From positions 1-64,000 of the forward strand of contig JAKPDL010000182.1 of the NCBI GenBank assembly GCA_029552825.1: a stretch of 64,000 nt of DNA, in the 5' to 3' direction. Below are positions 1 to 64,000 of the stretch, piece by piece; position 1 is the stretch's first letter, and every line of letters begins with the position of its first letter. The notes under the pieces are model-generated. The model was not told the origin of the DNA and did no database searches. It saw nothing but the letters and a program-made list of their open reading frames with translations. Made by a program: the position numbers and the translations under genes. Source of the DNA: Bacteroidota bacterium. GTDB taxonomy: Bacteria > Bacteroidota > Bacteroidia > Bacteroidales > VadinHA17.

Positions 1-168
1 TACGAAAGGAGAAGCGATAAGACGGGAGAGATTTTTAAAGCGTCAGAGGAACAGGGGTTTTTACTATTCATTAAGGCAAAAATGAAAAAGCCGGCCTGTC
101 ATCCCGAGTACTCGGGACGGGTTCGAGTCCCGTCCGAACCGCAAGATAGGGGTATTTTGAAAATTTGA
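1..168 (+). CDS. 3' end of an unidentified reading frame running through the tRNA-like segment
   Basis: Frame 1 is open from the first base of the window to a TGA at 166-168, giving a 55-residue tail that begins YERRSDKTGE and ends RGILKI. The upstream part lies outside the window. The last third is encoded by the tRNA-Asp-like remnant at 90-143, so if the gene is real its C-terminus was acquired from, or grew into, a tRNA sequence. I do not recognise the family. The open frame is short enough to be chance. Confidence 0.3.
   Translation, partial: YERRSDKTGEIFKASEEQGFLLFIKAKMKKPACHPEYSGRVRVPSEPQDRGILKI
90..143 (+). tRNA. 3' remnant of a tRNA-Asp(GTC) gene, 5' half missing
   Basis: Bases 90-101 read like the 5' anticodon stem and anticodon loop of tRNA-Asp (GCCGGCCTGTCA, anticodon GTC). 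Bases 118-143 read like an intact T arm (GGTTCGAGTCC) followed by the 3' acceptor strand CCGAACC and a GCA end. The matching 5' acceptor strand (GGTTCGG) and the D arm are absent upstream. The 3' anticodon stem and variable loop are replaced by a perfect 16-base palindrome at 102-117. It therefore cannot fold as a normal tRNA and is best read as a pseudogene or as the scar of an element that used tRNA-Asp as its attachment site. Confidence 0.6.
102..117. repeat. Perfect 16-base palindrome inside the tRNA-Asp remnant
   Basis: TCCCGAGTACTCGGGA reads identically on both strands and sits exactly where the 3' anticodon stem and variable loop should be. It could be a recombination core, a repeat insertion, or a recognition site. 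Confidence 0.7.
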
Positions 169-169
169 G

Positions 170-202
170 GCAATATCATTCTGTCAATGATGTTGCTTTT
201 TT
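170..202 (+). terminator. Rho-independent terminator after the tRNA remnant
   Basis: GCAATATCATT (170-180) pairs with AATGATGTTGC (186-196) through one G-T pair around the loop CTGTC, and six T residues follow at 197-202. It would end transcription of whatever lies to the left and insulates the GH2 gene. Confidence 0.75.
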
Positions 203-431
203 AATTTTCAACATTTACTTTTAATTCAGCAGAAGAAATTCCTGTTATTCTATTTAAATTAGGACAAAATAAATTTAAACATATGTAACCGGGTAATATA
301 CTTTTTTTACTTTTATAGATATGTTTTGCAGAGGCCAGACATGTGACCTCGAGAGGATGTAAAAATGTAATAAATATTATTTGATTATGTTTATTTTAAA
401 AATTTTGTTTGACAATAATTGATACAAAATC
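203..431. other. Non-coding leader of the GH2 gene
   Basis: AT-rich stretch between the terminator at 202 and the start codon at 432. I see no ORF, no clear TAnnTTTG box and no repeat in it. It must hold the promoter of the GH2 gene. Confidence 0.5.
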
Positions 432-3074
432 ATGAAAACAAAACGTGAAATAGGTTTGATTTTCTTCATTTCGGGCTTTTTGATGATAATAACCTCATGC
501 GGCAGAAGCCCGCAGAATATGATTACTGAAATAGTTCTCTCCGATAAATGGACTCTGGCTCCCGACAGCCTTCATGGAGCTGAAGGCAAAGCAATCACAC
601 AAAATGATTTTGCTTCATCAGCATGGATACCGGTAAAAATGCCGGCTACAGTTCTTGGCGCTCTTGCAGATGCTGGTATATATAAGGATCTATATTTTGG
701 TAAGAATCTGGAAGCGGTGCCACGTAAACAATTCAGGCAACCATGGTGGTACAGGACTGAATTTGATATAACCGATAGCGCTGATTATCCGGTAAACAGA
801 CTCCGTTTTGAAGGAATAAATTATTATGCAAATATCTGGATAAACGGACAGCTTGTTGCGTCAGCCGACTCCATAAAAGGAGCATTCAGGACTTTTGATA
901 TTGATATAAGCCCGTTTGTCCATAATGGAAAAAATATTCTCGCCGTTCAGGTATTTCCTCCCAAACCAGGTGATTACTACATGGGATTTGTTGACTGGAC
1001 ACCCCGCCCACCTGACGAAAATATGGGCTTGTTCCGGCCCGTGATACTGCGAAGGAGCGGCAAAGTTTCTATCAATAATGTCAGCATTCAATCAAGAATA
1101 GATACCAAAACCCTGTCGGAAGCATTCCTTACTGTGGAAGCAGAAGTGATAAATCACTCAGCAGGCAAAATAAAAGCTTTTGTTTCAGGTGAAATTAATG
1201 GTGCACTATTTCAGAAGAAGGTCAGGCTGGGACCCGGTGAAAAACAAAAAGTCCTTTTTACTGCCGATAGATATAAAGTACTGCACATAAAAAACCCGAG
1301 GCTATGGTGGCCTTACCAGTATGGAGAGCCTGCCCTCTATACAGCATCTTTTGGTTGTTTTTCGGGAAACAAACAGATCGACTATCAAAGGGTAACCTTT
1401 GGCATACGGCAGGTTGAAGATTTTATTAATGAATTCGGCAACCGAGCCTATAAAATAAACGGTAAATATATACAAATCAGGGGTGGAGGTTGGACTGACG
1501 ATTTATTGCTACGCGAAGACACAGCAAAACTGGAGGCGCAGGTTCGTTATACCCGGTTGATGAATCTAAATACCATTCGTCTTGAAGGTTTCTGGGGAAG
1601 CAGCCATGCTCTATACGACCTATGCGACCGGTACGGTATACTGCTCATGGCCGGATGGAGCTGCCAGTGGGAATGGCAAGAGTATATTGGAGGAAAACCA
1701 TGTGACGAATTTGGCGCTGTTAAATCGCCCGAAGATATTGACCTTGTTTCGCGCATGATGCATGACCAGGTAACTATGTTCAGAAACCACCCGAGTATTT
1801 TTGTATGGGTGTTTGGAAGCGATAAACTTCCACGGCCTGAGCTTGAAAAAAGGTATATTGACGATTTGAAAAACACGGATCCTACAAGACCAACCCTGAG
1901 TGCCTGCTCGAGACGTACCAGCGAAGTCTCGGGACCAACAGGAGTAAAAATGGAAGGACCCTATGACTATGTCACACCCAACTACTGGTATGTGGATTCC
2001 CTTCATGGAGGTGCCTACGGATTCAATACCGAAACAGGTCCCGGGCCTCAGATTCCACCGATTGAAACACTGCAGAAAATGTTTCCACAGGATAAAATTT
2101 GGCCTGTAAATGATTACTGGGATTACCATTGCGGAAGAAACGAATTTAATACCATAAACCGTTATCGTCATGCAATGGATATGCGTTATGGTTCCTCCCG
2201 TAATCTGGAAGAATTCTTGAAGAAAGCCCAACTTATGAATTATGAAGCCATTAGGCCAATGTTTGAAGCTTTTGCGGTTAACAAGGCAAAGGCTACTGGA
2301 ATTATCCAGTGGATGCTCAATGCCGCATGGCCAAAACTTTACTGGCAGCTTTACGATTACTATCTCATGCCTAATGGTGCATTTTTTGGTACCGGAAAAG
2401 CTTGTGAACCCCTGCATGCTGTTTATAATTACGGAGATCATTGCATTTACCTTTCGAACGACATGTATCAACCAAGGGAAAATCTTAAACTCACAATTCA
2501 GGCTATTGACATGGAAGGCAACTTCCTCGTAAATGATTCAGTTACTACTGAAATACAGGAATATAGCTCAAAGAAAGTGTACGATATGCCGGCTTTTAAT
2601 CCAGACACAAAAGTTTATTTTCTGAATCTCAGGCTTACTGAAAATGCCAATTCACTTATCAGCGAAAACTTTTACTGGTTATCTTCAAAAGAAGATGTTC
2701 TGGATGAGAAAAAATCAGAATGGTTTGTTACACCTAATTCATCATATGCTGATTTTACAGCTCTGAACCACATGCCGTCTGCCACCCTTGAAGTAACGGC
2801 CAGTAAATCAGAAAATGATGACCTGTCTACAATTAATATAACCCTGAAAAATCCTTCTTCGGTTGTGGCATTTTTTGTTGAGATGAAGTTAAAAAACCAT
2901 GCTAACGGCGATCTGGTGCTTCCTGTTTATTGGTCCGATAATTATGTATCCCTACTCCCGGGCAAAAGTAAAAATATAACAGTTCAGTTTAACAACAGCT
3001 CACTAAAAGGAGGTAAACCCATTATTGAGGTGTCAGGCTGGAATATTCCAAAATTTATTATTGAATCACTTTAG
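432..3074 (+). CDS. GH2 exo-beta-D-glucosaminidase-like lipoprotein
   Basis: 880-residue glycoside hydrolase of family 2. The N-terminus is a lipoprotein signal (IITSC, Cys23), so the enzyme is probably anchored in the envelope. The order is sugar-binding jelly roll (about 35-210), immunoglobulin-like domain (to about 330), TIM barrel (about 340-640) and C-terminal beta domains. Two motifs point to the CsxA/GlmA exo-chitosanase subgroup rather than to beta-galactosidases. The acid/base position reads GSD (Asp464) instead of the usual NE pair, and the nucleophile lies in FNTETGPGPQ (Glu534). The segment WTPRPPDENMGLFRP near 190-204 is also typical. Expected action is removal of glucosamine from the non-reducing end of chitosan oligosaccharides. 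The gene stands alone, with no SusC/SusD or chitosanase nearby. A mannosidase-like activity cannot be excluded. Confidence 0.85.
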   Translation: MKTKREIGLIFFISGFLMIITSCGRSPQNMITEIVLSDKWTLAPDSLHGAEGKAITQNDFASSAWIPVKMPATVLGALADAGIYKDLYFGKNLEAVPRKQFRQPWWYRTEFDITDSADYPVNRLRFEGINYYANIWINGQLVASADSIKGAFRTFDIDISPFVHNGKNILAVQVFPPKPGDYYMGFVDWTPRPPDENMGLFRPVILRRSGKVSINNVSIQSRIDTKTLSEAFLTVEAEVINHSAGKIKAFVSGEINGALFQKKVRLGPGEKQKVLFTADRYKVLHIKNPRLWWPYQYGEPALYTASFGCFSGNKQIDYQRVTFGIRQVEDFINEFGNRAYKINGKYIQIRGGGWTDDLLLREDTAKLEAQVRYTRLMNLNTIRLEGFWGSSHALYDLCDRYGILLMAGWSCQWEWQEYIGGKPCDEFGAVKSPEDIDLVSRMMHDQVTMFRNHPSIFVWVFGSDKLPRPELEKRYIDDLKNTDPTRPTLSACSRRTSEVSGPTGVKMEGPYDYVTPNYWYVDSLHGGAYGFNTETGPGPQIPPIETLQKMFPQDKIWPVNDYWDYHCGRNEFNTINRYRHAMDMRYGSSRNLEEFLKKAQLMNYEAIRPMFEAFAVNKAKATGIIQWMLNAAWPKLYWQLYDYYLMPNGAFFGTGKACEPLHAVYNYGDHCIYLSNDMYQPRENLKLTIQAIDMEGNFLVNDSVTTEIQEYSSKKVYDMPAFNPDTKVYFLNLRLTENANSLISENFYWLSSKEDVLDEKKSEWFVTPNSSYADFTALNHMPSATLEVTASKSENDDLSTINITLKNPSSVVAFFVEMKLKNHANGDLVLPVYWSDNYVSLLPGKSKNITVQFNNSSLKGGKPIIEVSGWNIPKFIIESL

Positions 3075-3497
3075 TTAAGAAAAGAAACATATTTATTGTT
3101 ATTCTGGTACTGGTCATTTTTTTACAATTTCATTTCTGACCAATATTCTTGGCCTATAATACAAGCATAGATTTATATTAGTAAAACTGACCGACATTTT
3201 TGGCCTTCGAACCGAAATGCTGTTCCTTTACCTACCCTCGGATATTTTTCAGAATCGGAATCTTGACTAAACCATTTGTAAATAATGCAACGATTGATTT
3301 AAACCCGAAAAGCCTTTTTTATCCTCGAAAAAAAACTAAACAGTATATTATGCAGGTTGTTTCGCATTGAAACTATTTTAAAGGTCAACTTATTACATGA
3401 ATAGAACATCAGGAAATTTGTTATTTAAAATGAAAGAAAATGTTACGTAAGCAAACTATTGGTAGTATCGTAAAAACCAGAGCTATGACCGGAAAAC
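3075..3497. other. Non-coding stretch with a two-copy imperfect repeat
   Basis: 423 bases downstream of the GH2 gene without a supportable ORF. The only structure I see is the pair of 20-base direct repeats at 3136-3155 and 3187-3206. It may be decayed coding sequence or the 3' region between convergent genes. Confidence 0.5.
3136..3206. repeat. Imperfect 20-base direct repeat, two copies
   Basis: CTGACCAATATTCTTGGCCT at 3136-3155 and CTGACCGACATTTTTGGCCT at 3187-3206 match at 17 of 20 bases and start 51 bases apart. No further copy is obvious nearby. Confidence 0.55.
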
Positions 3498-3677
3498 TTA
3501 TTTCTGAACTTTGGGCTTAGGATGAATGTACAAAACATCCTCCTTCATCTGAACCTTCTTCTGCCTTTCCTTGCACTTTGAAATGTAAACTCCAGAAAAA
3601 ATAAACAATACCAGAAATACCAGAATTTTAAATGGCAGACTCCTGATTAATTCAAGTATGAACCAGTCTTTTTTCAT
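3498..3677 (-). CDS. Small single-pass membrane protein, unknown
   Basis: A 59-residue frame starting at ATG (3677) and ending TAA (3498). It has a short polar N-terminus (MKKDWFILE), one strongly hydrophobic segment at about 17-33 (FKILVFLVLFIFSGVYI), and a lysine-rich tail with no further membrane segment. The layout of one helix with a basic cytoplasmic tail is protein-like and unlikely from random AT-rich DNA. It faces the same way as rsmD, about 180 bases downstream of the rsmD stop. I do not recognise a family. It could be chance, but the composition argues for a real gene. Confidence 0.5.
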   Translation of the reverse strand: MKKDWFILELIRSLPFKILVFLVLFIFSGVYISKCKERQKKVQMKEDVLYIHPKPKVQK

Positions 3678-3859
3678 ATCCAGCCTGAAACTGATTTATA
3701 CAAAGACCCAATAACTTTACCAAAAGTTGCCTCTGACAACTAACATCCTGAAGCTCTGACCCTGAGAAGGCATATCAAAATTAATAAATTAAAATTAAAA
3801 TAAAAAACCTGGAGTTATTTTTAGTCAGTAAGTTAATTGTTCCAGGAATTCAAAGTATG

Positions 3860-4408
3860 TTATTCCAGTATTGGTGGTTTTCGGAAAAAGGTAAAATTAA
3901 CTCTTCCATATTTTCTATGCTCGTAAAAAAAAGGATGATCATTGAATTTAATATTGCCTGGATGCTCAATTATCAGAAAACCATCTACTTTCAGAATATT
4001 GCTTTCGAACACCATGTCGGGAATATCCCTGAGCCACGGTAAGTCATATGGCGGGTCTGCAAATATTATGTTGTATTTGTGCTTACAAATCTTTAAAAAA
4101 TCCCTGACATCAAGCCTCAAAGGCTTTATGTTTTCAATTTTAAGAGCTCTAATATTCTGTCTGATAAAAGATATGTTATAACGGTCATATTCAACCAGAT
4201 GAACCATCTTTGTTCCCCTCGAGACGAACTCAAAGCTTATGCTTCCTGTACCCGAGAAAAGATCAAGTACATCAACTTTTTCAAAATCAATCCTGTTCGA
4301 AAGAATATCAAACAAGCCTTCACGGGCAAAGTCTGTGGTGGGCCTTGCCCTTATATTATCAGGTAACTCAATATGCCTGCCTTTATATTTTCCGCTTATT
4401 ATTCGCAA
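3860..4408 (-). CDS. rsmD: 16S rRNA (guanine(966)-N2)-methyltransferase RsmD
   Basis: 182 residues, the normal length for RsmD, which methylates G966 of 16S rRNA using S-adenosylmethionine during 30S assembly. The SAM-binding loop is LDLFSGTGS (49-56) and the catalytic motif IV is DPPY (118-121). The N-terminus MRIISGKYKGR is the family signature and starts at a TTG codon; no ATG exists at a suitable place. The start overlaps the end of the DUF3822 gene by 10 bases (4399-4408), implying translational coupling. The DUF3822-rsmD pairing is, as far as I recall, common in Bacteroidota. Confidence 0.93.
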   Translation of the reverse strand: MRIISGKYKGRHIELPDNIRARPTTDFAREGLFDILSNRIDFEKVDVLDLFSGTGSISFEFVSRGTKMVHLVEYDRYNISFIRQNIRALKIENIKPLRLDVRDFLKICKHKYNIIFADPPYDLPWLRDIPDMVFESNILKVDGFLIIEHPGNIKFNDHPFFYEHRKYGRVNFTFFRKPPILE

Positions 4409-5241
4409 CTTACTATACTGAATAAATTAATAAATCTGTGCAAGGGTATATCATTAAAGACATGACTGAATGAAAAATTTCCTGCTGGCACAACGAAATT
4501 TATATTTTTGATATACAACGACATAGTCGAATTAAGATCATCATATCTTTCTGTTACACCGCTTAGATTTACAGTTGTGTCACCTTGAATTCCAAGTGTT
4601 TTAAACACATTCAGGGCAAAATACATAATATCCGAAATGTTCCTGTAAGTGAATGCATTAAGATATTGCAGTTTTAATTCGCGGAATATTGCAAGATTGA
4701 AAAAATCATTTTCAATATGAAGATGAATATAGTGACCTGTCTGAGATTTCATGGCATGGACCATCTGGTTGAAAAGTGGGCGAAGATGGTGATAAGGAAA
4801 AACATCTGGGAAGAAGCTTATAGTTGTATCATATAATGGCTTTGAAACACTGAATATCAGATATGAGTCATTTTCAGGTAGTTTGTTTGCAATAATTACC
4901 CTGTTCTCCTGTTCTCCATGATTGAAATAGAAATATTCATCTCTTTTTGCCGGATCATACAATGGCGAGGGTACAAGAGTGAACTCGGCAGAAGGCATTA
5001 CCAGAAACTTTTTATTGTACTTTCTTTCAAGAAAATCATCCCCAAAAATAATTTCTGAAATTTGTTCATGGTTAAACCTGTTATTTTCTTCAGGAGTATA
5101 TGACCTTAGTAAAATAAACCTGTTTCTGAAAGTGTCTGCAATACAATATGATAGCTCTTCATGGCTTGCCTGGAGCGACAGTATATAATTGCCTGTAGAG
5201 TTTATGTCGAGAGTCTCATCAAATACTTCAAGTAACGGCAT
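4399..5241 (-). CDS. DUF3822 family protein
   Basis: Roughly 280 residues. The open frame extends to a TTG at 5256, but the ATG at 5241 (MPLLEVFDETLD) is the better start. The protein resembles the DUF3822 family of Bacteroidota: LQASHEELSYCIAD near the N-terminus and a C-terminal half that looks like the ASKHA-type fold (NLSGV, YDDLNSTMSLYIKNI). No signal peptide or membrane segment is visible, so it is probably cytoplasmic. Function is unknown. The overlap with rsmD suggests joint expression and perhaps a link with ribosome assembly, though the pairing could be mere operon history. Confidence 0.8.
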   Translation of the reverse strand: MPLLEVFDETLDINSTGNYILSLQASHEELSYCIADTFRNRFILLRSYTPEENNRFNHEQISEIIFGDDFLERKYNKKFLVMPSAEFTLVPSPLYDPAKRDEYFYFNHGEQENRVIIANKLPENDSYLIFSVSKPLYDTTISFFPDVFPYHHLRPLFNQMVHAMKSQTGHYIHLHIENDFFNLAIFRELKLQYLNAFTYRNISDIMYFALNVFKTLGIQGDTTVNLSGVTERYDDLNSTMSLYIKNINFVVPAGNFSFSHVFNDIPLHRFINLFSIVSCE

Positions 5242-5397
5242 AACTTTCTTTATCAATACTTTGTGTTTTCCATGTGCCCTTTGTGTTCTCTGTGGCCAAA
5301 CTTCAAAAAGCCGGTGGCCTTGTTAACTACAAGAGGTTATACAAATATAAATTAAAGAATGATTATGTTTACAAAACAATAAATTATCCTGCAGCTG

Positions 5398-6816
5398 ATG
5401 CGTGAGAATCTGATATACAATCATTTATTAAAGCATCTCAATAATATTCCTACTGACGACCAGTCAGCGGCGATGAAAAAGATTGCCTCTTTTCTCTGCG
5501 ACAGCAACCAGGATATCATATTTCTATTGACAGGTTATGCAGGAACTGGAAAGACGACACTCATAAGTTCAATTGTAAAAACCCTGGAACTTCTGAGGAT
5601 GAGGACAATACTGCTGGCTCCTACCGGCAGGGCAGCAAAGGTGCTCTCATCAATAACTGGTTGTCAGGCATTCACTATCCATAAGAAAATATACCGACAG
5701 AAATCATCAAAAGATGGTATCGGGCAATTTGTCCTTGACAGAAACCTTACAAAAGACACACTTTTTATTGTCGATGAGGCATCGATGGTATCGAACAATC
5801 CATCAGAGCTATCGATATTTGGGAGCGGAAGGCTGCTGGAGGACCTTATAGAATATGTGTACTCAGGCGTCAATTGCAGGTTAATGCTTGTGGGAGACAC
5901 TGCACAGCTGCCTCCTGTGGGCTCGGAAATAAGCCCTGCACTCGATCCTGAACAATTAAAGGAATTTGGTTTTAATGTTATAACCGCAGAACTTCGCCAG
6001 GTACTAAGACAGAATGAAAAATCTGGCATACTGATGAATGCTACAAAAATAAGAGAACAAATAGAATCGGGTGATCTCTCCAGACCTGCAATTGATTGTG
6101 TCAATTTTAAAGATATAGTGAGACTTTCGGGAAATGACCTCATTGATGAAATCAACTCTGCATACGATAAATGCGGCCTGGATGGGACAATAATTGTTGT
6201 AAACTCAAATAAGCTGGCAAACAAATACAACCAGGGAATAAGAAGCAGAATTTTCTTCAGGGAGGAGGAAATTAGCCCGGGAGATATAATTATGGTAGTG
6301 AAAAACAACTATTCTCTTGCTGATGAAGAAGATCCTTACAGGTTTATTGCCAATGGAGATATTGCTGAAGTACTGAGAGTAAGCAAATATGAGGAAAGGT
6401 ATGGATTCAGATTCGCTTTGATGTCGTTAAGATTTCCCGATTACAGCATGGAAGTGGATGCAAAAGTCATGCTCGATGTTCTTCATCTCGATTCTCCTGC
6501 ATTGCCTGCCGAAAAGAGCAGCGAGCTGTTTAATGCCATTCTCCAGGATTATCATAATATTAAAAACAAGCGAAAGCAGTATGAGGCAATCCGCGAAGAT
6601 CCATATTTTAATGCATTGCAGATTAAATTCGCATATGCTGTAACATGCCACAAAGCTCAGGGAGGCCAGTGGGAGAGGGTCTTCATTGATCAGGGTTTAT
6701 TTAACAAGACTGAGATAACATTAGATTACCTTCGCTGGCTCTATACTGCACTTACAAGAGCCACCGGTAAACTCTATCTGGTAAATTTCAGCGAAGATTT
6801 CTTCTTGCCCTGCTGA
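5398..6816 (+). CDS. RecD-like ATP-dependent DNA helicase
   Basis: 472-residue SF1B helicase of the RecD/TraA type. Walker A is GYAGTGKT (46-53), motif Ia is APTGRAAKVL, Walker B is VDEAS (125-129), motif III is LVGDTAQLPPVGS, and the C-terminal UvrD_C_2 part holds YAVTCHKAQGGQW (motif V region) and YTALTRAT (motif VI). It lacks the N-terminal extension of RecD2 and there is no recB or recC nearby, so it probably acts alone as a 5'-3' helicase in repair or replication restart. It is transcribed divergently from DUF3822-rsmD across 156 bases. Confidence 0.88.
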   Translation: MRENLIYNHLLKHLNNIPTDDQSAAMKKIASFLCDSNQDIIFLLTGYAGTGKTTLISSIVKTLELLRMRTILLAPTGRAAKVLSSITGCQAFTIHKKIYRQKSSKDGIGQFVLDRNLTKDTLFIVDEASMVSNNPSELSIFGSGRLLEDLIEYVYSGVNCRLMLVGDTAQLPPVGSEISPALDPEQLKEFGFNVITAELRQVLRQNEKSGILMNATKIREQIESGDLSRPAIDCVNFKDIVRLSGNDLIDEINSAYDKCGLDGTIIVVNSNKLANKYNQGIRSRIFFREEEISPGDIIMVVKNNYSLADEEDPYRFIANGDIAEVLRVSKYEERYGFRFALMSLRFPDYSMEVDAKVMLDVLHLDSPALPAEKSSELFNAILQDYHNIKNKRKQYEAIREDPYFNALQIKFAYAVTCHKAQGGQWERVFIDQGLFNKTEITLDYLRWLYTALTRATGKLYLVNFSEDFFLPC

Positions 6817-6850
6817 ATTTATTTAATTTCAACAAATTGTAAGATGATGT

Positions 6851-7267
6851 TTATTCCCCTATGATTTTAACCAGTACCCTTTTGCTCCGTTTCCCGTCAA
6901 ATTCTCCATAGAATATCTGCTCCCATGGCCCGAAATCTAACCTGCCATTGGTTACTGCTACAACTACCTCACGACCCATAACCTGACGTTTAAGGTGAGC
7001 ATCGGCATTGTCTTCATAACCATTATGCCTATACTGGCTGTATGGCTTTTCCGGAGCCAGTTTTTCAAGCCATACCTCGAAATCATGATGCAATCCGCTC
7101 TCATCATCGTTGATGAAAACGCTTGCCGTAATATGCATTGCATTTACCAGGCACAATCCTTCCTTAATTCCGCTTTCGGCAAGACATTTTTCCACTTCCC
7201 CCGTAATATTGATAAAAGCCCTGCGGGTAGGGGTGTTAAACCATAATTCCTTTCTGTAAGATTTCAT
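6851..7267 (-). CDS. YjbQ family (UPF0047) protein
   Basis: 138 residues, full family length. The family beta-barrel signature is present: an HITASV segment around residue 46, a [13 protein letters not shown] segment with paired His and Asp, and the C-terminal [18 protein letters not shown]. YjbQ proteins have been described as having weak thiamine-phosphate synthase activity; the true role is open. The gene lies 3 bases downstream of the phosphohexomutase stop on the same strand, so it is probably the last gene of the ugd-rfb-pgm run, and it converges with the helicase gene across 34 bases. Confidence 0.88.
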
Positions 7268-7270
7268 ATT

Positions 7271-9004
7271 CTATAAAAGTTTCAAATCAGAAATAATTCC
7301 ATCAATTCTTTCGTTCAGAAGTTTTAGCTTATCATTGAATTCCGTGGCTGAGTCCAGTTTTGTGTTCACTGAGAAATAGAATTTGATTTTTGGCTCTGTT
7401 CCTGAAGGCCTCACGGAGATTTTTGAACCGTCGGCAAGGAAAAACTGGAGCACATCTGACCTGATAAGTTTTAGTTTGCTGGTTTTACCAGTCAGTTTGT
7501 CGTATGAAACAAGTTTCTCATAATCATCTATTCTGACCACATGGCTGTTGTTAATTTTCTCAGGAGGATTGTTTCTGTACATGTGCATCATTTCCTTTAT
7601 CTCTTCAGCACCTTCCTTGCCTTTCCTCACAAGATTGATTAGCCTTTCAAGATAGAGTCCGTATTTTAAATAAATATCGATAAGCAATTCGTACATTGTC
7701 ATTCCATGCTCTTTAGCCCATGCTGCTGTTTCGGCGATAAGTGCACATGAACCAACCGCATCTTTGTCGCGGACATAATCACCAGGAAGGTATCCATAGC
7801 TCTCTTCCCCACCTCCGATATATTTCTTTTTGCCTTCCAGATTTCTGATAAGTTCTGCAAAATATTTAAATCCAGTGAGAACATTGTAGCACTCTACATT
7901 AAAAGATTCTGCAATTCTGTCGAGCAGATCACTGGTAACAATAGTTTTGATTACGTATTCATTTCCTTTGAAAAGTCCTTTTTCTTTGTACTGCAAAAGT
8001 GTGTAATACATCAGCAGTGCAGCAGTCTGGTTACCGTTAAGAAGTTCGTATGTTCCGTTTGGTGTCTTTACTGCAATACCAACCCTGTCAGCATCAGGAT
8101 CTGTAGCCATCACGAGTTCTGCACCTGTTTCCTGCGCTTTGGCTATTGCCATTTTCAAAGCATCTTTCTCTTCAGGGTTTGGTGATTTCACTGTCGGAAA
8201 ATTCCCGTCGGGAATATCCTGTTCCGGCACATGGATAATGTTTCTGAAACCAAACATTTTGAGTGCCTCAGGGACCAGCATAACGCCTGTACCATGTATA
8301 GGAGTATAAACTATTCTCATTTCCCGGTGCTTTTCAATGACTTCAGGGTTCAGTCTTATTTTTAAAATCTCATCAAGAAACAATTTGTCTGTTTCTTTGC
8401 CGATGATCTTTATTTTTGACCTGTCGGCATCAAAACGTATCTCTTTAACTGATTCTATCTTTCGTACTTCTTCTATAATTCCCTTATCGTGTGGAGGAAC
8501 CACCTGACCACCATCTTCCCAGTAGGCTTTGTAGCCGTTGTATTCTGGCGGGTTATGCGAAGCCGTTATCACTACGCCACTTTTGCAACCATAATACCTT
8601 ATGGCAAACGACAGCTCCGGGGTGGGCCTCAGCGATTCAAAAAGAAGTACTTCAAACCCGTTTGCTGAAAATATATCTGCTGCAGTTTCGGCAAAATAAC
8701 GGCTGTTATTTCTGCAATCATGAGCAACAGCCACTTTGATGAGAGTGTTACCGAAACATTTTTTCAGGTAGTTTGCCAGCCCCTGCGTTGCCATTCCAAG
8801 AGTGTAAATGTTCATTCTGTTTGTCCCTGCCCCCATTATGCCACGAAGTCCGCCAGTACCAAATTCAAGATCCTGGTAAAAAGCATCTATAAGCTTCGCT
8901 TCATCACCTTCCAGCATCTCCTTTACTTCCTTTCGCGTCTCTTCATTAAATTCCTCGCTGAGCCAACTCTGGGCTTTTTTTATTATTTCTTCCGGAATAG
9001 TCAT
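7271..9004 (-). CDS. Phospho-sugar mutase (phosphoglucomutase/phosphomannomutase)
   Basis: 577 residues, alpha-D-phosphohexomutase family, PGM2-like long form. The phosphoserine loop is TASHNPPEYNG with Ser149, the metal loop is DPDADR near 290, the sugar-specificity loop is GGEESYGY near 398, and the C-terminal phosphate loop is RPSGTEPKIKFYF. It interconverts hexose 1- and 6-phosphates in the cytoplasm. Its place directly behind ugd and rfbACD fits a role in supplying glucose 1-phosphate for dTDP- and UDP-sugars; a PGM2-like phosphopentomutase activity is possible. Spacing to rfbD is 21 bases. Confidence 0.92.
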   Translation of the reverse strand: MTIPEEIIKKAQSWLSEEFNEETRKEVKEMLEGDEAKLIDAFYQDLEFGTGGLRGIMGAGTNRMNIYTLGMATQGLANYLKKCFGNTLIKVAVAHDCRNNSRYFAETAADIFSANGFEVLLFESLRPTPELSFAIRYYGCKSGVVITASHNPPEYNGYKAYWEDGGQVVPPHDKGIIEEVRKIESVKEIRFDADRSKIKIIGKETDKLFLDEILKIRLNPEVIEKHREMRIVYTPIHGTGVMLVPEALKMFGFRNIIHVPEQDIPDGNFPTVKSPNPEEKDALKMAIAKAQETGAELVMATDPDADRVGIAVKTPNGTYELLNGNQTAALLMYYTLLQYKEKGLFKGNEYVIKTIVTSDLLDRIAESFNVECYNVLTGFKYFAELIRNLEGKKKYIGGGEESYGYLPGDYVRDKDAVGSCALIAETAAWAKEHGMTMYELLIDIYLKYGLYLERLINLVRKGKEGAEEIKEMMHMYRNNPPEKINNSHVVRIDDYEKLVSYDKLTGKTSKLKLIRSDVLQFFLADGSKISVRPSGTEPKIKFYFSVNTKLDSATEFNDKLKLLNERIDGIISDLKLL

Positions 9005-9025
9005 TTTTACTTAGTTTTAGGTTTC

Positions 9026-9916
9026 CTATAATATAAAAATAATGTTTTCTTTTTTCATCTGCTTTATGCATTTTTTTAAACTTTCATCCCATGCCGGAAT
9101 TGTAATACCATAATTCTCTATAATCTTCTTTTTTGACAACACTGAAAAACATGGACGCACAGCTTTTGCAGGAAAATCTTTTGTAGTCACTGGTTCAATA
9201 GTGCATTCAATTCCTGATAGTTTCAGAATTTCCTGCGCAAATTCAAACCATGTACATGCGCCTTGATTTGAGTAATGATAAATTCCTCCGTTGAAAGCTG
9301 TTTCTTTCGAATTAATATCTGAAATAATTTTCATTATTGCATCTGCCAGATCTGCAGCCCATGTTGGAGAACCTTTCTGGTCGTTCACCACTTTAAGATG
9401 TCCGTTTTCTTTAGCTTTCCTGATAATTGTCTTAACAAAATTATTACCATAAACCGAATAGAGCCATGAAGTTCTTATTACTATTGACCATGAATGCTTG
9501 AGTGCATGTTTTTCACCTTCAAGTTTTGATGCTGCATACACTGATAGAGGATTCGGAGGATCTGTTTCTTTGTATGGCTCCTTCGTATTGCCGTCGAAAA
9601 CATAATCGGTCGAAAGATGAATTAACCGGCAGGTTGTATCCTTTATCGCTTCAGTTATGTTTTTTACACCTTCTGAATTAATTTTGAAAGCCAATTCCTT
9701 TTCATCTTCTGCTCTATCAACATAATTATATGCAGCACAATTGATTATCCATTCGGGTCTTTTTGAAAGAATAAACTCTTTGCTTTTTGCAGCGTCAGTG
9801 ATATCGAGTGTGTCAATATCTGTGAAAATGAAGTCATATCCGAAAAACCTGTGCGAAATTTTTCTTAGCTCACTTCCCAGCTGTCCCTTTGAACCAGTTA
9901 CAAGTATTAACGCCAT
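9026..9916 (-). CDS. rfbD: dTDP-4-dehydrorhamnose reductase
   Basis: 296-residue short-chain dehydrogenase. The Rossmann motif is TGSKGQLGSEL (7-17); the catalytic triad includes Thr in LSTDYVFDG and YAASKLEGE (YxxxK). It reduces dTDP-4-keto-L-rhamnose to dTDP-L-rhamnose with NAD(P)H, the last step of the pathway. It follows rfbC with a 15-base gap. Confidence 0.93.
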   Translation of the reverse strand: MALILVTGSKGQLGSELRKISHRFFGYDFIFTDIDTLDITDAAKSKEFILSKRPEWIINCAAYNYVDRAEDEKELAFKINSEGVKNITEAIKDTTCRLIHLSTDYVFDGNTKEPYKETDPPNPLSVYAASKLEGEKHALKHSWSIVIRTSWLYSVYGNNFVKTIIRKAKENGHLKVVNDQKGSPTWAADLADAIMKIISDINSKETAFNGGIYHYSNQGACTWFEFAQEILKLSGIECTIEPVTTKDFPAKAVRPCFSVLSKKKIIENYGITIPAWDESLKKCIKQMKKENIIFIL

Positions 9917-9931
9917 ATAATTATTGATATT

Positions 9932-10480
9932 TCAGAAATTGTTGTCAGCATTTCTTAAATAAGGAAGATTTTTATCTTTTTCACTTATAATAGCCTCTTT
10001 AATATCTATATTCCAGTCAATTCCAAGAGCAGGGTCGATGGGCAGGATGCCTCTTTCATATGAAGGATTATAGTAATTGTCACATTTATACTGAACAATA
10101 GCTGTTTCGCTGAGCACTGAGAAACCATGTGCAAATCCTCTTGGTATGAAAAGCTGTTTTTTGGATTCTGCGTCGAGTTCTATACTGTACCATTTTCCAA
10201 AAGTCTTAGATTCTCTTCTCAGATCCAATGCCACATCCAGGATTTTGCCCTCTACCACTCTTATGAGTTTTGCTTGTTCAAATGGCCGGAGCTGATAATG
10301 TAATCCCCTTATTACTCCTCTTACAGATTTTGATTCGTTATCCTGAACTGGATTAAAAACAATTCCTGCTTTTCTGAAAACCTCCATATTGAAAGTTTCC
10401 ATGAAATATCCACGTTGATCTGTAAAGACCTGAGGTTCAATAATTAGTAGCCCTTTAAATTTTGTTTCTGTTATTTTCAT
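9932..10480 (-). CDS. rfbC: dTDP-4-dehydrorhamnose 3,5-epimerase
   Basis: 182 residues, cupin fold. The catalytic base His61 sits in RGLHYQ, and the active-site region VQYKCDNYYNP and the substrate-binding segment IPRGFAHGFSVLSE are intact. It epimerises dTDP-4-keto-6-deoxyglucose at C3 and C5. It lies between rfbA and rfbD with gaps of 17 and 15 bases. Confidence 0.94.
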   Translation of the reverse strand: MKITETKFKGLLIIEPQVFTDQRGYFMETFNMEVFRKAGIVFNPVQDNESKSVRGVIRGLHYQLRPFEQAKLIRVVEGKILDVALDLRRESKTFGKWYSIELDAESKKQLFIPRGFAHGFSVLSETAIVQYKCDNYYNPSYERGILPIDPALGIDWNIDIKEAIISEKDKNLPYLRNADNNF

Positions 10481-10497
10481 GGATTCTTTGTAACATG

Positions 10498-11373
10498 TTA
10501 TATTATATCATCATTTGCTATTCGAAGCAGATATTGTCCGTACTGACTGTTCCGGTAAGGTTCGGCGAGTCTGATAAGCTGCTCTTTGGTGATAAAACCT
10601 CTTTTATAGGCTATCTCTTCAATGCACGAAGCTTTTAGTCCCTGTCTCTGTTCAAGGGTTGCAATAAAGTTGGAAGCCTGAAGAAGGCTGTCAAAAGTTC
10701 CGGTGTCGAGCCATGCCATACCTCTGCCAAGAAGCCTTAGCTTTAATTTTCCTTCCTGAAGATACATGAGGTTGATATCGGTTATTTCAAGCTCGCCTCT
10801 TGCAGAAGGCTTCAGGGATTTTGCTTTTGAAATAACACTATTGTCATAAAAATAGAGACCTGTTACAGCATAATTTGATTTTGGTCTGGCAGGCTTCTCC
10901 TCTATACTTAAGGGTTCCAGCAGACTGTTAAATTCTATCACCCCATAGCGCTGTGGATCGTTTACATAATATCCGAAAACACAGGCTCCTTCTTGAAGTT
11001 TTGCAGTTTCGAGAAGAATATCACCGAACCCATGCCCATAGAAAATGTTATCCCCCAGAATCATACATACCGTATCAGTTCCAATAAATTTTTCTCCGAT
11101 AATGAATGCTTGCGCCAGTCCGCCTGGATGAGGCTGTTCGGCATATGAAAAACTTATTCCCAGAGAAGAACCGTCTCCAAGAAGATTCATGAATACCGGA
11201 AGATCCCTCGGGGTGGAGATAATTAAGATTTCCCTTATTCCGGCAAGCATCAGCACCGACAGAGGGTAATAGATCATAGGTTTATCATAAACAGGTAAGA
11301 TCTGTTTGCTTATTGCATTGGTGATGGGATAAAGCCTCGTACCCGACCCCCCTGCAAGTATAATACCTTTCAT
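10498..11373 (-). CDS. rfbA: Glucose-1-phosphate thymidylyltransferase
   Basis: 291 residues. The nucleotidyltransferase signature is [11 protein letters not shown] at 6-16, with the metal-binding GDN near 108-110 and EKP near 160. It makes dTDP-glucose from dTTP and glucose 1-phosphate, the committed step of dTDP-rhamnose synthesis, and enzymes of this class are usually feedback-inhibited by dTDP-rhamnose. It is followed by rfbC and rfbD; the dehydratase gene rfbB that should act next is not in the window. Confidence 0.95.
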
Positions 11374-11417
11374 GATTGGATGATTTTATAATAAATGTTC
11401 AATGTCAATATAATATT

Positions 11418-12734
11418 TCATTTTCTCCCTATACTATAATAGGTAAATCCAGCTTTTCTGACTTCTAACGGGTCGTAGATATTTCTTCCATCGAATATTA
11501 CTTTCCCTCTCATCGTTTCAGCCATTTTTTTTAAGTCAGGAAGTCTGAATTCCGGCCATTCTGTAACCAGTACCAGTGCATCGGCCTTAATAACAGCCTC
11601 GTACTGATCAGATGCATATTTAACCCTGTTGCCAAGAACTTTTTTGGTTTCTTCCATGGCAGCAGGATCATAAGCTTTCACAATTGCACCTTCCTGAAGC
11701 AGTTTCTCAATCAGGTAAATTGAAGGAGATTCCCTTATGTCATCGGTGTGGGGCTTGAATGATAGCCCCCAGATTCCTATCGTTCTTCCCTTAAGATTAT
11801 TGTTGAAATGGTTTCTGATTTTAAAGAAAAGAACATTCTTCTGGTATTCATTTGCCTTTTCCACCGCTGCAATGACCTTCATCTCGTAGCCCTTTTCAGC
11901 AGCAGTTCTGATAAGTGCTTTTACATCTTTTGGGAAGCATGAACCTCCATAACCTGGCCCCGGGTATAGAAACTTATTCCCAATTCTTGAATCACTGCCA
12001 ATACCTTTTCTCACCTGATTAATATCGGCTCCAAGCAGTTCACACAAGTTGGCTATTTCATTTATAAAACTGATTCTGGTTGCCAGCATGGCATTTGCAG
12101 CATATTTTGTGAGTTCGGCAGAGGGGATGTCCATATAATAAATAGGATGGTTATTGAGAACGAAAGGTTTATACAACCTGCTCATTATCTCGGCAGCTCT
12201 TTCATTTTCGGTTCCTATTACAATCCTTTCGGGACGCAGAAAATCCTCTACGGCTGAACCTTCCTTCAGAAATTCAGGATTGGATGCCATGTCAAACGGA
12301 ATATCAACTCCGCGTTTCTCCAGCTCCTCCCTGATAATTTTTCTTACTTTCTCAGATGTACCCACTGGCACTGTGCTCTTTATCACAACCACAACATATG
12401 ATTTAATGTTTTTCCCTATCTCTGATGCTACCTTAAGTACGTGTTGAAGGTCGGCACTTCCATCTTCGCCAGGGGGTGTGCCTACCGCAATGAAAATGGC
12501 CTCTGAGCCTTCCAGACTTTTTTCCAAATCGGTGGTGAATGATAAACGTCCCTTTTCAATATTTCTCTTCATCATTGGTTCCAGGCCCGGCTCATATAGC
12601 GGTGTTTTGCCTTCCTGCAAAAGCTTAATTTTTTCTTTATCAATATCTACACAGGTTACCGTAACACCTGTTTCAGCAAAACAGGTTCCTGTTACCAGCC
12701 CTACATAACCGGTTCCGGCTACAACAATTTTCAT
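11418..12734 (-). CDS. ugd: UDP-glucose 6-dehydrogenase
   Basis: 438 residues. NAD-binding motif GTGYVGLVTG (7-16), substrate segment NPEFLKEGSAVEDF, catalytic Cys in GGSCFPKDV, and C-terminal UDP-binding domain. It oxidises UDP-glucose to UDP-glucuronate in two NAD-dependent steps, for capsule, O-antigen or exopolysaccharide. It is the first gene of the minus-strand sugar cluster, 44 bases ahead of rfbA. Confidence 0.95.
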   Translation of the reverse strand: MKIVVAGTGYVGLVTGTCFAETGVTVTCVDIDKEKIKLLQEGKTPLYEPGLEPMMKRNIEKGRLSFTTDLEKSLEGSEAIFIAVGTPPGEDGSADLQHVLKVASEIGKNIKSYVVVVIKSTVPVGTSEKVRKIIREELEKRGVDIPFDMASNPEFLKEGSAVEDFLRPERIVIGTENERAAEIMSRLYKPFVLNNHPIYYMDIPSAELTKYAANAMLATRISFINEIANLCELLGADINQVRKGIGSDSRIGNKFLYPGPGYGGSCFPKDVKALIRTAAEKGYEMKVIAAVEKANEYQKNVLFFKIRNHFNNNLKGRTIGIWGLSFKPHTDDIRESPSIYLIEKLLQEGAIVKAYDPAAMEETKKVLGNRVKYASDQYEAVIKADALVLVTEWPEFRLPDLKKMAETMRGKVIFDGRNIYDPLEVRKAGFTYYSIGRK

Positions 12735-12936
12735 AAAGTTTATTTTAAATTTTTAATCAGATTATCCGTTCCTGCAAAGATAACACATCAGATGAATTAA
12801 GAAAATCCGCCATTAACATACAATCGCTTTACTCTTTTTTTCAACAGTGGACTTGAAAACTAAAGAGATGTTGTGTTCAAGCTGGAAACAGCCCACAGTC
12901 ATAAGGTACTATTTTTTTATTAAAAACCGTCTTGAA

Positions 12937-12969
12937 TTTATGATGAATCGAAAAAATAATTTATCTTTG
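12937..12969 (+). promoter_or_regulatory. Probable Bacteroidetes-type promoter of rpsA
   Basis: TATCTTTG at 12962-12969 matches the -7 consensus TAnnTTTG exactly. A weak -33 element (TTTATG, 12937-12942) lies 19 bases upstream. It leaves a leader of about 55 bases before the rpsA start at 13032. Confidence 0.55.
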
Positions 12970-13031
12970 CAAACCTGTTTAAATCAATATAATGTCTAAC
13001 TTATTAATTATTAGTTTATTAAATTAAATTT

Positions 13032-15146
13032 ATGACAAAAGGCAAAGAAAAAACAATCGATCTTGAAGGAATTGAAAAAAACGACTCCATTGAGAATCAG
13101 GAGGCGGAACCATCAGGAAAAGAATTAAATGAAGAATTGAAAGAGGGCGTTGAAACTCTTTCTGCAGCAGAACCGGAATCTGAGAAGGTGCAATTATTTG
13201 AAAAGTCACCTGTAGTTTCTGAAAAAAAGGAAAAGCCTGAACGTAAAAAGGCAGCTTCTGAAGCTGGACCAAAAAAAAGCACTTCAAAAGAGAGAGTGGC
13301 ATCCGGGAAAACCAGAGCGAAAGCTGAGCCAGCAGCGGAAGCGAAAGAAAAAGTTATCGAAGAAAAAGTAATGCCGGGAGATGAATTCAGCTGGGAGGAA
13401 TTCGAAAGTAAAGAAAATCGCATTTCACCGAAATATGCTGAATATGAGGCTGTTTACGACAAAACCCTTTCAACTATTGCAGAAGACCAGGTTGTTAAGG
13501 GTACGGTTATTCAGATGACCAACCGTGAAGTCGTTATCAACATAGGCTACAAATCTGAAGGTGTGGTGAGTCTGAATGAATTCAGATACAACCCGAATCT
13601 AAAGGTTGGTGATGTTGTTGATGTTTATGTTGAAAGTACAGAAGACAAAAAAGGTCAACTTGTTCTTTCCCACAAGAAGGCACGGGCTTTGAACTCATGG
13701 GAAAGAGTTAACCAGGCATATGAAAATGATGAAATTATAACGGGTTATATAAAATGCCGGACTAAGGGCGGGATGATTGTAGATGTTTTTGGAATTGAAG
13801 CATTCCTCCCGGGTTCACAGATAGATGTGAAACCAATCCGCGATTATGATGTATTTGTCGGAAAGACAATGGAATTCAAGGTTGTAAAGATCAATCATGA
13901 ATTCAAGAACGTTGTTGTTTCTCATAAGGCACTCATTGAAGCAGAGCTTGAACAGCAGAAGAAGGAAATAATTTCCAAACTTGAGAAGGGACAGGTTCTG
14001 GAAGGTGTTGTCAAAAACATCACTTCATATGGTGTATTTATTGATCTGGGAGGTGTTGACGGACTAATACATATAACAGACCTTTCATGGGGACGCATAA
14101 ATCATCCTGAAGAGATTGTGCAGCTCGACCAGAAACTTAATGTTGTTATTCTTGATTTTGATGATGAGAAGAAGCGTATAGCCCTTGGTCTCAAACAGCT
14201 TACACCTCATCCGTGGGATTCACTGGATCCAAACCTCAAAGTTGGTGACAAAGTAAAGGGTAAAGTTGTTGTGCTTGCCGATTACGGAGCATTTGTTGAG
14301 ATTGCTCCCGGGGTTGAAGGATTGATTCATGTATCGGAAATGTCCTGGTCACAGCACCTCAGAAGTGCTCAGGAATTCCTCAAGGTGGGCGATGAGGTGG
14401 AGGCAGTTATACTTACCCTCGACAGAGAGGAAAGAAAAATGTCACTTGGCTTGAAACAGCTGAAACCCGACCCATGGCAGAATATCGAAGAAAAGTATGC
14501 CGTTGGCACAAAACATAAAGCCCGTGTAAGGAACTTCTCCAACTTTGGTGTGTTTGTAGAGATTGAGGAAGGTGTCGATGGACTGATTCATATATCAGAC
14601 CTTTCCTGGACGAAGAAAATCAAACATCCTGCAGAGTTCACTTCAATAGATGCTGAAATTGACGTTGTGGTTCTTGAGATTGACAAGGAAAACAGAAGAT
14701 TAAGCCTTGGACATAAACAGCTTGAAGAGAATCCGTGGGATGTGTTTGAAACAATATTTACCGTTGATTCCGTTCATGAAGGTACCGTAGTTGAGATTTA
14801 CGATAAAGGTGCCGTTATAGCACTTCCTTATGGTGTTGAAGGATTTGCTTCTCCAAAACAGCTTATTAAGGAAGACGGAACAATGGCAAAAGTTGATGAA
14901 AAACTTAAATTCAAGGTTATAGAATTTAATAAGTCGGCAAAGAAGATCGTTGTTTCCCATACAAGAGTTTTTGAAGATGAGAAAAAGGCTTCGGAAACGG
15001 CAGGGAAAAAACCGGCAGAAAAGAAAAAGAAGACAACAAAGAAGGCTAAAAGCGGGATTGAAAAAACAACTCTGGGTGATATAACAGATCTTGCGGCTTT
15101 AAAAGAAGAACTGGAAGAAAAACAGAAGAAAACTTCCAAAAAATAG
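13032..15146 (+). CDS. rpsA: 30S ribosomal protein S1
   Basis: 704 residues with six S1 (OB-fold) repeats starting near residues 148, 229, 315, 400, 487 and 574; the typical repeats carry GVFID/GVFVEI and GLIHI-DLSW signatures. S1 binds mRNA leaders on the 30S subunit. It is longer than E. coli S1 (557) because of a low-complexity N-terminal extension of about 130 residues rich in Glu, Lys and Ala, and a lysine-rich C-terminal tail (about 650-704). Bacteroidota S1 proteins often carry such extensions, and this phylum relies little on Shine-Dalgarno pairing, so S1 may bear more of the initiation load. Confidence 0.94.
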   Translation: MTKGKEKTIDLEGIEKNDSIENQEAEPSGKELNEELKEGVETLSAAEPESEKVQLFEKSPVVSEKKEKPERKKAASEAGPKKSTSKERVASGKTRAKAEPAAEAKEKVIEEKVMPGDEFSWEEFESKENRISPKYAEYEAVYDKTLSTIAEDQVVKGTVIQMTNREVVINIGYKSEGVVSLNEFRYNPNLKVGDVVDVYVESTEDKKGQLVLSHKKARALNSWERVNQAYENDEIITGYIKCRTKGGMIVDVFGIEAFLPGSQIDVKPIRDYDVFVGKTMEFKVVKINHEFKNVVVSHKALIEAELEQQKKEIISKLEKGQVLEGVVKNITSYGVFIDLGGVDGLIHITDLSWGRINHPEEIVQLDQKLNVVILDFDDEKKRIALGLKQLTPHPWDSLDPNLKVGDKVKGKVVVLADYGAFVEIAPGVEGLIHVSEMSWSQHLRSAQEFLKVGDEVEAVILTLDREERKMSLGLKQLKPDPWQNIEEKYAVGTKHKARVRNFSNFGVFVEIEEGVDGLIHISDLSWTKKIKHPAEFTSIDAEIDVVVLEIDKENRRLSLGHKQLEENPWDVFETIFTVDSVHEGTVVEIYDKGAVIALPYGVEGFASPKQLIKEDGTMAKVDEKLKFKVIEFNKSAKKIVVSHTRVFEDEKKASETAGKKPAEKKKKTTKKAKSGIEKTTLGDITDLAALKEELEEKQKKTSKK

Positions 15147-15151
15147 AAAAA

Positions 15152-15169
15152 AAGCTTAAATTTAAGCTT
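15152..15169. repeat. 18-base perfect palindrome between rpsA and the STAS gene
   Basis: AAGCTTAAATTTAAGCTT begins 5 bases after the rpsA stop, and its inner part is nearly repeated immediately downstream (TTTAAATTTAAGC, 15168-15180). The stem contains only four G-C pairs and no clean T-run follows, so it is a weak terminator at best. An RNA-processing hairpin or a protein-binding site is also possible. Confidence 0.6.
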
Positions 15170-15183
15170 TAAATTTAAGCCTT

Positions 15184-15525
15184 ATGGATTTCAATATTGA
15201 GACCCGCAATAACAGTACACTGATTCAGGTTCAGACCGAAAAGCTTGATACTCATGTAGCTCCGGCCCTGAAATCTGAACTTGTACTTGTTTCCGGTAAA
15301 GGTGAAAAAAACATCATCCTTGACCTTGGAAAATGTCAATACTGTGATTCCTCAGGCCTGAGTGCCATTCTTGTGGCAAACAGGTTATGCAAAAATGCAG
15401 GAGGTACTTTTGTTTTATGCGGCCTCAATGAGGCAGTGGAACGATTAATTACCATTTCTCAGCTCGATACTGTTCTGACCATTACAGATACAGTTGAAGA
15501 AGCTGAAAAAATAATATCATCGTAG
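15184..15525 (+). CDS. STAS-domain anti-sigma factor antagonist-like protein
   Basis: 113 residues, a single STAS domain of the SpoIIAA/RsbV type. The phosphorylation loop is CDSSGLSA with Ser57 at the position of the regulated serine. Such proteins bind an anti-sigma kinase or other partner when unphosphorylated. No kinase or phosphatase adjoins it. It starts 38 bases after rpsA, beyond a palindrome, and is 24 bases ahead of ribonuclease Z; the STAS-rnz pairing looks familiar from Bacteroidota genomes. Its partner cannot be told from here. Confidence 0.88.
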   Translation: MDFNIETRNNSTLIQVQTEKLDTHVAPALKSELVLVSGKGEKNIILDLGKCQYCDSSGLSAILVANRLCKNAGGTFVLCGLNEAVERLITISQLDTVLTITDTVEEAEKIISS

Positions 15526-15549
15526 GCTGTCAGCATTGCAGGAACGAAG

Positions 15550-16473
15550 ATGAAATTAACCATTCTGGGAAGCAGTTCCGCATTGCCGACATCTGCAAGA
15601 AATCCATCCGCTCATGTACTTAATGTGCATGAGCGTTTGTATTTAATTGACTGCGGTGAAGGAACGCAGATGCAAATGAGAAAATACGGTATACGCATTA
15701 GTAAAATAAACCATATTTTCATAAGCCACCTCCACGGAGACCATATATTCGGACTATATGGACTTCTTTCCACTTTTAACCTTATGGGCAGAACACTCCC
15801 CGTCAACATATATGCACCCGAAAACTATGGCAAAATCCTGAAATCTCATCTCAGTGATTTTGACATACAACTGAGTTATAATATTAATTTTACCCCGCTG
15901 AAAGGCAGAAAACCTGTCCTCATACTCGATGATAAGTATCTTACTGTTACAGCCTTCCCCCTGAAACACCGCGTTCCTGCATTTGGTTTCCTATTTCGTG
16001 AAAAACTACAGGACCGCAGGATAAAAAAGGAAATGATTTCACTGCATAATATCCCGATCTCAAAAATGCATGGAATTAAAAAAGGGGAAGACCTTGTAAA
16101 AGATAACGGTACGGTTGTAAAAAACGAAGAGCTTACAATCCCACCTCCTGAACCGCTGTCGTATGCCTACTGCAGCGATACCCGGTTTTTCAAACAGCTT
16201 CCATCATATGTAAGAAATGTTAGCCTCATATATCACGAAGCTACATTCGATAAGGAAAAGGAAGATCTTGCAGAGCTGACAGGCCATTCAACAACTACCG
16301 ATGCTGCAACTGTAGCACTTAAAGCAGGAGCAGGTAAACTGCTAATCGGGCACTTTTCATCAAGATACAAAGATGTAGATCAGCTGGTTGAAGAAGCACG
16401 TTCAATCTTTCCTGAAACTTATGCGGCCGAAGACGGTAAAACCTATTTAATAACACATAACAAAATATCCTGA
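15550..16473 (+). CDS. rnz: Ribonuclease Z
   Basis: 307 residues, metallo-beta-lactamase fold of the tRNase Z type. The metal motif is HLHGDH (about 60-65), with a further His in TGHSTTTDAA and the C-terminal GHFSSRY region. It cleaves tRNA precursors 3' of the discriminator base so that CCA can be added. This matters in a genome where tRNA genes may not encode CCA, as the GCA end of the remnant at 90-143 suggests. It lies between the STAS gene and guaA. Confidence 0.94.
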   Translation: MKLTILGSSSALPTSARNPSAHVLNVHERLYLIDCGEGTQMQMRKYGIRISKINHIFISHLHGDHIFGLYGLLSTFNLMGRTLPVNIYAPENYGKILKSHLSDFDIQLSYNINFTPLKGRKPVLILDDKYLTVTAFPLKHRVPAFGFLFREKLQDRRIKKEMISLHNIPISKMHGIKKGEDLVKDNGTVVKNEELTIPPPEPLSYAYCSDTRFFKQLPSYVRNVSLIYHEATFDKEKEDLAELTGHSTTTDAATVALKAGAGKLLIGHFSSRYKDVDQLVEEARSIFPETYAAEDGKTYLITHNKIS

Positions 16474-16507
16474 AAGTCGGTTATATTTAAATTAAATTTT
16501 ATAGAAG

Positions 16508-18037
16508 GTGCAGGAGAAAATTATTATACTCGATTTTGGTTCACAATACACTCAACTAATCGCAAGGCGAATAAGGGAACTTAACGTATATGCCGAAATC
16601 TTTCCTTATAACCGATTCCCTGAACCCGATAGAAATGTAAAAGGTGTAATCCTTTCCGGTAGCCCGTTTTCGGTAAGGGATGAAAATGCGCCCTTCCCCA
16701 ACCTTGAAGGAATAAGAGGTAAACTACCCCTGCTTGGGATATGCTATGGAGCTCAATATCTGGCCCATTGCTGTGGTGGAGTGGTTCTGCCTTCAGAAAA
16801 AAGAGAATATGGGAGAGCAATGTTTTACGTGAAGGAAATTGAAGATCCACTTTTCAGAGGAATAAGCTATGGAACACAGGTGTGGATGTCGCACGGAGAT
16901 ACAATTACCAGATTACCTGCAGATTATATTATAACTGGTTCAACTGCTGACATAGATATAGCCTCGTTTAGAGTATCAGGTGAACCAACATGGGGCATTC
17001 AGTTTCACCCCGAAGTTTACCATACTTCCGAAGGTAAGAAAATCCTTGAAAATTTTGTAAAGGAAATATGTGGCTGCAGCGGCGACTGGACACCGGAATC
17101 GTTTATTGAATCTGCCATAAAGGAAATCAGGGATAAAACCAAAGGTGAAAAAATTATTCTGGGTCTTTCCGGAGGGGTTGACTCAACTGTGGCAGCAGTA
17201 TTGCTTAACCGTGCAGCTGGCAGTAATCTTGACTGCATTTTTGTTAATAACGGACTTCTTCGGAAAAATGAGTTCGAAAATGTGCTTGAGTCATATAAGA
17301 AACTTGGTCTGCGTGTCAGAAGTGTCGATGCATCCGATATCTTCCTGAAGGAGCTTGAGGGTATTAGCGAACCGGAACAAAAGCGAAAAATAATCGGAAG
17401 GGTATTCATCGAGGTATTCGAGTCGGAAGCCGCAAAGATAAAGAATGTTAAATGGCTGGCTCAGGGTACCATCTATCCTGATGTGATAGAATCAGCTTCA
17501 GTAAACGGCCCTTCAGCGACAATAAAATCGCATCATAATGTGGGAGGACTGCCAGAAAAAATGAAACTTAAAGTCATCGAACCCCTGCGCTTGCTTTTCA
17601 AAGACGAAGTAAGAAGGGTGGGTAAAGCTCTCGGTATACCTGATGAAATTCTGAACAGACATCCTTTCCCGGGACCTGGCCTGGCAATCAGAATAATCGG
17701 ACCAGTAACTAAGGAAAAGCTGAGAATTCTCAGGGAAGCCGACGAAATTTTTATTGAAGGACTTAAAAAACATGGTTTGTATGATAAAGTATGGCAGGCT
17801 GCCGTTATATTATTACCTGTTCAGTCGGTGGGGGTTATGGGAGACGAGAGAACTTATGAAAATGCGGTGGTACTGAGAGCCGTTGACTCAACTGACGGAA
17901 TGACAGCTGACTTTTCAAGGTTGCAATATGATTTCCTTGGCAATGTCGCAAGTGAAATTATTAACAAGGTGAAGGGAATAAACAGGGTAGTTTATGATAT
18001 AAGCTCAAAACCTCCTTCAACAATTGAGTGGGAATAA
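16508..18037 (+). CDS. guaA: GMP synthase (glutamine-hydrolysing)
   Basis: 509 residues. The N-terminal class I amidotransferase has the nucleophile Cys79 (GICYGAQ) and the partner His in FHPEVYHT. The ATP pyrophosphatase domain has the PP-loop SGGVDS near 220, and the C-terminal dimerisation domain ends in the conserved [11 protein letters not shown]. It converts XMP to GMP. The start is GTG (16508); the family N-terminus [14 protein letters not shown] follows at once and no ATG fits. Confidence 0.96.
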
Positions 18038-18104
18038 AGAGTATTCAATAATTTTGTTCTGCGTAAGTATTATGAATTTTTTAATTAAAACTCAAAAAAA
18101 TAAA

Positions 18105-19709
18105 ATGAAGAAGCTTATTTTCAGTGCGTTGGTTTTGGTTCAGCTGATAATGATATCATTGGAAGGTGCTAGTGGTCAGGTGCTTTCAGAGAATACATTT
18201 AAACTGGGAAGGACACTATCGCTGATAGATGCATATTATGTTGATACAGTTAATATTAATACACTTACCGAAAAGGCTATTGTAGCAATGCTTATGTCGC
18301 TTGACCCTCATTCCTCATACATTTCAGCAAAAGATGTGAGGGAAATGAATGAGCCATTACTTGGAAATTTTGAAGGCATCGGCATTCAATTTAATATACT
18401 TCATGATTCTATCGTTGTGGTGGAACCTATAAAGAATGGCCCAGCTGAAAAAGTAGGAATCAAAGCAGGTGACCGGATTGTGAAAATAAATGACGAGAAC
18501 GTCGCAGGAATAAACATAAGCACAGAAGGTGTTAGAAGCAGACTGATGGGGCCGAAAGGTACAAAAGTGGATGTTACGGTTTACCGTAAGGGCCAGAGTC
18601 AATTATTCTATTTCACAATTACAAGAGACAGAATACCCATAAACAGCCTTGACGCAGCTTATATGCTGAATCCTGAGACGGCATATTTCAAGTTTAACAA
18701 GTTTGCGGCAACAACTGAAAAGGAATTTATTGAAAAACTTACAGCTATGCCGGTTAAATCAATTAAAAATGTAATTATAGACCTGAGAGGAAATCCTGGT
18801 GGGTATATGCTTGCAGCTGTTGCACTTGCGAATCATTTTCTTGATGGAGAAAAACTTGTGGTCTTTATGGAAGGCAGAAAAACACCTCGCGAAGAATTCA
18901 AATCAAATGGCAAAGGATTGCTTACCAATTGCAATCTCGTTGTACTAACTGATGAAAATTCAGCCTCTGCAAGTGAAATTTTTGCAGGTGCAATTCAGGA
19001 TTGGGACCGTGGTGTTATTATGGGACGCAGGACATTTGGTAAAGGACTGGTGCAGAATGGCTTTTATTTAAACGACGGGTCTCAGATAAGACTCACCATA
19101 GCCCGATATTTTACCCCAACCGGAAGATCCATACAGAGCCCCTACAATGAGGGCTATCAGAAATATATTGAAAACTTTTTAAGACGATTCAGAAATGGCG
19201 AAACACTTAGTGCCGATAGTATAAAATTTATAGATTCACTTAAATGTAGCACACTCGTAACGCGCCGCACAGTTTACGGCGGTGGCGGCATAATGCCAGA
19301 TGTGTTCGTTTCGGAGGATACTACTTATTATTCTGAATATTATGCCGGACTTATCAGAAGAAGTGTATTCAATTCATTTGCACTGGAATATTCCGATAAA
19401 AACAGGGAGAAAATAATGAAGACGTACAAGGATTTTGAAGACTTTAAAAAGAAGTTTACTTTCAGTGATGAAGACATTAGATGGTTCATTAAAATGGGTG
19501 AAGAAGCAGGAGTTAAATACAATGAAAGCCAGTTTCGTATATCACACGACCATATTCTGAAAGTTCTTAAAGCTCTGGTAGCAAACAATTACTGGCAGAC
19601 CACTGAATATTTCAGAATATATAATGAAGGTGACAGGGTTATAGAAAAAGCTTTAATGCTGCTTGCAAACCCTGCAGAATATAAAAAGATACTTGGTTAC
19701 CAGAATTGA
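18105..19709 (+). CDS. S41 family C-terminal processing peptidase (CtpA-like)
   Basis: 534 residues from the ATG at 18105; the frame is open back to 18024, inside guaA, but the later start gives a clean signal peptide (MKKLIFSALVLVQLIM... GASGQ). A PDZ domain spans about 65-150 (GIGIQFNI, ADRIVKIND-type GDRIVKIN). The S41 core carries the catalytic Ser in DENSASASEIFAGA and Lys in GRRTFGKGLVQ. It is periplasmic and probably trims or degrades envelope proteins. The C-terminal 100 residues after the core are helical and specific to the Bacteroidota branch. Confidence 0.92.
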   Translation: MKKLIFSALVLVQLIMISLEGASGQVLSENTFKLGRTLSLIDAYYVDTVNINTLTEKAIVAMLMSLDPHSSYISAKDVREMNEPLLGNFEGIGIQFNILHDSIVVVEPIKNGPAEKVGIKAGDRIVKINDENVAGINISTEGVRSRLMGPKGTKVDVTVYRKGQSQLFYFTITRDRIPINSLDAAYMLNPETAYFKFNKFAATTEKEFIEKLTAMPVKSIKNVIIDLRGNPGGYMLAAVALANHFLDGEKLVVFMEGRKTPREEFKSNGKGLLTNCNLVVLTDENSASASEIFAGAIQDWDRGVIMGRRTFGKGLVQNGFYLNDGSQIRLTIARYFTPTGRSIQSPYNEGYQKYIENFLRRFRNGETLSADSIKFIDSLKCSTLVTRRTVYGGGGIMPDVFVSEDTTYYSEYYAGLIRRSVFNSFALEYSDKNREKIMKTYKDFEDFKKKFTFSDEDIRWFIKMGEEAGVKYNESQFRISHDHILKVLKALVANNYWQTTEYFRIYNEGDRVIEKALMLLANPAEYKKILGYQN

Positions 19710-19936
19710 AATTACTCAATATAAATGATTTTAGCATTAAGTCATTGAATAACAGATAAAAAGATAGTTAAAACAGTATGACAGCGGTATCTGAACAAAT
19801 TACTGTGATTGATTTCAGGGATATATTATTCAAATCAGGGGAAAAAAGCCATACGTCAAAGAAAATAGGCCATTTACAGCATGATTTTAACATATTCGTC
19901 AAATAATTATAAATTTACTGGTGAGAATTTGCAGAA

Positions 19937-19967
19937 TTTTAGTTACTTTGGATTTTTATTATATTTG
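19937..19967 (+). promoter_or_regulatory. Probable promoter of the siaB-siaC operon
   Basis: TATATTTG at 19960-19967 matches TAnnTTTG exactly, with a T-run (TTTT, 19937-19940) 19 bases upstream in the -33 position. It leaves a leader of about 35 bases before 20009. Confidence 0.5.
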
Positions 19968-20008
19968 TTACTGAAAAAGTAAGAGATCTTTTTCTAAAGG
20001 AAGATTAG

Positions 20009-20566
20009 ATGGGCTTTGATGTAGAGAGCTACCTCACGGAGCAGAAAAACGGCGAAGTTATCCTTTATTATAAGGGTAACATTGATTCTGAAGTCATTAA
20101 TCATGTGCTGGATACTGTGGAGGATAAGCTTATTCAGGTAAATGAACAGGCTAAACTCCGGAAGAAAGTATACAATGTTCTGGTTGAGAGTCTTCAGAAT
20201 CTCTACCATCATGTTGACAAAGTGCCAAGTGATTTTGAGGACCAGTCGGCTGAAAAATATGGACTTCTTATGGTTAAAAAGATAGAGAACGGATATAAGA
20301 TCATAACTGGCAATTTTATAAGAAAAGAAAACATTGAAAAGCTGGAAGAGAGAATCAAGAGGATTAACCGATCGAGTCAGGAAGAGATAAAGGAACTCTA
20401 TAAATTTATTCTTAACCATCAGAGAATTACCAATAAGGGAGGAGGGGGACTCGGATTGGTTGATATTGCCAGGAAGACAGGGAACAAACTGGGTTACCAG
20501 TTTAAAGATTACGACAATGAACATGCATTTTTTTATCTTGACATACTTGTGGACAATTCAGAATAG
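20009..20566 (+). CDS. siaB: SiaB family protein kinase
   Basis: 185 residues, a small GHKL-type ATPase fold resembling the SiaB family. An N-box-like segment VESLQNLYHH (about 55-64) and a glycine-rich ATP lid GGGGLGLVDIA (about 147-157) are visible; there is no sensor or receiver domain. In Pseudomonas, SiaB phosphorylates SiaC, and the balance with phosphatase SiaA decides whether SiaC activates the diguanylate cyclase SiaD. Here siaB is followed after 26 bases by siaC, but no SiaA or SiaD gene is present. Confidence 0.85.
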   Translation: MGFDVESYLTEQKNGEVILYYKGNIDSEVINHVLDTVEDKLIQVNEQAKLRKKVYNVLVESLQNLYHHVDKVPSDFEDQSAEKYGLLMVKKIENGYKIITGNFIRKENIEKLEERIKRINRSSQEEIKELYKFILNHQRITNKGGGGLGLVDIARKTGNKLGYQFKDYDNEHAFFYLDILVDNSE

Positions 20567-20592
20567 GAAAACATTAAAACAATAATAATATT

Positions 20593-20973
20593 ATGGAACC
20601 GATCATCATTGAAGGAACAGCCAAGACACCAAGCGTAAGATTTGACGCTAACACCGGTATTTTTGAGATTAAAGGGCGTTCAATTCCCGAAAACTCGGTT
20701 GAGTTTTATAAACCAATTGTTGAATGGCTTGATAAGTATAAAGAGAATCCATTGAGCAGAACAGAGGTAAATATCAAGCTTGAATATTTCAATACAAGTT
20801 CTTCAAAATGCATTCTGGATGTTTTTAAAAAGCTGGAAGCTATTCATAAGGCAAAGAATGAAGTTCAGATAAACTGGTATTATGAGGAAGACGACGAAGA
20901 TATGCTTGAAGCTGGTGAAGACTATGAATCTATTATCAGAGTGCCTTTTAAGATGATCGAAATAAGTGATTAA
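20593..20973 (+). CDS. siaC: SiaC family regulatory phosphoprotein (DUF1987)
   Basis: 126 residues, full family length. The fold resembles STAS proteins. The predicted phosphosite is Thr68 in YFNTSSSK, which coincides in number and context with the Thr68 reported for Pseudomonas SiaC. The N-terminus has the family motif TPSVRFDANTGIFEI(K)GRS. The C-terminus contains an acidic stretch (EEDDEDMLEAGEDYE). It is presumably the substrate of the preceding SiaB; its effector is not in the window. Confidence 0.9.
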   Translation: MEPIIIEGTAKTPSVRFDANTGIFEIKGRSIPENSVEFYKPIVEWLDKYKENPLSRTEVNIKLEYFNTSSSKCILDVFKKLEAIHKAKNEVQINWYYEEDDEDMLEAGEDYESIIRVPFKMIEISD

Positions 20974-21003
20974 CAGTAATTTAATACATGGCTGTTTCAT
21001 TAT

Positions 21004-21033
21004 GACGTCCGGCCAGCCGGGCGTCTTTTTTTT
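21004..21033 (+). terminator. Strong rho-independent terminator after siaC
   Basis: GACGTCCGG (21004-21012) pairs with CCGGGCGTC (21017-21025) around a CCAG loop, followed by eight T residues (21026-21033). The T-run touches the last codon of the convergent ABC gene. Confidence 0.9.
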
Positions 21034-24000
21034 AATCAACCGCCTTCGCTTTACCTAGTAAGATCTCACCTGAATCAAGTAGCTTCTTAAGAAGCCGGAA
21101 GTAGAGTACTATATATAATAATATGGTAATTATCCACATAACTATCACATTTACTACAAGTGTATTTACAGGAGTACCGAAGATATTCTTTACTGGTGCA
21201 TAAAAGTGGGCTCTTATTAACTTGCTTTCAGGTTCCATGAAAATAGGATCAGATTTCTGGTAAATCCTGTTTTTATAAATGATAACTTTTTTTACTTCAT
21301 TCTTGTTTGTTACAAACTCATCGAGTTTATCATTGAAGTATTCGTTCTTCAGATCGGAAATTTTCTGTTTGTTCTTTGCCTCCCATTCCATTATCATTTT
21401 GTCGCGAAGTGAGCTTGCCCTGTTATATAGACTGATATAATACTGTCGTACTCTTTCAATATATTTCTTTGTTTCGGCAAGAACTTCCATATTGAATTTC
21501 TCAGGGGTGAGAAAACCTGCATATTTGTATTGATCGTCAGGTAGTCTCTTTAATTGCTTGTTAATCTCAAAATTAAGCAGGTCTAAATCATTATTGTACG
21601 TTTCATCTTTTATTCCCTGTATCAGACTGTTTTCAAGTCTTGTGAGCCGTTCATTAATTTTTTCGTTCCAGAAGGTCTTAATGAAGTTAGCCTGGCTCAT
21701 TGTCATGTTATATAAATAGAGCGGTTTTTCATACCTGTTATTGATATATTGTTCAACGGCAAGGGCTTCATAGCCCCAGCGCGCAGTTATTATCTCACCG
21801 TAGAACGGGATTGTGACCGGGGACGAAACGTTGGGATTCAGCTTTTCGTACTTTACAAGCACACCACTTAATATAATTTGCGGAATCACAAGGAAAGGAA
21901 TAAGAATGTATATCGTAACCACAGCCTTAAAACTGTCGGATATTACCAGACCCATCATATTAGCTGATGTCCAGCAGGAGAAAAGAACAAGCCAGTACTG
22001 GAACCACATGCCCTTTATTTCTGTAATTGAATTTCCTATCATTACAAACGTAAATGCCTGTATAGCAGAAATAAGGAATTGTACTGCAACTTTCGACAAC
22101 AGATAACTGTTCCAGCTCAGGTTCAGAAATGCCTCCCTCTTTAATATTTTCCTGTCTTTGATTATTTCTTCTGCACTTACTGTAAGGCCCATGAATATTG
22201 CCACTATCACCGACATGAAAATATACACAGGCAGGTTTTCGTTGTCGGCAAAAACAAAATGTGCATCAGGTGCACTGGCATCGTGATACTTGATAAGAAA
22301 TGCCAGCAGAAAAGCAAGGAAGGGAGCTTCCAGCAGGGTAATTACAAGGTATTGAGCATCAGCAAGTTTTGATAAAATATCCCTTTTTGCAAAAATGAGG
22401 AACTGTTTAAGTTTCCCCGGTGTTTTGAAATTTATCTCCGGAATACCTTTCCCTTCCTCGAGTGGCTCCTGGTTACCGGCAAGATAAGTTTTATAATATT
22501 CGTTCCATTCCTCAGGAGATATTTTTCGAGTGTCAGTTGGCTTGCCATATTCATCGAGCACCCTTGCTTCAACAATATTGAAGATCTGCTCGGGATTTAC
22601 GTTGCCGCATACATGGCATTCACTCTCATTATAGTTTGCATGATGAATTCTTGTCTTAAAGTAAACTATTGATTCAATGGGGTTTCCGTTATAAATAAGA
22701 TAGCCTCCGGTATCAAGAATAAGCAGCCTGTCAAACATCTTGAAAATGTCTGAAGATGGCTGGTGGATCACCACGAAAAGAAGTTTCCCTTTAAGTGCAA
22801 GTTCCTTCAAAAGATCCACAATATTTTCAGAGTCTCGTGAAGAAAGGCCTGAAGTTGGCTCATCCAGGAACAGTATAGCTGGCTCTCTTATAAGTTCAAG
22901 AGAAATGTTGAGACGTTTTCTCTGACCACCGCTTATCTTTTTGTTCAGCGGATTCCCAACCTTCATGTCTCGTATTTCGTACAATCCAAGATTCTTCAGC
23001 GTTGTATCGACCTTCTGCCTTATCTCTTCATCTGTAAGATTATCAAAGCAGAGTTTGGCATTGTAATAAAGGTTTTCGAACACTGTAAGTTCTTCAATAA
23101 GCAGATCATCCTGTGAGACATAGCCTATCAATCCCTTAACTTTTTCACTTTCAGTATGAATGTTTATTCCATTTATGGTTACTTCCCCCGAAAATGGTTT
23201 GTTGGTACCGTTAAGGACACTAAGCAGGGTTGATTTACCTGCTCCACTTGCACCCATTATTCCCACCATTCTGCCCGACTCTTCCTCAAAACTCATTGGG
23301 TGTATGCCTATTTTTCCTCCTCTGAACCTGTATTCAAGATCTTTAACTTTATAAACTACCCGGGATGCCTGTAATTCCTCTTTGAAGAACTGTTTGATAA
23401 CATCGCTGTAATATATCGGAGATGATTTCGGATCTCTCAGCGATGAGCCTGGATTAAAGGGATATACTTTATCTTCCTGCAGAAGCTGACCATTCATGTA
23501 TAGTTCACCCATATCACTGAACCTTACAAAATACATCTGAGCTGAGTGAACATAAAGAACCCAGATCTGCCCCTTTACATCACGATTATAAAAATGAATA
23601 TATTCTTTTGAAGGATCGTGTTCCCTGTTATCGATTACCAGAATGCCCTGTTTATTGGGTATTTCTGTGAAAGGATTCAGCACAAAATGTCTGATAAGTT
23701 CGTATTCATCGGAGTTTACGTAAAACTGGTTGGCCACCTGCTCGATAAACTCCAGCTCAAGCTGACTTACTTCAGTTCCTTCCGATTTGCAAAACTCTAG
23801 CAACTGTACGAGTACAATGATTTTCTGATCCTGAGTCAACTGGTCATTAATGTCATTGCATATTTTCAGAACTCTTACTGCAATAGCTGCAGTACGCCTG
23901 TTCTGGGTACTTTTCATCCGTTTTTCCTGCGCCTCCTTATAGTACTCATCAAAGAAGCCGAGATAAATTTTAACCAGTTCCTGGTTCAACTGGCGTTTAA

Positions 24001-24100
24001 GAAATGCCTCAACCACCCCGCGCCTATCACTGTCATTCGACTGAGGCCTGGCTATAATTGCAAACAGCTGCATCAGAGCTTTTAGAATCTTTTCACTCAT
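21032..24100 (-). CDS. TerB-like domain fused to an ABCG-type ABC exporter
   Basis: 1022 residues. Residues 1-145 form a helical TerB-like domain. Residues 150-240 are beta-rich and could be a degenerate FHA-like module. The ABC domain follows: Walker A GASGAGKST (283-291), signature ISGGQRKR (389-396), Walker B ILFLDEP (409-415) and switch His446. A CxxC pair lies at 495-498. The ABC2 membrane domain has about five helices between 580 and 755, then a hydrophilic coiled-coil-like insert of about 200 residues, and a last helix near 980-1001. The nucleotide domain preceding the membrane domain is the ABCG (half-transporter) arrangement, so it probably works as a homodimer. The substrate is unknown. 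It converges with siaBC. Confidence 0.85.
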   Translation of the reverse strand: MSEKILKALMQLFAIIARPQSNDSDRRGVVEAFLKRQLNQELVKIYLGFFDEYYKEAQEKRMKSTQNRRTAAIAVRVLKICNDINDQLTQDQKIIVLVQLLEFCKSEGTEVSQLELEFIEQVANQFYVNSDEYELIRHFVLNPFTEIPNKQGILVIDNREHDPSKEYIHFYNRDVKGQIWVLYVHSAQMYFVRFSDMGELYMNGQLLQEDKVYPFNPGSSLRDPKSSPIYYSDVIKQFFKEELQASRVVYKVKDLEYRFRGGKIGIHPMSFEEESGRMVGIMGASGAGKSTLLSVLNGTNKPFSGEVTINGINIHTESEKVKGLIGYVSQDDLLIEELTVFENLYYNAKLCFDNLTDEEIRQKVDTTLKNLGLYEIRDMKVGNPLNKKISGGQRKRLNISLELIREPAILFLDEPTSGLSSRDSENIVDLLKELALKGKLLFVVIHQPSSDIFKMFDRLLILDTGGYLIYNGNPIESIVYFKTRIHHANYNESECHVCGNVNPEQIFNIVEARVLDEYGKPTDTRKISPEEWNEYYKTYLAGNQEPLEEGKGIPEINFKTPGKLKQFLIFAKRDILSKLADAQYLVITLLEAPFLAFLLAFLIKYHDASAPDAHFVFADNENLPVYIFMSVIVAIFMGLTVSAEEIIKDRKILKREAFLNLSWNSYLLSKVAVQFLISAIQAFTFVMIGNSITEIKGMWFQYWLVLFSCWTSANMMGLVISDSFKAVVTIYILIPFLVIPQIILSGVLVKYEKLNPNVSSPVTIPFYGEIITARWGYEALAVEQYINNRYEKPLYLYNMTMSQANFIKTFWNEKINERLTRLENSLIQGIKDETYNNDLDLLNFEINKQLKRLPDDQYKYAGFLTPEKFNMEVLAETKKYIERVRQYYISLYNRASSLRDKMIMEWEAKNKQKISDLKNEYFNDKLDEFVTNKNEVKKVIIYKNRIYQKSDPIFMEPESKLIRAHFYAPVKNIFGTPVNTLVVNVIVMWIITILLYIVLYFRLLKKLLDSGEILLGKAKAVD

Positions 24101-24177
24101 GTGATCCAGTTATTACGTAATATTAAGGCTGAAATTAGTAATTTGTGCCAAATTATCCTAAATTAAAGATATTTCTC

Positions 24178-24765
24178 TCAAAATTTTCTTTTTTTCTTTT
24201 TCTTTCTTTCAACAGAAAATCCAAATTTCCCCAAAAATCTGCCAGTCCCGTAATATCTGCCGTGAAGGTAACACAATGGGCCTGCATCATTGAGTCTGAA
24301 TATTCCCGTTTTACTTTCGTAATAAGCTTCATCGGCATGAATAGCAACCACTTCTGAAATAAACATATGGTGCGTCCCCAGCTCTTTTATTTCCCTTACA
24401 ACGCATTCTATGTTTACAGGAGATTCTTCAATCAGAGGGGACTTTACTATCGTTGCCCTGACCGGTGTGAGTCCTGTTTCTTTGAACTTGTTGAAAAGTG
24501 CACCCGAATTCACACCGCACCAGTCGGTTGCCCGGGCAAGTTTTTCAGTTGTCAGGTTAATAACAAAATCCATGTTTTTCTTTATAATACCATATGAATG
24601 CCGTTCGGGCCTGACCGAAATATAACACATTGGAGGTTCGGTGCAAATCGTGCCTGTCCACGACACTGTTATAATATTGTATTCCTCTTCACTTGCACCA
24701 CAGCTTACCATAACTGCAGGAAGAGGATATATCATGGTTCCAGGTTTCCATAACAGCTTTCCCAT
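24178..24765 (-). CDS. Flavin reductase family protein
   Basis: 195 residues with the FMN-binding split-barrel fold of the flavoredoxin/flavin reductase-like group: MVSCGASEEEYNIITVSWTGTICTEPPMCYISVRP is the usual flavin-binding start, and LGTHHMFISEVVAIHADE is the conserved central part. It binds FMN and may pass electrons from NAD(P)H or another donor. It ends in a short lysine-rich tail. It is a single-gene unit divergent from clpB across 253 bases. Confidence 0.88.
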   Translation of the reverse strand: MGKLLWKPGTMIYPLPAVMVSCGASEEEYNIITVSWTGTICTEPPMCYISVRPERHSYGIIKKNMDFVINLTTEKLARATDWCGVNSGALFNKFKETGLTPVRATIVKSPLIEESPVNIECVVREIKELGTHHMFISEVVAIHADEAYYESKTGIFRLNDAGPLCYLHGRYYGTGRFLGKFGFSVERKKKKKRKF

Positions 24766-24890
24766 ACATTTGAATTTATAATAAGACGGGTAAATTTAAT
24801 TAATACCTTGCTCACAATGAGCAAAATTAATAGTAAGGTTTCATTCACATTCGTTAATTTTCTACGAATCGGTTTCCATGTAATCCATAT

Positions 24891-24905
24891 GTCATAATGA
24901 CATGT
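24891..24905. promoter_or_regulatory. 15-base palindrome upstream of clpB, possible operator
   Basis: ATGTCATAATGACAT is a perfect inverted repeat (7-1-7) in the divergent region between the flavin reductase gene and clpB, 114 bases before the clpB start. A half-site-like ATATGTCA recurs at about 24921. It is not the CIRCE element. Confidence 0.45.
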
Positions 24906-25018
24906 TAAAAATACCTTAATATGTCAAAAATTACCATGTAAATCAATAAGTTGTATATGGCAGGGAATTTGTAAAATAAGGTGAGCTAAAATATTAAAAA
25001 AGAAAGGAGTAAAATAAT

Positions 25019-27631
25019 ATGAACCTTAATAATTTCACTATAAAAGCCCAGGAAGCTGTAATGCACGCATTCGACATAGCCGCATCGATGAATCATCAGG
25101 CTGTGGAATGTGCGCATATTATGAAAGGTATTCTTACGGAAGCCGATAAGATTGTGCAGTTTATTTTCGGCAAGACAGGTGCAGATATCCGTGCTTTCAG
25201 CAGAGCTCTCGATCGCATAATTGATTCATTTCCGAAAGTTACAGGGGGTGAATCATATCTTTCTTCGAGAGCTGCTGAGGTCTTGCGGAAGGCATCGGGT
25301 CATGCACTGAAGATGAAAGACAAATTTGTATCGGTTGAGCATCTGCTGATTGCGCTTCTCGAATCGGACGACCAGGTAGCCAGACTTATGAAGGACAGCG
25401 GGATAGATATGAAGGGACTTATGGCTGCAATTAACGATTTGAGAAAAGGAGCTACTGTTGAGAGTCAGACGGCAGATGACACTTATAATGCACTTAACAG
25501 GTTCGCAATAAACCTCAATGAGATGGCACAATCGGGTAAACTCGACCCGGTTATCGGAAGAGATGATGAGATTAGAAGGGTATTACAGATATTGTCAAGG
25601 CGTTCAAAAAATAATCCCTTGCTTATTGGTGAGCCCGGTGTCGGAAAGACTGCAATAGTGGAAGGTCTGGCACACCGTATCGTGAGAGGTGATGTGCCTG
25701 AAGACCTTAAATCGAAGGTAATTTATGCTCTCGATATGGGAGCACTCATTGCAGGTGCCAAGTATAAGGGAGAGTTTGAAGAGAGGCTTAAATCGGTAAT
25801 TAATGAAGTGGTTTCTTCTAATGGTGAAGTGGTTCTTTTTATTGATGAAATTCATACACTTGTTGGTGCCGGCAAATCGGAAGGAGCAATGGATGCTGCC
25901 AATATTATGAAGCCGGCTCTTGCAAGAGGAGAGTTAAGGGCTATAGGTGCTACAACTCTTAATGAATATCAGAAGTATTTCGAAAAGGACAAAGCTCTTG
26001 AACGCCGTTTTCAGGTAGTACACGTTGATGAACCTGACAGGGCTGACGCCATTTCAATTCTCAGAGGATTGAGGGAACGGTATGAAACTCATCATAAAGT
26101 TATTATTCGCGATGAAGCAATAATAGCAGCAGTGGATCTGTCATATCGATATATTACCGACCGTTTTCTGCCTGATAAAGCCATAGACCTTATAGACGAA
26201 GCTGCTTCGAGGCTGAGGCTGCAAATGAATTCATTACCTGAAGAGCTCGATGAGATACAGAGGACAATTGCACGCCTTGAAATAGAACGCGAAGCAGTGA
26301 AACGAGACCAGGACAAAAGAAAAGAGGAAGAAATTTCGCGTGAGCTTGCAAAACTCATGGAAAAAAGAAATGAACTGATGGCAGCCTGGAAGTCGGAAAA
26401 GAATCTGATCGAACAGATGCAGGAGAAAAAGGAGGCAATGGAGATGATCAGACTTGAAGCAGAACAGGCTGAAAGGATGGGTGATTACGGCCGTGTGGCA
26501 GAGCTGAGGTATGGGAAACTGATCGAACTGGAGAAAGAGATTGCTGCAATAAAAGAACAGATTGAGGAAAGAAGAAGATCTGGTTCACTTGTGCGTGAAG
26601 ATGTACGAGCAGAAGATATTGCAGAGATAGTCTCTAAGTGGACTGGAATACCTGTTTCAAAAATGCTCGAGAGTGAGAGGGAAAAACTTCTTCGCCTTGA
26701 GGAGGAGCTTCACAAAAGGGTTGTTGGCCAGGATGAGGCAATAGCTGCTGTTGCCGATGCTGTAAGAAGATCGAGGGCAGGACTGCAGGATGAAAAAAGA
26801 CCTGTGGGCTCATTCATTTTCCTTGGAACAACAGGTGTGGGCAAAACCGAACTTGCCCGAGCACTGGCCGAATTTCTGTTCAACAATGAGAACCTGATGA
26901 CGAGGATTGATATGTCAGAATATCAGGAGAGACATTCGGTATCGAGACTTATAGGAGCTCCCCCGGGTTATGTCGGATATGAAGAAGGCGGACAGCTGAC
27001 TGAAGCTGTCAGGCATAAACCTTATTCGGTCGTCCTGCTCGACGAAATAGAAAAGGCACATCCGGATGTGTTTAACCTTCTGCTACAGGTGCTCGACGAG
27101 GGAAGACTTACTGATAACAAGGGAAGAACAGTTAACTTCAGAAATGTAATAATTATAATGACCTCCAACCTCGGTTCCGATATTATCCGCGAGAGGATGG
27201 AACAGTGGAACAATAACCTTCCGCCCAGGGAAGAAGAGAAACTAAGGAACGAAGTCTTTGCATTGCTGAGAAAATTTATGCGACCTGAATTCCTTAACAG
27301 GGTTGATGAAATAGTAATGTTTAAACCATTGACTATTAATCAAATAAAAGAAATAGTAAGAATTCAGCTTGGCAACCTTTCTAAAGTACTTGAATCACAG
27401 GGCATTAAGCTCGAAGTGGGTGATGATGCAGTTGAATGGCTTGCTGAACATGGGTTTGATCCGCAGCTGGGTGCCCGACCGGTTAAACGACTGATTCAGA
27501 GAGAGGTTGTGAATCGATTGTCGAAAGAAATAATAGCAGGAAAAGTTAGTAAGGATGATACTGTTTATCTAAGCGTGAAAGACGGAGCAATCTTTTTCAG
27601 CAATAAGAAACCATCTAGGAGAACGACTTGA
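25019..27631 (+). CDS. clpB: ATP-dependent disaggregase ClpB
   Basis: 870 residues. The Clp N domain (1-145), first AAA+ domain (Walker [10 protein letters not shown] near 205), coiled-coil middle domain (about 410-525) and second AAA+ domain (Walker [10 protein letters not shown] near 605) are all present; Arg fingers and the C-terminal small domain are intact. The protein unfolds aggregates with DnaK. The start is preceded by GAAAGGAGT 8-10 bases upstream, an unusually good Shine-Dalgarno sequence for this genome. The 3' end overlaps the convergent STAS gene by 17 bases. Confidence 0.96.
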
Positions 27632-27950
27632 TGCATTCATCAACGTCATCGTAAATATCAAAAATAGTATTCAGACGCAGGTTCTGAAAAAGATTGTTTA
27701 CGTGAGGCTCAATAGAACAAATTTTTAGTGTTCCGTAATTATTCCTGGCTGATCTAAGTATTGAAAGCAGGGAACCAAAGCCGGTACTATCTATATATTG
27801 TATACCCTTTAGGTTTATTATCACTCTGGAGTTTGGTTCGTTGAATAACCTTGATACTTCTTCTCTTACCTCATCAGCAACCAGTGCATCAAGTTTATTT
27901 AGAGTGAATGATACAATTTCGATATTACCCCTCTTTTCACTGGTAACCAT
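27615..27950 (-). CDS. STAS-domain protein with Thr at the phosphosite
   Basis: 111 residues, a single STAS domain. The phospho-loop reads YIDSTGFGSLL, so Thr56 takes the place of the usual serine, which often still allows phosphorylation. It follows the Hpt gene by 12 bases on the same strand, so the two form an operon. The likely role is a partner-switching regulator. Its 3' end overlaps the clpB 3' end on the other strand. Confidence 0.87.
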   Translation of the reverse strand: MVTSEKRGNIEIVSFTLNKLDALVADEVREEVSRLFNEPNSRVIINLKGIQYIDSTGFGSLLSILRSARNNYGTLKICSIEPHVNNLFQNLRLNTIFDIYDDVDECIKSFS

Positions 27951-27962
27951 GGTTCCCTGCTT

Positions 27963-28313
27963 TCAGATACTGTTTATTAATTTTTCAAGTTCAACTATTG
28001 CTTCGGCAGTATCGTGCTCATAATTTGATATGTAGGTGCTGTACTTTTCTGTTTCCATACCCTCTTTTGCCTGCAATTCGAAAGTCTTAAGCATACTGGC
28101 AAGATTTTCCATCCCCATAATTGCTACCGACGATTTTGCTTTATGTGCCAGAAGTCCAAGATTATAATAATCAGCTTCTTTAAGTAATTTCTTCATTTCT
28201 TCTGAAATCTCACGAACCTGCGCCTTAAACATCTCCACTATTTCCTTAACAGTTTCCTTATCACCACCTGCCACTGACAACAGATATTCAGGGTTAATAT
28301 AATTATAACTCAT
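27963..28313 (-). CDS. Histidine phosphotransfer (Hpt) domain protein
   Basis: 116 residues from the ATG at 28313; the frame extends to a TTG at 28355 but that adds an unlikely N-terminus. It is a four-helix Hpt domain with the phospho-accepting His57 in LLAHKAKSSVAIMG. Free-standing Hpt proteins relay phosphate between hybrid kinases and response regulators. Neither lies nearby; its downstream partner in the operon is an STAS protein, an uncommon pairing. Confidence 0.88.
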   Translation of the reverse strand: MSYNYINPEYLLSVAGGDKETVKEIVEMFKAQVREISEEMKKLLKEADYYNLGLLAHKAKSSVAIMGMENLASMLKTFELQAKEGMETEKYSTYISNYEHDTAEAIVELEKLINSI

Positions 28314-28485
28314 TGGGAAGAAATAATTTAAATTGAAAAAGGTTTTAGTTTTCAATTATAAAAATAATATTTATTTCAAAATTCAGGAATTTCGTTATTA
28401 ATTTATTTCCGGTTGCTTATACTGTCGACCTTATAACTCCTTTTACCAGCAGATAAAATGAATATAAAATTCTGCGAGAAAACAT

Positions 28486-28534
28486 TTTATTGTTTAATAA
28501 GATGTTACTTATAGTTTATTTTTTAAACAATAAA
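28486..28534. repeat. 12-base inverted repeat between the Hpt and OmpA genes
   Basis: TTTATTGTTTAA at 28486-28497 is the exact reverse complement of TTAAACAATAAA at 28523-28534. The 25-base spacer contains a second, nested pair (ATAAG/CTTAT). This may be paired operator half-sites or an AT-rich cruciform. Confidence 0.5.
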
Positions 28535-28599
28535 CAGAAAATCAAACTGTTTTTTATTTGAAATAAATATTAAATTTAGCGTGCAAAATTCCTTTCAAA

Positions 28600-30693
28600 A
28601 TGAGACTAACAGGATATTCATTGTTGCTTATTTTATTGATTCTCACCTGCAGATCAGCAAATGCCCAGACAAATGTGGAAATAGAAAAGAGCCAGTTCAG
28701 AAATGTCAGGGATGGATTTAAAGTCGCATGGGAGCATGTGAAGGAGGGCGATGCATATTTTATGGAAGGTGGGGTATTGTACAGAAATGCTTTTGAAGAG
28801 TATAAAAAAGCTTACGCATATAATTCAACAAATGCGGAATTAAATTACAAAATCGGAGTTGCTGCCTTATTTTCAGATAATCAGGATAAGGCAGCCGAAT
28901 ATCTTCTTAAAGCCTATGAAATTAATAATAAAGTAGCTGAAGATGTGCTCCTGCTGGCAGGGAGAGCTCTTCAATATGCTGGCAGATACAATGAGGCAAT
29001 AGAAAAACTGGAATTATACATCGACTCTTCCAACAAAAGAAATAAAGCTGGAGTGGAGATGGCAAAAAAATACATTGAGGAATGTAAGTCAGCTATTGAA
29101 TTAACAAAAGATACATTGAGAATTGAAATCCAGAACCTTGGTGGCAGTGTGAACTCCGATTGTGATGATTACAGTATAGTACCGACAGGGGATGGGAAAA
29201 GAATATATTTTGGCTCGAGAAGAGCTACATCAGGTTCTTCTTCAAAGCGTTATGATGATAAGAAGTTTGATGAAAATATTTTTATTACTGATTTTCAGAA
29301 CGGTGTCTGGACAAATGCATTACCTGTTGGAAGTAAAATAAATACTGAATATTGTGAAACTCCTCTTTTTCTGAGCAAAGCAGAAGACAGGCTATTTGTT
29401 TATGCGGGTTATGAAGGAAACGGTGATATTATGGTTTCCGAATTGAGAAGGGGGTCGTGGAGGGCGCCGGTAAAAGAAAAAATAGGGATTTCAAGCAACT
29501 TTCCCGAAACATCGATGTGTATTTCACCCGACGGAAATGAAGTTGCCTTTATACGCGATGCAGGTAAAAAAGGTATAGGCGGGAAAGACATTTATATTGT
29601 TAAAAGAATTCAGGATAAAAGGTGGTCAAAACCTCAAAATGCAGGAATAACAGTTAACAGCCGGTACGATGAGGAATCTGTAAGATATTCGAAAGGAGGT
29701 GATACATTGTGGTTCAGTTCTGCAGGGCACAATGCAATTGGAGGATTTGATATATTTTACAGTGTAAGAAGCACCGATGGCAGCTGGGGTCCTGCTATGA
29801 ATGCAGGCTTTCCTATAAATACGCCATGGCATGAGCTCTTTTATGTCCCTGCCCCCGACGACGACAGTGCATTTTATTTTGTCTCCAACCGCAAGGGGGG
29901 ATATGGTGGTCTCGACATTTATAAGGGTCGCCTGCTGCCTCCTCCTCCGGTTGTAACTCCTCCTGAACCCGAACCCGAACCTGTAAAGCCACCTGAACCA
30001 CAGATTGTGGTGGTACGCGATACGGTAGTCATTATCAAGGAAGTTGCACCACCTGCCCCGGTCATTGACAAATCAGTTTACCTTACTGGAAATATTACCG
30101 ACTCAGAAACAGGTGCTCCTGTTCTTGCACGCATTGAAGTTATTGATTACCTTACAGATGCAGTTATTGCCACAACAGCAAGTTCTGATGCTGACGGTTC
30201 ATATAAAGTAAAACTGCCTGAAAGGAAAATATATATAGTAAACGTTAGAGCTACAGGTTTCCTGTCGGATATGAAGAAGATATCAATACCCGAAGATTAT
30301 CCTTCCGATTTAATGAGGCTTGATGTTCAACTTGCAAAGGTCAAGGTGGGGAAGAAAGTTGTTCTCAACAATATCTTCTTCGAAACAGGGAAAGCAGTGC
30401 TGACTAAAGATTCTTTCGAAGAACTCGATAAACTGGTGGGTATTATGAATGATAATCCCTCGATGAAGATTGAAATATCAGGCCATACTGATAATACAGG
30501 GAGTGCTGTGATAAATGCCCGGTTGTCAACAGAAAGAGCAAGAGCAGTTGTTGAATATCTGGTGAGCAAGGGGATAGACAGAGCGAGAATGACATATAGG
30601 GGTTATGGACCCGACCAGCCAATAGCTGATAATTCTACTCCTGAAGGGCGAGCCAAAAACCGCCGTGTGGAATTCAAAATACTTGAAATGTAA
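28600..30693 (+). CDS. OmpA-family protein with TPR, PD40 propeller and CRD (PorE-like)
   Basis: 697 residues with a Sec signal peptide (to about 22, SANAQ). The order is TPR-like helices (about 40-180), a PD40/WD40-like propeller (about 195-450), a proline-rich linker (about 452-490), a carboxypeptidase-like regulatory domain (about 495-590) and an OmpA C-terminal peptidoglycan-binding domain (about 595-697, with EISGHTDNTGS and LSTERARAVVEYL). This is the architecture described for PorE of the type IX secretion system, but PorE is a lipoprotein and this one lacks a lipobox cysteine. Other T9SS genes are absent, and Bacteroidota carry many paralogues of this design. Confidence 0.88.
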   Translation: MRLTGYSLLLILLILTCRSANAQTNVEIEKSQFRNVRDGFKVAWEHVKEGDAYFMEGGVLYRNAFEEYKKAYAYNSTNAELNYKIGVAALFSDNQDKAAEYLLKAYEINNKVAEDVLLLAGRALQYAGRYNEAIEKLELYIDSSNKRNKAGVEMAKKYIEECKSAIELTKDTLRIEIQNLGGSVNSDCDDYSIVPTGDGKRIYFGSRRATSGSSSKRYDDKKFDENIFITDFQNGVWTNALPVGSKINTEYCETPLFLSKAEDRLFVYAGYEGNGDIMVSELRRGSWRAPVKEKIGISSNFPETSMCISPDGNEVAFIRDAGKKGIGGKDIYIVKRIQDKRWSKPQNAGITVNSRYDEESVRYSKGGDTLWFSSAGHNAIGGFDIFYSVRSTDGSWGPAMNAGFPINTPWHELFYVPAPDDDSAFYFVSNRKGGYGGLDIYKGRLLPPPPVVTPPEPEPEPVKPPEPQIVVVRDTVVIIKEVAPPAPVIDKSVYLTGNITDSETGAPVLARIEVIDYLTDAVIATTASSDADGSYKVKLPERKIYIVNVRATGFLSDMKKISIPEDYPSDLMRLDVQLAKVKVGKKVVLNNIFFETGKAVLTKDSFEELDKLVGIMNDNPSMKIEISGHTDNTGSAVINARLSTERARAVVEYLVSKGIDRARMTYRGYGPDQPIADNSTPEGRAKNRRVEFKILEM

Positions 30694-30703
30694 ACTGAAT
30701 GAG

Positions 30704-30734
30704 AATTTCATGACTTTAAGCATGAAATTTTATT
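30704..30734 (+). terminator. AT-rich terminator after the OmpA gene
   Basis: AATTTCATG (30704-30712) pairs perfectly with CATGAAATT (30721-30729) and is followed by TTATTAA. It is the best terminator candidate between the OmpA gene and gcvT but has few G-C pairs. Confidence 0.5.
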
Positions 30735-30745
30735 AATCAGTGACT

Positions 30746-30753
30746 TATTTTTG
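30746..30753 (+). promoter_or_regulatory. -7 promoter element of gcvT
   Basis: TATTTTTG matches TAnnTTTG exactly, about 29 bases upstream of the gcvT start. No clear -33 TTTG lies at the right distance. Confidence 0.45.
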
Positions 30754-30781
30754 ACTTAAGTTTTTACAATTTTCCATAATT

Positions 30782-31888
30782 ATGAAACATACTCCATTTA
30801 CGCAGATCCACATTGGTCTGGGTGCAAAGATGGTACCTTTTGCCGGATTTTACATGCCTGTAGAATATACAGGAATTATCGATGAACACATTACTGTGAG
30901 GGAAAAAGTTGGGGTATTTGATGTGTCGCATATGGGTGAATTCAGAGTCAAAGGACCGAATGCATTCGCTTTTTTACAGTATATTACCTCAAATGACGTT
31001 TCAGCACTGTACGACGGAAAGGTTCAGTATTCATGTTTCCCCAACGGCAGGGGAGGAATAGTGGACGACTTGCTGATTTACAGGTTCAGTTCCGATGATT
31101 ATCTTCTCGTGGTAAATGCTGCAAATATTGAAAAAGATTGGCAATGGTGTGTGCAGCACGCCAGACGCTTCGGTATTTTACCTGGAAAGGAAATTATTAA
31201 CCTGTCCGACTCCACAGCACAGTTAGCTGTTCAGGGACCACTTGCACTAAAGGCAATGCAGAAATTAACCTCTGCCAGCATTGAAGGCATGGAATACTAT
31301 ACTTTCAAGGTTATTGAATTTGCTGGAATAAAAGATGTTATTTTCTCAACCACAGGTTATACTGGTGCAGGTGGATGCGAAATATATGTGAAAAATGAAG
31401 ATGGACCGCGGTTATGGGAAGCTGTTTTTGAAGCCGGAAAGGAATTTGGAATCAAACCTGCAGGACTTGGTGCCAGAGATACACTGCGTCTCGAAATGGG
31501 CTACTGCCTCTACGGAAATGACATCGATGATACAACCTCCCCTATAGAGGCAGGGCTTGGCTGGATAACAAAATTTGTTGACGGCAAAGACTTTATCGAC
31601 CGGGAACTTCTTCTTAAACAAAAGACCGAAGGCACCAGCCGGAAACTCAGAGGTTTTGAAATGATTGAAAAAGGAATACCAAGACAACATTATGAAGTGT
31701 TTGATTCCGCAGGAAATAAAATAGGTGAAGTGACATCAGGTACAATGTCTCCCATGCTGAAAAAGGGAATCGGTATGGCATACCTCACCAGAGGATTCTG
31801 GAAACCTGGTACTGAAATATTCATTAGAATAAGAAATAAAGACCTTAAGGCAGTAATCGTTGAACTACCATTTTATAAAAAACAATAG
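30782..31888 (+). CDS. gcvT: Aminomethyltransferase (glycine cleavage T protein)
   Basis: 368 residues. The N-terminal folate-binding domain has [15 protein letters not shown] and DVSHMGEF; the conserved [11 protein letters not shown] and the [15 protein letters not shown] segment follow; the C-terminal barrel has the family pattern [20 protein letters not shown]. It transfers the methylene group from the H-protein to tetrahydrofolate. The genes for the P, H and L proteins are not adjacent. Confidence 0.95.
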
Positions 31889-31978
31889 GCTTGTAATAAA
31901 TGATCTATTGATTTTCATCATTCCTGCTGAAAAGAGATAAATATGTAATTTTGAAATGCTGGCTTAAGCTCCGGAATA

Positions 31979-32704
31979 ATGGAAAAACTCAAACTTGAAG
32001 TTTGCCTTTCTCCTGCAATGTTCCACAGGTATGATTGTAGAGGCAATATTGTGGTTATTATAGATGTACTGAGGGCATGTTCGGCAATTTGCACTGCTTT
32101 TGAAAACGGCGCGGCTGAAATCATTCCTGTTGCAGAAGCTGAAGAGGCAAAGGAGTATAAAAACAGAGGTTATCTGGTAGCAGCTGAAAGAGATGGTTTT
32201 ACACTCGATTTTGCCGATTTTGGAAATTCTCCTTTTAATTTTACACGCGAACGTGTTGAAGGCAAAACAATAGCTTATTCAACAACCAACGGGACGAGGA
32301 TTATAGAAATGACTGATAAATCATACAAAACTATTATAGGAGCTTTTCTGAATATTTCTTCGGTAACAGAATGGATTCTGGCAGAGAAGAAGGATGTAAT
32401 TCTTTTCTGCGCCGGCTGGAAAGACAGATTCAGTCTTGAAGATACAGTTTGCGCCGGAGCATATGCATCGAGGCTCCTTGAAAGTGGACTCTTTACTACT
32501 ATTTGTGATTCCGTTCATGCTTCTCTGGACATATGGGAGATAGCCAGGAATGATCTGAGAGGATATATTGAGAAAGCAGCTCAGAGAAGCCGTCTTCGCG
32601 ATAAGGGACTTGACGATTGTATTGATTTCTGCCTTACTGCTGATATTACACCAGTTATACCGGTCGTGGAGAAAGGGAAAATTGTACCTTTGAGATATAA
32701 ATAG
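31979..32704 (+). CDS. comB: 2-phosphosulfolactate phosphatase-like protein
   Basis: 241 residues, ComB family: VVIIDVLRACSAICTAFENGA at 21-41, TTNGTR near 101-106, and CAGWKDRFSLEDTVCAG near 143-159. ComB hydrolyses 2-phosphosulfolactate in coenzyme M synthesis, but bacterial homologues without that pathway are common, and no comA or comC is seen here. In Bacteroidota it may serve sulfolactate or sulfonolipid metabolism, or another phosphatase role. Confidence 0.85.
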   Translation: MEKLKLEVCLSPAMFHRYDCRGNIVVIIDVLRACSAICTAFENGAAEIIPVAEAEEAKEYKNRGYLVAAERDGFTLDFADFGNSPFNFTRERVEGKTIAYSTTNGTRIIEMTDKSYKTIIGAFLNISSVTEWILAEKKDVILFCAGWKDRFSLEDTVCAGAYASRLLESGLFTTICDSVHASLDIWEIARNDLRGYIEKAAQRSRLRDKGLDDCIDFCLTADITPVIPVVEKGKIVPLRYK

Positions 32705-32817
32705 AAAAAAGGCAGAATTAAATAGACAGGGACAGGAAGGTAGTATGAAATTTTAAGAAATAAATAAATTGAAATATTATTGCGATAAAAGAACAGTATT
32801 AAAATAAACTTCAAACT

Positions 32818-33888
32818 ATGAAAAAGCACAATTTTTACGCAGGGCCTTCTATTCTTCCGCAATTCACTATTGAAAAGACAATAGAAGGAATCAAAAATTT
32901 TGCCGGAACAGGGTTGTCAGTTCTTGAGATATCCCACCGGAGTAAAGAGTTTATAGCATGTATGAATGATACAATAGCACTGGTTAAGGAGCTGCTTGAT
33001 GTTCCTCAGGGTTATCATGTTATTTTCCTTGGAGGGGGTGCCAGCTTGCAGTTTTGTATGGTGCCGATAAATCTACTTAAGAATAAAGCAGCATATCTTG
33101 TAACAGGTGAATGGGCTTCCAAAGCTTTCAAGGAAGCAAAGCTTATTGGTGAAGCAGTTGAAGTGGCATCATCAAAAGACAGGAATTTCTCGTATATACC
33201 GAAAAATTACACCATTCCTGCCGATGCCGATTATTTTCATATAACAACAAATAATACCATTTACGGAACTGAGCTTAAGGAGGATCCTGATTCACCGGTA
33301 CCTGTGGTTGCAGATATGTCATCCGATATTTTCAGTCGTCCGGTGGATGTTTCAAAATATGCAATAATTTATGCTGGTGCTCAGAAAAACCTTGGACCGG
33401 CAGGTGTAACAATGGTTATCGTCAGGGAAGATGTTCTCGGGAAAGTTGAGCGTACCATCCCCACAATGCTCGATTACCGTACGCACATAAAGGCAGAATC
33501 GATGTTCAATACTCCTCCGGTGTTCGCGGTATTTGCCGCACAACAAACCCTTCTCTGGCTGAAAGAAATGGGTGGTGTAAGAGTTATGCAGAAACGAAAC
33601 GAAGAAAAAGCAAAAATTCTTTATGATGAGATTGAAAGGAATAAATTGTTCATGCCCACGGTAAGCGATCCTGCCGACCGTTCAATTATGAATGTATGTT
33701 TTGTGATGAAACCCGAATACAAAGAACTTGAAGCAGAGTTCCTTGATTTTGCAAAATCACGAGGGATGGTTGGTATTGCAGGACACAGGTCGGTAGGTGG
33801 TTTCAGAGCTTCACTTTATAATGCTCTTCCAAAAGAGAGCGTTGAGGCTCTGGTGGAGGTTATGAAGGAATTTGAATCCAAAAAATAG
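32818..33888 (+). CDS. serC: Phosphoserine aminotransferase
   Basis: 356 residues, class V aminotransferase. The PLP lysine is Lys190 in [10 protein letters not shown]; the start [12 protein letters not shown] and the C-terminal [14 protein letters not shown] are diagnostic. It makes 3-phosphoserine from 3-phosphohydroxypyruvate and glutamate. It is followed directly by serA, the enzyme of the preceding step. Confidence 0.96.
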
Positions 33889-33892
33889 AATC

Positions 33893-34810
33893 ATGAAAAT
33901 ATTGCTGGCAACAGAAAAACCATTTTCTCCTGCTGCAGTCAGAAAAATGCGTGAGCTGGCAGAAGCTGAAGGGCATCAGTTTGTTACGCTTGAGAGTTAC
34001 ACGAGTATTGAAGAATTATTACATGCTGTTGCCGATGCCAGCGCACTGATTGTAAGGAGTGATCCAGTTACTGCTCAGGTTCTCGATGCTGCACCTGAAT
34101 TAAAACTTGTGGTGAGGGCTGGCGCCGGATACGATAATATCGACATCAAAGCCTGCACAGCCCGCAATGTGATTGCTATGAACACACCCGGGCAGAACTC
34201 CAACGCTGTTGCTGAACTTGCATTCCTTATGATGCTTTATATGGCACGTTCAGGGTTTGCAGGAAAATGGGGTACGGAACTCAGAGGCAAGTCGATAGGG
34301 TTACACGGATTTGGAAACGTCAGCCGTTTTATGAACCAGATCGCAAAAGGTTTCGGCATGAAGGTATATGCCTACGATCCGTATGTTGAGGAAAATGAGA
34401 TGAAACAGTCAGGCGTCATTCCCTGCAAAACTCCTGAAGAACTTTACAGCAATTGTCAGTATGTGTCATTGCATATTCCTTTAAATAATAAAACCCGGAA
34501 ATCTATTGGCTACGAATTACTGAAACTGATGCCACCCGAAGCTGTGCTCGTGAATACAGCAAGGAAAGAAATAATAGATGAAGATGGCTTGCTGAAAATA
34601 TTCGACGAACGGTCAGATATTAAATATCTTTCGGATATTGAACCTGACTGTAAAGCCATATTTGAACAGAAATACAGCGGAAGATTTTTATTTACGGCCA
34701 AAAAGATGGGGGCTCAAACAGAGGAAGCTAATACCAATGCTGGAATTGCTGCTGTAAAACAAATTATTGATTATTTCAAAACAGGAAATGATAAGTTCAG
34801 AGTTAACTGA
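33893..34810 (+). CDS. serA: D-3-phosphoglycerate dehydrogenase
   Basis: 305 residues from the ATG at 33893, 4 bases after the serC stop; a TTG-started extension would overlap serC. It is a short D-2-hydroxyacid dehydrogenase without ACT domain: NAD-binding GLHGFGNVSRF, substrate-binding RAGAGYDNIDIKAC, and NTPGQNSNAVAELA. The catalytic Arg and Glu are plausible in NTARKEIIDEDGL and DIEPDC, but the C-terminal His region (HxGA) reads AKKMGAQTEEA, so the usual catalytic histidine seems replaced by Lys/Gln. The serC context still makes phosphoglycerate the likely substrate. Confidence 0.9.
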   Translation: MKILLATEKPFSPAAVRKMRELAEAEGHQFVTLESYTSIEELLHAVADASALIVRSDPVTAQVLDAAPELKLVVRAGAGYDNIDIKACTARNVIAMNTPGQNSNAVAELAFLMMLYMARSGFAGKWGTELRGKSIGLHGFGNVSRFMNQIAKGFGMKVYAYDPYVEENEMKQSGVIPCKTPEELYSNCQYVSLHIPLNNKTRKSIGYELLKLMPPEAVLVNTARKEIIDEDGLLKIFDERSDIKYLSDIEPDCKAIFEQKYSGRFLFTAKKMGAQTEEANTNAGIAAVKQIIDYFKTGNDKFRVN

Positions 34811-34831
34811 ATAATACCTTATATATTATAT

Positions 34832-36082
34832 ATGGCTGTTGTTAAACCTTTCAGGGGTCTGAGACCACCTGCATCAATAGTTAAGGACCTTGCCTGTCTT
34901 CCATATGATGTAATGAACACAGAAGAAGCAAGGCAAATGGCAAAGGGGAAGGAGTGTTCATTGCTTCATATCACAAGGGCTGAGATAGATTTGCCTGAAG
35001 GAACTGATATTCATTCCAGAGAAGTTTACGACAAATCGGTTGAGAATTTTAGATTGTGGCGTGAAAGAGGCTGGCTGGTTCAGGATAAAGAGCCACATTT
35101 TTATATTTATGCCCAGACCATGGGAGGAAGAACTCAATACGGTATTGCCGGTTGTGCTTCCGTTGACGACTATTATAACGGAATTATTAAAAAACATGAG
35201 CTTACCCGGCCCGATAAGGAGAGGGACAGGATGATTCATATTAAGGTAAACAATGCGAACATTGAACCAGTTTTTTTAGCCTATCCTGCTGTAGATGAGA
35301 TAGATAAAATTGTTACGGAAATAACACAAAAACAGAAGCCTGAATACGATTTTATTTCAGAAGATGGAATAGGCCACCATTTCTGGGTGATATGGGATAA
35401 AGATACAAACAGGAAGATTGAAGAACTTTTCCGAACAAGAGTACCATATACTTACATCGCAGATGGTCATCACCGTACAGCTGCAGCAGCTCTTGCTGGC
35501 AAAGAAAAAAGGGAAAGCAATCCCCTGCACAGGGGAGATGAAGAATATAACTTTTTTCTGGCAGTCCATTTTCCTGATAACCAGTTGAAAATACTCGACT
35601 ACAATCGGGTTGTGAAAGACCTTAACGGGTTAACACCAAAAGAATTAATTGAAAGGATAAAAGCGAGTTTTTCTGTAGAAGATAAGGGAACAGAGATATA
35701 TCATCCCCGGCATTTACATAATTTCTCAATGTACCTCGATGGCAGATGGTACAGCCTCACAGCAAAGCAGGGTACTTATAACGATGATGACCCGGTTGGG
35801 GTCCTCGATGTCAACATCCTTACAAACCATATTCTTGCCCCGGTACTGGGGATTGAAGACCTGAGGCGTTCAACACGCATCGATTTTGTTGGCGGTATAA
35901 GAGGACTTGAGGAATTGAAAAAGAGAGTCGACAGCGGCGAAATGCAGGTTGCTTTTGCTCTTTACCCTGTTTCCATTAAACAACTTATCAACATTGCGGA
36001 TACAGGCAACATAATGCCCCCAAAGACAACATGGTTCGAACCCAAGCTGCGAAGCGGACTGGTGATTCATCTGCTTGACTGA
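34832..36082 (+). CDS. DUF1015 family protein, possibly serine-linked
   Basis: 416 residues, cytoplasmic, full-length DUF1015 (COG4198). Visible motifs are the N-terminal VKPFRGLRPPASIVKDLACLPYDVMNTEEAR, the central YIADGHHRTAAA (near 207-218), which resembles the GHR-type motif of ParB/sulfiredoxin-like proteins, and RIDFVGGIRGLEEL near the C-terminus. The gene sits 21 bases after serA and 12 bases before the YggS gene. I recall reports that some relatives phosphorylate free serine but cannot confirm that here; the serC-serA neighbourhood agrees with such a role. Confidence 0.88.
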   Translation: MAVVKPFRGLRPPASIVKDLACLPYDVMNTEEARQMAKGKECSLLHITRAEIDLPEGTDIHSREVYDKSVENFRLWRERGWLVQDKEPHFYIYAQTMGGRTQYGIAGCASVDDYYNGIIKKHELTRPDKERDRMIHIKVNNANIEPVFLAYPAVDEIDKIVTEITQKQKPEYDFISEDGIGHHFWVIWDKDTNRKIEELFRTRVPYTYIADGHHRTAAAALAGKEKRESNPLHRGDEEYNFFLAVHFPDNQLKILDYNRVVKDLNGLTPKELIERIKASFSVEDKGTEIYHPRHLHNFSMYLDGRWYSLTAKQGTYNDDDPVGVLDVNILTNHILAPVLGIEDLRRSTRIDFVGGIRGLEELKKRVDSGEMQVAFALYPVSIKQLINIADTGNIMPPKTTWFEPKLRSGLVIHLLD

Positions 36083-36094
36083 AATAGAATTGAT

Positions 36095-36775
36095 ATGGAT
36101 ATTGCATTGAATATTAAGCGGTTAAGGGATGAAGTCCCGGAACATGTGAAGATAGTTGCAATTTCTAAAACACACCCGGTAAGCGATATAATGATTGCTT
36201 ATCAGGCCGGGCATAAAATATTCGGAGAAAACAGGGCACAGGAATTACTTTCAAAAAAAGATCTGTTGCCACAGGATATCGAATGGCATTTCGTAGGTCA
36301 TCTTCAGACAAATAAAGTTAAAATGGTTGTGCCGAATGTGAAACTGATTCATTCGGTTGACAGCTTTAAGTTATTGAATGCCATTAACAAAGAAGCAGCA
36401 AAATTAAATCTTTCAGTTGAGTGCCTGCTGCAGTTCCATATTGCACGGGAGGAAACAAAATCGGGATTTACTTTTGAGGAAGCACTTAGAATGCTTAATT
36501 CTCAGGAAATCAAAGAAATGAACAATGTGATAATCAGAGGGGTAATGGGGATGGCTACTTTTACCGACGACATGAAGGTGGTCAGGAATGAGTTCAGAAC
36601 CCTTAGAAAATATTTTAACATATTAAAAGATAGATATTTCATTGACAATAAGTATTTCACTGAAATATCAATGGGTATGTCGGGCGACTACAGAATCGCA
36701 ATTGAGGAAGGAAGTACTATTATACGCGTGGGAACTCTTATATTTGGAGAACGTAATTATTTTGAAAACGATTAA
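36095..36775 (+). CDS. YggS family PLP-binding protein
   Basis: 226 residues, alanine-racemase-like TIM barrel. The PLP-binding lysine is Lys24 in VAISKTHP, with FGENRAQE, HFVGHLQTNK and the phosphate-binding SMGMSGDYRIAIEEGSTIIRVGTLIFG at the C-terminus. YggS/PLPBP proteins keep pyridoxal phosphate balanced and show no clear enzyme activity. Its position in a run with the PLP enzyme SerC is sensible. Confidence 0.95.
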   Translation: MDIALNIKRLRDEVPEHVKIVAISKTHPVSDIMIAYQAGHKIFGENRAQELLSKKDLLPQDIEWHFVGHLQTNKVKMVVPNVKLIHSVDSFKLLNAINKEAAKLNLSVECLLQFHIAREETKSGFTFEEALRMLNSQEIKEMNNVIIRGVMGMATFTDDMKVVRNEFRTLRKYFNILKDRYFIDNKYFTEISMGMSGDYRIAIEEGSTIIRVGTLIFGERNYFEND

Positions 36776-36784
36776 ACATATAAT

Positions 36785-37762
36785 ATGAGCAAGCTCAGTA
36801 CAAAATACCTGGGACTGGAGCTGAAGAGTCCTGTAATTGCTGGTAGCAGTGGTCAGACGTCATCTCTGGAAAAAATAAAGGAAGCAGAGAATTGCGGAGC
36901 TGGTGCAATCGTTCTGAAATCACTCTTTGAGGAACAGATAGAACATCTTATAGCTTCTTCAGGTGGTCCACACTCATACCCTGAAGCCGAGGATTATATG
37001 GCGTATTACATAAAAGCCAATGCGGTTGAAGATTATCTGAATCTTATTTCTGCTGCCAAAAAAAGTATTAGCATTCCCATAATACCCAGTATTAACTGTA
37101 TATCAGCCGGTTCATGGATTGATTATGCGAAAATGTTTGAGAATGCAGGTGCTGATGCTCTTGAGATCAACATCTTTTTCTTACCGGTAAAAGGTGAAAC
37201 CACAGGCTCAGAGATTGAAAAAAGTTATCTGCAGATAATTGAAAAACTCAAAAGCAAAGTTAAAGTACCAATTGCAGTAAAAATCGGCTTCAGGTTTACT
37301 AATATTCTGAATATTATTGAATTACTTTACAAGAGGGGAGTGGAAGGAGTTGTAATGTTTAACAGGTTCTACGAACCGGATATTGACATTGATAAAATGG
37401 CAGTTGTTCCTGCAGAGGTATTCAGTCTGCCGGCTGAAAGACGCTATGTTCTCAGATGGATTGCAATGGCTGATGCTCTAGATTTCAAAATTGATATATC
37501 GGCTTCAACAGGTATTCATAGTGGTGATGATGCGATAAAATATCTTCTTGCCGGTGCTGATACCATACAGGTATGCTCGGCACTTTATAAGAAAGGCATT
37601 GGTTTTATAAAAGAGGTGAACGAACGGATAATCAGCTGGATGGAAAAAAGGGGATTTAATTCCATTAATCAGTTCAGAGGAAAACTCAATTATTCAGCTG
37701 TCGGGAATCCGATACTTTACGAAAGGGCACAGTTTATGAAATTCTTTTCATCGCACGATTAG
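36785..37762 (+). CDS. Dihydroorotate dehydrogenase-like protein
   Basis: 325 residues, FMN-binding TIM barrel of the PyrD superfamily (KYLGLELKSPVIAGSSGQT at the start, IPSINCISAGSWIDYAKMFENAGADALEIN in the middle, STGIHSGDDAIKYLLAGADTIQVCSALYKKG at the FMN-phosphate site). Bacteroidota carry this as a paralogue of true PyrD, so its substrate may not be dihydroorotate. It starts 9 bases after the YggS gene and ends the operon. Confidence 0.87.
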   Translation: MSKLSTKYLGLELKSPVIAGSSGQTSSLEKIKEAENCGAGAIVLKSLFEEQIEHLIASSGGPHSYPEAEDYMAYYIKANAVEDYLNLISAAKKSISIPIIPSINCISAGSWIDYAKMFENAGADALEINIFFLPVKGETTGSEIEKSYLQIIEKLKSKVKVPIAVKIGFRFTNILNIIELLYKRGVEGVVMFNRFYEPDIDIDKMAVVPAEVFSLPAERRYVLRWIAMADALDFKIDISASTGIHSGDDAIKYLLAGADTIQVCSALYKKGIGFIKEVNERIISWMEKRGFNSINQFRGKLNYSAVGNPILYERAQFMKFFSSHD

Positions 37763-37990
37763 AAATTTAAATAATGGTATAATTCCACCTGTAGATTTTT
37801 CATTGTACCCGGTGATATAAATTTTTAACCACTAATGATGCATTAGAACTATCAAAGTGATACTGAATCAATAACATAGGTTGACTAAAAGCAAAGAAGG
37901 AATAGCACATTTTCTATAAAAATTTACCATAAATTTTAAGTTGAAATATTCAATAAATTTTCTTGAAATAAAAAAGATATTTTAACCTTT

Positions 37991-38021
37991 TTTGAAAAAT
38001 AAAAATATTGTGCTAATTTAG
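37991..38021 (+). promoter_or_regulatory. Bacteroidetes-type promoter of the lipoprotein gene at 38056
   Basis: TTTG at 37991-37994 and TAATTTAG at 38014-38021 are separated by exactly 19 bases, matching the phylum consensus with one mismatch. The remaining 230 bases of the gap upstream show no other structure. Confidence 0.65.
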
Positions 38022-38055
38022 TCGTTAATTAGTTGGTAACTTAAACTTTTTGATC

Positions 38056-38964
38056 ATGAATAAATTAATCAGAACAGGAATTATCACAGTTATAATTCTG
38101 TCATTATTTGTTCTTCCGGGGTGCAAATCGGGAGGTGAAAAGCAGAAAAAAATTGAACCTGTAACTCAGAAGGATGTCCAGAAGATTAAGGAGGATATAA
38201 GCAAGGCTGAAAAGATGTTTAATGCACTTCCTTCGCCGCTTGAATCGGCAATGCTTATAAAAACAGCCGGTGCTTCATTTGACAGAAGGTATCTTAATCC
38301 GATTGAGAATGTAAAACTTTACACAACAACCCGCAGCCAGGCACTAAATCTGGGGATCTATACATGCGATCTGAGTTTTGCCAGTCTGTATGACCAGACA
38401 CAGCTGATTATAGATTACATGAATGCTGCCAAAAAAATGGCTGATGGACTTGGAATTCTTGACGCAATTAACCAGGAAACTATTTCAAGGCTTGAGGAAA
38501 ATATCAATAACAAGGAAGTGATTATGGAAATCATTTCCGAAACATTTATGAATTCCAATTCATACCTTGCAGATAATGACCAGGCAGCAGTAGCAGCTAT
38601 TGTCCTGACGGGAGGATGGATTGAGGGTTTATATATCGCAACACAACTTGTTGATCTTAATAATTTCAATGGCAACAAATTGGTGGCAACTATTATCGAT
38701 CAGAAACTTTCAATCGACATTCTCATCAACCTGCTTGAGAGCAATAAGGGCAATCCTGCCGTGGATGAGCTTATAAGCCAGGTGAACAAGCTGAAAGCAG
38801 TTTTTGATAAGATTAATATACAGACAACACCAATTAAAACCGAGATTGATCCTGCCACAAATGTGACAATACTGAAATCAAAAGTTACTACCGATATGTC
38901 GGTTGAGACTTTTAAGGAACTAACAGCTGTTGTTAAAGAAATAAGAGATTCATTTGTAAAATAA
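38056..38964 (+). CDS. Hypothetical helical lipoprotein
   Basis: 302 residues from the ATG at 38056 (a TTG two codons earlier is less likely). The signal ends in LFVLPGC with Cys23 as lipid site, so it is membrane-anchored. The mature part is predicted mostly helical, rich in Leu, Ile, Asn and Lys, with conserved-looking stretches NLGIYTCDLSFASLYDQ and VLTGGWIEGLYIATQLVD. I recognise no domain of known function, although such lipoproteins seem common in Bacteroidales. It is 7 bases ahead of another secreted unknown, so the two probably act together. Confidence 0.8.
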   Translation: MNKLIRTGIITVIILSLFVLPGCKSGGEKQKKIEPVTQKDVQKIKEDISKAEKMFNALPSPLESAMLIKTAGASFDRRYLNPIENVKLYTTTRSQALNLGIYTCDLSFASLYDQTQLIIDYMNAAKKMADGLGILDAINQETISRLEENINNKEVIMEIISETFMNSNSYLADNDQAAVAAIVLTGGWIEGLYIATQLVDLNNFNGNKLVATIIDQKLSIDILINLLESNKGNPAVDELISQVNKLKAVFDKINIQTTPIKTEIDPATNVTILKSKVTTDMSVETFKELTAVVKEIRDSFVK

Positions 38965-38971
38965 CACCGCC

Positions 38972-39415
38972 ATGAAGACAGTCCGACTTTTTTCAGGTAT
39001 ATTGCTCTTATTAATAGCTTTAAGTATACCTGCACATTCCCAGTGCAAGGCTTTCGCAAAAAAAGAAGTTCTTCCTGAACTTTCACCATATGTTCACGAT
39101 GGCAACTATCATGCTGCCATACTTGTTGAAGGTGAAGAGGCTGAATTGTACAAAACATTTTATTCCGACATGGAATACAGGGTTGTGGTAATGGGCGAAA
39201 GCAAACTGCCGGCAGTGGAGTTTAAAGTACTGGATGAGAATAAAAACGTCCTCTATTCAAGCAAGGATAATGGTAATTCCAGTTCGTGGGATTTTAAGCT
39301 TGAATCAAGTAAGCAGCTGAAGCTTGTAATAAAGGTTTCTTCTTTTAATAAACCTGGCGATGTTCCTGCAAGTGGTTGCGTGGCAATAATGTTTGGCTTT
39401 AAAGTGAAAAAATAA
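38972..39415 (+). CDS. Hypothetical secreted beta-rich protein
   Basis: 147 residues with a clean signal peptide (MKTVRLFSGILLLLIALSIPAHSQ). The mature part contains two Cys (25 and 136) that could form a disulfide, and alternating beta-strand patterns (YRVVVMGESKLPAVEFKVLD, SWDFKLESSKQLKLVIKVSS) like a small sandwich domain. It follows the lipoprotein gene by 7 bases and is closed by a strong terminator. Function unknown. Confidence 0.8.
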   Translation: MKTVRLFSGILLLLIALSIPAHSQCKAFAKKEVLPELSPYVHDGNYHAAILVEGEEAELYKTFYSDMEYRVVVMGESKLPAVEFKVLDENKNVLYSSKDNGNSSSWDFKLESSKQLKLVIKVSSFNKPGDVPASGCVAIMFGFKVKK

Positions 39416-39440
39416 TTAAGAATTCAATACCTGTAAAATA

Positions 39441-39480
39441 AAGAAGGGCGTTACACAAAACGCCCTTCTTTATTATTTTG
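39441..39480. terminator. Bidirectional terminator between the 38-39 kb operon and uvrA
   Basis: AAGAAGGGCGTT (39441-39452) pairs perfectly with AACGCCCTTCTT (39459-39470). T-rich sequence follows on the plus strand (TATTATTTT) and on the minus strand (TTATTTTAC), so it can end both convergent transcripts. It overlaps the last codons of uvrA. Confidence 0.85.
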
Positions 39481-42265
39481 TTTTTGTCAATTTATTGCTG
39501 AGGAATTTTCCGGTGTACGATTTTTTACATTTTATCAAATCTTCAGGCTTGCCTTCAAATACTATATAGCCGCCTTTGTCTCCTCCTTCAGGACCCAGGT
39601 CAATTACCCAGTCGGCACATTTTATCACCTCAGGATTATGTTCTATGAGAATTACCGAATGTCCATGTTCAACAAGGGCATTCAATGACCCAAGCAGTTT
39701 GCTGATATCATGAAAATGAAGTCCGGTAGTTGGTTCATCAAAAATGAAAAGTATATGTCCGCCAGCTTTTTCCTGACTGAGAAAATATGCTAATTTCACC
39801 CGCTGGCTTTCCCCTCCGGAAAGTGTACTCGACGACTGCCCGAGCTTGACATAACCAAGTCCGACATCAACCAGAGGTTTCAGTTTCTCTACAATCTTAC
39901 GTTCAGTTTTTCCATTATAACTGCTGAAAAAACTTATGGCTTCATCTATAGTCATTTCAAGAATATCGTAGATATTCTTTCCGTGGTATTTTATTTCGAG
40001 GATTTCCTTCTTGAATCTCATTCCTTTACATGTTTCACAAACAAGCTCCACATCGGCCATGAATTGCATTTCAACTTTTATTATTCCTTCTCCCAAACAA
40101 TCCTCGCACCTTCCACCATCAATATTGAAAGAAAAATGTGACGCTTTGAAATTATTCTGTATTGAAGCCTGCTGTTCGGCAAAGAGTTTCCTTATTTCAT
40201 CATAAGCTTTGAGATAGGTGACCGGGTTTGATCTGCTCGATTTTCCTATAGGGTTCTGGTCAACCATTTCAACACCTGTCAGGCTGTTGATATCTCCCGA
40301 TATTTCCCTGTAATTACCAGGCCGTATACCTGATCCTTCAATTCTCTCAGCTAGAGCTCTGTAGAGTACATCGTGAACAAGGCTCGATTTACCACTGCCG
40401 CTTACTCCGGTTACAACAGTAATTGTGTGCAGGGGAAATTTTACATCAATCGATTTGAGATTGTTTTGCCTTGCTCCTTTAACTTCAATATAACTGTTCC
40501 AGGGCCTTCTTACCGGCGGGACAGGTATCTCGAGCTCTCCTTCAAGATATTTGACAGTTAATGAGTTATTACTTTGGGTTGAGTCAATTTTCCCCTGAAA
40601 TATCACCTCACCTCCAAAGAGTCCTGCACCTGGTCCCATGTCTATTATTTCATCAGCAGCCCTTATTATCTCTTCCTCGTGTTCAACCACAAGCACGCTG
40701 TTACCCATATCACGAAGTTCTTTGAGCACACTGGTAAGCAGGTTAATATCGCGGGGATGAAGGCCAATACTTGGTTCATCTAAGATGTACAACGAGCCTG
40801 TAAGATTACTTCCCAGGGAAGTGGCAAGATTAATCCTCTGTGATTCACCACCTGAAAGTGTCGAGGAGAGTCTGTCGAGGGTGAGATAGGGGAGCCCGAC
40901 ATTCAGCAGGAACTTTAATCTTGAAGTAATTTCATGAAGAAGACGTTCTGCTATTTTTTGTTCCTGCTGTGTTAGTTTGAGTGTATTAAAAAAATTCAGC
41001 AATTCATCCACAGGCATAGAAACAAGTTCCTGAATGGATTTTCCTCCAATTTTCACATATGAGGCTTCCTTTCTGAGGCGTGTCCCTTTGCAGGCAGGGC
41101 AGGTTGTCTTACCCCTGTAGCGGCTCAGTAATACCCTGTATTGAATTTTATATTTCTTTTCTTCAAGGTATTCAAAGAACTGGTTGATGCCCCAAAAATA
41201 GCGATTACCTTTCCAGAGCACCTCCTTCTGTTCAGGTGTAAGCTGGTAATATGGTTTGTGTAATGGAAATCCGAAGAGATGCGCTGTGGAGATGAGACGC
41301 TCTTTCCATTTTTTCATTGACTCGCCTTTCCAGCATACTATAGCGTCATCATAAACCGACAGATTCTGATCGGGGATAACAAGGTTCTCGTCAATACCTA
41401 TTATTTTCCCGTATCCTTCGCACACCGGGCAGGCTCCAATCGGGTTGTTAAAACTGAATAAATGCTCCGAAGGTTCAATAAACTGTATCCCGTTCTCTTC
41501 GAATTTGTCAGAAAAATTTTCCCTCGTTATTCTGCCACCTTCATATATTACAAGCTGGCAAAAACCTTTTCCGGTACTGAGTGCAGTCTGGATAGAATCT
41601 GCTGCCCTGCTTATTCCCTCTGAGGAATGGGAAACCAGTAACCTGTCTATTACAATATTGATTTTTTCCCCGGGGTTGCAGCAAAGTGGTGAATCCGGAT
41701 CATCAATCCTGATTAGATCCCCATCTTTCTCAATTCTGTTATAACCCTGTTTTACAAGAAATAAGAAGAACTCTTTTGTAGTTATTTTTGAAGGAATTTC
41801 TGCGGGAGAAGTGATTATTACAGTTGTATTCTCAGGCAGTGTTTTCAGAAAATCCACGATATCGTCAACGCTGTGCTTCCTGACTTCTCTGCCCGTAACA
41901 GGTGAATAGGTTCTTCCTATTCTTGCATACAATAACCTCAGGTAATCATATATTTCGGTTGATGTGCCGACTGTAGAGCGGGGATTCCTTGTGTTTACTT
42001 TCTGTTCGATGGCGATAGCAGGGGGTATCCCATCTATGAAATCAACTTCAGGTTTTTGCATCCTCCCGAGAAACTGTCTGGCATATGCAGAGAGGCTTTC
42101 AACATACCGCCTTTGACCTTCTGCGTAAATAGTATCAAATGCTAGTGAGGATTTTCCTGAGCCCGAGACGCCCGTTATCACTACCAGTTTATTTCTCGGA
42201 ATACTTAGACTTATATTTTTAAGGTTATGTACCCTTGCCCCTCTGATTTCAATGTTCCCCTCCAT
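39473..42265 (-). CDS. uvrA: Excinuclease ABC subunit A
   Basis: 930 residues from the ATG at 42265; the frame extends 13 codons to a TTG at 42304, but [14 protein letters not shown] soon after the ATG is the usual N-terminus. There are two ABC ATPase modules (Walker [11 protein letters not shown] twice; signatures [12 protein letters not shown] and [12 protein letters not shown]), Zn-binding CxxC clusters ([30 protein letters not shown]) and the UvrB-binding region. It scans DNA for damage with UvrB in nucleotide excision repair. Length is normal for UvrA1. Confidence 0.95.
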
Positions 42266-42322
42266 AACAGGTCTGCTTGTCAACACTTTCAGTACGTTCG
42301 TCAAAATAATTTGTTAAAATCC

Positions 42323-42337
42323 AAAAGTAATACTTTT
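42323..42337. promoter_or_regulatory. 15-base palindrome in the uvrA/sigma factor divergent region
   Basis: AAAAGTA, A, TACTTTT is a perfect 7-1-7 inverted repeat, 58 bases from the uvrA ATG and 98 from the sigma start. It would overlap the -33 region of a uvrA promoter placed at TTATTTTG (minus strand, near 42305). It could be a repressor site, perhaps damage-related. Confidence 0.4.
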
Positions 42338-42380
42338 ACTTTTAATATTTTTTATTTTATTTGTATTTAGAACTATCATA

Positions 42381-42434
42381 AAAGGAGGACTGCCTATTGA
42401 AAATCTCTACTCTTTGAAGTCAAAAGAGTGAGCT
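42381..42434 (+). promoter_or_regulatory. Structured leader of the ECF sigma gene
   Basis: AAAGGAGG (42381-42388) is a near-perfect Shine-Dalgarno sequence but lies 46 bases before the sigma ATG. It is instead well spaced for a six-codon frame at 42397-42417 (TTG start, reading MKISTL). A hairpin, ACTCTTT (42409-42415) with AAAGAGT (42423-42429), spans the end of that frame and stops 5 bases before the sigma start codon. The arrangement looks like a leader-peptide or translational switch. Confidence 0.4.
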
Positions 42435-43022
42435 ATGAAAAAAGAAACATCTGACTATGAACTGTTACAGAGGTTCATAGATGGTGAGCAGTCCTGTTTC
42501 GAGGAATTAATTCACCGCCATAAAAACAAGGTATATGCGTATATAAGTCTTTATATACGTGATCAGGCACTTGCTGAAGACATATTTCAGGATACATTTC
42601 TGAAAGTAATTCAGTCGGTTAAAGCAGGAAAATATTATGAAGACGGAAAATTCCTGTCGTGGGTGATGAGAATAGCCCATAATCTTATTATTGACCATTT
42701 CCGCCGCATAAGGCAGATGAATACAATGTCGAACGACGATTATGAATCGGACCTTTTCAATTCAAAATCGCTGGCCGAAAAGAACGTTGAAGAAGATATT
42801 GTCAGAATTCAGGTAAGGAAAGACGTCAGGAAACTTATAAGCATGTTACCCTATGATCAGAGGGAGGTTGTTATACTTCGTCATTATACAGGTTTGAGTT
42901 TTAAAGAGATAGCTGAAATTACAGGCGTGAGTATTAATACTGCACTCGGGCGGATGAGGTATGCGCTTATCAATATGAGAAAAATGATAAATGAGAAAAA
43001 AATAAGCCTGACTGTAAAATAA
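42435..43022 (+). CDS. ECF-type RNA polymerase sigma factor
   Basis: 195 residues. Region 2 spans about 8-90 (LIHRHKNKVYAYISLYI, LAEDIFQDTFLKVIQ, FLSWVMRIAHNLIIDHFRR) and region 4 spans about 130-190 (LPYDQREVVILRHYTGLSFKEIAEITGVS with a helix-turn-helix). There is no adjacent membrane anti-sigma factor; the next gene, 33 bases on, encodes a 68-residue acidic protein. Control may therefore act through its leader, by expression, or through the small protein. Divergent from uvrA. Confidence 0.92.
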   Translation: MKKETSDYELLQRFIDGEQSCFEELIHRHKNKVYAYISLYIRDQALAEDIFQDTFLKVIQSVKAGKYYEDGKFLSWVMRIAHNLIIDHFRRIRQMNTMSNDDYESDLFNSKSLAEKNVEEDIVRIQVRKDVRKLISMLPYDQREVVILRHYTGLSFKEIAEITGVSINTALGRMRYALINMRKMINEKKISLTVK

Positions 43023-43055
43023 TATTCATTACGGCAAATCGTTTTTTATATAAAA

Positions 43056-43262
43056 ATGAAAACGTGTTTGCCTATGAATTTAAACTCTACTCCTTTTGTA
43101 AAGTATGATGAAATTGATGTTGAGGATGCTGATCTGATTGATGAGGCATGGGATTTCCGGGCCGAATTTCATGATGTGTTCGAATTGCTTGATACTCTGA
43201 AAGCAGAACCTGACAGGCAGGTTACTGAAAGGCTCATGGAAATTATTGAAGGTCAGATGTGA
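43056..43262 (+). CDS. Small acidic protein after the sigma factor
   Basis: 68 residues (or 62 from a second ATG at 43074, MNLNSTPF). It is strongly acidic (EIDVEDADLIDEAWDF, KAEPDRQ, MEIIEGQ) with a predicted amphipathic helix FHDVFELLDTLKAEPDRQVTERLMEIIE and no membrane segment or cysteine. The position immediately behind an ECF sigma gene, before a terminator, makes it a candidate regulator or anti-sigma partner. No family recognised. Confidence 0.7.
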   Translation: MKTCLPMNLNSTPFVKYDEIDVEDADLIDEAWDFRAEFHDVFELLDTLKAEPDRQVTERLMEIIEGQM

Positions 43263-43269
43263 CTTTATA

Positions 43270-43290
43270 CCTCCACTGGAGGGATTTTTA
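43270..43290 (+). terminator. Short terminator hairpin after the sigma operon
   Basis: CCTCC and GGAGG (43270-43282) pair around ACT, followed by GATTTTTA. It is the first of two consecutive hairpins. Confidence 0.55.
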
Positions 43291-43322
43291 AAAAACACAG
43301 GAAAATTTTCCTGTGTTTTTTG
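43291..43322. terminator. Perfect 30-base palindromic terminator
   Basis: Bases 43291-43320 form a perfect palindrome centred between 43305 and 43306, with a core of ACACAGG/CCTGTGT flanked by A- and T-runs, so it can terminate on either strand. Its T-run (TTTTTG, up to 43322) doubles as the -33 box of the next promoter. Confidence 0.85.
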
Positions 43323-43349
43323 TTTTATTAAAAATATATGATATATTTG
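43319..43349 (+). promoter_or_regulatory. Consensus Bacteroidetes promoter of the SPFH operon
   Basis: TTTG at 43319-43322 and TATATTTG at 43342-43349 lie 19 bases apart, an exact match to the phylum consensus. The -33 box overlaps the preceding terminator. The start codon is 22 bases after the -7 box. Confidence 0.8.
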
Positions 43350-43368
43350 TGATATCAAAATGATATCA
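43350..43368. promoter_or_regulatory. Tandem TGATATCA boxes, putative Arc-type operator
   Basis: TGATATCA at 43350-43357 and again at 43361-43368, separated by AAA, so the centres are 11 bases apart, one helical turn. Each box is itself palindromic. They cover the expected transcription start and end 2 bases before the SPFH start codon. Ribbon-helix-helix repressors such as MetJ bind tandem 8-base palindromes, and an Arc-type protein is encoded by this operon. Confidence 0.55.
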
Positions 43369-43370
43369 TC

Positions 43371-44225
43371 ATGAAAAAAGAGTTTGTCATTAAACCCATG
43401 TCGGGTTACATCGCTCTGCTGGCAGCATTATTGTTTCTGGGCGGGGCAATTGCCGGATTTATTTATGAATTAATCTGGCCTGGAATTGTTCTTACGGTAC
43501 TTTTTATTTTTACCGTGATTGGGTTAACAATAGTTTACCCGAATGAATCATGTGTTACAGTTCTGTTTGGGGCATATCGGGGCACTATAAAGGAGAATGG
43601 ATTTTTCTGGGTTAATCCTTTTTATCTCAGGCGCAAGATTTCATTGCGTGCAAGGAATTTTGACAGTGAGCCCATCAAGGTAAACGATAAAATCGGAAAT
43701 CCCATTAAAATAGGGCTGGTTCTGGTATGGAAAGTGGAGGATACCTATAAGGCGGCATTTGAAGTTGATGATTATCAGCATTTTGTGCTGGTACAAAGTG
43801 ATGCTGCACTTCGTAAACTTGCGGGATTGTATCCTTATGATAATTTTGAAGATCATGAAGCTACCCTTGCACTTCGTAGCGGAGGCGAAGAGATTAACAA
43901 CGAGCTTGAGCGGGAAATTAGCGAAAGGCTTGCGATAGCAGGAATAAATGTGATTGAAGCAAGAATCAATTACATTGCCTATGCAGAGGAAATTGCCAAT
44001 GCAATGCTCCGGAGGCAACAGGCAACTGCTGTTGTTTCAGCAAGGTACAAAATTGTTGAAGGAGCTGTATCGATGGTTCAGATGGCTCTCGAACAACTGT
44101 CCGACAAAAAAATTGTTGAGCTCGATGAAGAGAAAAAAGCTGCGATGGTCAGTAATCTGATGGTGGTACTTTGTGCCGACAGGGATGCCACCCCTGTAGT
44201 CAATACAGGAACATTGTATACCTGA
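43371..44225 (+). CDS. SPFH (stomatin/prohibitin) domain membrane protein
   Basis: 284 residues. Two membrane segments near 12-33 and 36-55, then an SPFH domain (VYPNESCVTVLFGAYRGTIKENGFFWVNPF, IKVNDKIGNPIKIGLVLVWKVED), followed by a helical segment (AEEIANAMLRRQQATAVVSARYKIVEGAVSMV) expected to oligomerise. Such proteins form membrane scaffolds or microdomains and often partner a protease; none adjoins. The next gene, 3 bases on, is an Arc-type DNA-binding protein. I recall this pair as recurrent in bacteria. Confidence 0.9.
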   Translation: MKKEFVIKPMSGYIALLAALLFLGGAIAGFIYELIWPGIVLTVLFIFTVIGLTIVYPNESCVTVLFGAYRGTIKENGFFWVNPFYLRRKISLRARNFDSEPIKVNDKIGNPIKIGLVLVWKVEDTYKAAFEVDDYQHFVLVQSDAALRKLAGLYPYDNFEDHEATLALRSGGEEINNELEREISERLAIAGINVIEARINYIAYAEEIANAMLRRQQATAVVSARYKIVEGAVSMVQMALEQLSDKKIVELDEEKKAAMVSNLMVVLCADRDATPVVNTGTLYT

Positions 44226-44228
44226 TTT

Positions 44229-44423
44229 ATGGTGAAAAAGAAGGCATTTATACTCAGGATTGATCCTGAAAAACTGGAAGCGCTCGAAAAATGGGCTGCT
44301 GATGAATTCCGTAGTACAAACGGACAGATAGAATATATTATCGACCAGGCACTTCGTAAAGCTGGACGATTGAAATCGAAACCAGTTAGTGAAACAGAAA
44401 AAGATAACAAAGCAAGCAGTTAA
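44229..44423 (+). CDS. Arc-family ribbon-helix-helix DNA-binding protein
   Basis: 64 residues. A beta strand (KKAFILRI) and two helices (EKLEALEKWAADEFRST, NGQIEYIIDQALRKAG) give the ribbon-helix-helix fold, with a charged C-terminal tail. It acts as a dimer on DNA. It directly follows the SPFH gene and is the natural candidate to bind the TGATATCA boxes in front of the operon. Confidence 0.87.
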   Translation: MVKKKAFILRIDPEKLEALEKWAADEFRSTNGQIEYIIDQALRKAGRLKSKPVSETEKDNKASS

Positions 44424-44442
44424 TTTCTTTAAAGCTTTCCTG

Positions 44443-45147
44443 TTACTGGTTCAGGAAATAAATGGAATGGCAGGCAGCAATGCCTGCCGTTTCAGTTCTT
44501 AATCGACTTGGGCCAAGATGGACAGATCTGAATCCCATCTTCTCTGCAGCCCTTATTTCATCATCAGTAAAATCTCCTTCAGGACCAATAAGAAAAAGTA
44601 CGTCTTCTCCTTTCTTATATATTCCGGATACATGCTCTCTTGTGAAATTGGCCGAACAATGTGCTATAAGCTTTATACCATTAAAATCAGCAGAAATAAA
44701 ACTGTTAAAATCAATCGACTCATTCAGGTTCGTCAGATATGTTTTCAGCGATTGCTTCATCGCCGAAATTATTATTTTCTTTATTCTTTCTGGTTTTATG
44801 TTCTTCTTTTCGGTGTTTTTGCATATAACAGGTGTGATTTCATCCACACCAATCTCAACGCATTTTTCAACCAGCCAGTCAAACCTTTCAGGATTTTTCA
44901 GTGGAGATACAGCCAGATGCAGTCTGTAAGGTCTTGGCTGAAAATCTTTTATGACTTTTGTTATTCTGACAGTACACGCCTCAGGGTCTGGCTCTGAAAT
45001 AACTCCCTGATAAAGGTTTCCTGTACCGTCAATGAGTTTTACAGGATCGTTTTTTTTCAGACGCAGAACTTTCACACAATGCCTGGATTCTGTAACGTCG
45101 AGAATACACTTTTCGCCTTTGATGCCTGAAGCGTAAAAAATATGCAT
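44443..45147 (-). CDS. rsmE: 16S rRNA (uracil(1498)-N3)-methyltransferase RsmE
   Basis: 234 residues from the ATG at 45147 (MHIFYASGI, the usual RsmE start); a GTG at 45171, overlapping the previous stop, would add eight residues. The N-terminal PUA-like domain has HCVKVLRLKKNDPVKLIDGTG; the SPOUT knot carries FLIGPEGDFTDDEI, LGPSRLRTETA. It methylates U1498 in the 30S decoding region. It follows the 1494-codon gene with a gap of 20 bases or a 4-base overlap, depending on the start. Confidence 0.93.
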   Translation of the reverse strand: MHIFYASGIKGEKCILDVTESRHCVKVLRLKKNDPVKLIDGTGNLYQGVISEPDPEACTVRITKVIKDFQPRPYRLHLAVSPLKNPERFDWLVEKCVEIGVDEITPVICKNTEKKNIKPERIKKIIISAMKQSLKTYLTNLNESIDFNSFISADFNGIKLIAHCSANFTREHVSGIYKKGEDVLFLIGPEGDFTDDEIRAAEKMGFRSVHLGPSRLRTETAGIAACHSIYFLNQ

Positions 45148-45167
45148 TCCTGAAAGAATTATTATGT

Positions 45168-48100
45168 TCACTTTTGTTCTTGTTCTTCAGCCTGATCCGA
45201 AGTCATACGCTGCAAAAATCTCGGCAGCCTGTCTTCAACGGCTATCATGTATGTGTATGGCACCCGGGTTGAGGATTCAGGATGCGTACGAACTTTCTCC
45301 TTAAGGGTAGAGATAAGAGTATTATATTCAAGATTGCTTGACTGTGTCATCAGAACACCTCTGAAGTATGAGAAGTAGTACCAGGTTGAATTATCTGCTT
45401 TAAGATATATATCGAGCATATCACCAGATCTTCTCCTCTGTATTTCAATAAATCCGTCGACGTAAACATTCACAGCATTTGAGCCTATCAGTCCAATTCC
45501 AATTTTACCCTTTGAACGGAATGAGGAAGTTGGTTCGTTCCAGTAGAGTTTCACATCGTTCAGCAGCAGCTCATATGGGTATTCCCTCGGCAAGTTTCTG
45601 GTTGTTCCGAACAGACCTATTTCTTCATTTATTCTTGTTGCTACAGATTCTCCTAAAAGGTCTTTCATGGCTTTTTTGTAGAATTCTGTATTAAGATTGA
45701 CCGGTGCCAGTGCTGGTACCCTCCTTATCTCATTGCTCATCATTTCGAGTGCTTGCGGGGAGAAATAGAAATCGAGAGCAATAACGGCTTCAAAGTTCAC
45801 TTTGCCCGAATCGATATTGTGAATTACCTTGCCTGCGGCAGCCATTTTCAGGTGGTCATAATTTGCGCCGAAATTAAGCTGACCCTCACCCGAGAGAATA
45901 CAATAATTTTTATCAAGAGTGATCATGTTCCCAGGCAGTGAAAGGTCGGCAAGTTTTTCCATTGATGCAATTCTATATACTCCTTTTTCCTTCTCATACC
46001 ACAATGCGCCCTGTGCGTTGACTATCTGGGCGTCGCTCCAGCTTTTCCTCTCAGAAAGAAATGCCGGATAAATATGGGCGGAATCCGTTGATATGAATGA
46101 GCCCGAATATACTGGATTGTCATTAATATCCCTTACCTTTTCGGCTATAGGGATAATAACCATTTTCGGGTTTATGCTGGATTTAAATTTTACGTTATAG
46201 CTTTTGAAACTGCAGTTATGAACAATTCCGGCAGCCCCGGTAAATGTTAGGTAATCGTCCTGCGCCGAGAGCATTACATCGCCTGTAAAGGTAAATGCAG
46301 GGCTGAGCATAAAATTCTGAGTAACAGGAATGTATCCTGTTGCTGATGTAATACCTTTATCGGATGTTATTTTCGGGAAGTTAATCTGCTGGATATTGCC
46401 GCTTTCATCAACATAGTTATAAGTTGCACTCCCTGAGTAGCTGCGAGTATTTTCAATGACTATGTTTCCTGAATGAAGCAAATGCTTGTTATTGACTGCA
46501 ATAACAGCATTCTGAAGAGGTTGAATCCTTGCTCCCCTTTCAATTGTTATTCTGCCTTTATCGGGCTGAATAAGAGCATCTGCGATGTGTATGTAATTAA
46601 TGTTTTCAGCAATAACAACTTCCTGATTAAGATCATATCTTCCTTTCCATGATGTGAATGCGATAGTGTCTTTTATAATATTGGTTGCAAAGAAGGTGGG
46701 TTTGTCAAGCTTATTAAAGTCGAGTTTCAGCAGTTCTTCCGGTGACATAAGTGGTGTTTCAGCTTTACCCCTCTGTTCCATGTTAAGAATCCTGTTTTTC
46801 ATATCGTACTGAAAATCTGTCATTGTACAGATATATTGTATTTCGGGGAACTTTACCAGGGATGTGCCTGTATTAAGGCTGAATTTCGACTGGTACGAAT
46901 TGAAGTCGATAGTTACATTGACATTTTCAGCAAGAAACCCGATGGCCTCACCCCGGGTTGATTTTAGGTTATAGTCAGCTGTATCGCTTTGAATTATGTT
47001 TTCTGCAAAGTTGAATTTGTTTGAAATAATTCTGGAGTCTGTAATGTCAATTATTCCCGAACCCGATAATCTTTCCGGGGTCAGAATAATTTTTCCGTCA
47101 AGTTGTGTGCCATTGCCAAACATATCAAACTTTTTCCCGGGAGCATTGCTTGCAATCCATTCATCAGTTGAGGTTAACCATTTAACCGATACATCGTTGG
47201 ATGAGAGCACCGGAAAACGACCGCTTCCGTCAGGTGATATTGTAAACGAACGGGCAAAGGTTATCATTGAGTCGGGAAAGAACCTGAATTCATCCGATTC
47301 TGTTTCAGAAGTAATCCTTCTTAGTTTACCGCTGCCAGTCAGACCTTTGTTGCTCATTGAGATCATATTGTATAATCTGCCCTTGCCATCATATACTTCA
47401 ATTCCATCAGAGGGAATATTCATTGTAAATCCAAGAGAGTTGTCTTCCTGAATTATCAGGTATTGTTTCGTTGGTTTTATAATGTTTCCCGCGTGGAATT
47501 CTCCAGGGAGATTCATCATTTCATTTGTGTAATGATCTATGTTATCGTAGGTGAATGGCTCAATCCTGAAATAAAAGTCCTGTTGTTTGTAAATTCCTTC
47601 AAGCCCTGGTATTTTATCATAGAAAATATATGAATAGGTGGTCGCATTGATAATAGGATACTGTTTAAGGCTTCTCAATCCTGATTTGTTTTTCGGGTCA
47701 TCTATATATAATTCAGCTGTTGTAAGCTGTATCAGGTTCTCGACATCCTTAATCAGTGGTCTTCCCATTGCATCTCTTTCCCCGGTTTCAACAGCTATTC
47801 TTATTGAATCAATTTTGTGAAGGTTGATTTTAAAAGTGTCATAATCGAATACAAAATTGTGTCCGAAAATTGTAAAAAGCCCTGCTTCAACAACTCCGTC
47901 GAATGAAATTTTCCTGTTTTTCCCTATTTCAATTCTCTGGTTGTACGGATAGAGAGATACCATTTGTGAATCGCTCAGAAAAATATTTCTTACCCCGTTT
48001 ACTGTCAGACGGAAGCTATTAAGGTCGAGAAATGCATTTTCTACCGGAGCGTTTGTTTCGCTCATAAAAGAAATCACATCATAATCTTTCTTCTTTGCAT

Positions 48101-49652
48101 ATGCATTTATGAAGTCATCCACTTTGCTTTTTATAGTCACTTCATTATTAACCCTGTCGTAGAAAAGAAAGCCCCTGTTGGTAAGGTCGATGCACAGGCC
48201 GGTTACGGCTTCCTCAGGTTTCTTCATCCATTTTGCAAATTCTTTTACAGGAAACGTGTTTGAATAAAACCAATCGGCAAACTGCCTCAGGCGGTAAAGT
48301 GGATGATATTCGTCAATGCCAGCAAGTCGTTCGAAATATGTTGAATTGAAAAATGAAGCTGACTCGAATCTTGCCTGGCCAAGTGAAGCTCCCCTTGAGC
48401 GGGAAAGAATTACTGTCGATTGGTTCATGTTCCAGATAAGGTTTTCGAAATATATATCGAAACCATGAAAGGAATCAAACCAGGGACTTTTTGCTATTGG
48501 GTTGTTACTTCTGAAAAGGTTTATTTCACGGTTTTCAGCATTATATGAAAAGCCTATGCTTGAATGGTGAATGGAATCATTCCCCAGATAAAAAGTAGCA
48601 GATGATTCCTGAGTGTTTATTCCTCCGCGTGTAATGAGACAAGTGTTGGCAGCAACCTTCAGGTAAAGGGTGTCATTTCTGAAAATTGTAATGCGTGCAG
48701 GAGTGAAAACATCACCCATGCCTATTACTGTAGAACCTTCAAGCCTTATACCCCCTTCATAATTTACATCTTTGAAAATATTTTTTATTGCAAAGGTTTT
48801 GGTGTATGTTTCAAACCTGGGATACCTGATGTTTTCACGATTACCCGAAAGTGAAACCTGGTCGGTAAGTTTTCCGTATTCGGGTTTTTCAAAGAAAGTT
48901 TTATAGGTAAATAGTGCAGAATCAACCTCATATGCAGCCCTCTGAAGATTAATAGAATAATTCCTGATTTCTGCAAATGCTTCATTTCGGGGATAACCTG
49001 CCTTTTCAAAATAAACCGTACCAATAACACCCCTGAACATGGTATTTTCAGGAAAATATTTTCCGGTTACGTCGTATATCTCTATACTATCTTTCTGGGA
49101 ATAGGCCGTTAGAGTTACATTTTGAGCATTTATAAAGAATGAAGTATCGTATTCAAATGTTGTATTCTGTCCTTTTATCTTCCATTTTACCGTTGCTGAT
49201 TCGAAAACAATACCTGATGTTACGAACGAGCTGGTATTTCTCAGGTGTCTGTCTATATTGTCGTTGTTGATGGCTGGTTTGTGTATCATGGCTCCAAGTC
49301 CAGTAAGCCAGGTGAGAAAATAGCCTTTGTTGCCTTTATATTGAGAGAGGTCGAGAAGTGTTTTCAGAAAGTCGATGAAATGAGGAACAGGCCTGAAGTT
49401 TCTGGCAGCCAGCAATGAGCTGATGCCCATAATATTTTCAGCAATATCTGAGGAAAAATATGCGCTGTCCCAGCTGGACGTAAATTTACTCAGAATGGCA
49501 CTCTGGTCTGGTGTGAGGTTCGGGCCCATATATGCAGCCAGTTCTGCGGAGAATTTTTCCCGTTCCCCTGAGAAAACCTTTCTGCCCTGCGTAAAAGCAC
49601 TACCTGAGGCAAAGATGAGTGCCAGACACGTAATAATCAGCTTTTTCAGCAT
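45168..49652 (-). CDS. Giant secreted protein of unknown function, 1494 residues
   Basis: It begins with a signal peptide (MLKKLIITCLALIFASGSAFTQG). Residues 30-130 are helical, and the rest alternates short beta strands with D/N-rich turns across many blocks of about 40-60 residues, resembling OstA/LptD- or AsmA-like layered beta structure without a recognisable named domain. Phrases such as KIDSIRIAVETGERDAMG, FSLNTGTSLVKFP and GKIGIGLIGSNAVNVYVDGFIEI recur in style. No catalytic motif, lipobox or T9SS C-terminal domain is clear. The C-terminus (EEQEQK) is charged. It is co-oriented with rsmE. Similar very long proteins occur as hypothetical proteins in Bacteroidota, probably exported to the periplasm or outer membrane. 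Confidence 0.85.
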   Translation of the reverse strand: MLKKLIITCLALIFASGSAFTQGRKVFSGEREKFSAELAAYMGPNLTPDQSAILSKFTSSWDSAYFSSDIAENIMGISSLLAARNFRPVPHFIDFLKTLLDLSQYKGNKGYFLTWLTGLGAMIHKPAINNDNIDRHLRNTSSFVTSGIVFESATVKWKIKGQNTTFEYDTSFFINAQNVTLTAYSQKDSIEIYDVTGKYFPENTMFRGVIGTVYFEKAGYPRNEAFAEIRNYSINLQRAAYEVDSALFTYKTFFEKPEYGKLTDQVSLSGNRENIRYPRFETYTKTFAIKNIFKDVNYEGGIRLEGSTVIGMGDVFTPARITIFRNDTLYLKVAANTCLITRGGINTQESSATFYLGNDSIHHSSIGFSYNAENREINLFRSNNPIAKSPWFDSFHGFDIYFENLIWNMNQSTVILSRSRGASLGQARFESASFFNSTYFERLAGIDEYHPLYRLRQFADWFYSNTFPVKEFAKWMKKPEEAVTGLCIDLTNRGFLFYDRVNNEVTIKSKVDDFINAYAKKKDYDVISFMSETNAPVENAFLDLNSFRLTVNGVRNIFLSDSQMVSLYPYNQRIEIGKNRKISFDGVVEAGLFTIFGHNFVFDYDTFKINLHKIDSIRIAVETGERDAMGRPLIKDVENLIQLTTAELYIDDPKNKSGLRSLKQYPIINATTYSYIFYDKIPGLEGIYKQQDFYFRIEPFTYDNIDHYTNEMMNLPGEFHAGNIIKPTKQYLIIQEDNSLGFTMNIPSDGIEVYDGKGRLYNMISMSNKGLTGSGKLRRITSETESDEFRFFPDSMITFARSFTISPDGSGRFPVLSSNDVSVKWLTSTDEWIASNAPGKKFDMFGNGTQLDGKIILTPERLSGSGIIDITDSRIISNKFNFAENIIQSDTADYNLKSTRGEAIGFLAENVNVTIDFNSYQSKFSLNTGTSLVKFPEIQYICTMTDFQYDMKNRILNMEQRGKAETPLMSPEELLKLDFNKLDKPTFFATNIIKDTIAFTSWKGRYDLNQEVVIAENINYIHIADALIQPDKGRITIERGARIQPLQNAVIAVNNKHLLHSGNIVIENTRSYSGSATYNYVDESGNIQQINFPKITSDKGITSATGYIPVTQNFMLSPAFTFTGDVMLSAQDDYLTFTGAAGIVHNCSFKSYNVKFKSSINPKMVIIPIAEKVRDINDNPVYSGSFISTDSAHIYPAFLSERKSWSDAQIVNAQGALWYEKEKGVYRIASMEKLADLSLPGNMITLDKNYCILSGEGQLNFGANYDHLKMAAAGKVIHNIDSGKVNFEAVIALDFYFSPQALEMMSNEIRRVPALAPVNLNTEFYKKAMKDLLGESVATRINEEIGLFGTTRNLPREYPYELLLNDVKLYWNEPTSSFRSKGKIGIGLIGSNAVNVYVDGFIEIQRRRSGDMLDIYLKADNSTWYYFSYFRGVLMTQSSNLEYNTLISTLKEKVRTHPESSTRVPYTYMIAVEDRLPRFLQRMTSDQAEEQEQK

Positions 49653-49757
49653 CGTGCAATCAGAAAATTTTACTTCAGAAACAATAAAGTTGATAAAATT
49701 TTTTTAAAAACGGTTATTTGTTTAAGCTTATTTTGGATTTCAATTAGAAGCTGGACC

Positions 49758-49792
49758 AAAAAAAGCGAAAGGGGCTGTGTACAGCCCCCTTT
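49758..49792 (-). terminator. Terminator of tpiA (minus strand)
   Basis: On the minus strand a GC-rich hairpin (AAAGGGG-CTGT with ACAG-CCCC-TTT, one bulge) is followed by CGC and seven T residues (49764-49758). It ends the tmk-BT_3928-tpiA transcript ahead of the 1494-residue gene. Confidence 0.8.
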
Positions 49793-49808
49793 ATAGTTGA
49801 TAATCTCC

Positions 49809-50567
49809 TTATTTTACTGCTTCCACAATAGCGCAAAATTCTTCTTTTTTCAGTGAAGCGCCTCCAATCAACCCTCCGTCAACATCGGGCATTGAGAATA
49901 GCTCAGCAGCATTTGATGCCTTACAGCTGCCACCGTACAGGATGGTTGTGTTTTCACTGATACCTTTACCATATTTTTCTGCAATCAGTTTACGGATAAA
50001 CGACTGCATTTCCTGAGCCTGTTCAGGCGTTGCGTTCAGGCCTGTTCCTATTGCCCAGACAGGTTCATAGGCAATTACAACATTTTTAAATTCATCTTCA
50101 GTCAGATTAAAAAGGCCTTCGGTAAGTTGCTCTTTTACAACATCAAAGTGAATGCCCTGTTCTCTTTCTTTCAGAATTTCACCGCAGCAGTAAATAACTT
50201 TAAGTCCGGTTGAAAGAGCCATCCTCACTTTTTTGTTAAGCATTTTATTATCCTCTTTAAACAATGTTCTTCTTTCCGAATGGCCAATAATTACATATTC
50301 TGCACCAGTGCTTTTTATCATACTGCATGAAATTTCCCCGGTAAACGCACCAGAAGGTTCTGAATAGCAGTTTTGTGCACCAAACTTAATATTACTGTCT
50401 TTCAGAACATCTTTCATCACGGAAAGATGAATAAATGGAGTGCAGAGTACAATTTCTGCTTTCGGAGTTTTTCCGGCGAAATATTCTTTTACTCCTTTTG
50501 CAAGTTCAATGCCTGAACTTAGATCCATGTTCATTTTCCAGTTTCCTGCAACAATTTTCTTTCTCAT
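49809..50567 (-). CDS. tpiA: Triosephosphate isomerase
   Basis: 252 residues. Substrate Lys in GNWKMN (10-15), catalytic His in IIGHSERR, catalytic Glu in AYEPVWAIGTG, and phosphate-binding YGGSCKASN and DGGLIGGASL. It interconverts dihydroxyacetone phosphate and glyceraldehyde 3-phosphate. Last gene of its operon. Confidence 0.97.
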   Translation of the reverse strand: MRKKIVAGNWKMNMDLSSGIELAKGVKEYFAGKTPKAEIVLCTPFIHLSVMKDVLKDSNIKFGAQNCYSEPSGAFTGEISCSMIKSTGAEYVIIGHSERRTLFKEDNKMLNKKVRMALSTGLKVIYCCGEILKEREQGIHFDVVKEQLTEGLFNLTEDEFKNVVIAYEPVWAIGTGLNATPEQAQEMQSFIRKLIAEKYGKGISENTTILYGGSCKASNAAELFSMPDVDGGLIGGASLKKEEFCAIVEAVK

Positions 50568-50591
50568 AATTATTAAATAGTTTAGATTCAG

Positions 50592-51698
50592 TTAATTATT
50601 TGTTTTGATAAGATTTTCAATATCTTCCGGAAGGTTTGCCCACGACCATTTTCCTGTTATTGTCCCGTTACGCAGCATTATATAACCCGGATTGGAACGG
50701 ACCATTGTTTTAAGAGTTATTTCGTCCACAAGGCAAAACTGAAGGTTGCTATCGTAATCTTTTATCTTATCGGATGAAGAAGCAGTAAGAATATAGAAAT
50801 CAATACCATAGGTCATGCATTTGTGGCCGGTCTGAAAACCTTTATTCAGTCTCTCAGGTTTTGCCTTTTCGAGTTTCGGGGAGATCATTAAAAGCGTGAA
50901 GTTGCTGTTGTTCAACACCATATCTGTAATATCCCTGTTGTCTGCAGTCACTAACGAGAAACCATGTATTGGAGGTTCGTAACCTTTCTTAACCAGAACA
51001 GATTTCTGGTCAATAAATTTCCAGGTTGTATCGTCAGCAGGAAAATTATCGAGGGTAAATTCTTTTCTGATCCCGTTTTTTTCATATATGAAAGTGGTTT
51101 TGTAAACCGGGGCAGGAGCACCTTCAGGTATCTCCATAAGCTCTTTAATGTTGTTTCCTTTTTTATAAGGCAGGAAGTCTATAATCGGGAGGTATTTAAG
51201 GTTATAACCTGTGAAACCCATAAAGATGATTGATACAGAGAATATGACAAGCCAACCCGGTAGACTTCTAATGTATTCAAGTGGTTTGTTTTTATCGAAA
51301 ATTAAAATAATCACTAATGTCATCAGCACAACATTTTTCCAGAAAGTCTGCCAGTTTGTTAATTTTATGGCGTCGCCGAAACAACCACAGTCCGACACGG
51401 GATTGGTTATAGCAAGTATTAATGTGAGAGGTGTAAAAATTGACATTAGTACTGTAGCACCCATCACACCTGCTTTATATTTTATACCTGTCAGCAGTGA
51501 GAAGCCTGTAATAAATTCTGCCAGACAGAGCAGAAAAGCTAGAGGCAGGCACAAAGGCTGCATGAAATCAAGTCCGAAAGCTGTGAAATAATCAGAGAAT
51601 TTGTATGTTGAACCCAGAGGGTCAATTGCTTTAACTGTTCCTGAGAAAACGAAAACTGCACCTGTAATGATTCTAGAAATTACTCTCAAAATTTTCAT
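50592..51698 (-). CDS. BT_3928 family DoxX/MauE-like membrane protein
   Basis: 368 residues. Four membrane helices (about 10-30, 45-65, 72-95, 115-140) form a DoxX/MauE-like domain with a CGCFGD motif near 105; residues 140-165 hold a fifth helix, and the C-terminal half (about 190-368) is soluble with features of a thioredoxin-like fold. The family name comes from Bacteroides. A link with redox chemistry in the envelope is plausible (MauE acts with disulfide formation), but its role is not known. It starts 1 base after the tmk stop and precedes tpiA. Confidence 0.82.
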   Translation of the reverse strand: MKILRVISRIITGAVFVFSGTVKAIDPLGSTYKFSDYFTAFGLDFMQPLCLPLAFLLCLAEFITGFSLLTGIKYKAGVMGATVLMSIFTPLTLILAITNPVSDCGCFGDAIKLTNWQTFWKNVVLMTLVIILIFDKNKPLEYIRSLPGWLVIFSVSIIFMGFTGYNLKYLPIIDFLPYKKGNNIKELMEIPEGAPAPVYKTTFIYEKNGIRKEFTLDNFPADDTTWKFIDQKSVLVKKGYEPPIHGFSLVTADNRDITDMVLNNSNFTLLMISPKLEKAKPERLNKGFQTGHKCMTYGIDFYILTASSSDKIKDYDSNLQFCLVDEITLKTMVRSNPGYIMLRNGTITGKWSWANLPEDIENLIKTNN

Positions 51699-51699
51699 A

Positions 51700-52386
51700 T
51701 CAGGTCAGGTTTTTTTGTTCAAGGATGTTGATGATTATCCTGAAAATTATATCAGGTGGTAGAATTTTTCCTTCAGTGTCGCTGCAGTTTACAACTTCAA
51801 CCAGGGGATCTGTTTCAGCCACTTTCAGGTACATCTCACGCACCCTCATCTGGTATGCAAGACTGCTTTCATGAATGTCGTTTTTACCGTTGAGGTATTT
51901 TCTGTCGTCTCCTTTTCTTCTGGTTGACAGCTTACTTTCGACGAAGTTGAAAGGCACATCAAGGAAGAGATTTATATCGGGACGCGGGATTTTGAAATAT
52001 TCAAATTCAAGTTCAAAAATCCATTTTTTAAGTTCTTCCTGTTTTTTTTCATCATTTAGTTTGGCGCACTGGTAGGCTATATTAGAATATGTATAACGGT
52101 CGAGGAGTACAACTTTCCCTTCATTAAGCCAGGATTTAATCATCCCGGCTGCATCTTTTCTGTCGCCAGCATATAGCATAGCAACCAGATACGGGTCTAC
52201 TTCGTTGAGTGAACCAAACTCACCTCTTAGAAACCTTGCTATCAGTTCACCGAACCATGGTCTATCTGTTCGTGGAAAGTGCAGAAACTCGCATTTTTTG
52301 TTTCGGGCTTCATAGAAATTTTTCAGAAGTTTAATCTGGGTCGATTTCCCTGAGCCGTCGAGACCTTCTATAACAATTAGTTTCAT
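51700..52386 (-). CDS. tmk: Thymidylate kinase family protein
   Basis: 228 residues from the ATG at 52386; an upstream ATG at 52455 would add 23 residues before the P-loop and is unlikely. The P-loop is EGLDGSGKST (5-14), DR motif is LLDRYTYSN, and a LID-like segment KLSTRRKGDDRKYLNGKNDIHE follows. Phosphorylates dTMP. The sequence is somewhat diverged from E. coli Tmk; a second thymidylate-kinase-like gene elsewhere is possible. Divergent from folP. Confidence 0.85.
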   Translation of the reverse strand: MKLIVIEGLDGSGKSTQIKLLKNFYEARNKKCEFLHFPRTDRPWFGELIARFLRGEFGSLNEVDPYLVAMLYAGDRKDAAGMIKSWLNEGKVVLLDRYTYSNIAYQCAKLNDEKKQEELKKWIFELEFEYFKIPRPDINLFLDVPFNFVESKLSTRRKGDDRKYLNGKNDIHESSLAYQMRVREMYLKVAETDPLVEVVNCSDTEGKILPPDIIFRIIINILEQKNLT

Positions 52387-52484
52387 ACGGAATTCTTTAT
52401 GTGCAAATGTAATAACGGAGTGTGAATTCAGAAAGAATATTTGCCACTTATACATGATTATTTTATTTTTGGATTTTAATAATT

Positions 52485-53342
52485 ATGCTGAAGAAGTCAG
52501 AATATATAAATACCGGGGGTAAGCTTATTGATCTGAAGATTCCACGGATTATGGGCATAATAAATGTAACCCCTGACTCATTTTATACAGGAAGCCGTTA
52601 TTTTGATGATAAGAGTATTCTGGAAGCTGCCAGCAGGATGCTGGATGAAGGTGCTGATTTTATAGATGTAGGAGGGTATTCTTCACGTCCCGGTGCTGAG
52701 GATATCACACCTGAAGAGGAAAAATCGAGGGTGCTCAGGGCCATAAAACTTATAACCCGGGAGATTCCCGAAGCAATAGTTTCAGTTGATACCTTCAGGG
52801 CCGAAATAGCATATGAGGCCGTTATGGAATGTGGTGCAAAAATCATAAATGATATTTCAGGCGGTGAGGCAGATAAAGAGATGTTCAATGTGGTGGCAGA
52901 ACTCAATGTTCCATATATACTTATGCATATGCAGGGGACACCCCGTACCATGCAGATAAATCCTGCATATAATGATGTTGTAGCAGACATCCTAATGTGG
53001 TTTGGGGAAAGAATATTTAAACTCAGGACGATGGGAGTAAAAGATATTATTCTTGACCCCGGTTTTGGATTTGGTAAGACTGTTGAACATAACTATGAAT
53101 TGCTTCGGCGTCTGGGAGAATTTAAAATTGCCGGGTTGCCCATTATGGCAGGTCTTTCAAGAAAATCAATGATCTGGAAAACACTTGATGTTAAACCGGA
53201 AGATGCTCTCAACGGTACTACTGCCCTTAATATGGCAGCTCTGATGAATGGTGCCGACATTCTTAGAGTTCATGACGTAAAGGAAGCTGTACAGGTCAGG
53301 ACTCTTTACCTGAAGCTTCGTTTAATAAATAAAGAAGGTTAA
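52485..53342 (+). CDS. folP: Dihydropteroate synthase
   Basis: 285 residues. TIM-barrel signatures: MGIINVTPDSFYTGS, GADFIDVGGYSSRPGA, VSVDTF, INDISGG, MHMQGTPRTMQ, ILDPGFGFGKT, LSRKSMI and HDVKEAVQVR at the C-terminus. It joins p-aminobenzoate to the pterin in folate synthesis and is the sulfonamide target. cdaA follows after 59 bases. Confidence 0.96.
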   Translation: MLKKSEYINTGGKLIDLKIPRIMGIINVTPDSFYTGSRYFDDKSILEAASRMLDEGADFIDVGGYSSRPGAEDITPEEEKSRVLRAIKLITREIPEAIVSVDTFRAEIAYEAVMECGAKIINDISGGEADKEMFNVVAELNVPYILMHMQGTPRTMQINPAYNDVVADILMWFGERIFKLRTMGVKDIILDPGFGFGKTVEHNYELLRRLGEFKIAGLPIMAGLSRKSMIWKTLDVKPEDALNGTTALNMAALMNGADILRVHDVKEAVQVRTLYLKLRLINKEG

Positions 53343-53401
53343 TAATATTGGACATGTTGAATAATTTTATGGAAAAATAATTTTGTAAGTAGTTTTTAAC
53401 A

Positions 53402-54175
53402 ATGCCTTTTCACATTACCATATATGATGTAATCGATATTTTCCTTGTGGCCTTCCTTCTGTACCAGCTATACAGACTAATAAAAGGAACACCGGCATTA
53501 AGCATATTTGTTGCAATTTTTCTGATATATCTTTTCTGGCTTCTTGTAAGAGTTCTTAAGCTTGAACTTGTTAGTACCCTTTTGGGCCAGGTTATAGGTG
53601 TGGGAGTTATTGCGCTCATAATTGTTTTCCAGCAGGAAATCAGGAAGTTTCTTATAGTTATGGGTAGCAGGTATGTTTATAATAATAAGCTTTTAGGTCT
53701 GAAGAAGATATTTCCTGAAAACATGGTGCAGAAAGGGCATAAGAATACTGAAGAAATCATCAGGGCAGTTGAATACCTTTCAAATAACAAGATAGGGGCT
53801 CTTATTGTTATTGGACGTTCAGGATTGCTTGAACCTTATTCTGAGGGAGGAGAGAAGCTTAGTGCTGCCATTAATGCCAGTCTTCTGGAAACAATCTTTA
53901 CAAAAAATACTCCTTTGCACGATGGTGCAGTGCTTATTGAAAATGGAAAAATAATTGCTGCCCGTTGCCCATTGCCTATAACCGAACAGGTTAATTTGCC
54001 GGAAGAATTCGGAATGCGTCACAGGGCAGCACTGGGAATGTCGGAACACACTGATGCAATTGTGATCGTGGTTTCTGAAGAAACCGGGAAAATAAGCGTT
54101 GCCGACAGTGGTGTAATCAGGAGTAATATTTCAATAAAAGATTTGAGACAAATTCTGGCAAACGAGAGAATATAA
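53402..54175 (+). CDS. cdaA: Diadenylate cyclase CdaA
   Basis: 257 residues. Three N-terminal membrane helices (about 11-25, 33-50, 60-78) precede the DAC domain with catalytic DGA (174-176, PLHDGAVLI) and RHR (206-208, GMRHRAALG). It makes cyclic di-AMP, which in other phyla controls potassium and cell-wall balance. It follows folP, as in Bacteroides genomes, as far as I recall. The partner gene cdaR and phosphodiesterase GdpP are not seen here. Confidence 0.95.
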   Translation: MPFHITIYDVIDIFLVAFLLYQLYRLIKGTPALSIFVAIFLIYLFWLLVRVLKLELVSTLLGQVIGVGVIALIIVFQQEIRKFLIVMGSRYVYNNKLLGLKKIFPENMVQKGHKNTEEIIRAVEYLSNNKIGALIVIGRSGLLEPYSEGGEKLSAAINASLLETIFTKNTPLHDGAVLIENGKIIAARCPLPITEQVNLPEEFGMRHRAALGMSEHTDAIVIVVSEETGKISVADSGVIRSNISIKDLRQILANERI

Positions 54176-54266
54176 ACACAGTTAGTTACTTCATATACTT
54201 CAGTCTCAGGTTAACAATGCGGTCGTAGACAAAATAGCAGGGATTCTCGCACTGTGATTTTTCATA

Positions 54267-54614
54267 CTATACCCGGGGATATGCAGTATCAACTGCTATA
54301 TAATCTTTACCATTTATGTCAGTGTAAGTTGCAGTTATTGTGTATTTTTTGTTAAGCGGCACGTCAATTTCCCATTTTTCATAATGTATATAGAAAAGAT
54401 TAAGAAGAACATTATCTTCAAGGTTACCCTGATAAATCCTTACAATTGCTGCCGGATGCCAATCGGTTAACTGTTTTTCCATATACAGTACCAGGGTTGC
54501 GTGGTCGGGTTCATCAGGCATGCAGTCGTTACAATCAATAAATATCGGGTTCTCATCGCATGAGAGAATCGCTGAAAATAACAACATTATGATATATAAT
54601 GCATACTTTTTCAT
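54267..54614 (-). CDS. Hypothetical small lipoprotein
   Basis: 115 residues with signal MKKYALYIIMLLFSAILSC (Cys19). The mature part has three further Cys and an N-terminal NPIFIDCNDCMPDEPD region, and the rest predicts beta strands, like a small immunoglobulin-like domain. It lies 7 bases downstream of the ankyrin gene on the same strand and is therefore probably its operon partner. I recognise no family. Confidence 0.75.
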   Translation of the reverse strand: MKKYALYIIMLLFSAILSCDENPIFIDCNDCMPDEPDHATLVLYMEKQLTDWHPAAIVRIYQGNLEDNVLLNLFYIHYEKWEIDVPLNKKYTITATYTDINGKDYIAVDTAYPRV

Positions 54615-54621
54615 TCTACCT

Positions 54622-56091
54622 TCAATACCATCTGATATATTTTCCTGGAGCTCTTATTTTATTGAAATATATTGTGTATCCGATTCCTGCTGTTATCCAT
54701 AGAGGTCCAATTTTATAAAAAGGTGTTCTGAAGTATTCCAGTTCAGCTTTCAGCAGAAGGTTATTTTTTGTCCATTTTAATCCTGCTGCCGGTAAAATTT
54801 TTATTTTACCACCGGGTGTTTCATTGGTTCCTTTCAGTCTGTTAGCAAAAAAGTAACCGCCCGAAAGCGAAGCAGTAAGGGTCCAGTTCCCTCTAAGAGG
54901 ATAATCAGTGAGCCTGAAGTCTTTAAATAGGCCTGCATAAAACAGGTAGCTTTTATCCATATACTGATAATAAACGTCCCCTTCTTTTTTTATTATTACC
55001 CTGGTATATGCAGGTTTGAAATCGATTCCGGATAAAACTCCGAAATTTCTCAACGGTTCCTTAAAAGAAGCTGATATGCCAGTATAGATATCGTGGAGAT
55101 TAAATTTGGTACTGGAAACAATATTTACCTGGTCAAATCCCTTATGGATAGTCTGAGGAATGTTATATTTTGTTAGCAGATTTATAAGTTCTGTTCTTCC
55201 GTATGCGATAGCAACCGCATAAGGGCTTACTGCCTTTGATTGTTCTGATGATGACCATTTTTCTCCTTTTCTGAGGAGGTATTCAAGAGCCTCTTTATGG
55301 TTTGACATTATGCAGAGGTCAAGGGCATTGTAATTGTAATTGTTTGTTTCGTATATATTTACAAATCTTTTTATCAGCAGGTCCATTATCAGTGTATCAC
55401 CATTTTGAGCAGCAATGAGAAATGGAGTAAATCCATCATTATCACGATCGGAAGGGTCGGCGCCATTTTGCAGAAGAAGATCTGCAATATTTGCATGTCC
55501 TGCCCATACCGCTGCCATCAGAGGTGTAGTACCTTCATTATCTTTGGTGTAAATTGCGGCATCATAATAAAGAAGCATATCAGCAGCAGAAAAGTATCCA
55601 TATGCACAGGCGTAGTGAAGGGGAGTGGCACCAAACCTGTCTCTTATATTGACATCTGCCCCTGCTCTGGCAAGAATTTCTGCAATTTCAGTGTTATTCT
55701 TCTTAACAGCAATATGAAGCGGTGATTCTGAGTAATTTGAAAGAACATCAAGTTTGGGTCCATATTCCAGTAGAACCTTTACCGCTTCTGTCTTGTCATT
55801 TCCCACAGCAAAATGAAGCGGAGTCACTCCTTCCATAGTGGATGTATTTACATCTGCTCCATACTTTATAAGCCATCTGATGCTGTTAATTTTTCCTTCA
55901 GCTGCTGCGGTTAAAAGTGCATAGTTGAGGTTTAATTCTGCTTCTGGACCCCTCAGTAGACTTATATATCTAAGAGTATCATCCTCTTCTTCTAACCTTT
56001 TATTTTCCTGTGAGCTGGAAATATTTGTGTGAGAGGCAATTATTAATAAAACTGCCACTATTCGCAGATATAAATAGAGTTTCAGAGGCAT
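54622..56091 (-). CDS. Secreted ankyrin-repeat protein with beta-barrel-like C-terminus
   Basis: 489 residues. An N-terminal hydrophobic segment (LRIVAVLLIIASHTNISSSQE) looks like a signal. About eight ankyrin repeats run from about 55 to 335 (for example GVTPLHFAVGNDKTEAVKVLL, GATPLHYACAYGYFSAADMLL, GFTPFLIAAQNGDTLIMDLL). From about 350 to 489 the sequence turns to alternating strands with aromatic ends (YTGISASFKEPL, DVYYQYMDKSYLFYAGLFKDF, NWTLTASLSGGYFFANRL, LLKAELEYFRTPFY), like an outer membrane barrel, and ends on Tyr. The combination is unusual. It is followed by a small lipoprotein gene. Confidence 0.85.
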   Translation of the reverse strand: MPLKLYLYLRIVAVLLIIASHTNISSSQENKRLEEEDDTLRYISLLRGPEAELNLNYALLTAAAEGKINSIRWLIKYGADVNTSTMEGVTPLHFAVGNDKTEAVKVLLEYGPKLDVLSNYSESPLHIAVKKNNTEIAEILARAGADVNIRDRFGATPLHYACAYGYFSAADMLLYYDAAIYTKDNEGTTPLMAAVWAGHANIADLLLQNGADPSDRDNDGFTPFLIAAQNGDTLIMDLLIKRFVNIYETNNYNYNALDLCIMSNHKEALEYLLRKGEKWSSSEQSKAVSPYAVAIAYGRTELINLLTKYNIPQTIHKGFDQVNIVSSTKFNLHDIYTGISASFKEPLRNFGVLSGIDFKPAYTRVIIKKEGDVYYQYMDKSYLFYAGLFKDFRLTDYPLRGNWTLTASLSGGYFFANRLKGTNETPGGKIKILPAAGLKWTKNNLLLKAELEYFRTPFYKIGPLWITAGIGYTIYFNKIRAPGKYIRWY

Positions 56092-56178
56092 GATACAAAG
56101 TTATTATTTTGATTTTATTTTGTATCGAAAACTTCCACCATGTTAATAATTATGATTTTATACCGCAACAATTATTTC

Positions 56179-56186
56179 TATTTTTG
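56179..56186 (+). promoter_or_regulatory. -7 promoter element of the serine hydrolase gene
   Basis: TATTTTTG matches TAnnTTTG exactly, with TTTT (56156-56159) 19 bases upstream at the -33 place. The start codon is only 9 bases downstream, so the transcript would be nearly leaderless. Confidence 0.6.
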
Positions 56187-56194
56187 CGAAGAAA

Positions 56195-57502
56195 ATGGTA
56201 AGGAAGTCTCTTAAAATATTATTTATATTATCAATTATATTGCTTGCAGGATACCACCCCGAAGCAGTTGAAAAAAATATCTACCTGAAAGAAAAACTTG
56301 TACCGGGCAACATAAGGCTTACCAATGATTTTTCTGAAGCACCTGAATTCGAAAATTTTGAACGAGTTATTCGTTATTTCATGCGCCGGTGGGACCTGGT
56401 AGGGGTGTCGGTGGCTGTTGCAAAAGACGGCAAACTTGTTTATGCAAAGGGATTTGGCCTTGCCGATAGTACATCAAAAGAACAGGTTCAACCATATTAC
56501 CGCTTCAGAATAGCCAGTATATCCAAGCTGATAACTGCTGTGGCAATTATGAAACTTCAGGAAGAGGGCAAGTTGTCAATTAATGACAGAGTTTTTGGAC
56601 CCGATGGAATTCTTAATGATCCATATTATAGCAATCCTAAAGATAAGAGGATTTACGGCATAACCGTAGCCCACCTTCTTGCCCATGAAGGCGGATGGAC
56701 AACCCGTTTCGGGGACCAGATGTTTATGCCTTTTGTAGTGGCAAAAGAAATGGGAGTTCCCGTTCCTGTTGATACAAAGACAATAGTACGGTTTGCACTA
56801 AATAAGAATCTCCATTTTACACCCGGCACAGGCCGTTCATACTCCAACCTGGGATATGCTATACTTGGACTTGTAATTGAAAAAGTTTCAGGCTTGTCAT
56901 ACAGTGAATATTGCAGGAAAAACCTTTTTGAACCTTACGGTATATACGATATGTATCTGGCAAAAAATCTGAAGGACGAGAAGTTGCCTTTTGAGGTAAC
57001 ATATTATGTGCCACCCGATGCTATATTGAAACCTTCTGTTTATGGTAACGGTGAACTGGTTTCTCCCGCCTACGGGGGTAACGATATAGAAGCACTGGGT
57101 GCTGCAGGAGCCTGGGTTGCCACAGCACCTGACCTCCTGAAATTTGTTCTGCATATTGACGGATTAAAAGGCAGGAAAGATATATTGCACGAAGAATCAA
57201 TCAGGTTCATGACCGACAATAACAATAAATATGCTCCCATCGGTTGGAAGGGTACCATAAATAACGGAGTATGGTGGAGGACAGGCTCATTCCCGGGTAC
57301 AGCAGGTATGGTGAAACGCCAGCCTGACGGTATCTCATGGGTATTTCTTACAAACACAAGTACATGGAATGGCCCTGAGATATCAACGGAGATAAACATA
57401 TTTATGACCAGAGCACTTTCACAGGTGAGAAAATGGCCTGAACGCGACCTGTTTAATTATTATGTGGAGGCTCCTCTGTCATCCGACATAACAATCGAAT
57501 AA
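56195..57502 (+). CDS. Serine hydrolase of the beta-lactamase/PBP class C type
   Basis: 435 residues with an N-terminal hydrophobic segment (about 7-20) for export. The active site is SISK (Ser108, Lys111), with YSN (216-218) and a third motif near RTGSFPGTAG (KTG-box equivalent). This layout is that of class C beta-lactamases, esterases and DD-peptidases; substrate cannot be read from sequence. It is followed by the SRAP gene 12 bases on, with no antibiotic-resistance context, so it is better named serine hydrolase than beta-lactamase. Confidence 0.9.
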   Translation: MVRKSLKILFILSIILLAGYHPEAVEKNIYLKEKLVPGNIRLTNDFSEAPEFENFERVIRYFMRRWDLVGVSVAVAKDGKLVYAKGFGLADSTSKEQVQPYYRFRIASISKLITAVAIMKLQEEGKLSINDRVFGPDGILNDPYYSNPKDKRIYGITVAHLLAHEGGWTTRFGDQMFMPFVVAKEMGVPVPVDTKTIVRFALNKNLHFTPGTGRSYSNLGYAILGLVIEKVSGLSYSEYCRKNLFEPYGIYDMYLAKNLKDEKLPFEVTYYVPPDAILKPSVYGNGELVSPAYGGNDIEALGAAGAWVATAPDLLKFVLHIDGLKGRKDILHEESIRFMTDNNNKYAPIGWKGTINNGVWWRTGSFPGTAGMVKRQPDGISWVFLTNTSTWNGPEISTEINIFMTRALSQVRKWPERDLFNYYVEAPLSSDITIE

Positions 57503-57514
57503 AAACGAACAGTA

Positions 57515-58240
57515 ATGTGTTTTACAGTAAATGTAAACATTGTAAAGGAAGAGCTGGAAGAAAGATACCATGCCCGGCTGATTGACCCTGAAAACTACCG
57601 CCCAAGCTATTATTATCATGCATTTTCAATTCCGAAACTTCCTGTTGTACACACCGGAAACAGGGAATTTATCGAACATATGAACTGGGGCCTGATCCCT
57701 TCATGGGTAAGAGACCGGGAAAAAGCTGATGAAATTAGATATAAAACGTTCAACGCAAGAGCAGAAAGTATTGATGCAAAGCCTTCATTTTCAAATTCAT
57801 TTGCTACAAGGAGGTGCATTATACCTGTAAAAGGATTTTTTGAATGGCAGCATGTTGGTGAAAGAAAAATTCCATGGTATGTCTTCAGAGCAGATGAAGA
57901 TATAATGTCGCTTGCAGGTTTATGGTCGGAATGGGTGGATAATACTACCGGGGAAGTTGTAAAAACTTTTACTGTTATTACAACAGAGGCAAATGAGATG
58001 ATGTCAAAGATTCACAACTCCAAAAAAAGGATGCCGGTTGTTCTGGAAAGATCATCAGAAGAAATATGGCTCGATTTGAAAGTTCCAAAAGACAAGCTTC
58101 TGAAACTGCTTGAACCCTATCCCGATAAAATTTTGAAGGCTTATACAATAGGCACACTTATTAACAGAAAAGATGCAGATAAAAATAGTGCCGATTTAAT
58201 TAAGCCTGTTGATTATAACTTACCGGGAAAACTGCTTTGA
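57515..58240 (+). CDS. SOS response-associated peptidase (SRAP/HMCES family)
   Basis: 241 residues. The catalytic Cys2 directly follows the initiator Met (MCFTVNVN); Asn80 lies in FNARAE, Glu110 in KGFFEWQ, and His167 in SKIHNSKKRMPVVL. These are the residues with which YedK/HMCES forms a thiazolidine crosslink with abasic sites in single-stranded DNA. Adjacent to the serine hydrolase gene by a 12-base gap, which is probably chance co-transcription. Confidence 0.95.
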   Translation: MCFTVNVNIVKEELEERYHARLIDPENYRPSYYYHAFSIPKLPVVHTGNREFIEHMNWGLIPSWVRDREKADEIRYKTFNARAESIDAKPSFSNSFATRRCIIPVKGFFEWQHVGERKIPWYVFRADEDIMSLAGLWSEWVDNTTGEVVKTFTVITTEANEMMSKIHNSKKRMPVVLERSSEEIWLDLKVPKDKLLKLLEPYPDKILKAYTIGTLINRKDADKNSADLIKPVDYNLPGKLL

Positions 58241-58260
58241 TAATTTCCAGTTAGATCCTG

Positions 58261-59001
58261 TTACCACTGGGGAACAAAATGGTAGGTGAGGGTACCAGTC
58301 TGGTTCTTTGAGGCTGTTGCATCGGGATTAAATCTGGAGGAGTACGCCGAAATGATGGCTGCTTCTGTCAGGCAAGGATCAGAGGTAGTACTTTCACCTG
58401 CAATTATTGCTGCTTTTACTACTTCACCTTTCGGATTGACTTCAATTGCCAGCACAATTTTCCCTCCGCCTTCACACTTATAGATAGGAAGTGGCAGATA
58501 GACGTGGGTTCTTCCGGGCAGATAGTAATATATCCGGGTAGGACCACTGTATCTTGCCGCCATTTCGTTAGACTCACGCATTTTTTCATCCCTGTCTTCT
58601 TCATCTTTTTGAACTTCAATACCCCTGTCAGAGGATTCTGCCTTCAGTCTTTTTTGTTCATCAATATAGTTATCAGGACCAAGAAGACCACTTTTTATCA
58701 TTTCCTCCTTCACTCTGTCGATGTAATCTTCAGGATTAATTTTAAAATCGGGCTTTGCCGCAAGATTTCTCGCAATATTCAGTATTTCCTGGTCAACAGC
58801 CTGATTATCATCATTAATACCAACAGATTGTTTCGGTGCAAATTCTTCTGGCAGATTCTCTTCAAGAAAAATAATTTCATACTCCCGCATATATTTGTCA
58901 ATATCGAGGGAACCTATTTTAACAATCATAAAAATGATACCCGCCGTAAGGTGAATAATCACAGCTCCGAGAATTCCAACAAGTTTTTCCCTTCCGTTCA
59001 T
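58261..59001 (-). CDS. TonB-family energy transducer-like protein
   Basis: 246 residues. One N-terminal membrane helix (about 8-28), a charged periplasmic middle section (EEFAPKQSVGINDDNQAVDQ, DRGIEVQKDEEDRDEKMRESNEMAA), and a C-terminal TonB_C-like domain (about 165-246: GGKIVLAIEVNPKGEVVKAAIIAG, CLTEAAIISAYSSRFNPD). It would carry inner-membrane energy to outer-membrane receptors, one of which lies at 60620-63046. No ExbB or ExbD gene is adjacent. The middle lacks the usual proline-rich region. Confidence 0.85.
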   Translation of the reverse strand: MNGREKLVGILGAVIIHLTAGIIFMIVKIGSLDIDKYMREYEIIFLEENLPEEFAPKQSVGINDDNQAVDQEILNIARNLAAKPDFKINPEDYIDRVKEEMIKSGLLGPDNYIDEQKRLKAESSDRGIEVQKDEEDRDEKMRESNEMAARYSGPTRIYYYLPGRTHVYLPLPIYKCEGGGKIVLAIEVNPKGEVVKAAIIAGESTTSDPCLTEAAIISAYSSRFNPDATASKNQTGTLTYHFVPQW

Positions 59002-59065
59002 AATTCTGTGCGAAATTATAAATTATTACTTTTGCCACTCATTCCATAGATTAATTATATAACAA

Positions 59066-60019
59066 ATGCCAGTAGAAATAATTGTTAATCAGATTCTGAT
59101 CCTTGCTATAGTTGCACTGGTTGGTGTAATTGCCTCAAAAGCAGGAGTAATAACTTCAGAAGGGAAAGATTTTCTTGCAAAAATTATATTCAATGTTACC
59201 CTTCCTTCCATGCTTCTGGCAAGTTTTGGCAGTATTGATGCTACTCCGCGACTGCTTACAAACAGCCTGGAGTTTATTGGACTCTCCTTTTTCTCAATTA
59301 TGCTGTTGTTTATTGCCGGAACGGCCGCATCATCCATACTGAAACTCAAAGGTGAAGAGTCGGCAATTTTCAGAATTCACAGCATGATGGGCAATATTAT
59401 ATACCTTGCATTTCCTGTCATTTATTCCCTTTATGGACAGGAAGGCATTCTTTACGGAAGTATTTTTACAATAGTTTCAAATGTAGTTTTATGGACATTA
59501 GGAATTGTGATAATTGCCGGAAATTCCAAAATATCAGTAAAAGAAAGCTTTAAATATATCATCAACCCTAACACAATAGCTATTCTGACAGGATTTTGCC
59601 TTTTCCTGCTGCATATTAAGTTGCCCAAGATTATTATAGATTCAGTAGGAGGCATCGGAAGTACAAATACCTATCTTTCAATATTATACATAGGTTCGGT
59701 TTTGTTTTATTCAAAAACCGGGAGATATTTGAAAAATATAAATATTTATGTCCTGTCGTTTAACAAAATGATCCTTGTCCCTTTTCTGCTTACAGGAATT
59801 TTTTGGTTAGCAGCGGCTTATCTTAACCTGCATTTTGACAAACTGGTTCTCTCGGTATTAATACTTGAATCAGCCATGCCATGTATGGTGAATGTTGTTA
59901 TTATAGCAAAAATCCTCGGAATGGATGATGCACCTGCCGTTGCCAATGTATTCGTAAGCACAATCTTAAGTATAATTACTTTGCCCATTGTATTGATATT
60001 TCTTTCTGTTTTAAAGTAA
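59066..60019 (+). CDS. AEC family transporter
   Basis: 317 residues with about ten membrane helices, beginning MPVEIIVNQILILAIVALVGVIASKAGVI, with the AEC pattern FNVTLPSMLLASF and ESAMPCMVNVVIIAKILGMDDAPAVANVFVSTILSIITLPIVL. Members export auxin-like or other organic anions, malate or malonate. Substrate unknown. Next gene is a nitroreductase 17 bases on. Confidence 0.92.
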   Translation: MPVEIIVNQILILAIVALVGVIASKAGVITSEGKDFLAKIIFNVTLPSMLLASFGSIDATPRLLTNSLEFIGLSFFSIMLLFIAGTAASSILKLKGEESAIFRIHSMMGNIIYLAFPVIYSLYGQEGILYGSIFTIVSNVVLWTLGIVIIAGNSKISVKESFKYIINPNTIAILTGFCLFLLHIKLPKIIIDSVGGIGSTNTYLSILYIGSVLFYSKTGRYLKNINIYVLSFNKMILVPFLLTGIFWLAAAYLNLHFDKLVLSVLILESAMPCMVNVVIIAKILGMDDAPAVANVFVSTILSIITLPIVLIFLSVLK

Positions 60020-60036
60020 TTTTTAAAATCTAACCT

Positions 60037-60618
60037 ATGGGAAAATTATCTGTATTAGAAGTCATTAGAGATAGATGGAGTCCTTACTCTTTTTCATCTA
60101 TCCGGGTTGAAGAAGAAAAATTCGAACTGCTCTTTGAAGCTGCCCGTTTTGCACCTTCATCAATGAATGAACAACCCTGGCTTTTTATATTTACAACAAA
60201 AGATGATGGGAAATATTTTGAAATTTTTCTTGATTTTCTTTATGAAGGAAACAGGATATGGGCTAAAAATGCTTATGTTATTGGTATTGTAATGGCAAAA
60301 ACCAGATTTTCAAAAAACGACTCTCCAAACAGACATTCACTTTATGATACAGGTATGGCTGTGGGTAATCTTCTTGCACAGGCAACTTCCATGGGTTTGT
60401 ATGTTCACCAGATGGGCGGTTTTTCGGTGGATAAGGTAAAGAAACATTTCGGGGCCGATGATTATATTGAACCTGTAGCGATGATGGCGATAGGGTACCT
60501 GGGAGATGGAACCGACCTGAGTGATGAGCTGAAAGTCAGGGATATGAAAAGAAGGCCGCGAAAAGCATTGAACGAATTTGTATTCAGAAATGAACTGAGT
60601 AACCCGGCTTTCAAGTAA
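60037..60618 (+). CDS. Nitroreductase family protein
   Basis: 193 residues, FMN-binding. RDRWSPYSFSSIRV and ARFAPSSMNEQPWLFIF form the flavin-phosphate and dimer regions, followed by DTGMAVGNLLAQATSMGLYVHQMGGF and MMAIGYLGD. It reduces nitro or quinone-type compounds with NAD(P)H. Shares a transcript with the AEC transporter. The convergent TonB-dependent receptor gene ends just 1 base after it. Confidence 0.92.
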   Translation: MGKLSVLEVIRDRWSPYSFSSIRVEEEKFELLFEAARFAPSSMNEQPWLFIFTTKDDGKYFEIFLDFLYEGNRIWAKNAYVIGIVMAKTRFSKNDSPNRHSLYDTGMAVGNLLAQATSMGLYVHQMGGFSVDKVKKHFGADDYIEPVAMMAIGYLGDGTDLSDELKVRDMKRRPRKALNEFVFRNELSNPAFK

Positions 60619-60619
60619 A

Positions 60620-63046
60620 TCAGAAATAAGCCGTGAATTTTAAGTTAAGACTTCTTCCTGTAAGGTAATCGGGTATTGCGAATTGCCTTGAGCGGCCACT
60701 CTGGTTATTGACAGTCTTTATCCAGAAATATGAAACAGTATTGTTTATATCAAGCAGGTTGAAAATCTCTACACATACAATCAATTCTTCTATGCCACTC
60801 ATGAAACCGGATGACGAAAAGTTATTGAAGACTTTTGTCATCCCGAGGTCAACGCGCCGGTATGGAGGCAACCTGTGATACTGGTCGTACCGGCTGTTAA
60901 ATGGAGATATTACCGGCAGTCCTGTCACAAACGAAATGTTAATATGTGCCCTGTAACTCGGATTTCCGGGTAAATAATCCTGGAAAAATATATTGCAGTT
61001 GAGTGTCTGTTCCGAAGGTGATGGAAACATATCCTCGATAATACCAGGCATTTCTAGTTTCGAATCCATAATAGAAAGGCTGAACCACGATTCGGCGCCT
61101 TCGACAAATTCACCATTCAGTCTGAAGTCAATACCCCTGCTGTAACCTGTAGCCATGTTATCTCCTTCGTATATTATTCTTACATTATCAAGACGGTAAG
61201 GGATAATACCAGAAAGCTTTTTGTTGTAAATCTCTGCTGTGAATCTGAATGGTCTTTCCCATGCTTTGAAGTCGTACGACATGCCTGTTACTACATGAAA
61301 TGATTTCTGGGACTTGATATTTTTATTAAGTGTTCCGTCAGGGAAGCGCATCTCTCTGTAAAAGGGCGGCTGAATATATGCTCCTGATGCCAGCCACGCC
61401 GAGATGCCCTTTTCCATTTCAACTCTGGCAGAAAACCTTGGACAGGCAAAAAACTCTGATGTAAATGAGTTATATGTGCTTCTTATCCCTCCTGTTAGTA
61501 TTGTATTGTATTTTTCTCCCCTTAATGTTGCCCTTGCTTCTCCATATGCTTCGTAAATACGGTTGATTATTCTGTTGCTCCCTTTCAACATTGAACTTAC
61601 TCTGAGTTCGCCGTTTGTATTCCATGGAATTGAAAAGCCTGCTGAGTCAACCATTTTCCATTCACGGATATTATCGTTAATGATTTCATTGTTTGCCTTC
61701 AGACCCCATCTGAAAGACAGGTTATCTGAAGCGTTCATAAAACCGCTGTACTTTATCGTAAAAAATCTTGCACTGATTTTGTTCCGTGCATGCGAAAGGA
61801 AACTTCCTACTCCTATGTTTAACAGAGTATCAACCATGTTTTCAGAACCCATATTCCTGTCCAGCATGTTTAGACTGTAAAATCCCCTGATGTCGAATTG
61901 TTCCCTTTCGTTTGTTCCGAAATTTGAAATAATTATCTTATGTGTTGATTTTATTCCAGAATATTTCCAGGTTAATGCAGTGTTCCAGGTCTGGTACCTG
62001 TCTTTTTCTCTTCCTTCGAAGACAACATAGAGCCTATAGGCTTCAGTTTCATTTCCAAACTTGCTTTCCCTGCTGCGCGGTACATAATTATAGGTATTGG
62101 ATGAATAAGTGCCAAACAGTGAAATCTCCGACTTATTTCCAGTCTTAATGGTTACAATGCTCTGTATATCTGCAAAAACTGGCAGGTAATCGCCTTTTGA
62201 ATCAAGGGTTTTTAGCATAAGCCTGCTCGATTTGTACCTTAGTCCGGTAAGCCAGGTTATTTTACCCGAGCGACTTATCCCTTCAAAATGTGCAGTGTTA
62301 ATCAATAATCCTGCAGAAACTGAACCTTTTAAATTATCAGGGCGCCTGTAAGTAATATCGAGTACCGATGACATTTTATCGCCGTATGTGACGCCGAAAC
62401 CACCTGCTGAAAACAACACTGAGCTCACCATATCTGGGTTTATAACGCTAAGACCTTCCTGTTGACCTGATCTTATCAGAAAAGGCCTGAATATTTCAAC
62501 GTCATTGATATAAACCAGGTTTTCATCGAAGTTTCCGCCTCTTACCGAATACTGGCTGCTGAGTTCGTTATTTGAGGAAACACCCGGAAGAGTTTTCAGT
62601 ACAGTCTCAAAACTGCCCGATGCTGAAGGCATCATGCTGAAATCTTTCGGAGAAATACTGATCATTCCTGCTCCAGACTGCTTGCTCCGGGCTGATACAG
62701 TAATTTCATCAAGTCCTGTAACCTTTCTGCTGAGGATTATTTCTCCCAGATCAATATTATAGTTACAAACGATTGTTATCGCTTTTCTTTCATAACCTGT
62801 GACAGAAATACTGAGAATATGCTCTTTTCCATCTTTCAGAACAGAAAGGGAGAATAAACCATGATTATCGGTATATATGCCTGTATTATAGTTGCTTATA
62901 GTTATGGTTGCATTTTCAACTGGAATTCCTGTTGTATCTTTTACAACACCTCTGATAACAATTAGATCCTGGGCAGTTGAATAACTATTACTCAGAAAGA
63001 CTAAAGGAATAACAGCCTGGATTATTATTTTGGGTAACCGGACCAT
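60620..63046 (-). CDS. TonB-dependent receptor with carboxypeptidase-like regulatory domain
   Basis: 808 residues. Signal peptide (to about 25), a carboxypeptidase-like regulatory domain at about 28-110 (VIRGVVKDTTGIPVENATITISNYNTGIYTDNHG), a plug at about 115-225 (VLKTLPGVSSNNELSSQYSVRGGNFDENLVYINDVEI), and a beta barrel to the C-terminal Phe. It lacks the SusC signature and has no SusD partner, so it resembles a ferric-chelate or other small-molecule receptor. The start ATG abuts the stop of the preceding gene, implying coupled translation. Confidence 0.92.
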   Translation of the reverse strand: MVRLPKIIIQAVIPLVFLSNSYSTAQDLIVIRGVVKDTTGIPVENATITISNYNTGIYTDNHGLFSLSVLKDGKEHILSISVTGYERKAITIVCNYNIDLGEIILSRKVTGLDEITVSARSKQSGAGMISISPKDFSMMPSASGSFETVLKTLPGVSSNNELSSQYSVRGGNFDENLVYINDVEIFRPFLIRSGQQEGLSVINPDMVSSVLFSAGGFGVTYGDKMSSVLDITYRRPDNLKGSVSAGLLINTAHFEGISRSGKITWLTGLRYKSSRLMLKTLDSKGDYLPVFADIQSIVTIKTGNKSEISLFGTYSSNTYNYVPRSRESKFGNETEAYRLYVVFEGREKDRYQTWNTALTWKYSGIKSTHKIIISNFGTNEREQFDIRGFYSLNMLDRNMGSENMVDTLLNIGVGSFLSHARNKISARFFTIKYSGFMNASDNLSFRWGLKANNEIINDNIREWKMVDSAGFSIPWNTNGELRVSSMLKGSNRIINRIYEAYGEARATLRGEKYNTILTGGIRSTYNSFTSEFFACPRFSARVEMEKGISAWLASGAYIQPPFYREMRFPDGTLNKNIKSQKSFHVVTGMSYDFKAWERPFRFTAEIYNKKLSGIIPYRLDNVRIIYEGDNMATGYSRGIDFRLNGEFVEGAESWFSLSIMDSKLEMPGIIEDMFPSPSEQTLNCNIFFQDYLPGNPSYRAHINISFVTGLPVISPFNSRYDQYHRLPPYRRVDLGMTKVFNNFSSSGFMSGIEELIVCVEIFNLLDINNTVSYFWIKTVNNQSGRSRQFAIPDYLTGRSLNLKFTAYF

Positions 63047-63730
63047 TTATTTCTGTCGGCGTGCTTTTGTTTTGCTGCCTGACTTCTCTTCTGATTTTTC
63101 ATTTTTAAGAAGTCCGCTTTTCAGTCCGCTGAAGAATTTTGCCCATGCAAAAGGATTGAGCAGGTTGTTAGCTGGATTCTGATTGCGTGTCATAATGGCA
63201 TTGGCATTCTGCTGCATTGCCATCCTGAATCCGGCTTCGGGCGTAACTGCATACGCTCCGGTCTGGTTTATGCTCTCCTGTATAAGATAGAGATTTTCAT
63301 ACATGTATTGAATCTCCGGCTTGATAACAGGCCGGGTGGCAAGAAATTCCCTTTTGAATTCCTCATAGGTTTTCCATGGAAATATTGTTATGCCTTCAAT
63401 TGAAATGGTATCGGCAACAAGCATTACATCCTGCTTGTAGATACGGCCATCAAAATCGGAAGGGATACTGTAAGAATATTTTTTATAACCTAGTGCACTG
63501 ATGATTATTGTATCTCCGGGCATGGATATAATGGAATAAATACCTGTTACTTCACTTATTGTACCCCTCCGAAGTTTTTGGGAAAATACCGAGGCATTGT
63601 ATACAGGCTCGTTCTCACGGTTAGTAATTACCCCGCTTGCCTGTATAAGTTTATACTTTTGACTTTCCTGAGCCTCTAATACTCTCAGGGATACCACCAA
63701 CAAAAAAAATATATAAAATACCCTTCTCAA
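63047..63730 (-). CDS. Carboxypeptidase-like regulatory domain protein, partner of the receptor
   Basis: 227 residues starting with TTG (63730); upstream in-frame stops leave no ATG, and the signal peptide (MRRVFYIFFLLVVSLRVLEAQ) demands this start. The mature protein begins with a carboxypeptidase-like regulatory domain (VITNRENEPVYNASVFSQKLRRGTISEVTGIYSI), then a helical segment and a lysine-rich tail (KNEKSEEKSGSKTKARRQK). It ends with TAA directly followed by the receptor ATG. Such proteins may be periplasmic accessory factors of the receptor. Function unknown. Confidence 0.85.
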   Translation of the reverse strand: MRRVFYIFFLLVVSLRVLEAQESQKYKLIQASGVITNRENEPVYNASVFSQKLRRGTISEVTGIYSIISMPGDTIIISALGYKKYSYSIPSDFDGRIYKQDVMLVADTISIEGITIFPWKTYEEFKREFLATRPVIKPEIQYMYENLYLIQESINQTGAYAVTPEAGFRMAMQQNANAIMTRNQNPANNLLNPFAWAKFFSGLKSGLLKNEKSEEKSGSKTKARRQK

Positions 63731-63893
63731 TAGTTGTTTTTATTTATAACGCAATCCGACAAAAAAGAGTCTGTAAAGTAAATAATAATGATTTTATTTG
63801 GTAAAACTTTTAACTTAATTTTAATAAATGAATTGTTCTGGTTAAACAATTTCTTGTTTGCTGTTCCTGATAAAAATCGTTATTGAGTTGATT

Positions 63894-63901
63894 TAATTTT
63901 G
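63894..63901 (+). promoter_or_regulatory. -7 promoter element of the gene at 63934
   Basis: TAATTTTG matches TAnnTTTG exactly, 33 bases upstream of the start codon. No -33 element is clear at 19-21 bases. Confidence 0.45.
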
Positions 63902-63933
63902 TTAATATTACCATGTTATAAAAATCCTCTATT

Positions 63934-64000
63934 ATGCAGAGATTATTGTTGCTTGGAGATGAGGCAATTGCTCAGGGCGCTATTGATGCAGGCATAAGCG
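63934..64000 (+). CDS. iorA: Indolepyruvate ferredoxin oxidoreductase alpha subunit, N-terminal fragment
   Basis: Only the first 22 codons are in the window: MQRLLLLGDEAIAQGAIDAG followed by IS. The LLLGDEAIAQGAIDAG pattern is the N-terminus of IorA-type 2-oxoacid:ferredoxin oxidoreductases, which oxidise aryl pyruvates to acyl-CoA. The rest lies outside the window. Confidence 0.7.
   Translation, partial: MQRLLLLGDEAIAQGAIDAGIS

Follow-up and report, generated by a model that had tools for sequence, protein, structure and literature searches.

What is P0001, the 1494-aa protein encoded by the longest open reading frame of the window (the whole 64,000-nt stretch of DNA analysed here), and what might it do? 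The preliminary description had called its gene the largest of the window, and the next longest frame indeed encodes 1022 aa. It gave no strand; the gene lies on the minus strand (Table 1). Judged from its sequence, the frame is a real gene because relatives of similar length (about 1500 aa) and the same layout are found across Bacteroidia, and because dN/dS between two close relatives, L002 and L003, was 0.027/0.245. Between P0001 and L002, dN was 0.19 and dS was not computable. The gene is single-copy in its own genome by genome search.

An exported family of Bacteroidia and its gene neighbours

P0001-family matches were found in 324 of the 395 Bacteroidia genomes of the class sample, bearing out the expectation that the gene is conserved, and in only 8/183 genomes of the phylum sample. 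Some of the 71 class genomes without a match are incomplete. Scans of the viral_contigs set with two single relatives as queries gave no relative, and a plasmid search gave no match to the family. Scans of P0001 itself gave no row in Pfam or PADLOC, one NCBIfam row (TraF, E 0.12) that was far below cut-off and was discarded as chance, and one row in a PDB sequence search, at chance level (E 0.026). When 32 members were compared with Pfam at E up to 1, 20 families were matched, with no TamB, AsmA or OstA among them, and PDB profile searches of the N-terminal and C-terminal domains gave only rows at E ≥ 0.12. As far as these comparisons reach, P0001 belongs to a large exported family that is undescribed in the searched family libraries. 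Literature searches, whose coverage leaves out most subscription journals, yielded no title on the family, and a search on its gene order yielded nothing but a phytoplasma review.

Export was assessed with a rule of thumb of our own rather than SignalP. A hydrophobic N-terminal stretch was present in 162 of 171 members, and 151 of those 162 also have a small residue followed by Q. Q22 is nearly invariant (at least 90% in the family alignment), and from the Q rule for signal-peptide cleavage, applied here to the P0001 family as given in PMC5837995, we infer that cleavage would occur before Q22. An internal TM-like stretch was predicted in just 7/171 members, and an N-terminal inner-membrane anchor helix was not predicted for the family. 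The signal peptide and the lack of a recognisable catalytic or anchoring motif, both noted in the preliminary description, are thus upheld, and P0001 is most likely a soluble exported protein of the periplasm.

The gene had also been placed in core DNA between rsmE and tpiA. Both neighbours were confirmed at the P0001 locus, but the arrangement is not general. For the wider comparison 185 records were collected, of which 7 were dropped as duplicates or other genes and 7 lacked a 1200-aa frame, leaving 171 loci. Among the 159 loci with an upstream ORF, prmA lies directly upstream of the family gene in 104 and tpiA in 17. Linkage to rsmE as a general rule was rejected, rsmE being close downstream at 7 of the 171 loci and farther downstream at 10. 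Directly downstream lies plsY in 65 of the 160 loci with enough downstream sequence; its identity was confirmed by TIGR00023 in four example loci, and family members from plsY-linked loci share as little as 24% identity with one another. Because the best profile match of rsmE at the P0001 locus begins at the 9th residue of its frame, translation of rsmE probably starts at the ATG near 45147.

Table 1. Coordinates of P0001, its predicted features and the adjoining genes
Feature	Position	Strand	Basis or remark
P0001 gene	45168..49652	-	1494 codons plus stop, ATG start, no internal stop
Signal peptide, residues 1-21	49590..49652	-	Predicted cleavage before Q22 (Q-rule type)
N-terminal helical domain, 28-145	49218..49571	-	Hydrophobicity period 3.5; helices in best part of low-confidence model
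Beta region 1, 150-440	48333..49205	-	Hydrophobicity period 2.25
Inserted winged-helix domain, 450-520	48093..48305	-	Relatives' profiles and low-confidence model
Beta region 2, 530-1300	45753..48065	-	Period 2.25 over 530-1250, and ladders
Family signature ending N655-K656-S657-G658, 648-658	47679..47711	-	Conservation
Internal repeat copy A, 750-824	47181..47405	-	Profile-profile match to copy B
Internal repeat copy B, 841-914	46911..47132	-	Profile-profile match to copy A
C1147	46212..46214	-	Partner of C1251, inferred disulfide
C1251	45900..45902	-	Partner of C1147, inferred disulfide
C-terminal helical segment, 1298-1345	45618..45761	-	Weak: model with every residue at pLDDT < 50
C-terminal beta domain, 1355-1450	45303..45590	-	Period 2.0
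rsmE	44443..45171	-	Next gene downstream of P0001 gene
tpiA	49809..50567	-	Next gene upstream of P0001 gene, same strand

Strand pairing, domain layout and conserved residues

Strand pairing was studied by mean-field DCA, run in windows with shuffles within diagonals: 3 and 20 shuffles in the runs on 172 sequences, and 12 in the run on a larger alignment in which 2 of 252 sequences failed the family profile, leaving 250 including P0001. In this last run 41 local antiparallel ladders were counted, whereas the shuffles averaged 11.8 and never exceeded 18. Local parallel ladders numbered 14 at threshold 5.5, against a mean of 9.3 and a maximum of 15, and a parallel beta-helix was rejected. With 172 sequences at threshold 6 there were 6 local parallel ladders versus a shuffle maximum of 5, so that a small excess is possible. 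The excess of antiparallel over parallel pairing was unchanged with 172 sequences. Covariation thus showed the chain to be dominated, as far as predicted contacts go, by antiparallel pairing between neighbours. The hydrophobicity period is near 2 in residues 150-440, 530-1250 and 1355-1450, and 3.5 in 25-150; together with the antiparallel ladders this bears out the beta-layered structure originally proposed.

By region, with 172 sequences, residues 150-445 gave 8 local antiparallel and no local parallel ladders, 520-1300 gave 33 and 14 at threshold 5, and 1350-1450 gave 5 and 2, respectively. The N-terminal stretch 23-150 had no antiparallel ladder at threshold 5 and one (114-141) with 250 sequences. 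About 10 successive hairpins run through 782-936 at the loose threshold of 4.5, turns are spaced about 14-17 residues apart where ladders continue, and we estimate very roughly 55-70 strands. Exact antiparallel register was also seen at a distance (600-719 with 602-717, and 623-780 with 626-777), a hint that 540-790 may not be a simple meander; with 250 sequences, F600-F719 and T623-I780 remain single pairs that form no ladder at 5.5. Non-local ladders are few, the longest-range bin slightly exceeding the shuffle maximum (8 versus 5). Ladders also appear inside the winged-helix stretch (441-517, 453-515, 468-504), so beta structure is not the only thing that raises the ladder score. AlphaFold2 models of residues 1-780 and 690-1494, from three rows each, were unusable (mean pLDDT 32 and 28, respectively), and because of this a groove, a cavity or lipid binding could not be seen.

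The preliminary statement that P0001 has no known domain holds for its own scans of Pfam, NCBIfam, PADLOC and PDB, but relatives reveal a divergent winged-helix domain that interrupts the beta part at about 450-520. A profile of residues 436-532 hit ten PDB sequences with E no higher than 10 (best 0.0055), nine of which we take, by name, to be winged-helix structures; three of these are one protein, ADAR1, and the tenth, Fur6, was not placed. Pfam TFIIE_alpha was matched by the domain in 5 of 39 sequences, relatives included (best 9.8e-6), P0001's own domain alone matching no winged-helix family, and the low-confidence model has the order H-H-E-E-E. The winged helices of TFE/TFIIE-alpha, PadR and GntR are similar by profile, whereas that of P0001 sits in an exported protein, and DNA binding is unlikely for that reason.

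The internal repeats matched each other with a profile-profile probability of 95.9% (E 5.7e-9; hhalign E-values are valid for one comparison), this pair being without a reversed control. In the reversed-control design (48 forward pairs) the A and B segments overlapped and the pair was excluded; there the highest reversed score was 4.2%, and the best forward pairs reached 91.2% and 89.7%. Cysteines 1147 and 1251 were both present in 235 of the 238 sequences with letters at both positions, one alone in 0 and neither in 3, suggesting a C1147-C1251 disulfide. Part of this co-occurrence reflects shared ancestry, since Cys columns 183 and 942 are also associated with C1251. In the family signature N655 and K656 are invariant, and S657 and G658 nearly so. 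Of 37 invariant columns, 19 hold glycine, and nothing recognisable as a catalytic motif was seen. There is still room for an enzymatic role, since D188, H363, S431, D523, D525, S531, D737 and D1025 are all invariant. D523-Y524-D525 and S531 are conserved just after the winged helix.

Possible roles in the envelope

TamB was present in 382/395 class genomes, and a second TamB was found in 45 of the 71 genomes without the P0001 family versus 39 of the 324 with it. Both the family gene and two TamBs thus occur in 39 genomes, and neither the family gene nor a second TamB in 26. The 71 negatives are genomes in the TamB listing that are absent from the family matches, compiled by hand with all completeness levels kept. 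The association is confounded by phylogeny, as it rests on few gene-lacking families and is weak or absent in mixed families. Dependence on PlsY was rejected: plsY was present in 25/71 family-negative genomes and missing in 64/324 positive ones.

Antiparallel pairing of neighbouring strands is the groove topology of LptA, AsmA/TamB and the eukaryotic bridge-like proteins. We tentatively favour, as a reading that falls somewhat short of probable, a soluble protein of the periplasm that serves outer-membrane building as a beta-groove or scaffold. Its strands would make up an elongated, open groove or scaffold braced by the disulfide, with docking modules in the winged helix, the C-terminal domain and the helical stretch at the N-terminus. 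P0001 would carry or guide lipids, or components of the outer membrane, through the periplasm, in a role overlapping that of TamB. The antiparallel ladders, internal repeats, Cys pair, signal peptide with Q, plsY linkage, TamB pattern and glycine-rich invariants speak for this reading. Against it, no protein known to have such a groove was linked to P0001 by sequence or profile, and P0001 lacks the inner-membrane anchor that TamB and AsmA have. Gene linkage says little on lipid work because prmA is a commoner neighbour than plsY.

The topology evidence would fit equally well an envelope scaffold, structural or similar to a chaperone, that serves outer-membrane proteins or lipoproteins; the winged helix would then dock proteins, and there would be no lipid conduit. 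Size, modular layout, the inferred disulfide and the lack of a recognised enzyme motif agree with such a scaffold, but the plsY linkage and the TamB pattern tip slightly towards a role in lipid building or in that of the outer membrane, and we regard it as doubtful. This last argument is softened by a possible part of TamB itself in assembling proteins. It is quite unlikely that P0001 is secreted or displayed at the surface as a string of ordinary beta-sandwich or propeller domains that bind, adhere or handle polymers. Matches of residues 155-242 to sialidases in PDB, which were not significant (E 0.3), and the long-range ladder bin are in favour of such a protein, but the successive hairpins at 782-936 misfit four-stranded blades, non-local ladders are few and housekeeping neighbours recur. 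An LptD-like outer-membrane beta-barrel, with or without a periplasmic part, would account for the antiparallel meander and the conserved Cys pair; it is nevertheless highly improbable, given an estimated strand number far too high for one barrel, a C-terminal F in only 8/171 members (mostly E, K, N or D) and no OstA or LptD match in Pfam for P0001 and 32 members.

A bolder form of the groove reading, which we consider unlikely, is that the family is a new kind of bridge across the periplasm, a soluble beta-groove that is braced by a disulfide and bears a winged helix. Widespread in Bacteroidia, it would have been overlooked since most well-studied lineages are without it, its loss offset by a second TamB. 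A TamB-sized protein in 324/395 class genomes that has no whole-protein Pfam or NCBIfam model suggests that a component of the envelope has gone unstudied. As a conduit for lipid or outer-membrane proteins, it would join TamB and Lpt as another large system of the periplasm; how phospholipid reaches the outer membrane would then be open to test in Bacteroidota, as would the reason why some lineages manage without the gene.

Comparison with known envelope proteins

The proposed likeness to LptD/AsmA/TamB-type proteins stood for strand topology, which is compatible with LptA/TamB-like grooves, but not for family membership. The suggested profile search against OstA, AsmA and TamB was run and gave no match in P0001 or the 32 members. 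Compared with 30 TamB sequences the family gave an HH probability of 1.4% (E 0.037; controls 0.1-0.2%, E 0.3-0.6), the TamB sequences, taken with limited flanks, being mostly the C-terminal part; against 30 OstA_2 sequences it gave 0.3% (controls 0.0-0.2%). The comparison has limited power, as TamB versus OstA_2 itself gave 0.1%. TamB and OstA_2 are encoded by genes of their own in the genome that carries P0001, and membership in TamB or OstA was rejected.

LptD, like P0001, has a conserved Cys pair. LptA has a groove, and LptA/OstA proteins (PF13100, OstA_2) are likewise soluble, exported and antiparallel beta, but P0001 is about 3x longer than the OstA_2 frames of about 500-600 aa and has no profile link to them. 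AsmA-like proteins form a beta-taco, according to PMC12045153; in the P0001 family the antiparallel neighbour pairing of such a fold is present, the groove not being observable in the low-pLDDT models. PMC12045153 also gives TamB2 of Flavobacterium johnsoniae as a TamB homologue; it too is a further large exported protein limited to some Bacteroidota, whereas the P0001 family showed no homology to TamB. TamB/AsmA proteins (PF04357 and relatives) are likewise exported and about 1500 aa as open frames; they are membrane-anchored, whereas P0001 has a predicted cleaved signal peptide, a winged-helix insert and a conserved Cys pair.

The P0001 gene and its family

The preliminary description had made the P0001 gene the largest in the window and placed it between rsmE and tpiA; size and flanking genes were both borne out (see table), and the gene is single copy in its genome. 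That P0001 belongs to no known family also held: Pfam gave no match at E up to 10, NCBIfam one meaningless row (E 0.12), PADLOC no match, and PDB a single chance-level row (E 0.026, a transcriptional repressor). When 32 members of the family, i.e., exported beta-rich proteins related to P0001, were scanned against Pfam, 20 families appeared at E up to 1; none was matched by more than two members, and the sole family below 0.001 was the winged-helix family TFIIE_alpha (2 members, best 9.7e-5). Taken as a whole, the earlier observation of P0001 was confirmed.

Features of the P0001 locus (window positions) and of the P0001 protein (residues or alignment columns)
Feature	Position	Remarks
P0001 ORF	45168-49652	minus strand; ATG to stop; 1494 residues; longest ORF in the window
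tpiA		upstream, same strand
BT_3928-family gene		upstream, same strand, after tpiA; MauE/DoxX type
tmk		upstream, same strand
rsmE		downstream
SPFH/Band 7 gene	43371-44225	284 aa; convergent to rsmE; PF01145, E 7.2e-22
Average hydrophobicity period 3.5	25-150
Average hydrophobicity period 2.0-2.25	150-440, 530-1250, 1355-1450
Winged-helix query profile	436-532	built from 39 members
Conserved D523, D525, S531	523, 525, 531	directly after the winged-helix domain
Internal profile repeat	750-824 vs 841-914	probability 95.9%, E 5.7e-9
Internal profile repeat	538-614 vs 1002-1095	89.7%; highest reversed-control pair 4.2%
Non-local exact-register pairs	600-719, 602-717; 623-780, 626-777
Cysteine pair	1147, 1251

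Within the order, 104 of 149 genomes gave a family match in a single-sequence search; with a profile built from 37 members (A1), 324 of the 395 genomes in a class sample were positive. Searches of phylum samples, listed as near-complete genomes, gave 14/395 (single sequence) and 8/183 (profile), every hit lying in that class; the number of genomes per other class is not given, and these counts carry no claim on other classes. The phylum samples appear to represent well-studied lineages, so the family seems to be rare in such lineages and common in families known mainly via environmental genomes. Two named relatives, both Bacteroidales MAGs, match P0001 over nearly its full length, with 72-73% identity in the best segment. 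Median member length was 1503 aa (range 1357-1778, n=171, some shortened by locus ends), and dN/dS between the close relatives L002 and L003 was 0.027/0.245. Among the compared loci the SPFH match was seen in the window's own only; L002 and L003 were without it.

An ORF usable as upstream neighbour of the family gene was available in 159 loci: the gene directly upstream was of prmA type in 104 and tpiA in 17; one prmA-type gene was read on the other strand, and four examples scored above the NF001785 cut-off. Where 700 bases of flank were available on the side in question, tpiA was upstream on the same strand in 96 of 156 loci and plsY downstream on the same strand in 65 of 160 (median gap 36 bases); 47 loci had both. 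By ORF clustering plsY was the next ORF in 60/163 loci; after clustering at 50% identity, 26 of 85 clusters retained it. Four PlsY examples pass TIGR00023, the remaining ones being assigned by similarity, and in the genome of P0001 plsY sits on another contig. In the class sample PlsY was found in 260/324 family-positive vs 25/71 family-negative genomes. A match to PlsY, a glycerol-3-phosphate acyltransferase, was absent from 110 of the 395. Because the linkage to prmA and tpiA marks a cluster of mixed housekeeping roles, plsY adjacency is a weak pointer to a lipid role. A metallophosphoesterase gene immediately downstream of the P0001-family gene formed a cluster of 9 loci (L025, L030, L032, L037, L052 and L104 among them), on the opposite strand in 8, with PF12850 in L030.

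Export signal, winged helix and beta topology

The signal peptide of the preliminary description was upheld as a sequence prediction. By our own rule of thumb, 162 of 171 members have an N-terminal hydrophobic stretch, followed in 151 of these by a small residue and then Q, and Q22 is nearly invariant. Signal peptidase I of Bacteroidetes leaves most of its substrates with Q as the new N-terminal residue (PMC5837995). A lipobox-like pattern occurred in 4/171 members and an internal TM-like stretch in 7/171. Among 238 sequences with letters at columns 1147 and 1251, both were Cys in 235, one alone in 0, and neither in 3; an earlier set gave 157, 0, 0 and 5 of 162. The pair would most naturally be read as a disulfide in an oxidising compartment. 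Columns 183 (72% Cys) and 942 (59%) are also associated with column 1251 (122/2/35/13 and 102/0/55/15, respectively), so shared ancestry contributes to the co-occurrence. These two columns, often Cys in relatives, have no clear partner, and P0001 itself has A183 and C942.

Searching PDB with the winged-helix profile gave 10 sequences at E up to 10, the best being transcription factor E and Lmo0651 (0.0055). Judging by their names we take nine to be winged-helix proteins, ADAR1 accounting for three; Fur6, the tenth, was not counted among the nine. When single members were searched against Pfam with E up to 1, 45 families came up, unrelated chance rows included; among the 25 listed were FeoC (6/39), TFIIE_alpha (5, best 9.8e-6), DnaD_N (5), HTH_IclR (4/39) and Fe_dep_repress (4/39). 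No match to these families came from the domain of P0001 itself.

Mean-field covariation, from 250 sequences with an effective number of 210, was searched for ladders of both orientations, antiparallel and parallel; local ladders have a separation of 10-32, and 12 shuffles served as control. At threshold 5.5 there were 41 local antiparallel ladders vs 11.8 in shuffles (max 18) and 14 parallel vs 9.3 (max 15); at 6.5 the values were 23 vs 1.8 (max 5) and 3 vs 1.4 (max 4). Beyond the local range, the two longer bins held 7 and 8 antiparallel ladders vs 3.3 and 3.0 (max 8 and 5), the longest-range bin slightly exceeding its shuffle maximum. A 172-sequence set gave the same overall picture, with 46 local antiparallel vs 14.8 (max 21) and 17 local parallel vs 11.9 (max 18) at threshold 5; at threshold 6, however, local parallel ladders numbered 6 vs 2.0 (max 5). 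Residues 23-150 held no antiparallel ladder with 172 sequences and one (114-141) with 250, and the winged-helix stretch held three with 250; beta structure is thus not the sole source of the ladder score. Hairpin midpoints, read at the loose threshold of 4.5 in the 172-sequence set, form long series, e.g., 794, 810, 830, 844, 858, 872, 884, 901, 918 and 936. The non-local exact-register pairs suggest that the arrangement of residues 540-790 goes beyond a plain meander in complexity. AlphaFold run on three-row alignments gave no usable model.

Relation to TamB and OstA_2

Genomes without the gene more often carry extra TamBs: two or more matches were found in 45/71 family-negative vs 39/324 family-positive genomes (odds ratio 12.6, Fisher p 2e-18, a p that ignores relatedness). 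The association is driven mainly by taxonomic families f2, f3, f4, f5, f6, f7, f75 and f77, for which no positive genome is listed; by per-family counts read by eye from listings, 5/8 genomes in f5 and 7/13 in f7 have two TamBs, and the likewise gene-less f146 and f194 have one and none, respectively. Where a family holds both states, the association is weak: two TamBs occur in 2/4 negatives vs 0/4 positives in f11, 2/3 vs 1/2 in f8, and 1/4 vs 2/7 in f215, in one negative of f220, and in 0/9 negatives of f9, f181, f183, f192, f206, f209 and f211. F. johnsoniae is reported to possess five AsmA-like proteins in addition to TamB and TamB2, and its tamB and tamL to be essential (PMC12045153).

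The preliminary description had likened P0001 to LptD/AsmA/TamB-type proteins and named OstA among the families to check; membership in TamB or OstA_2 was not borne out. In profile-profile comparison the family gave 1.4% (E 0.037) with TamB, above controls and far from significant, the TamB set being mostly C-terminal since flanks were limited; for OstA_2 the value was 0.3% (E 0.23). Shuffled and reversed versions run as controls stayed at 0.0 to 0.2%, with E no lower than 0.3. Filing the family under TamB or OstA_2 was therefore rejected. TamB against OstA_2 itself gave 0.1%, so the comparison could miss a remote link. The anatomy of the family is, at the level of sequence, well supported, and its mechanism is one that we infer. 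The role judged most likely, tentatively and at somewhat short of even chances, is in building the outer membrane, as a soluble beta-groove or scaffold of the periplasm. TamB and OstA_2 are each separate proteins in the same genome as P0001, and the P0001 family possibly works like them.
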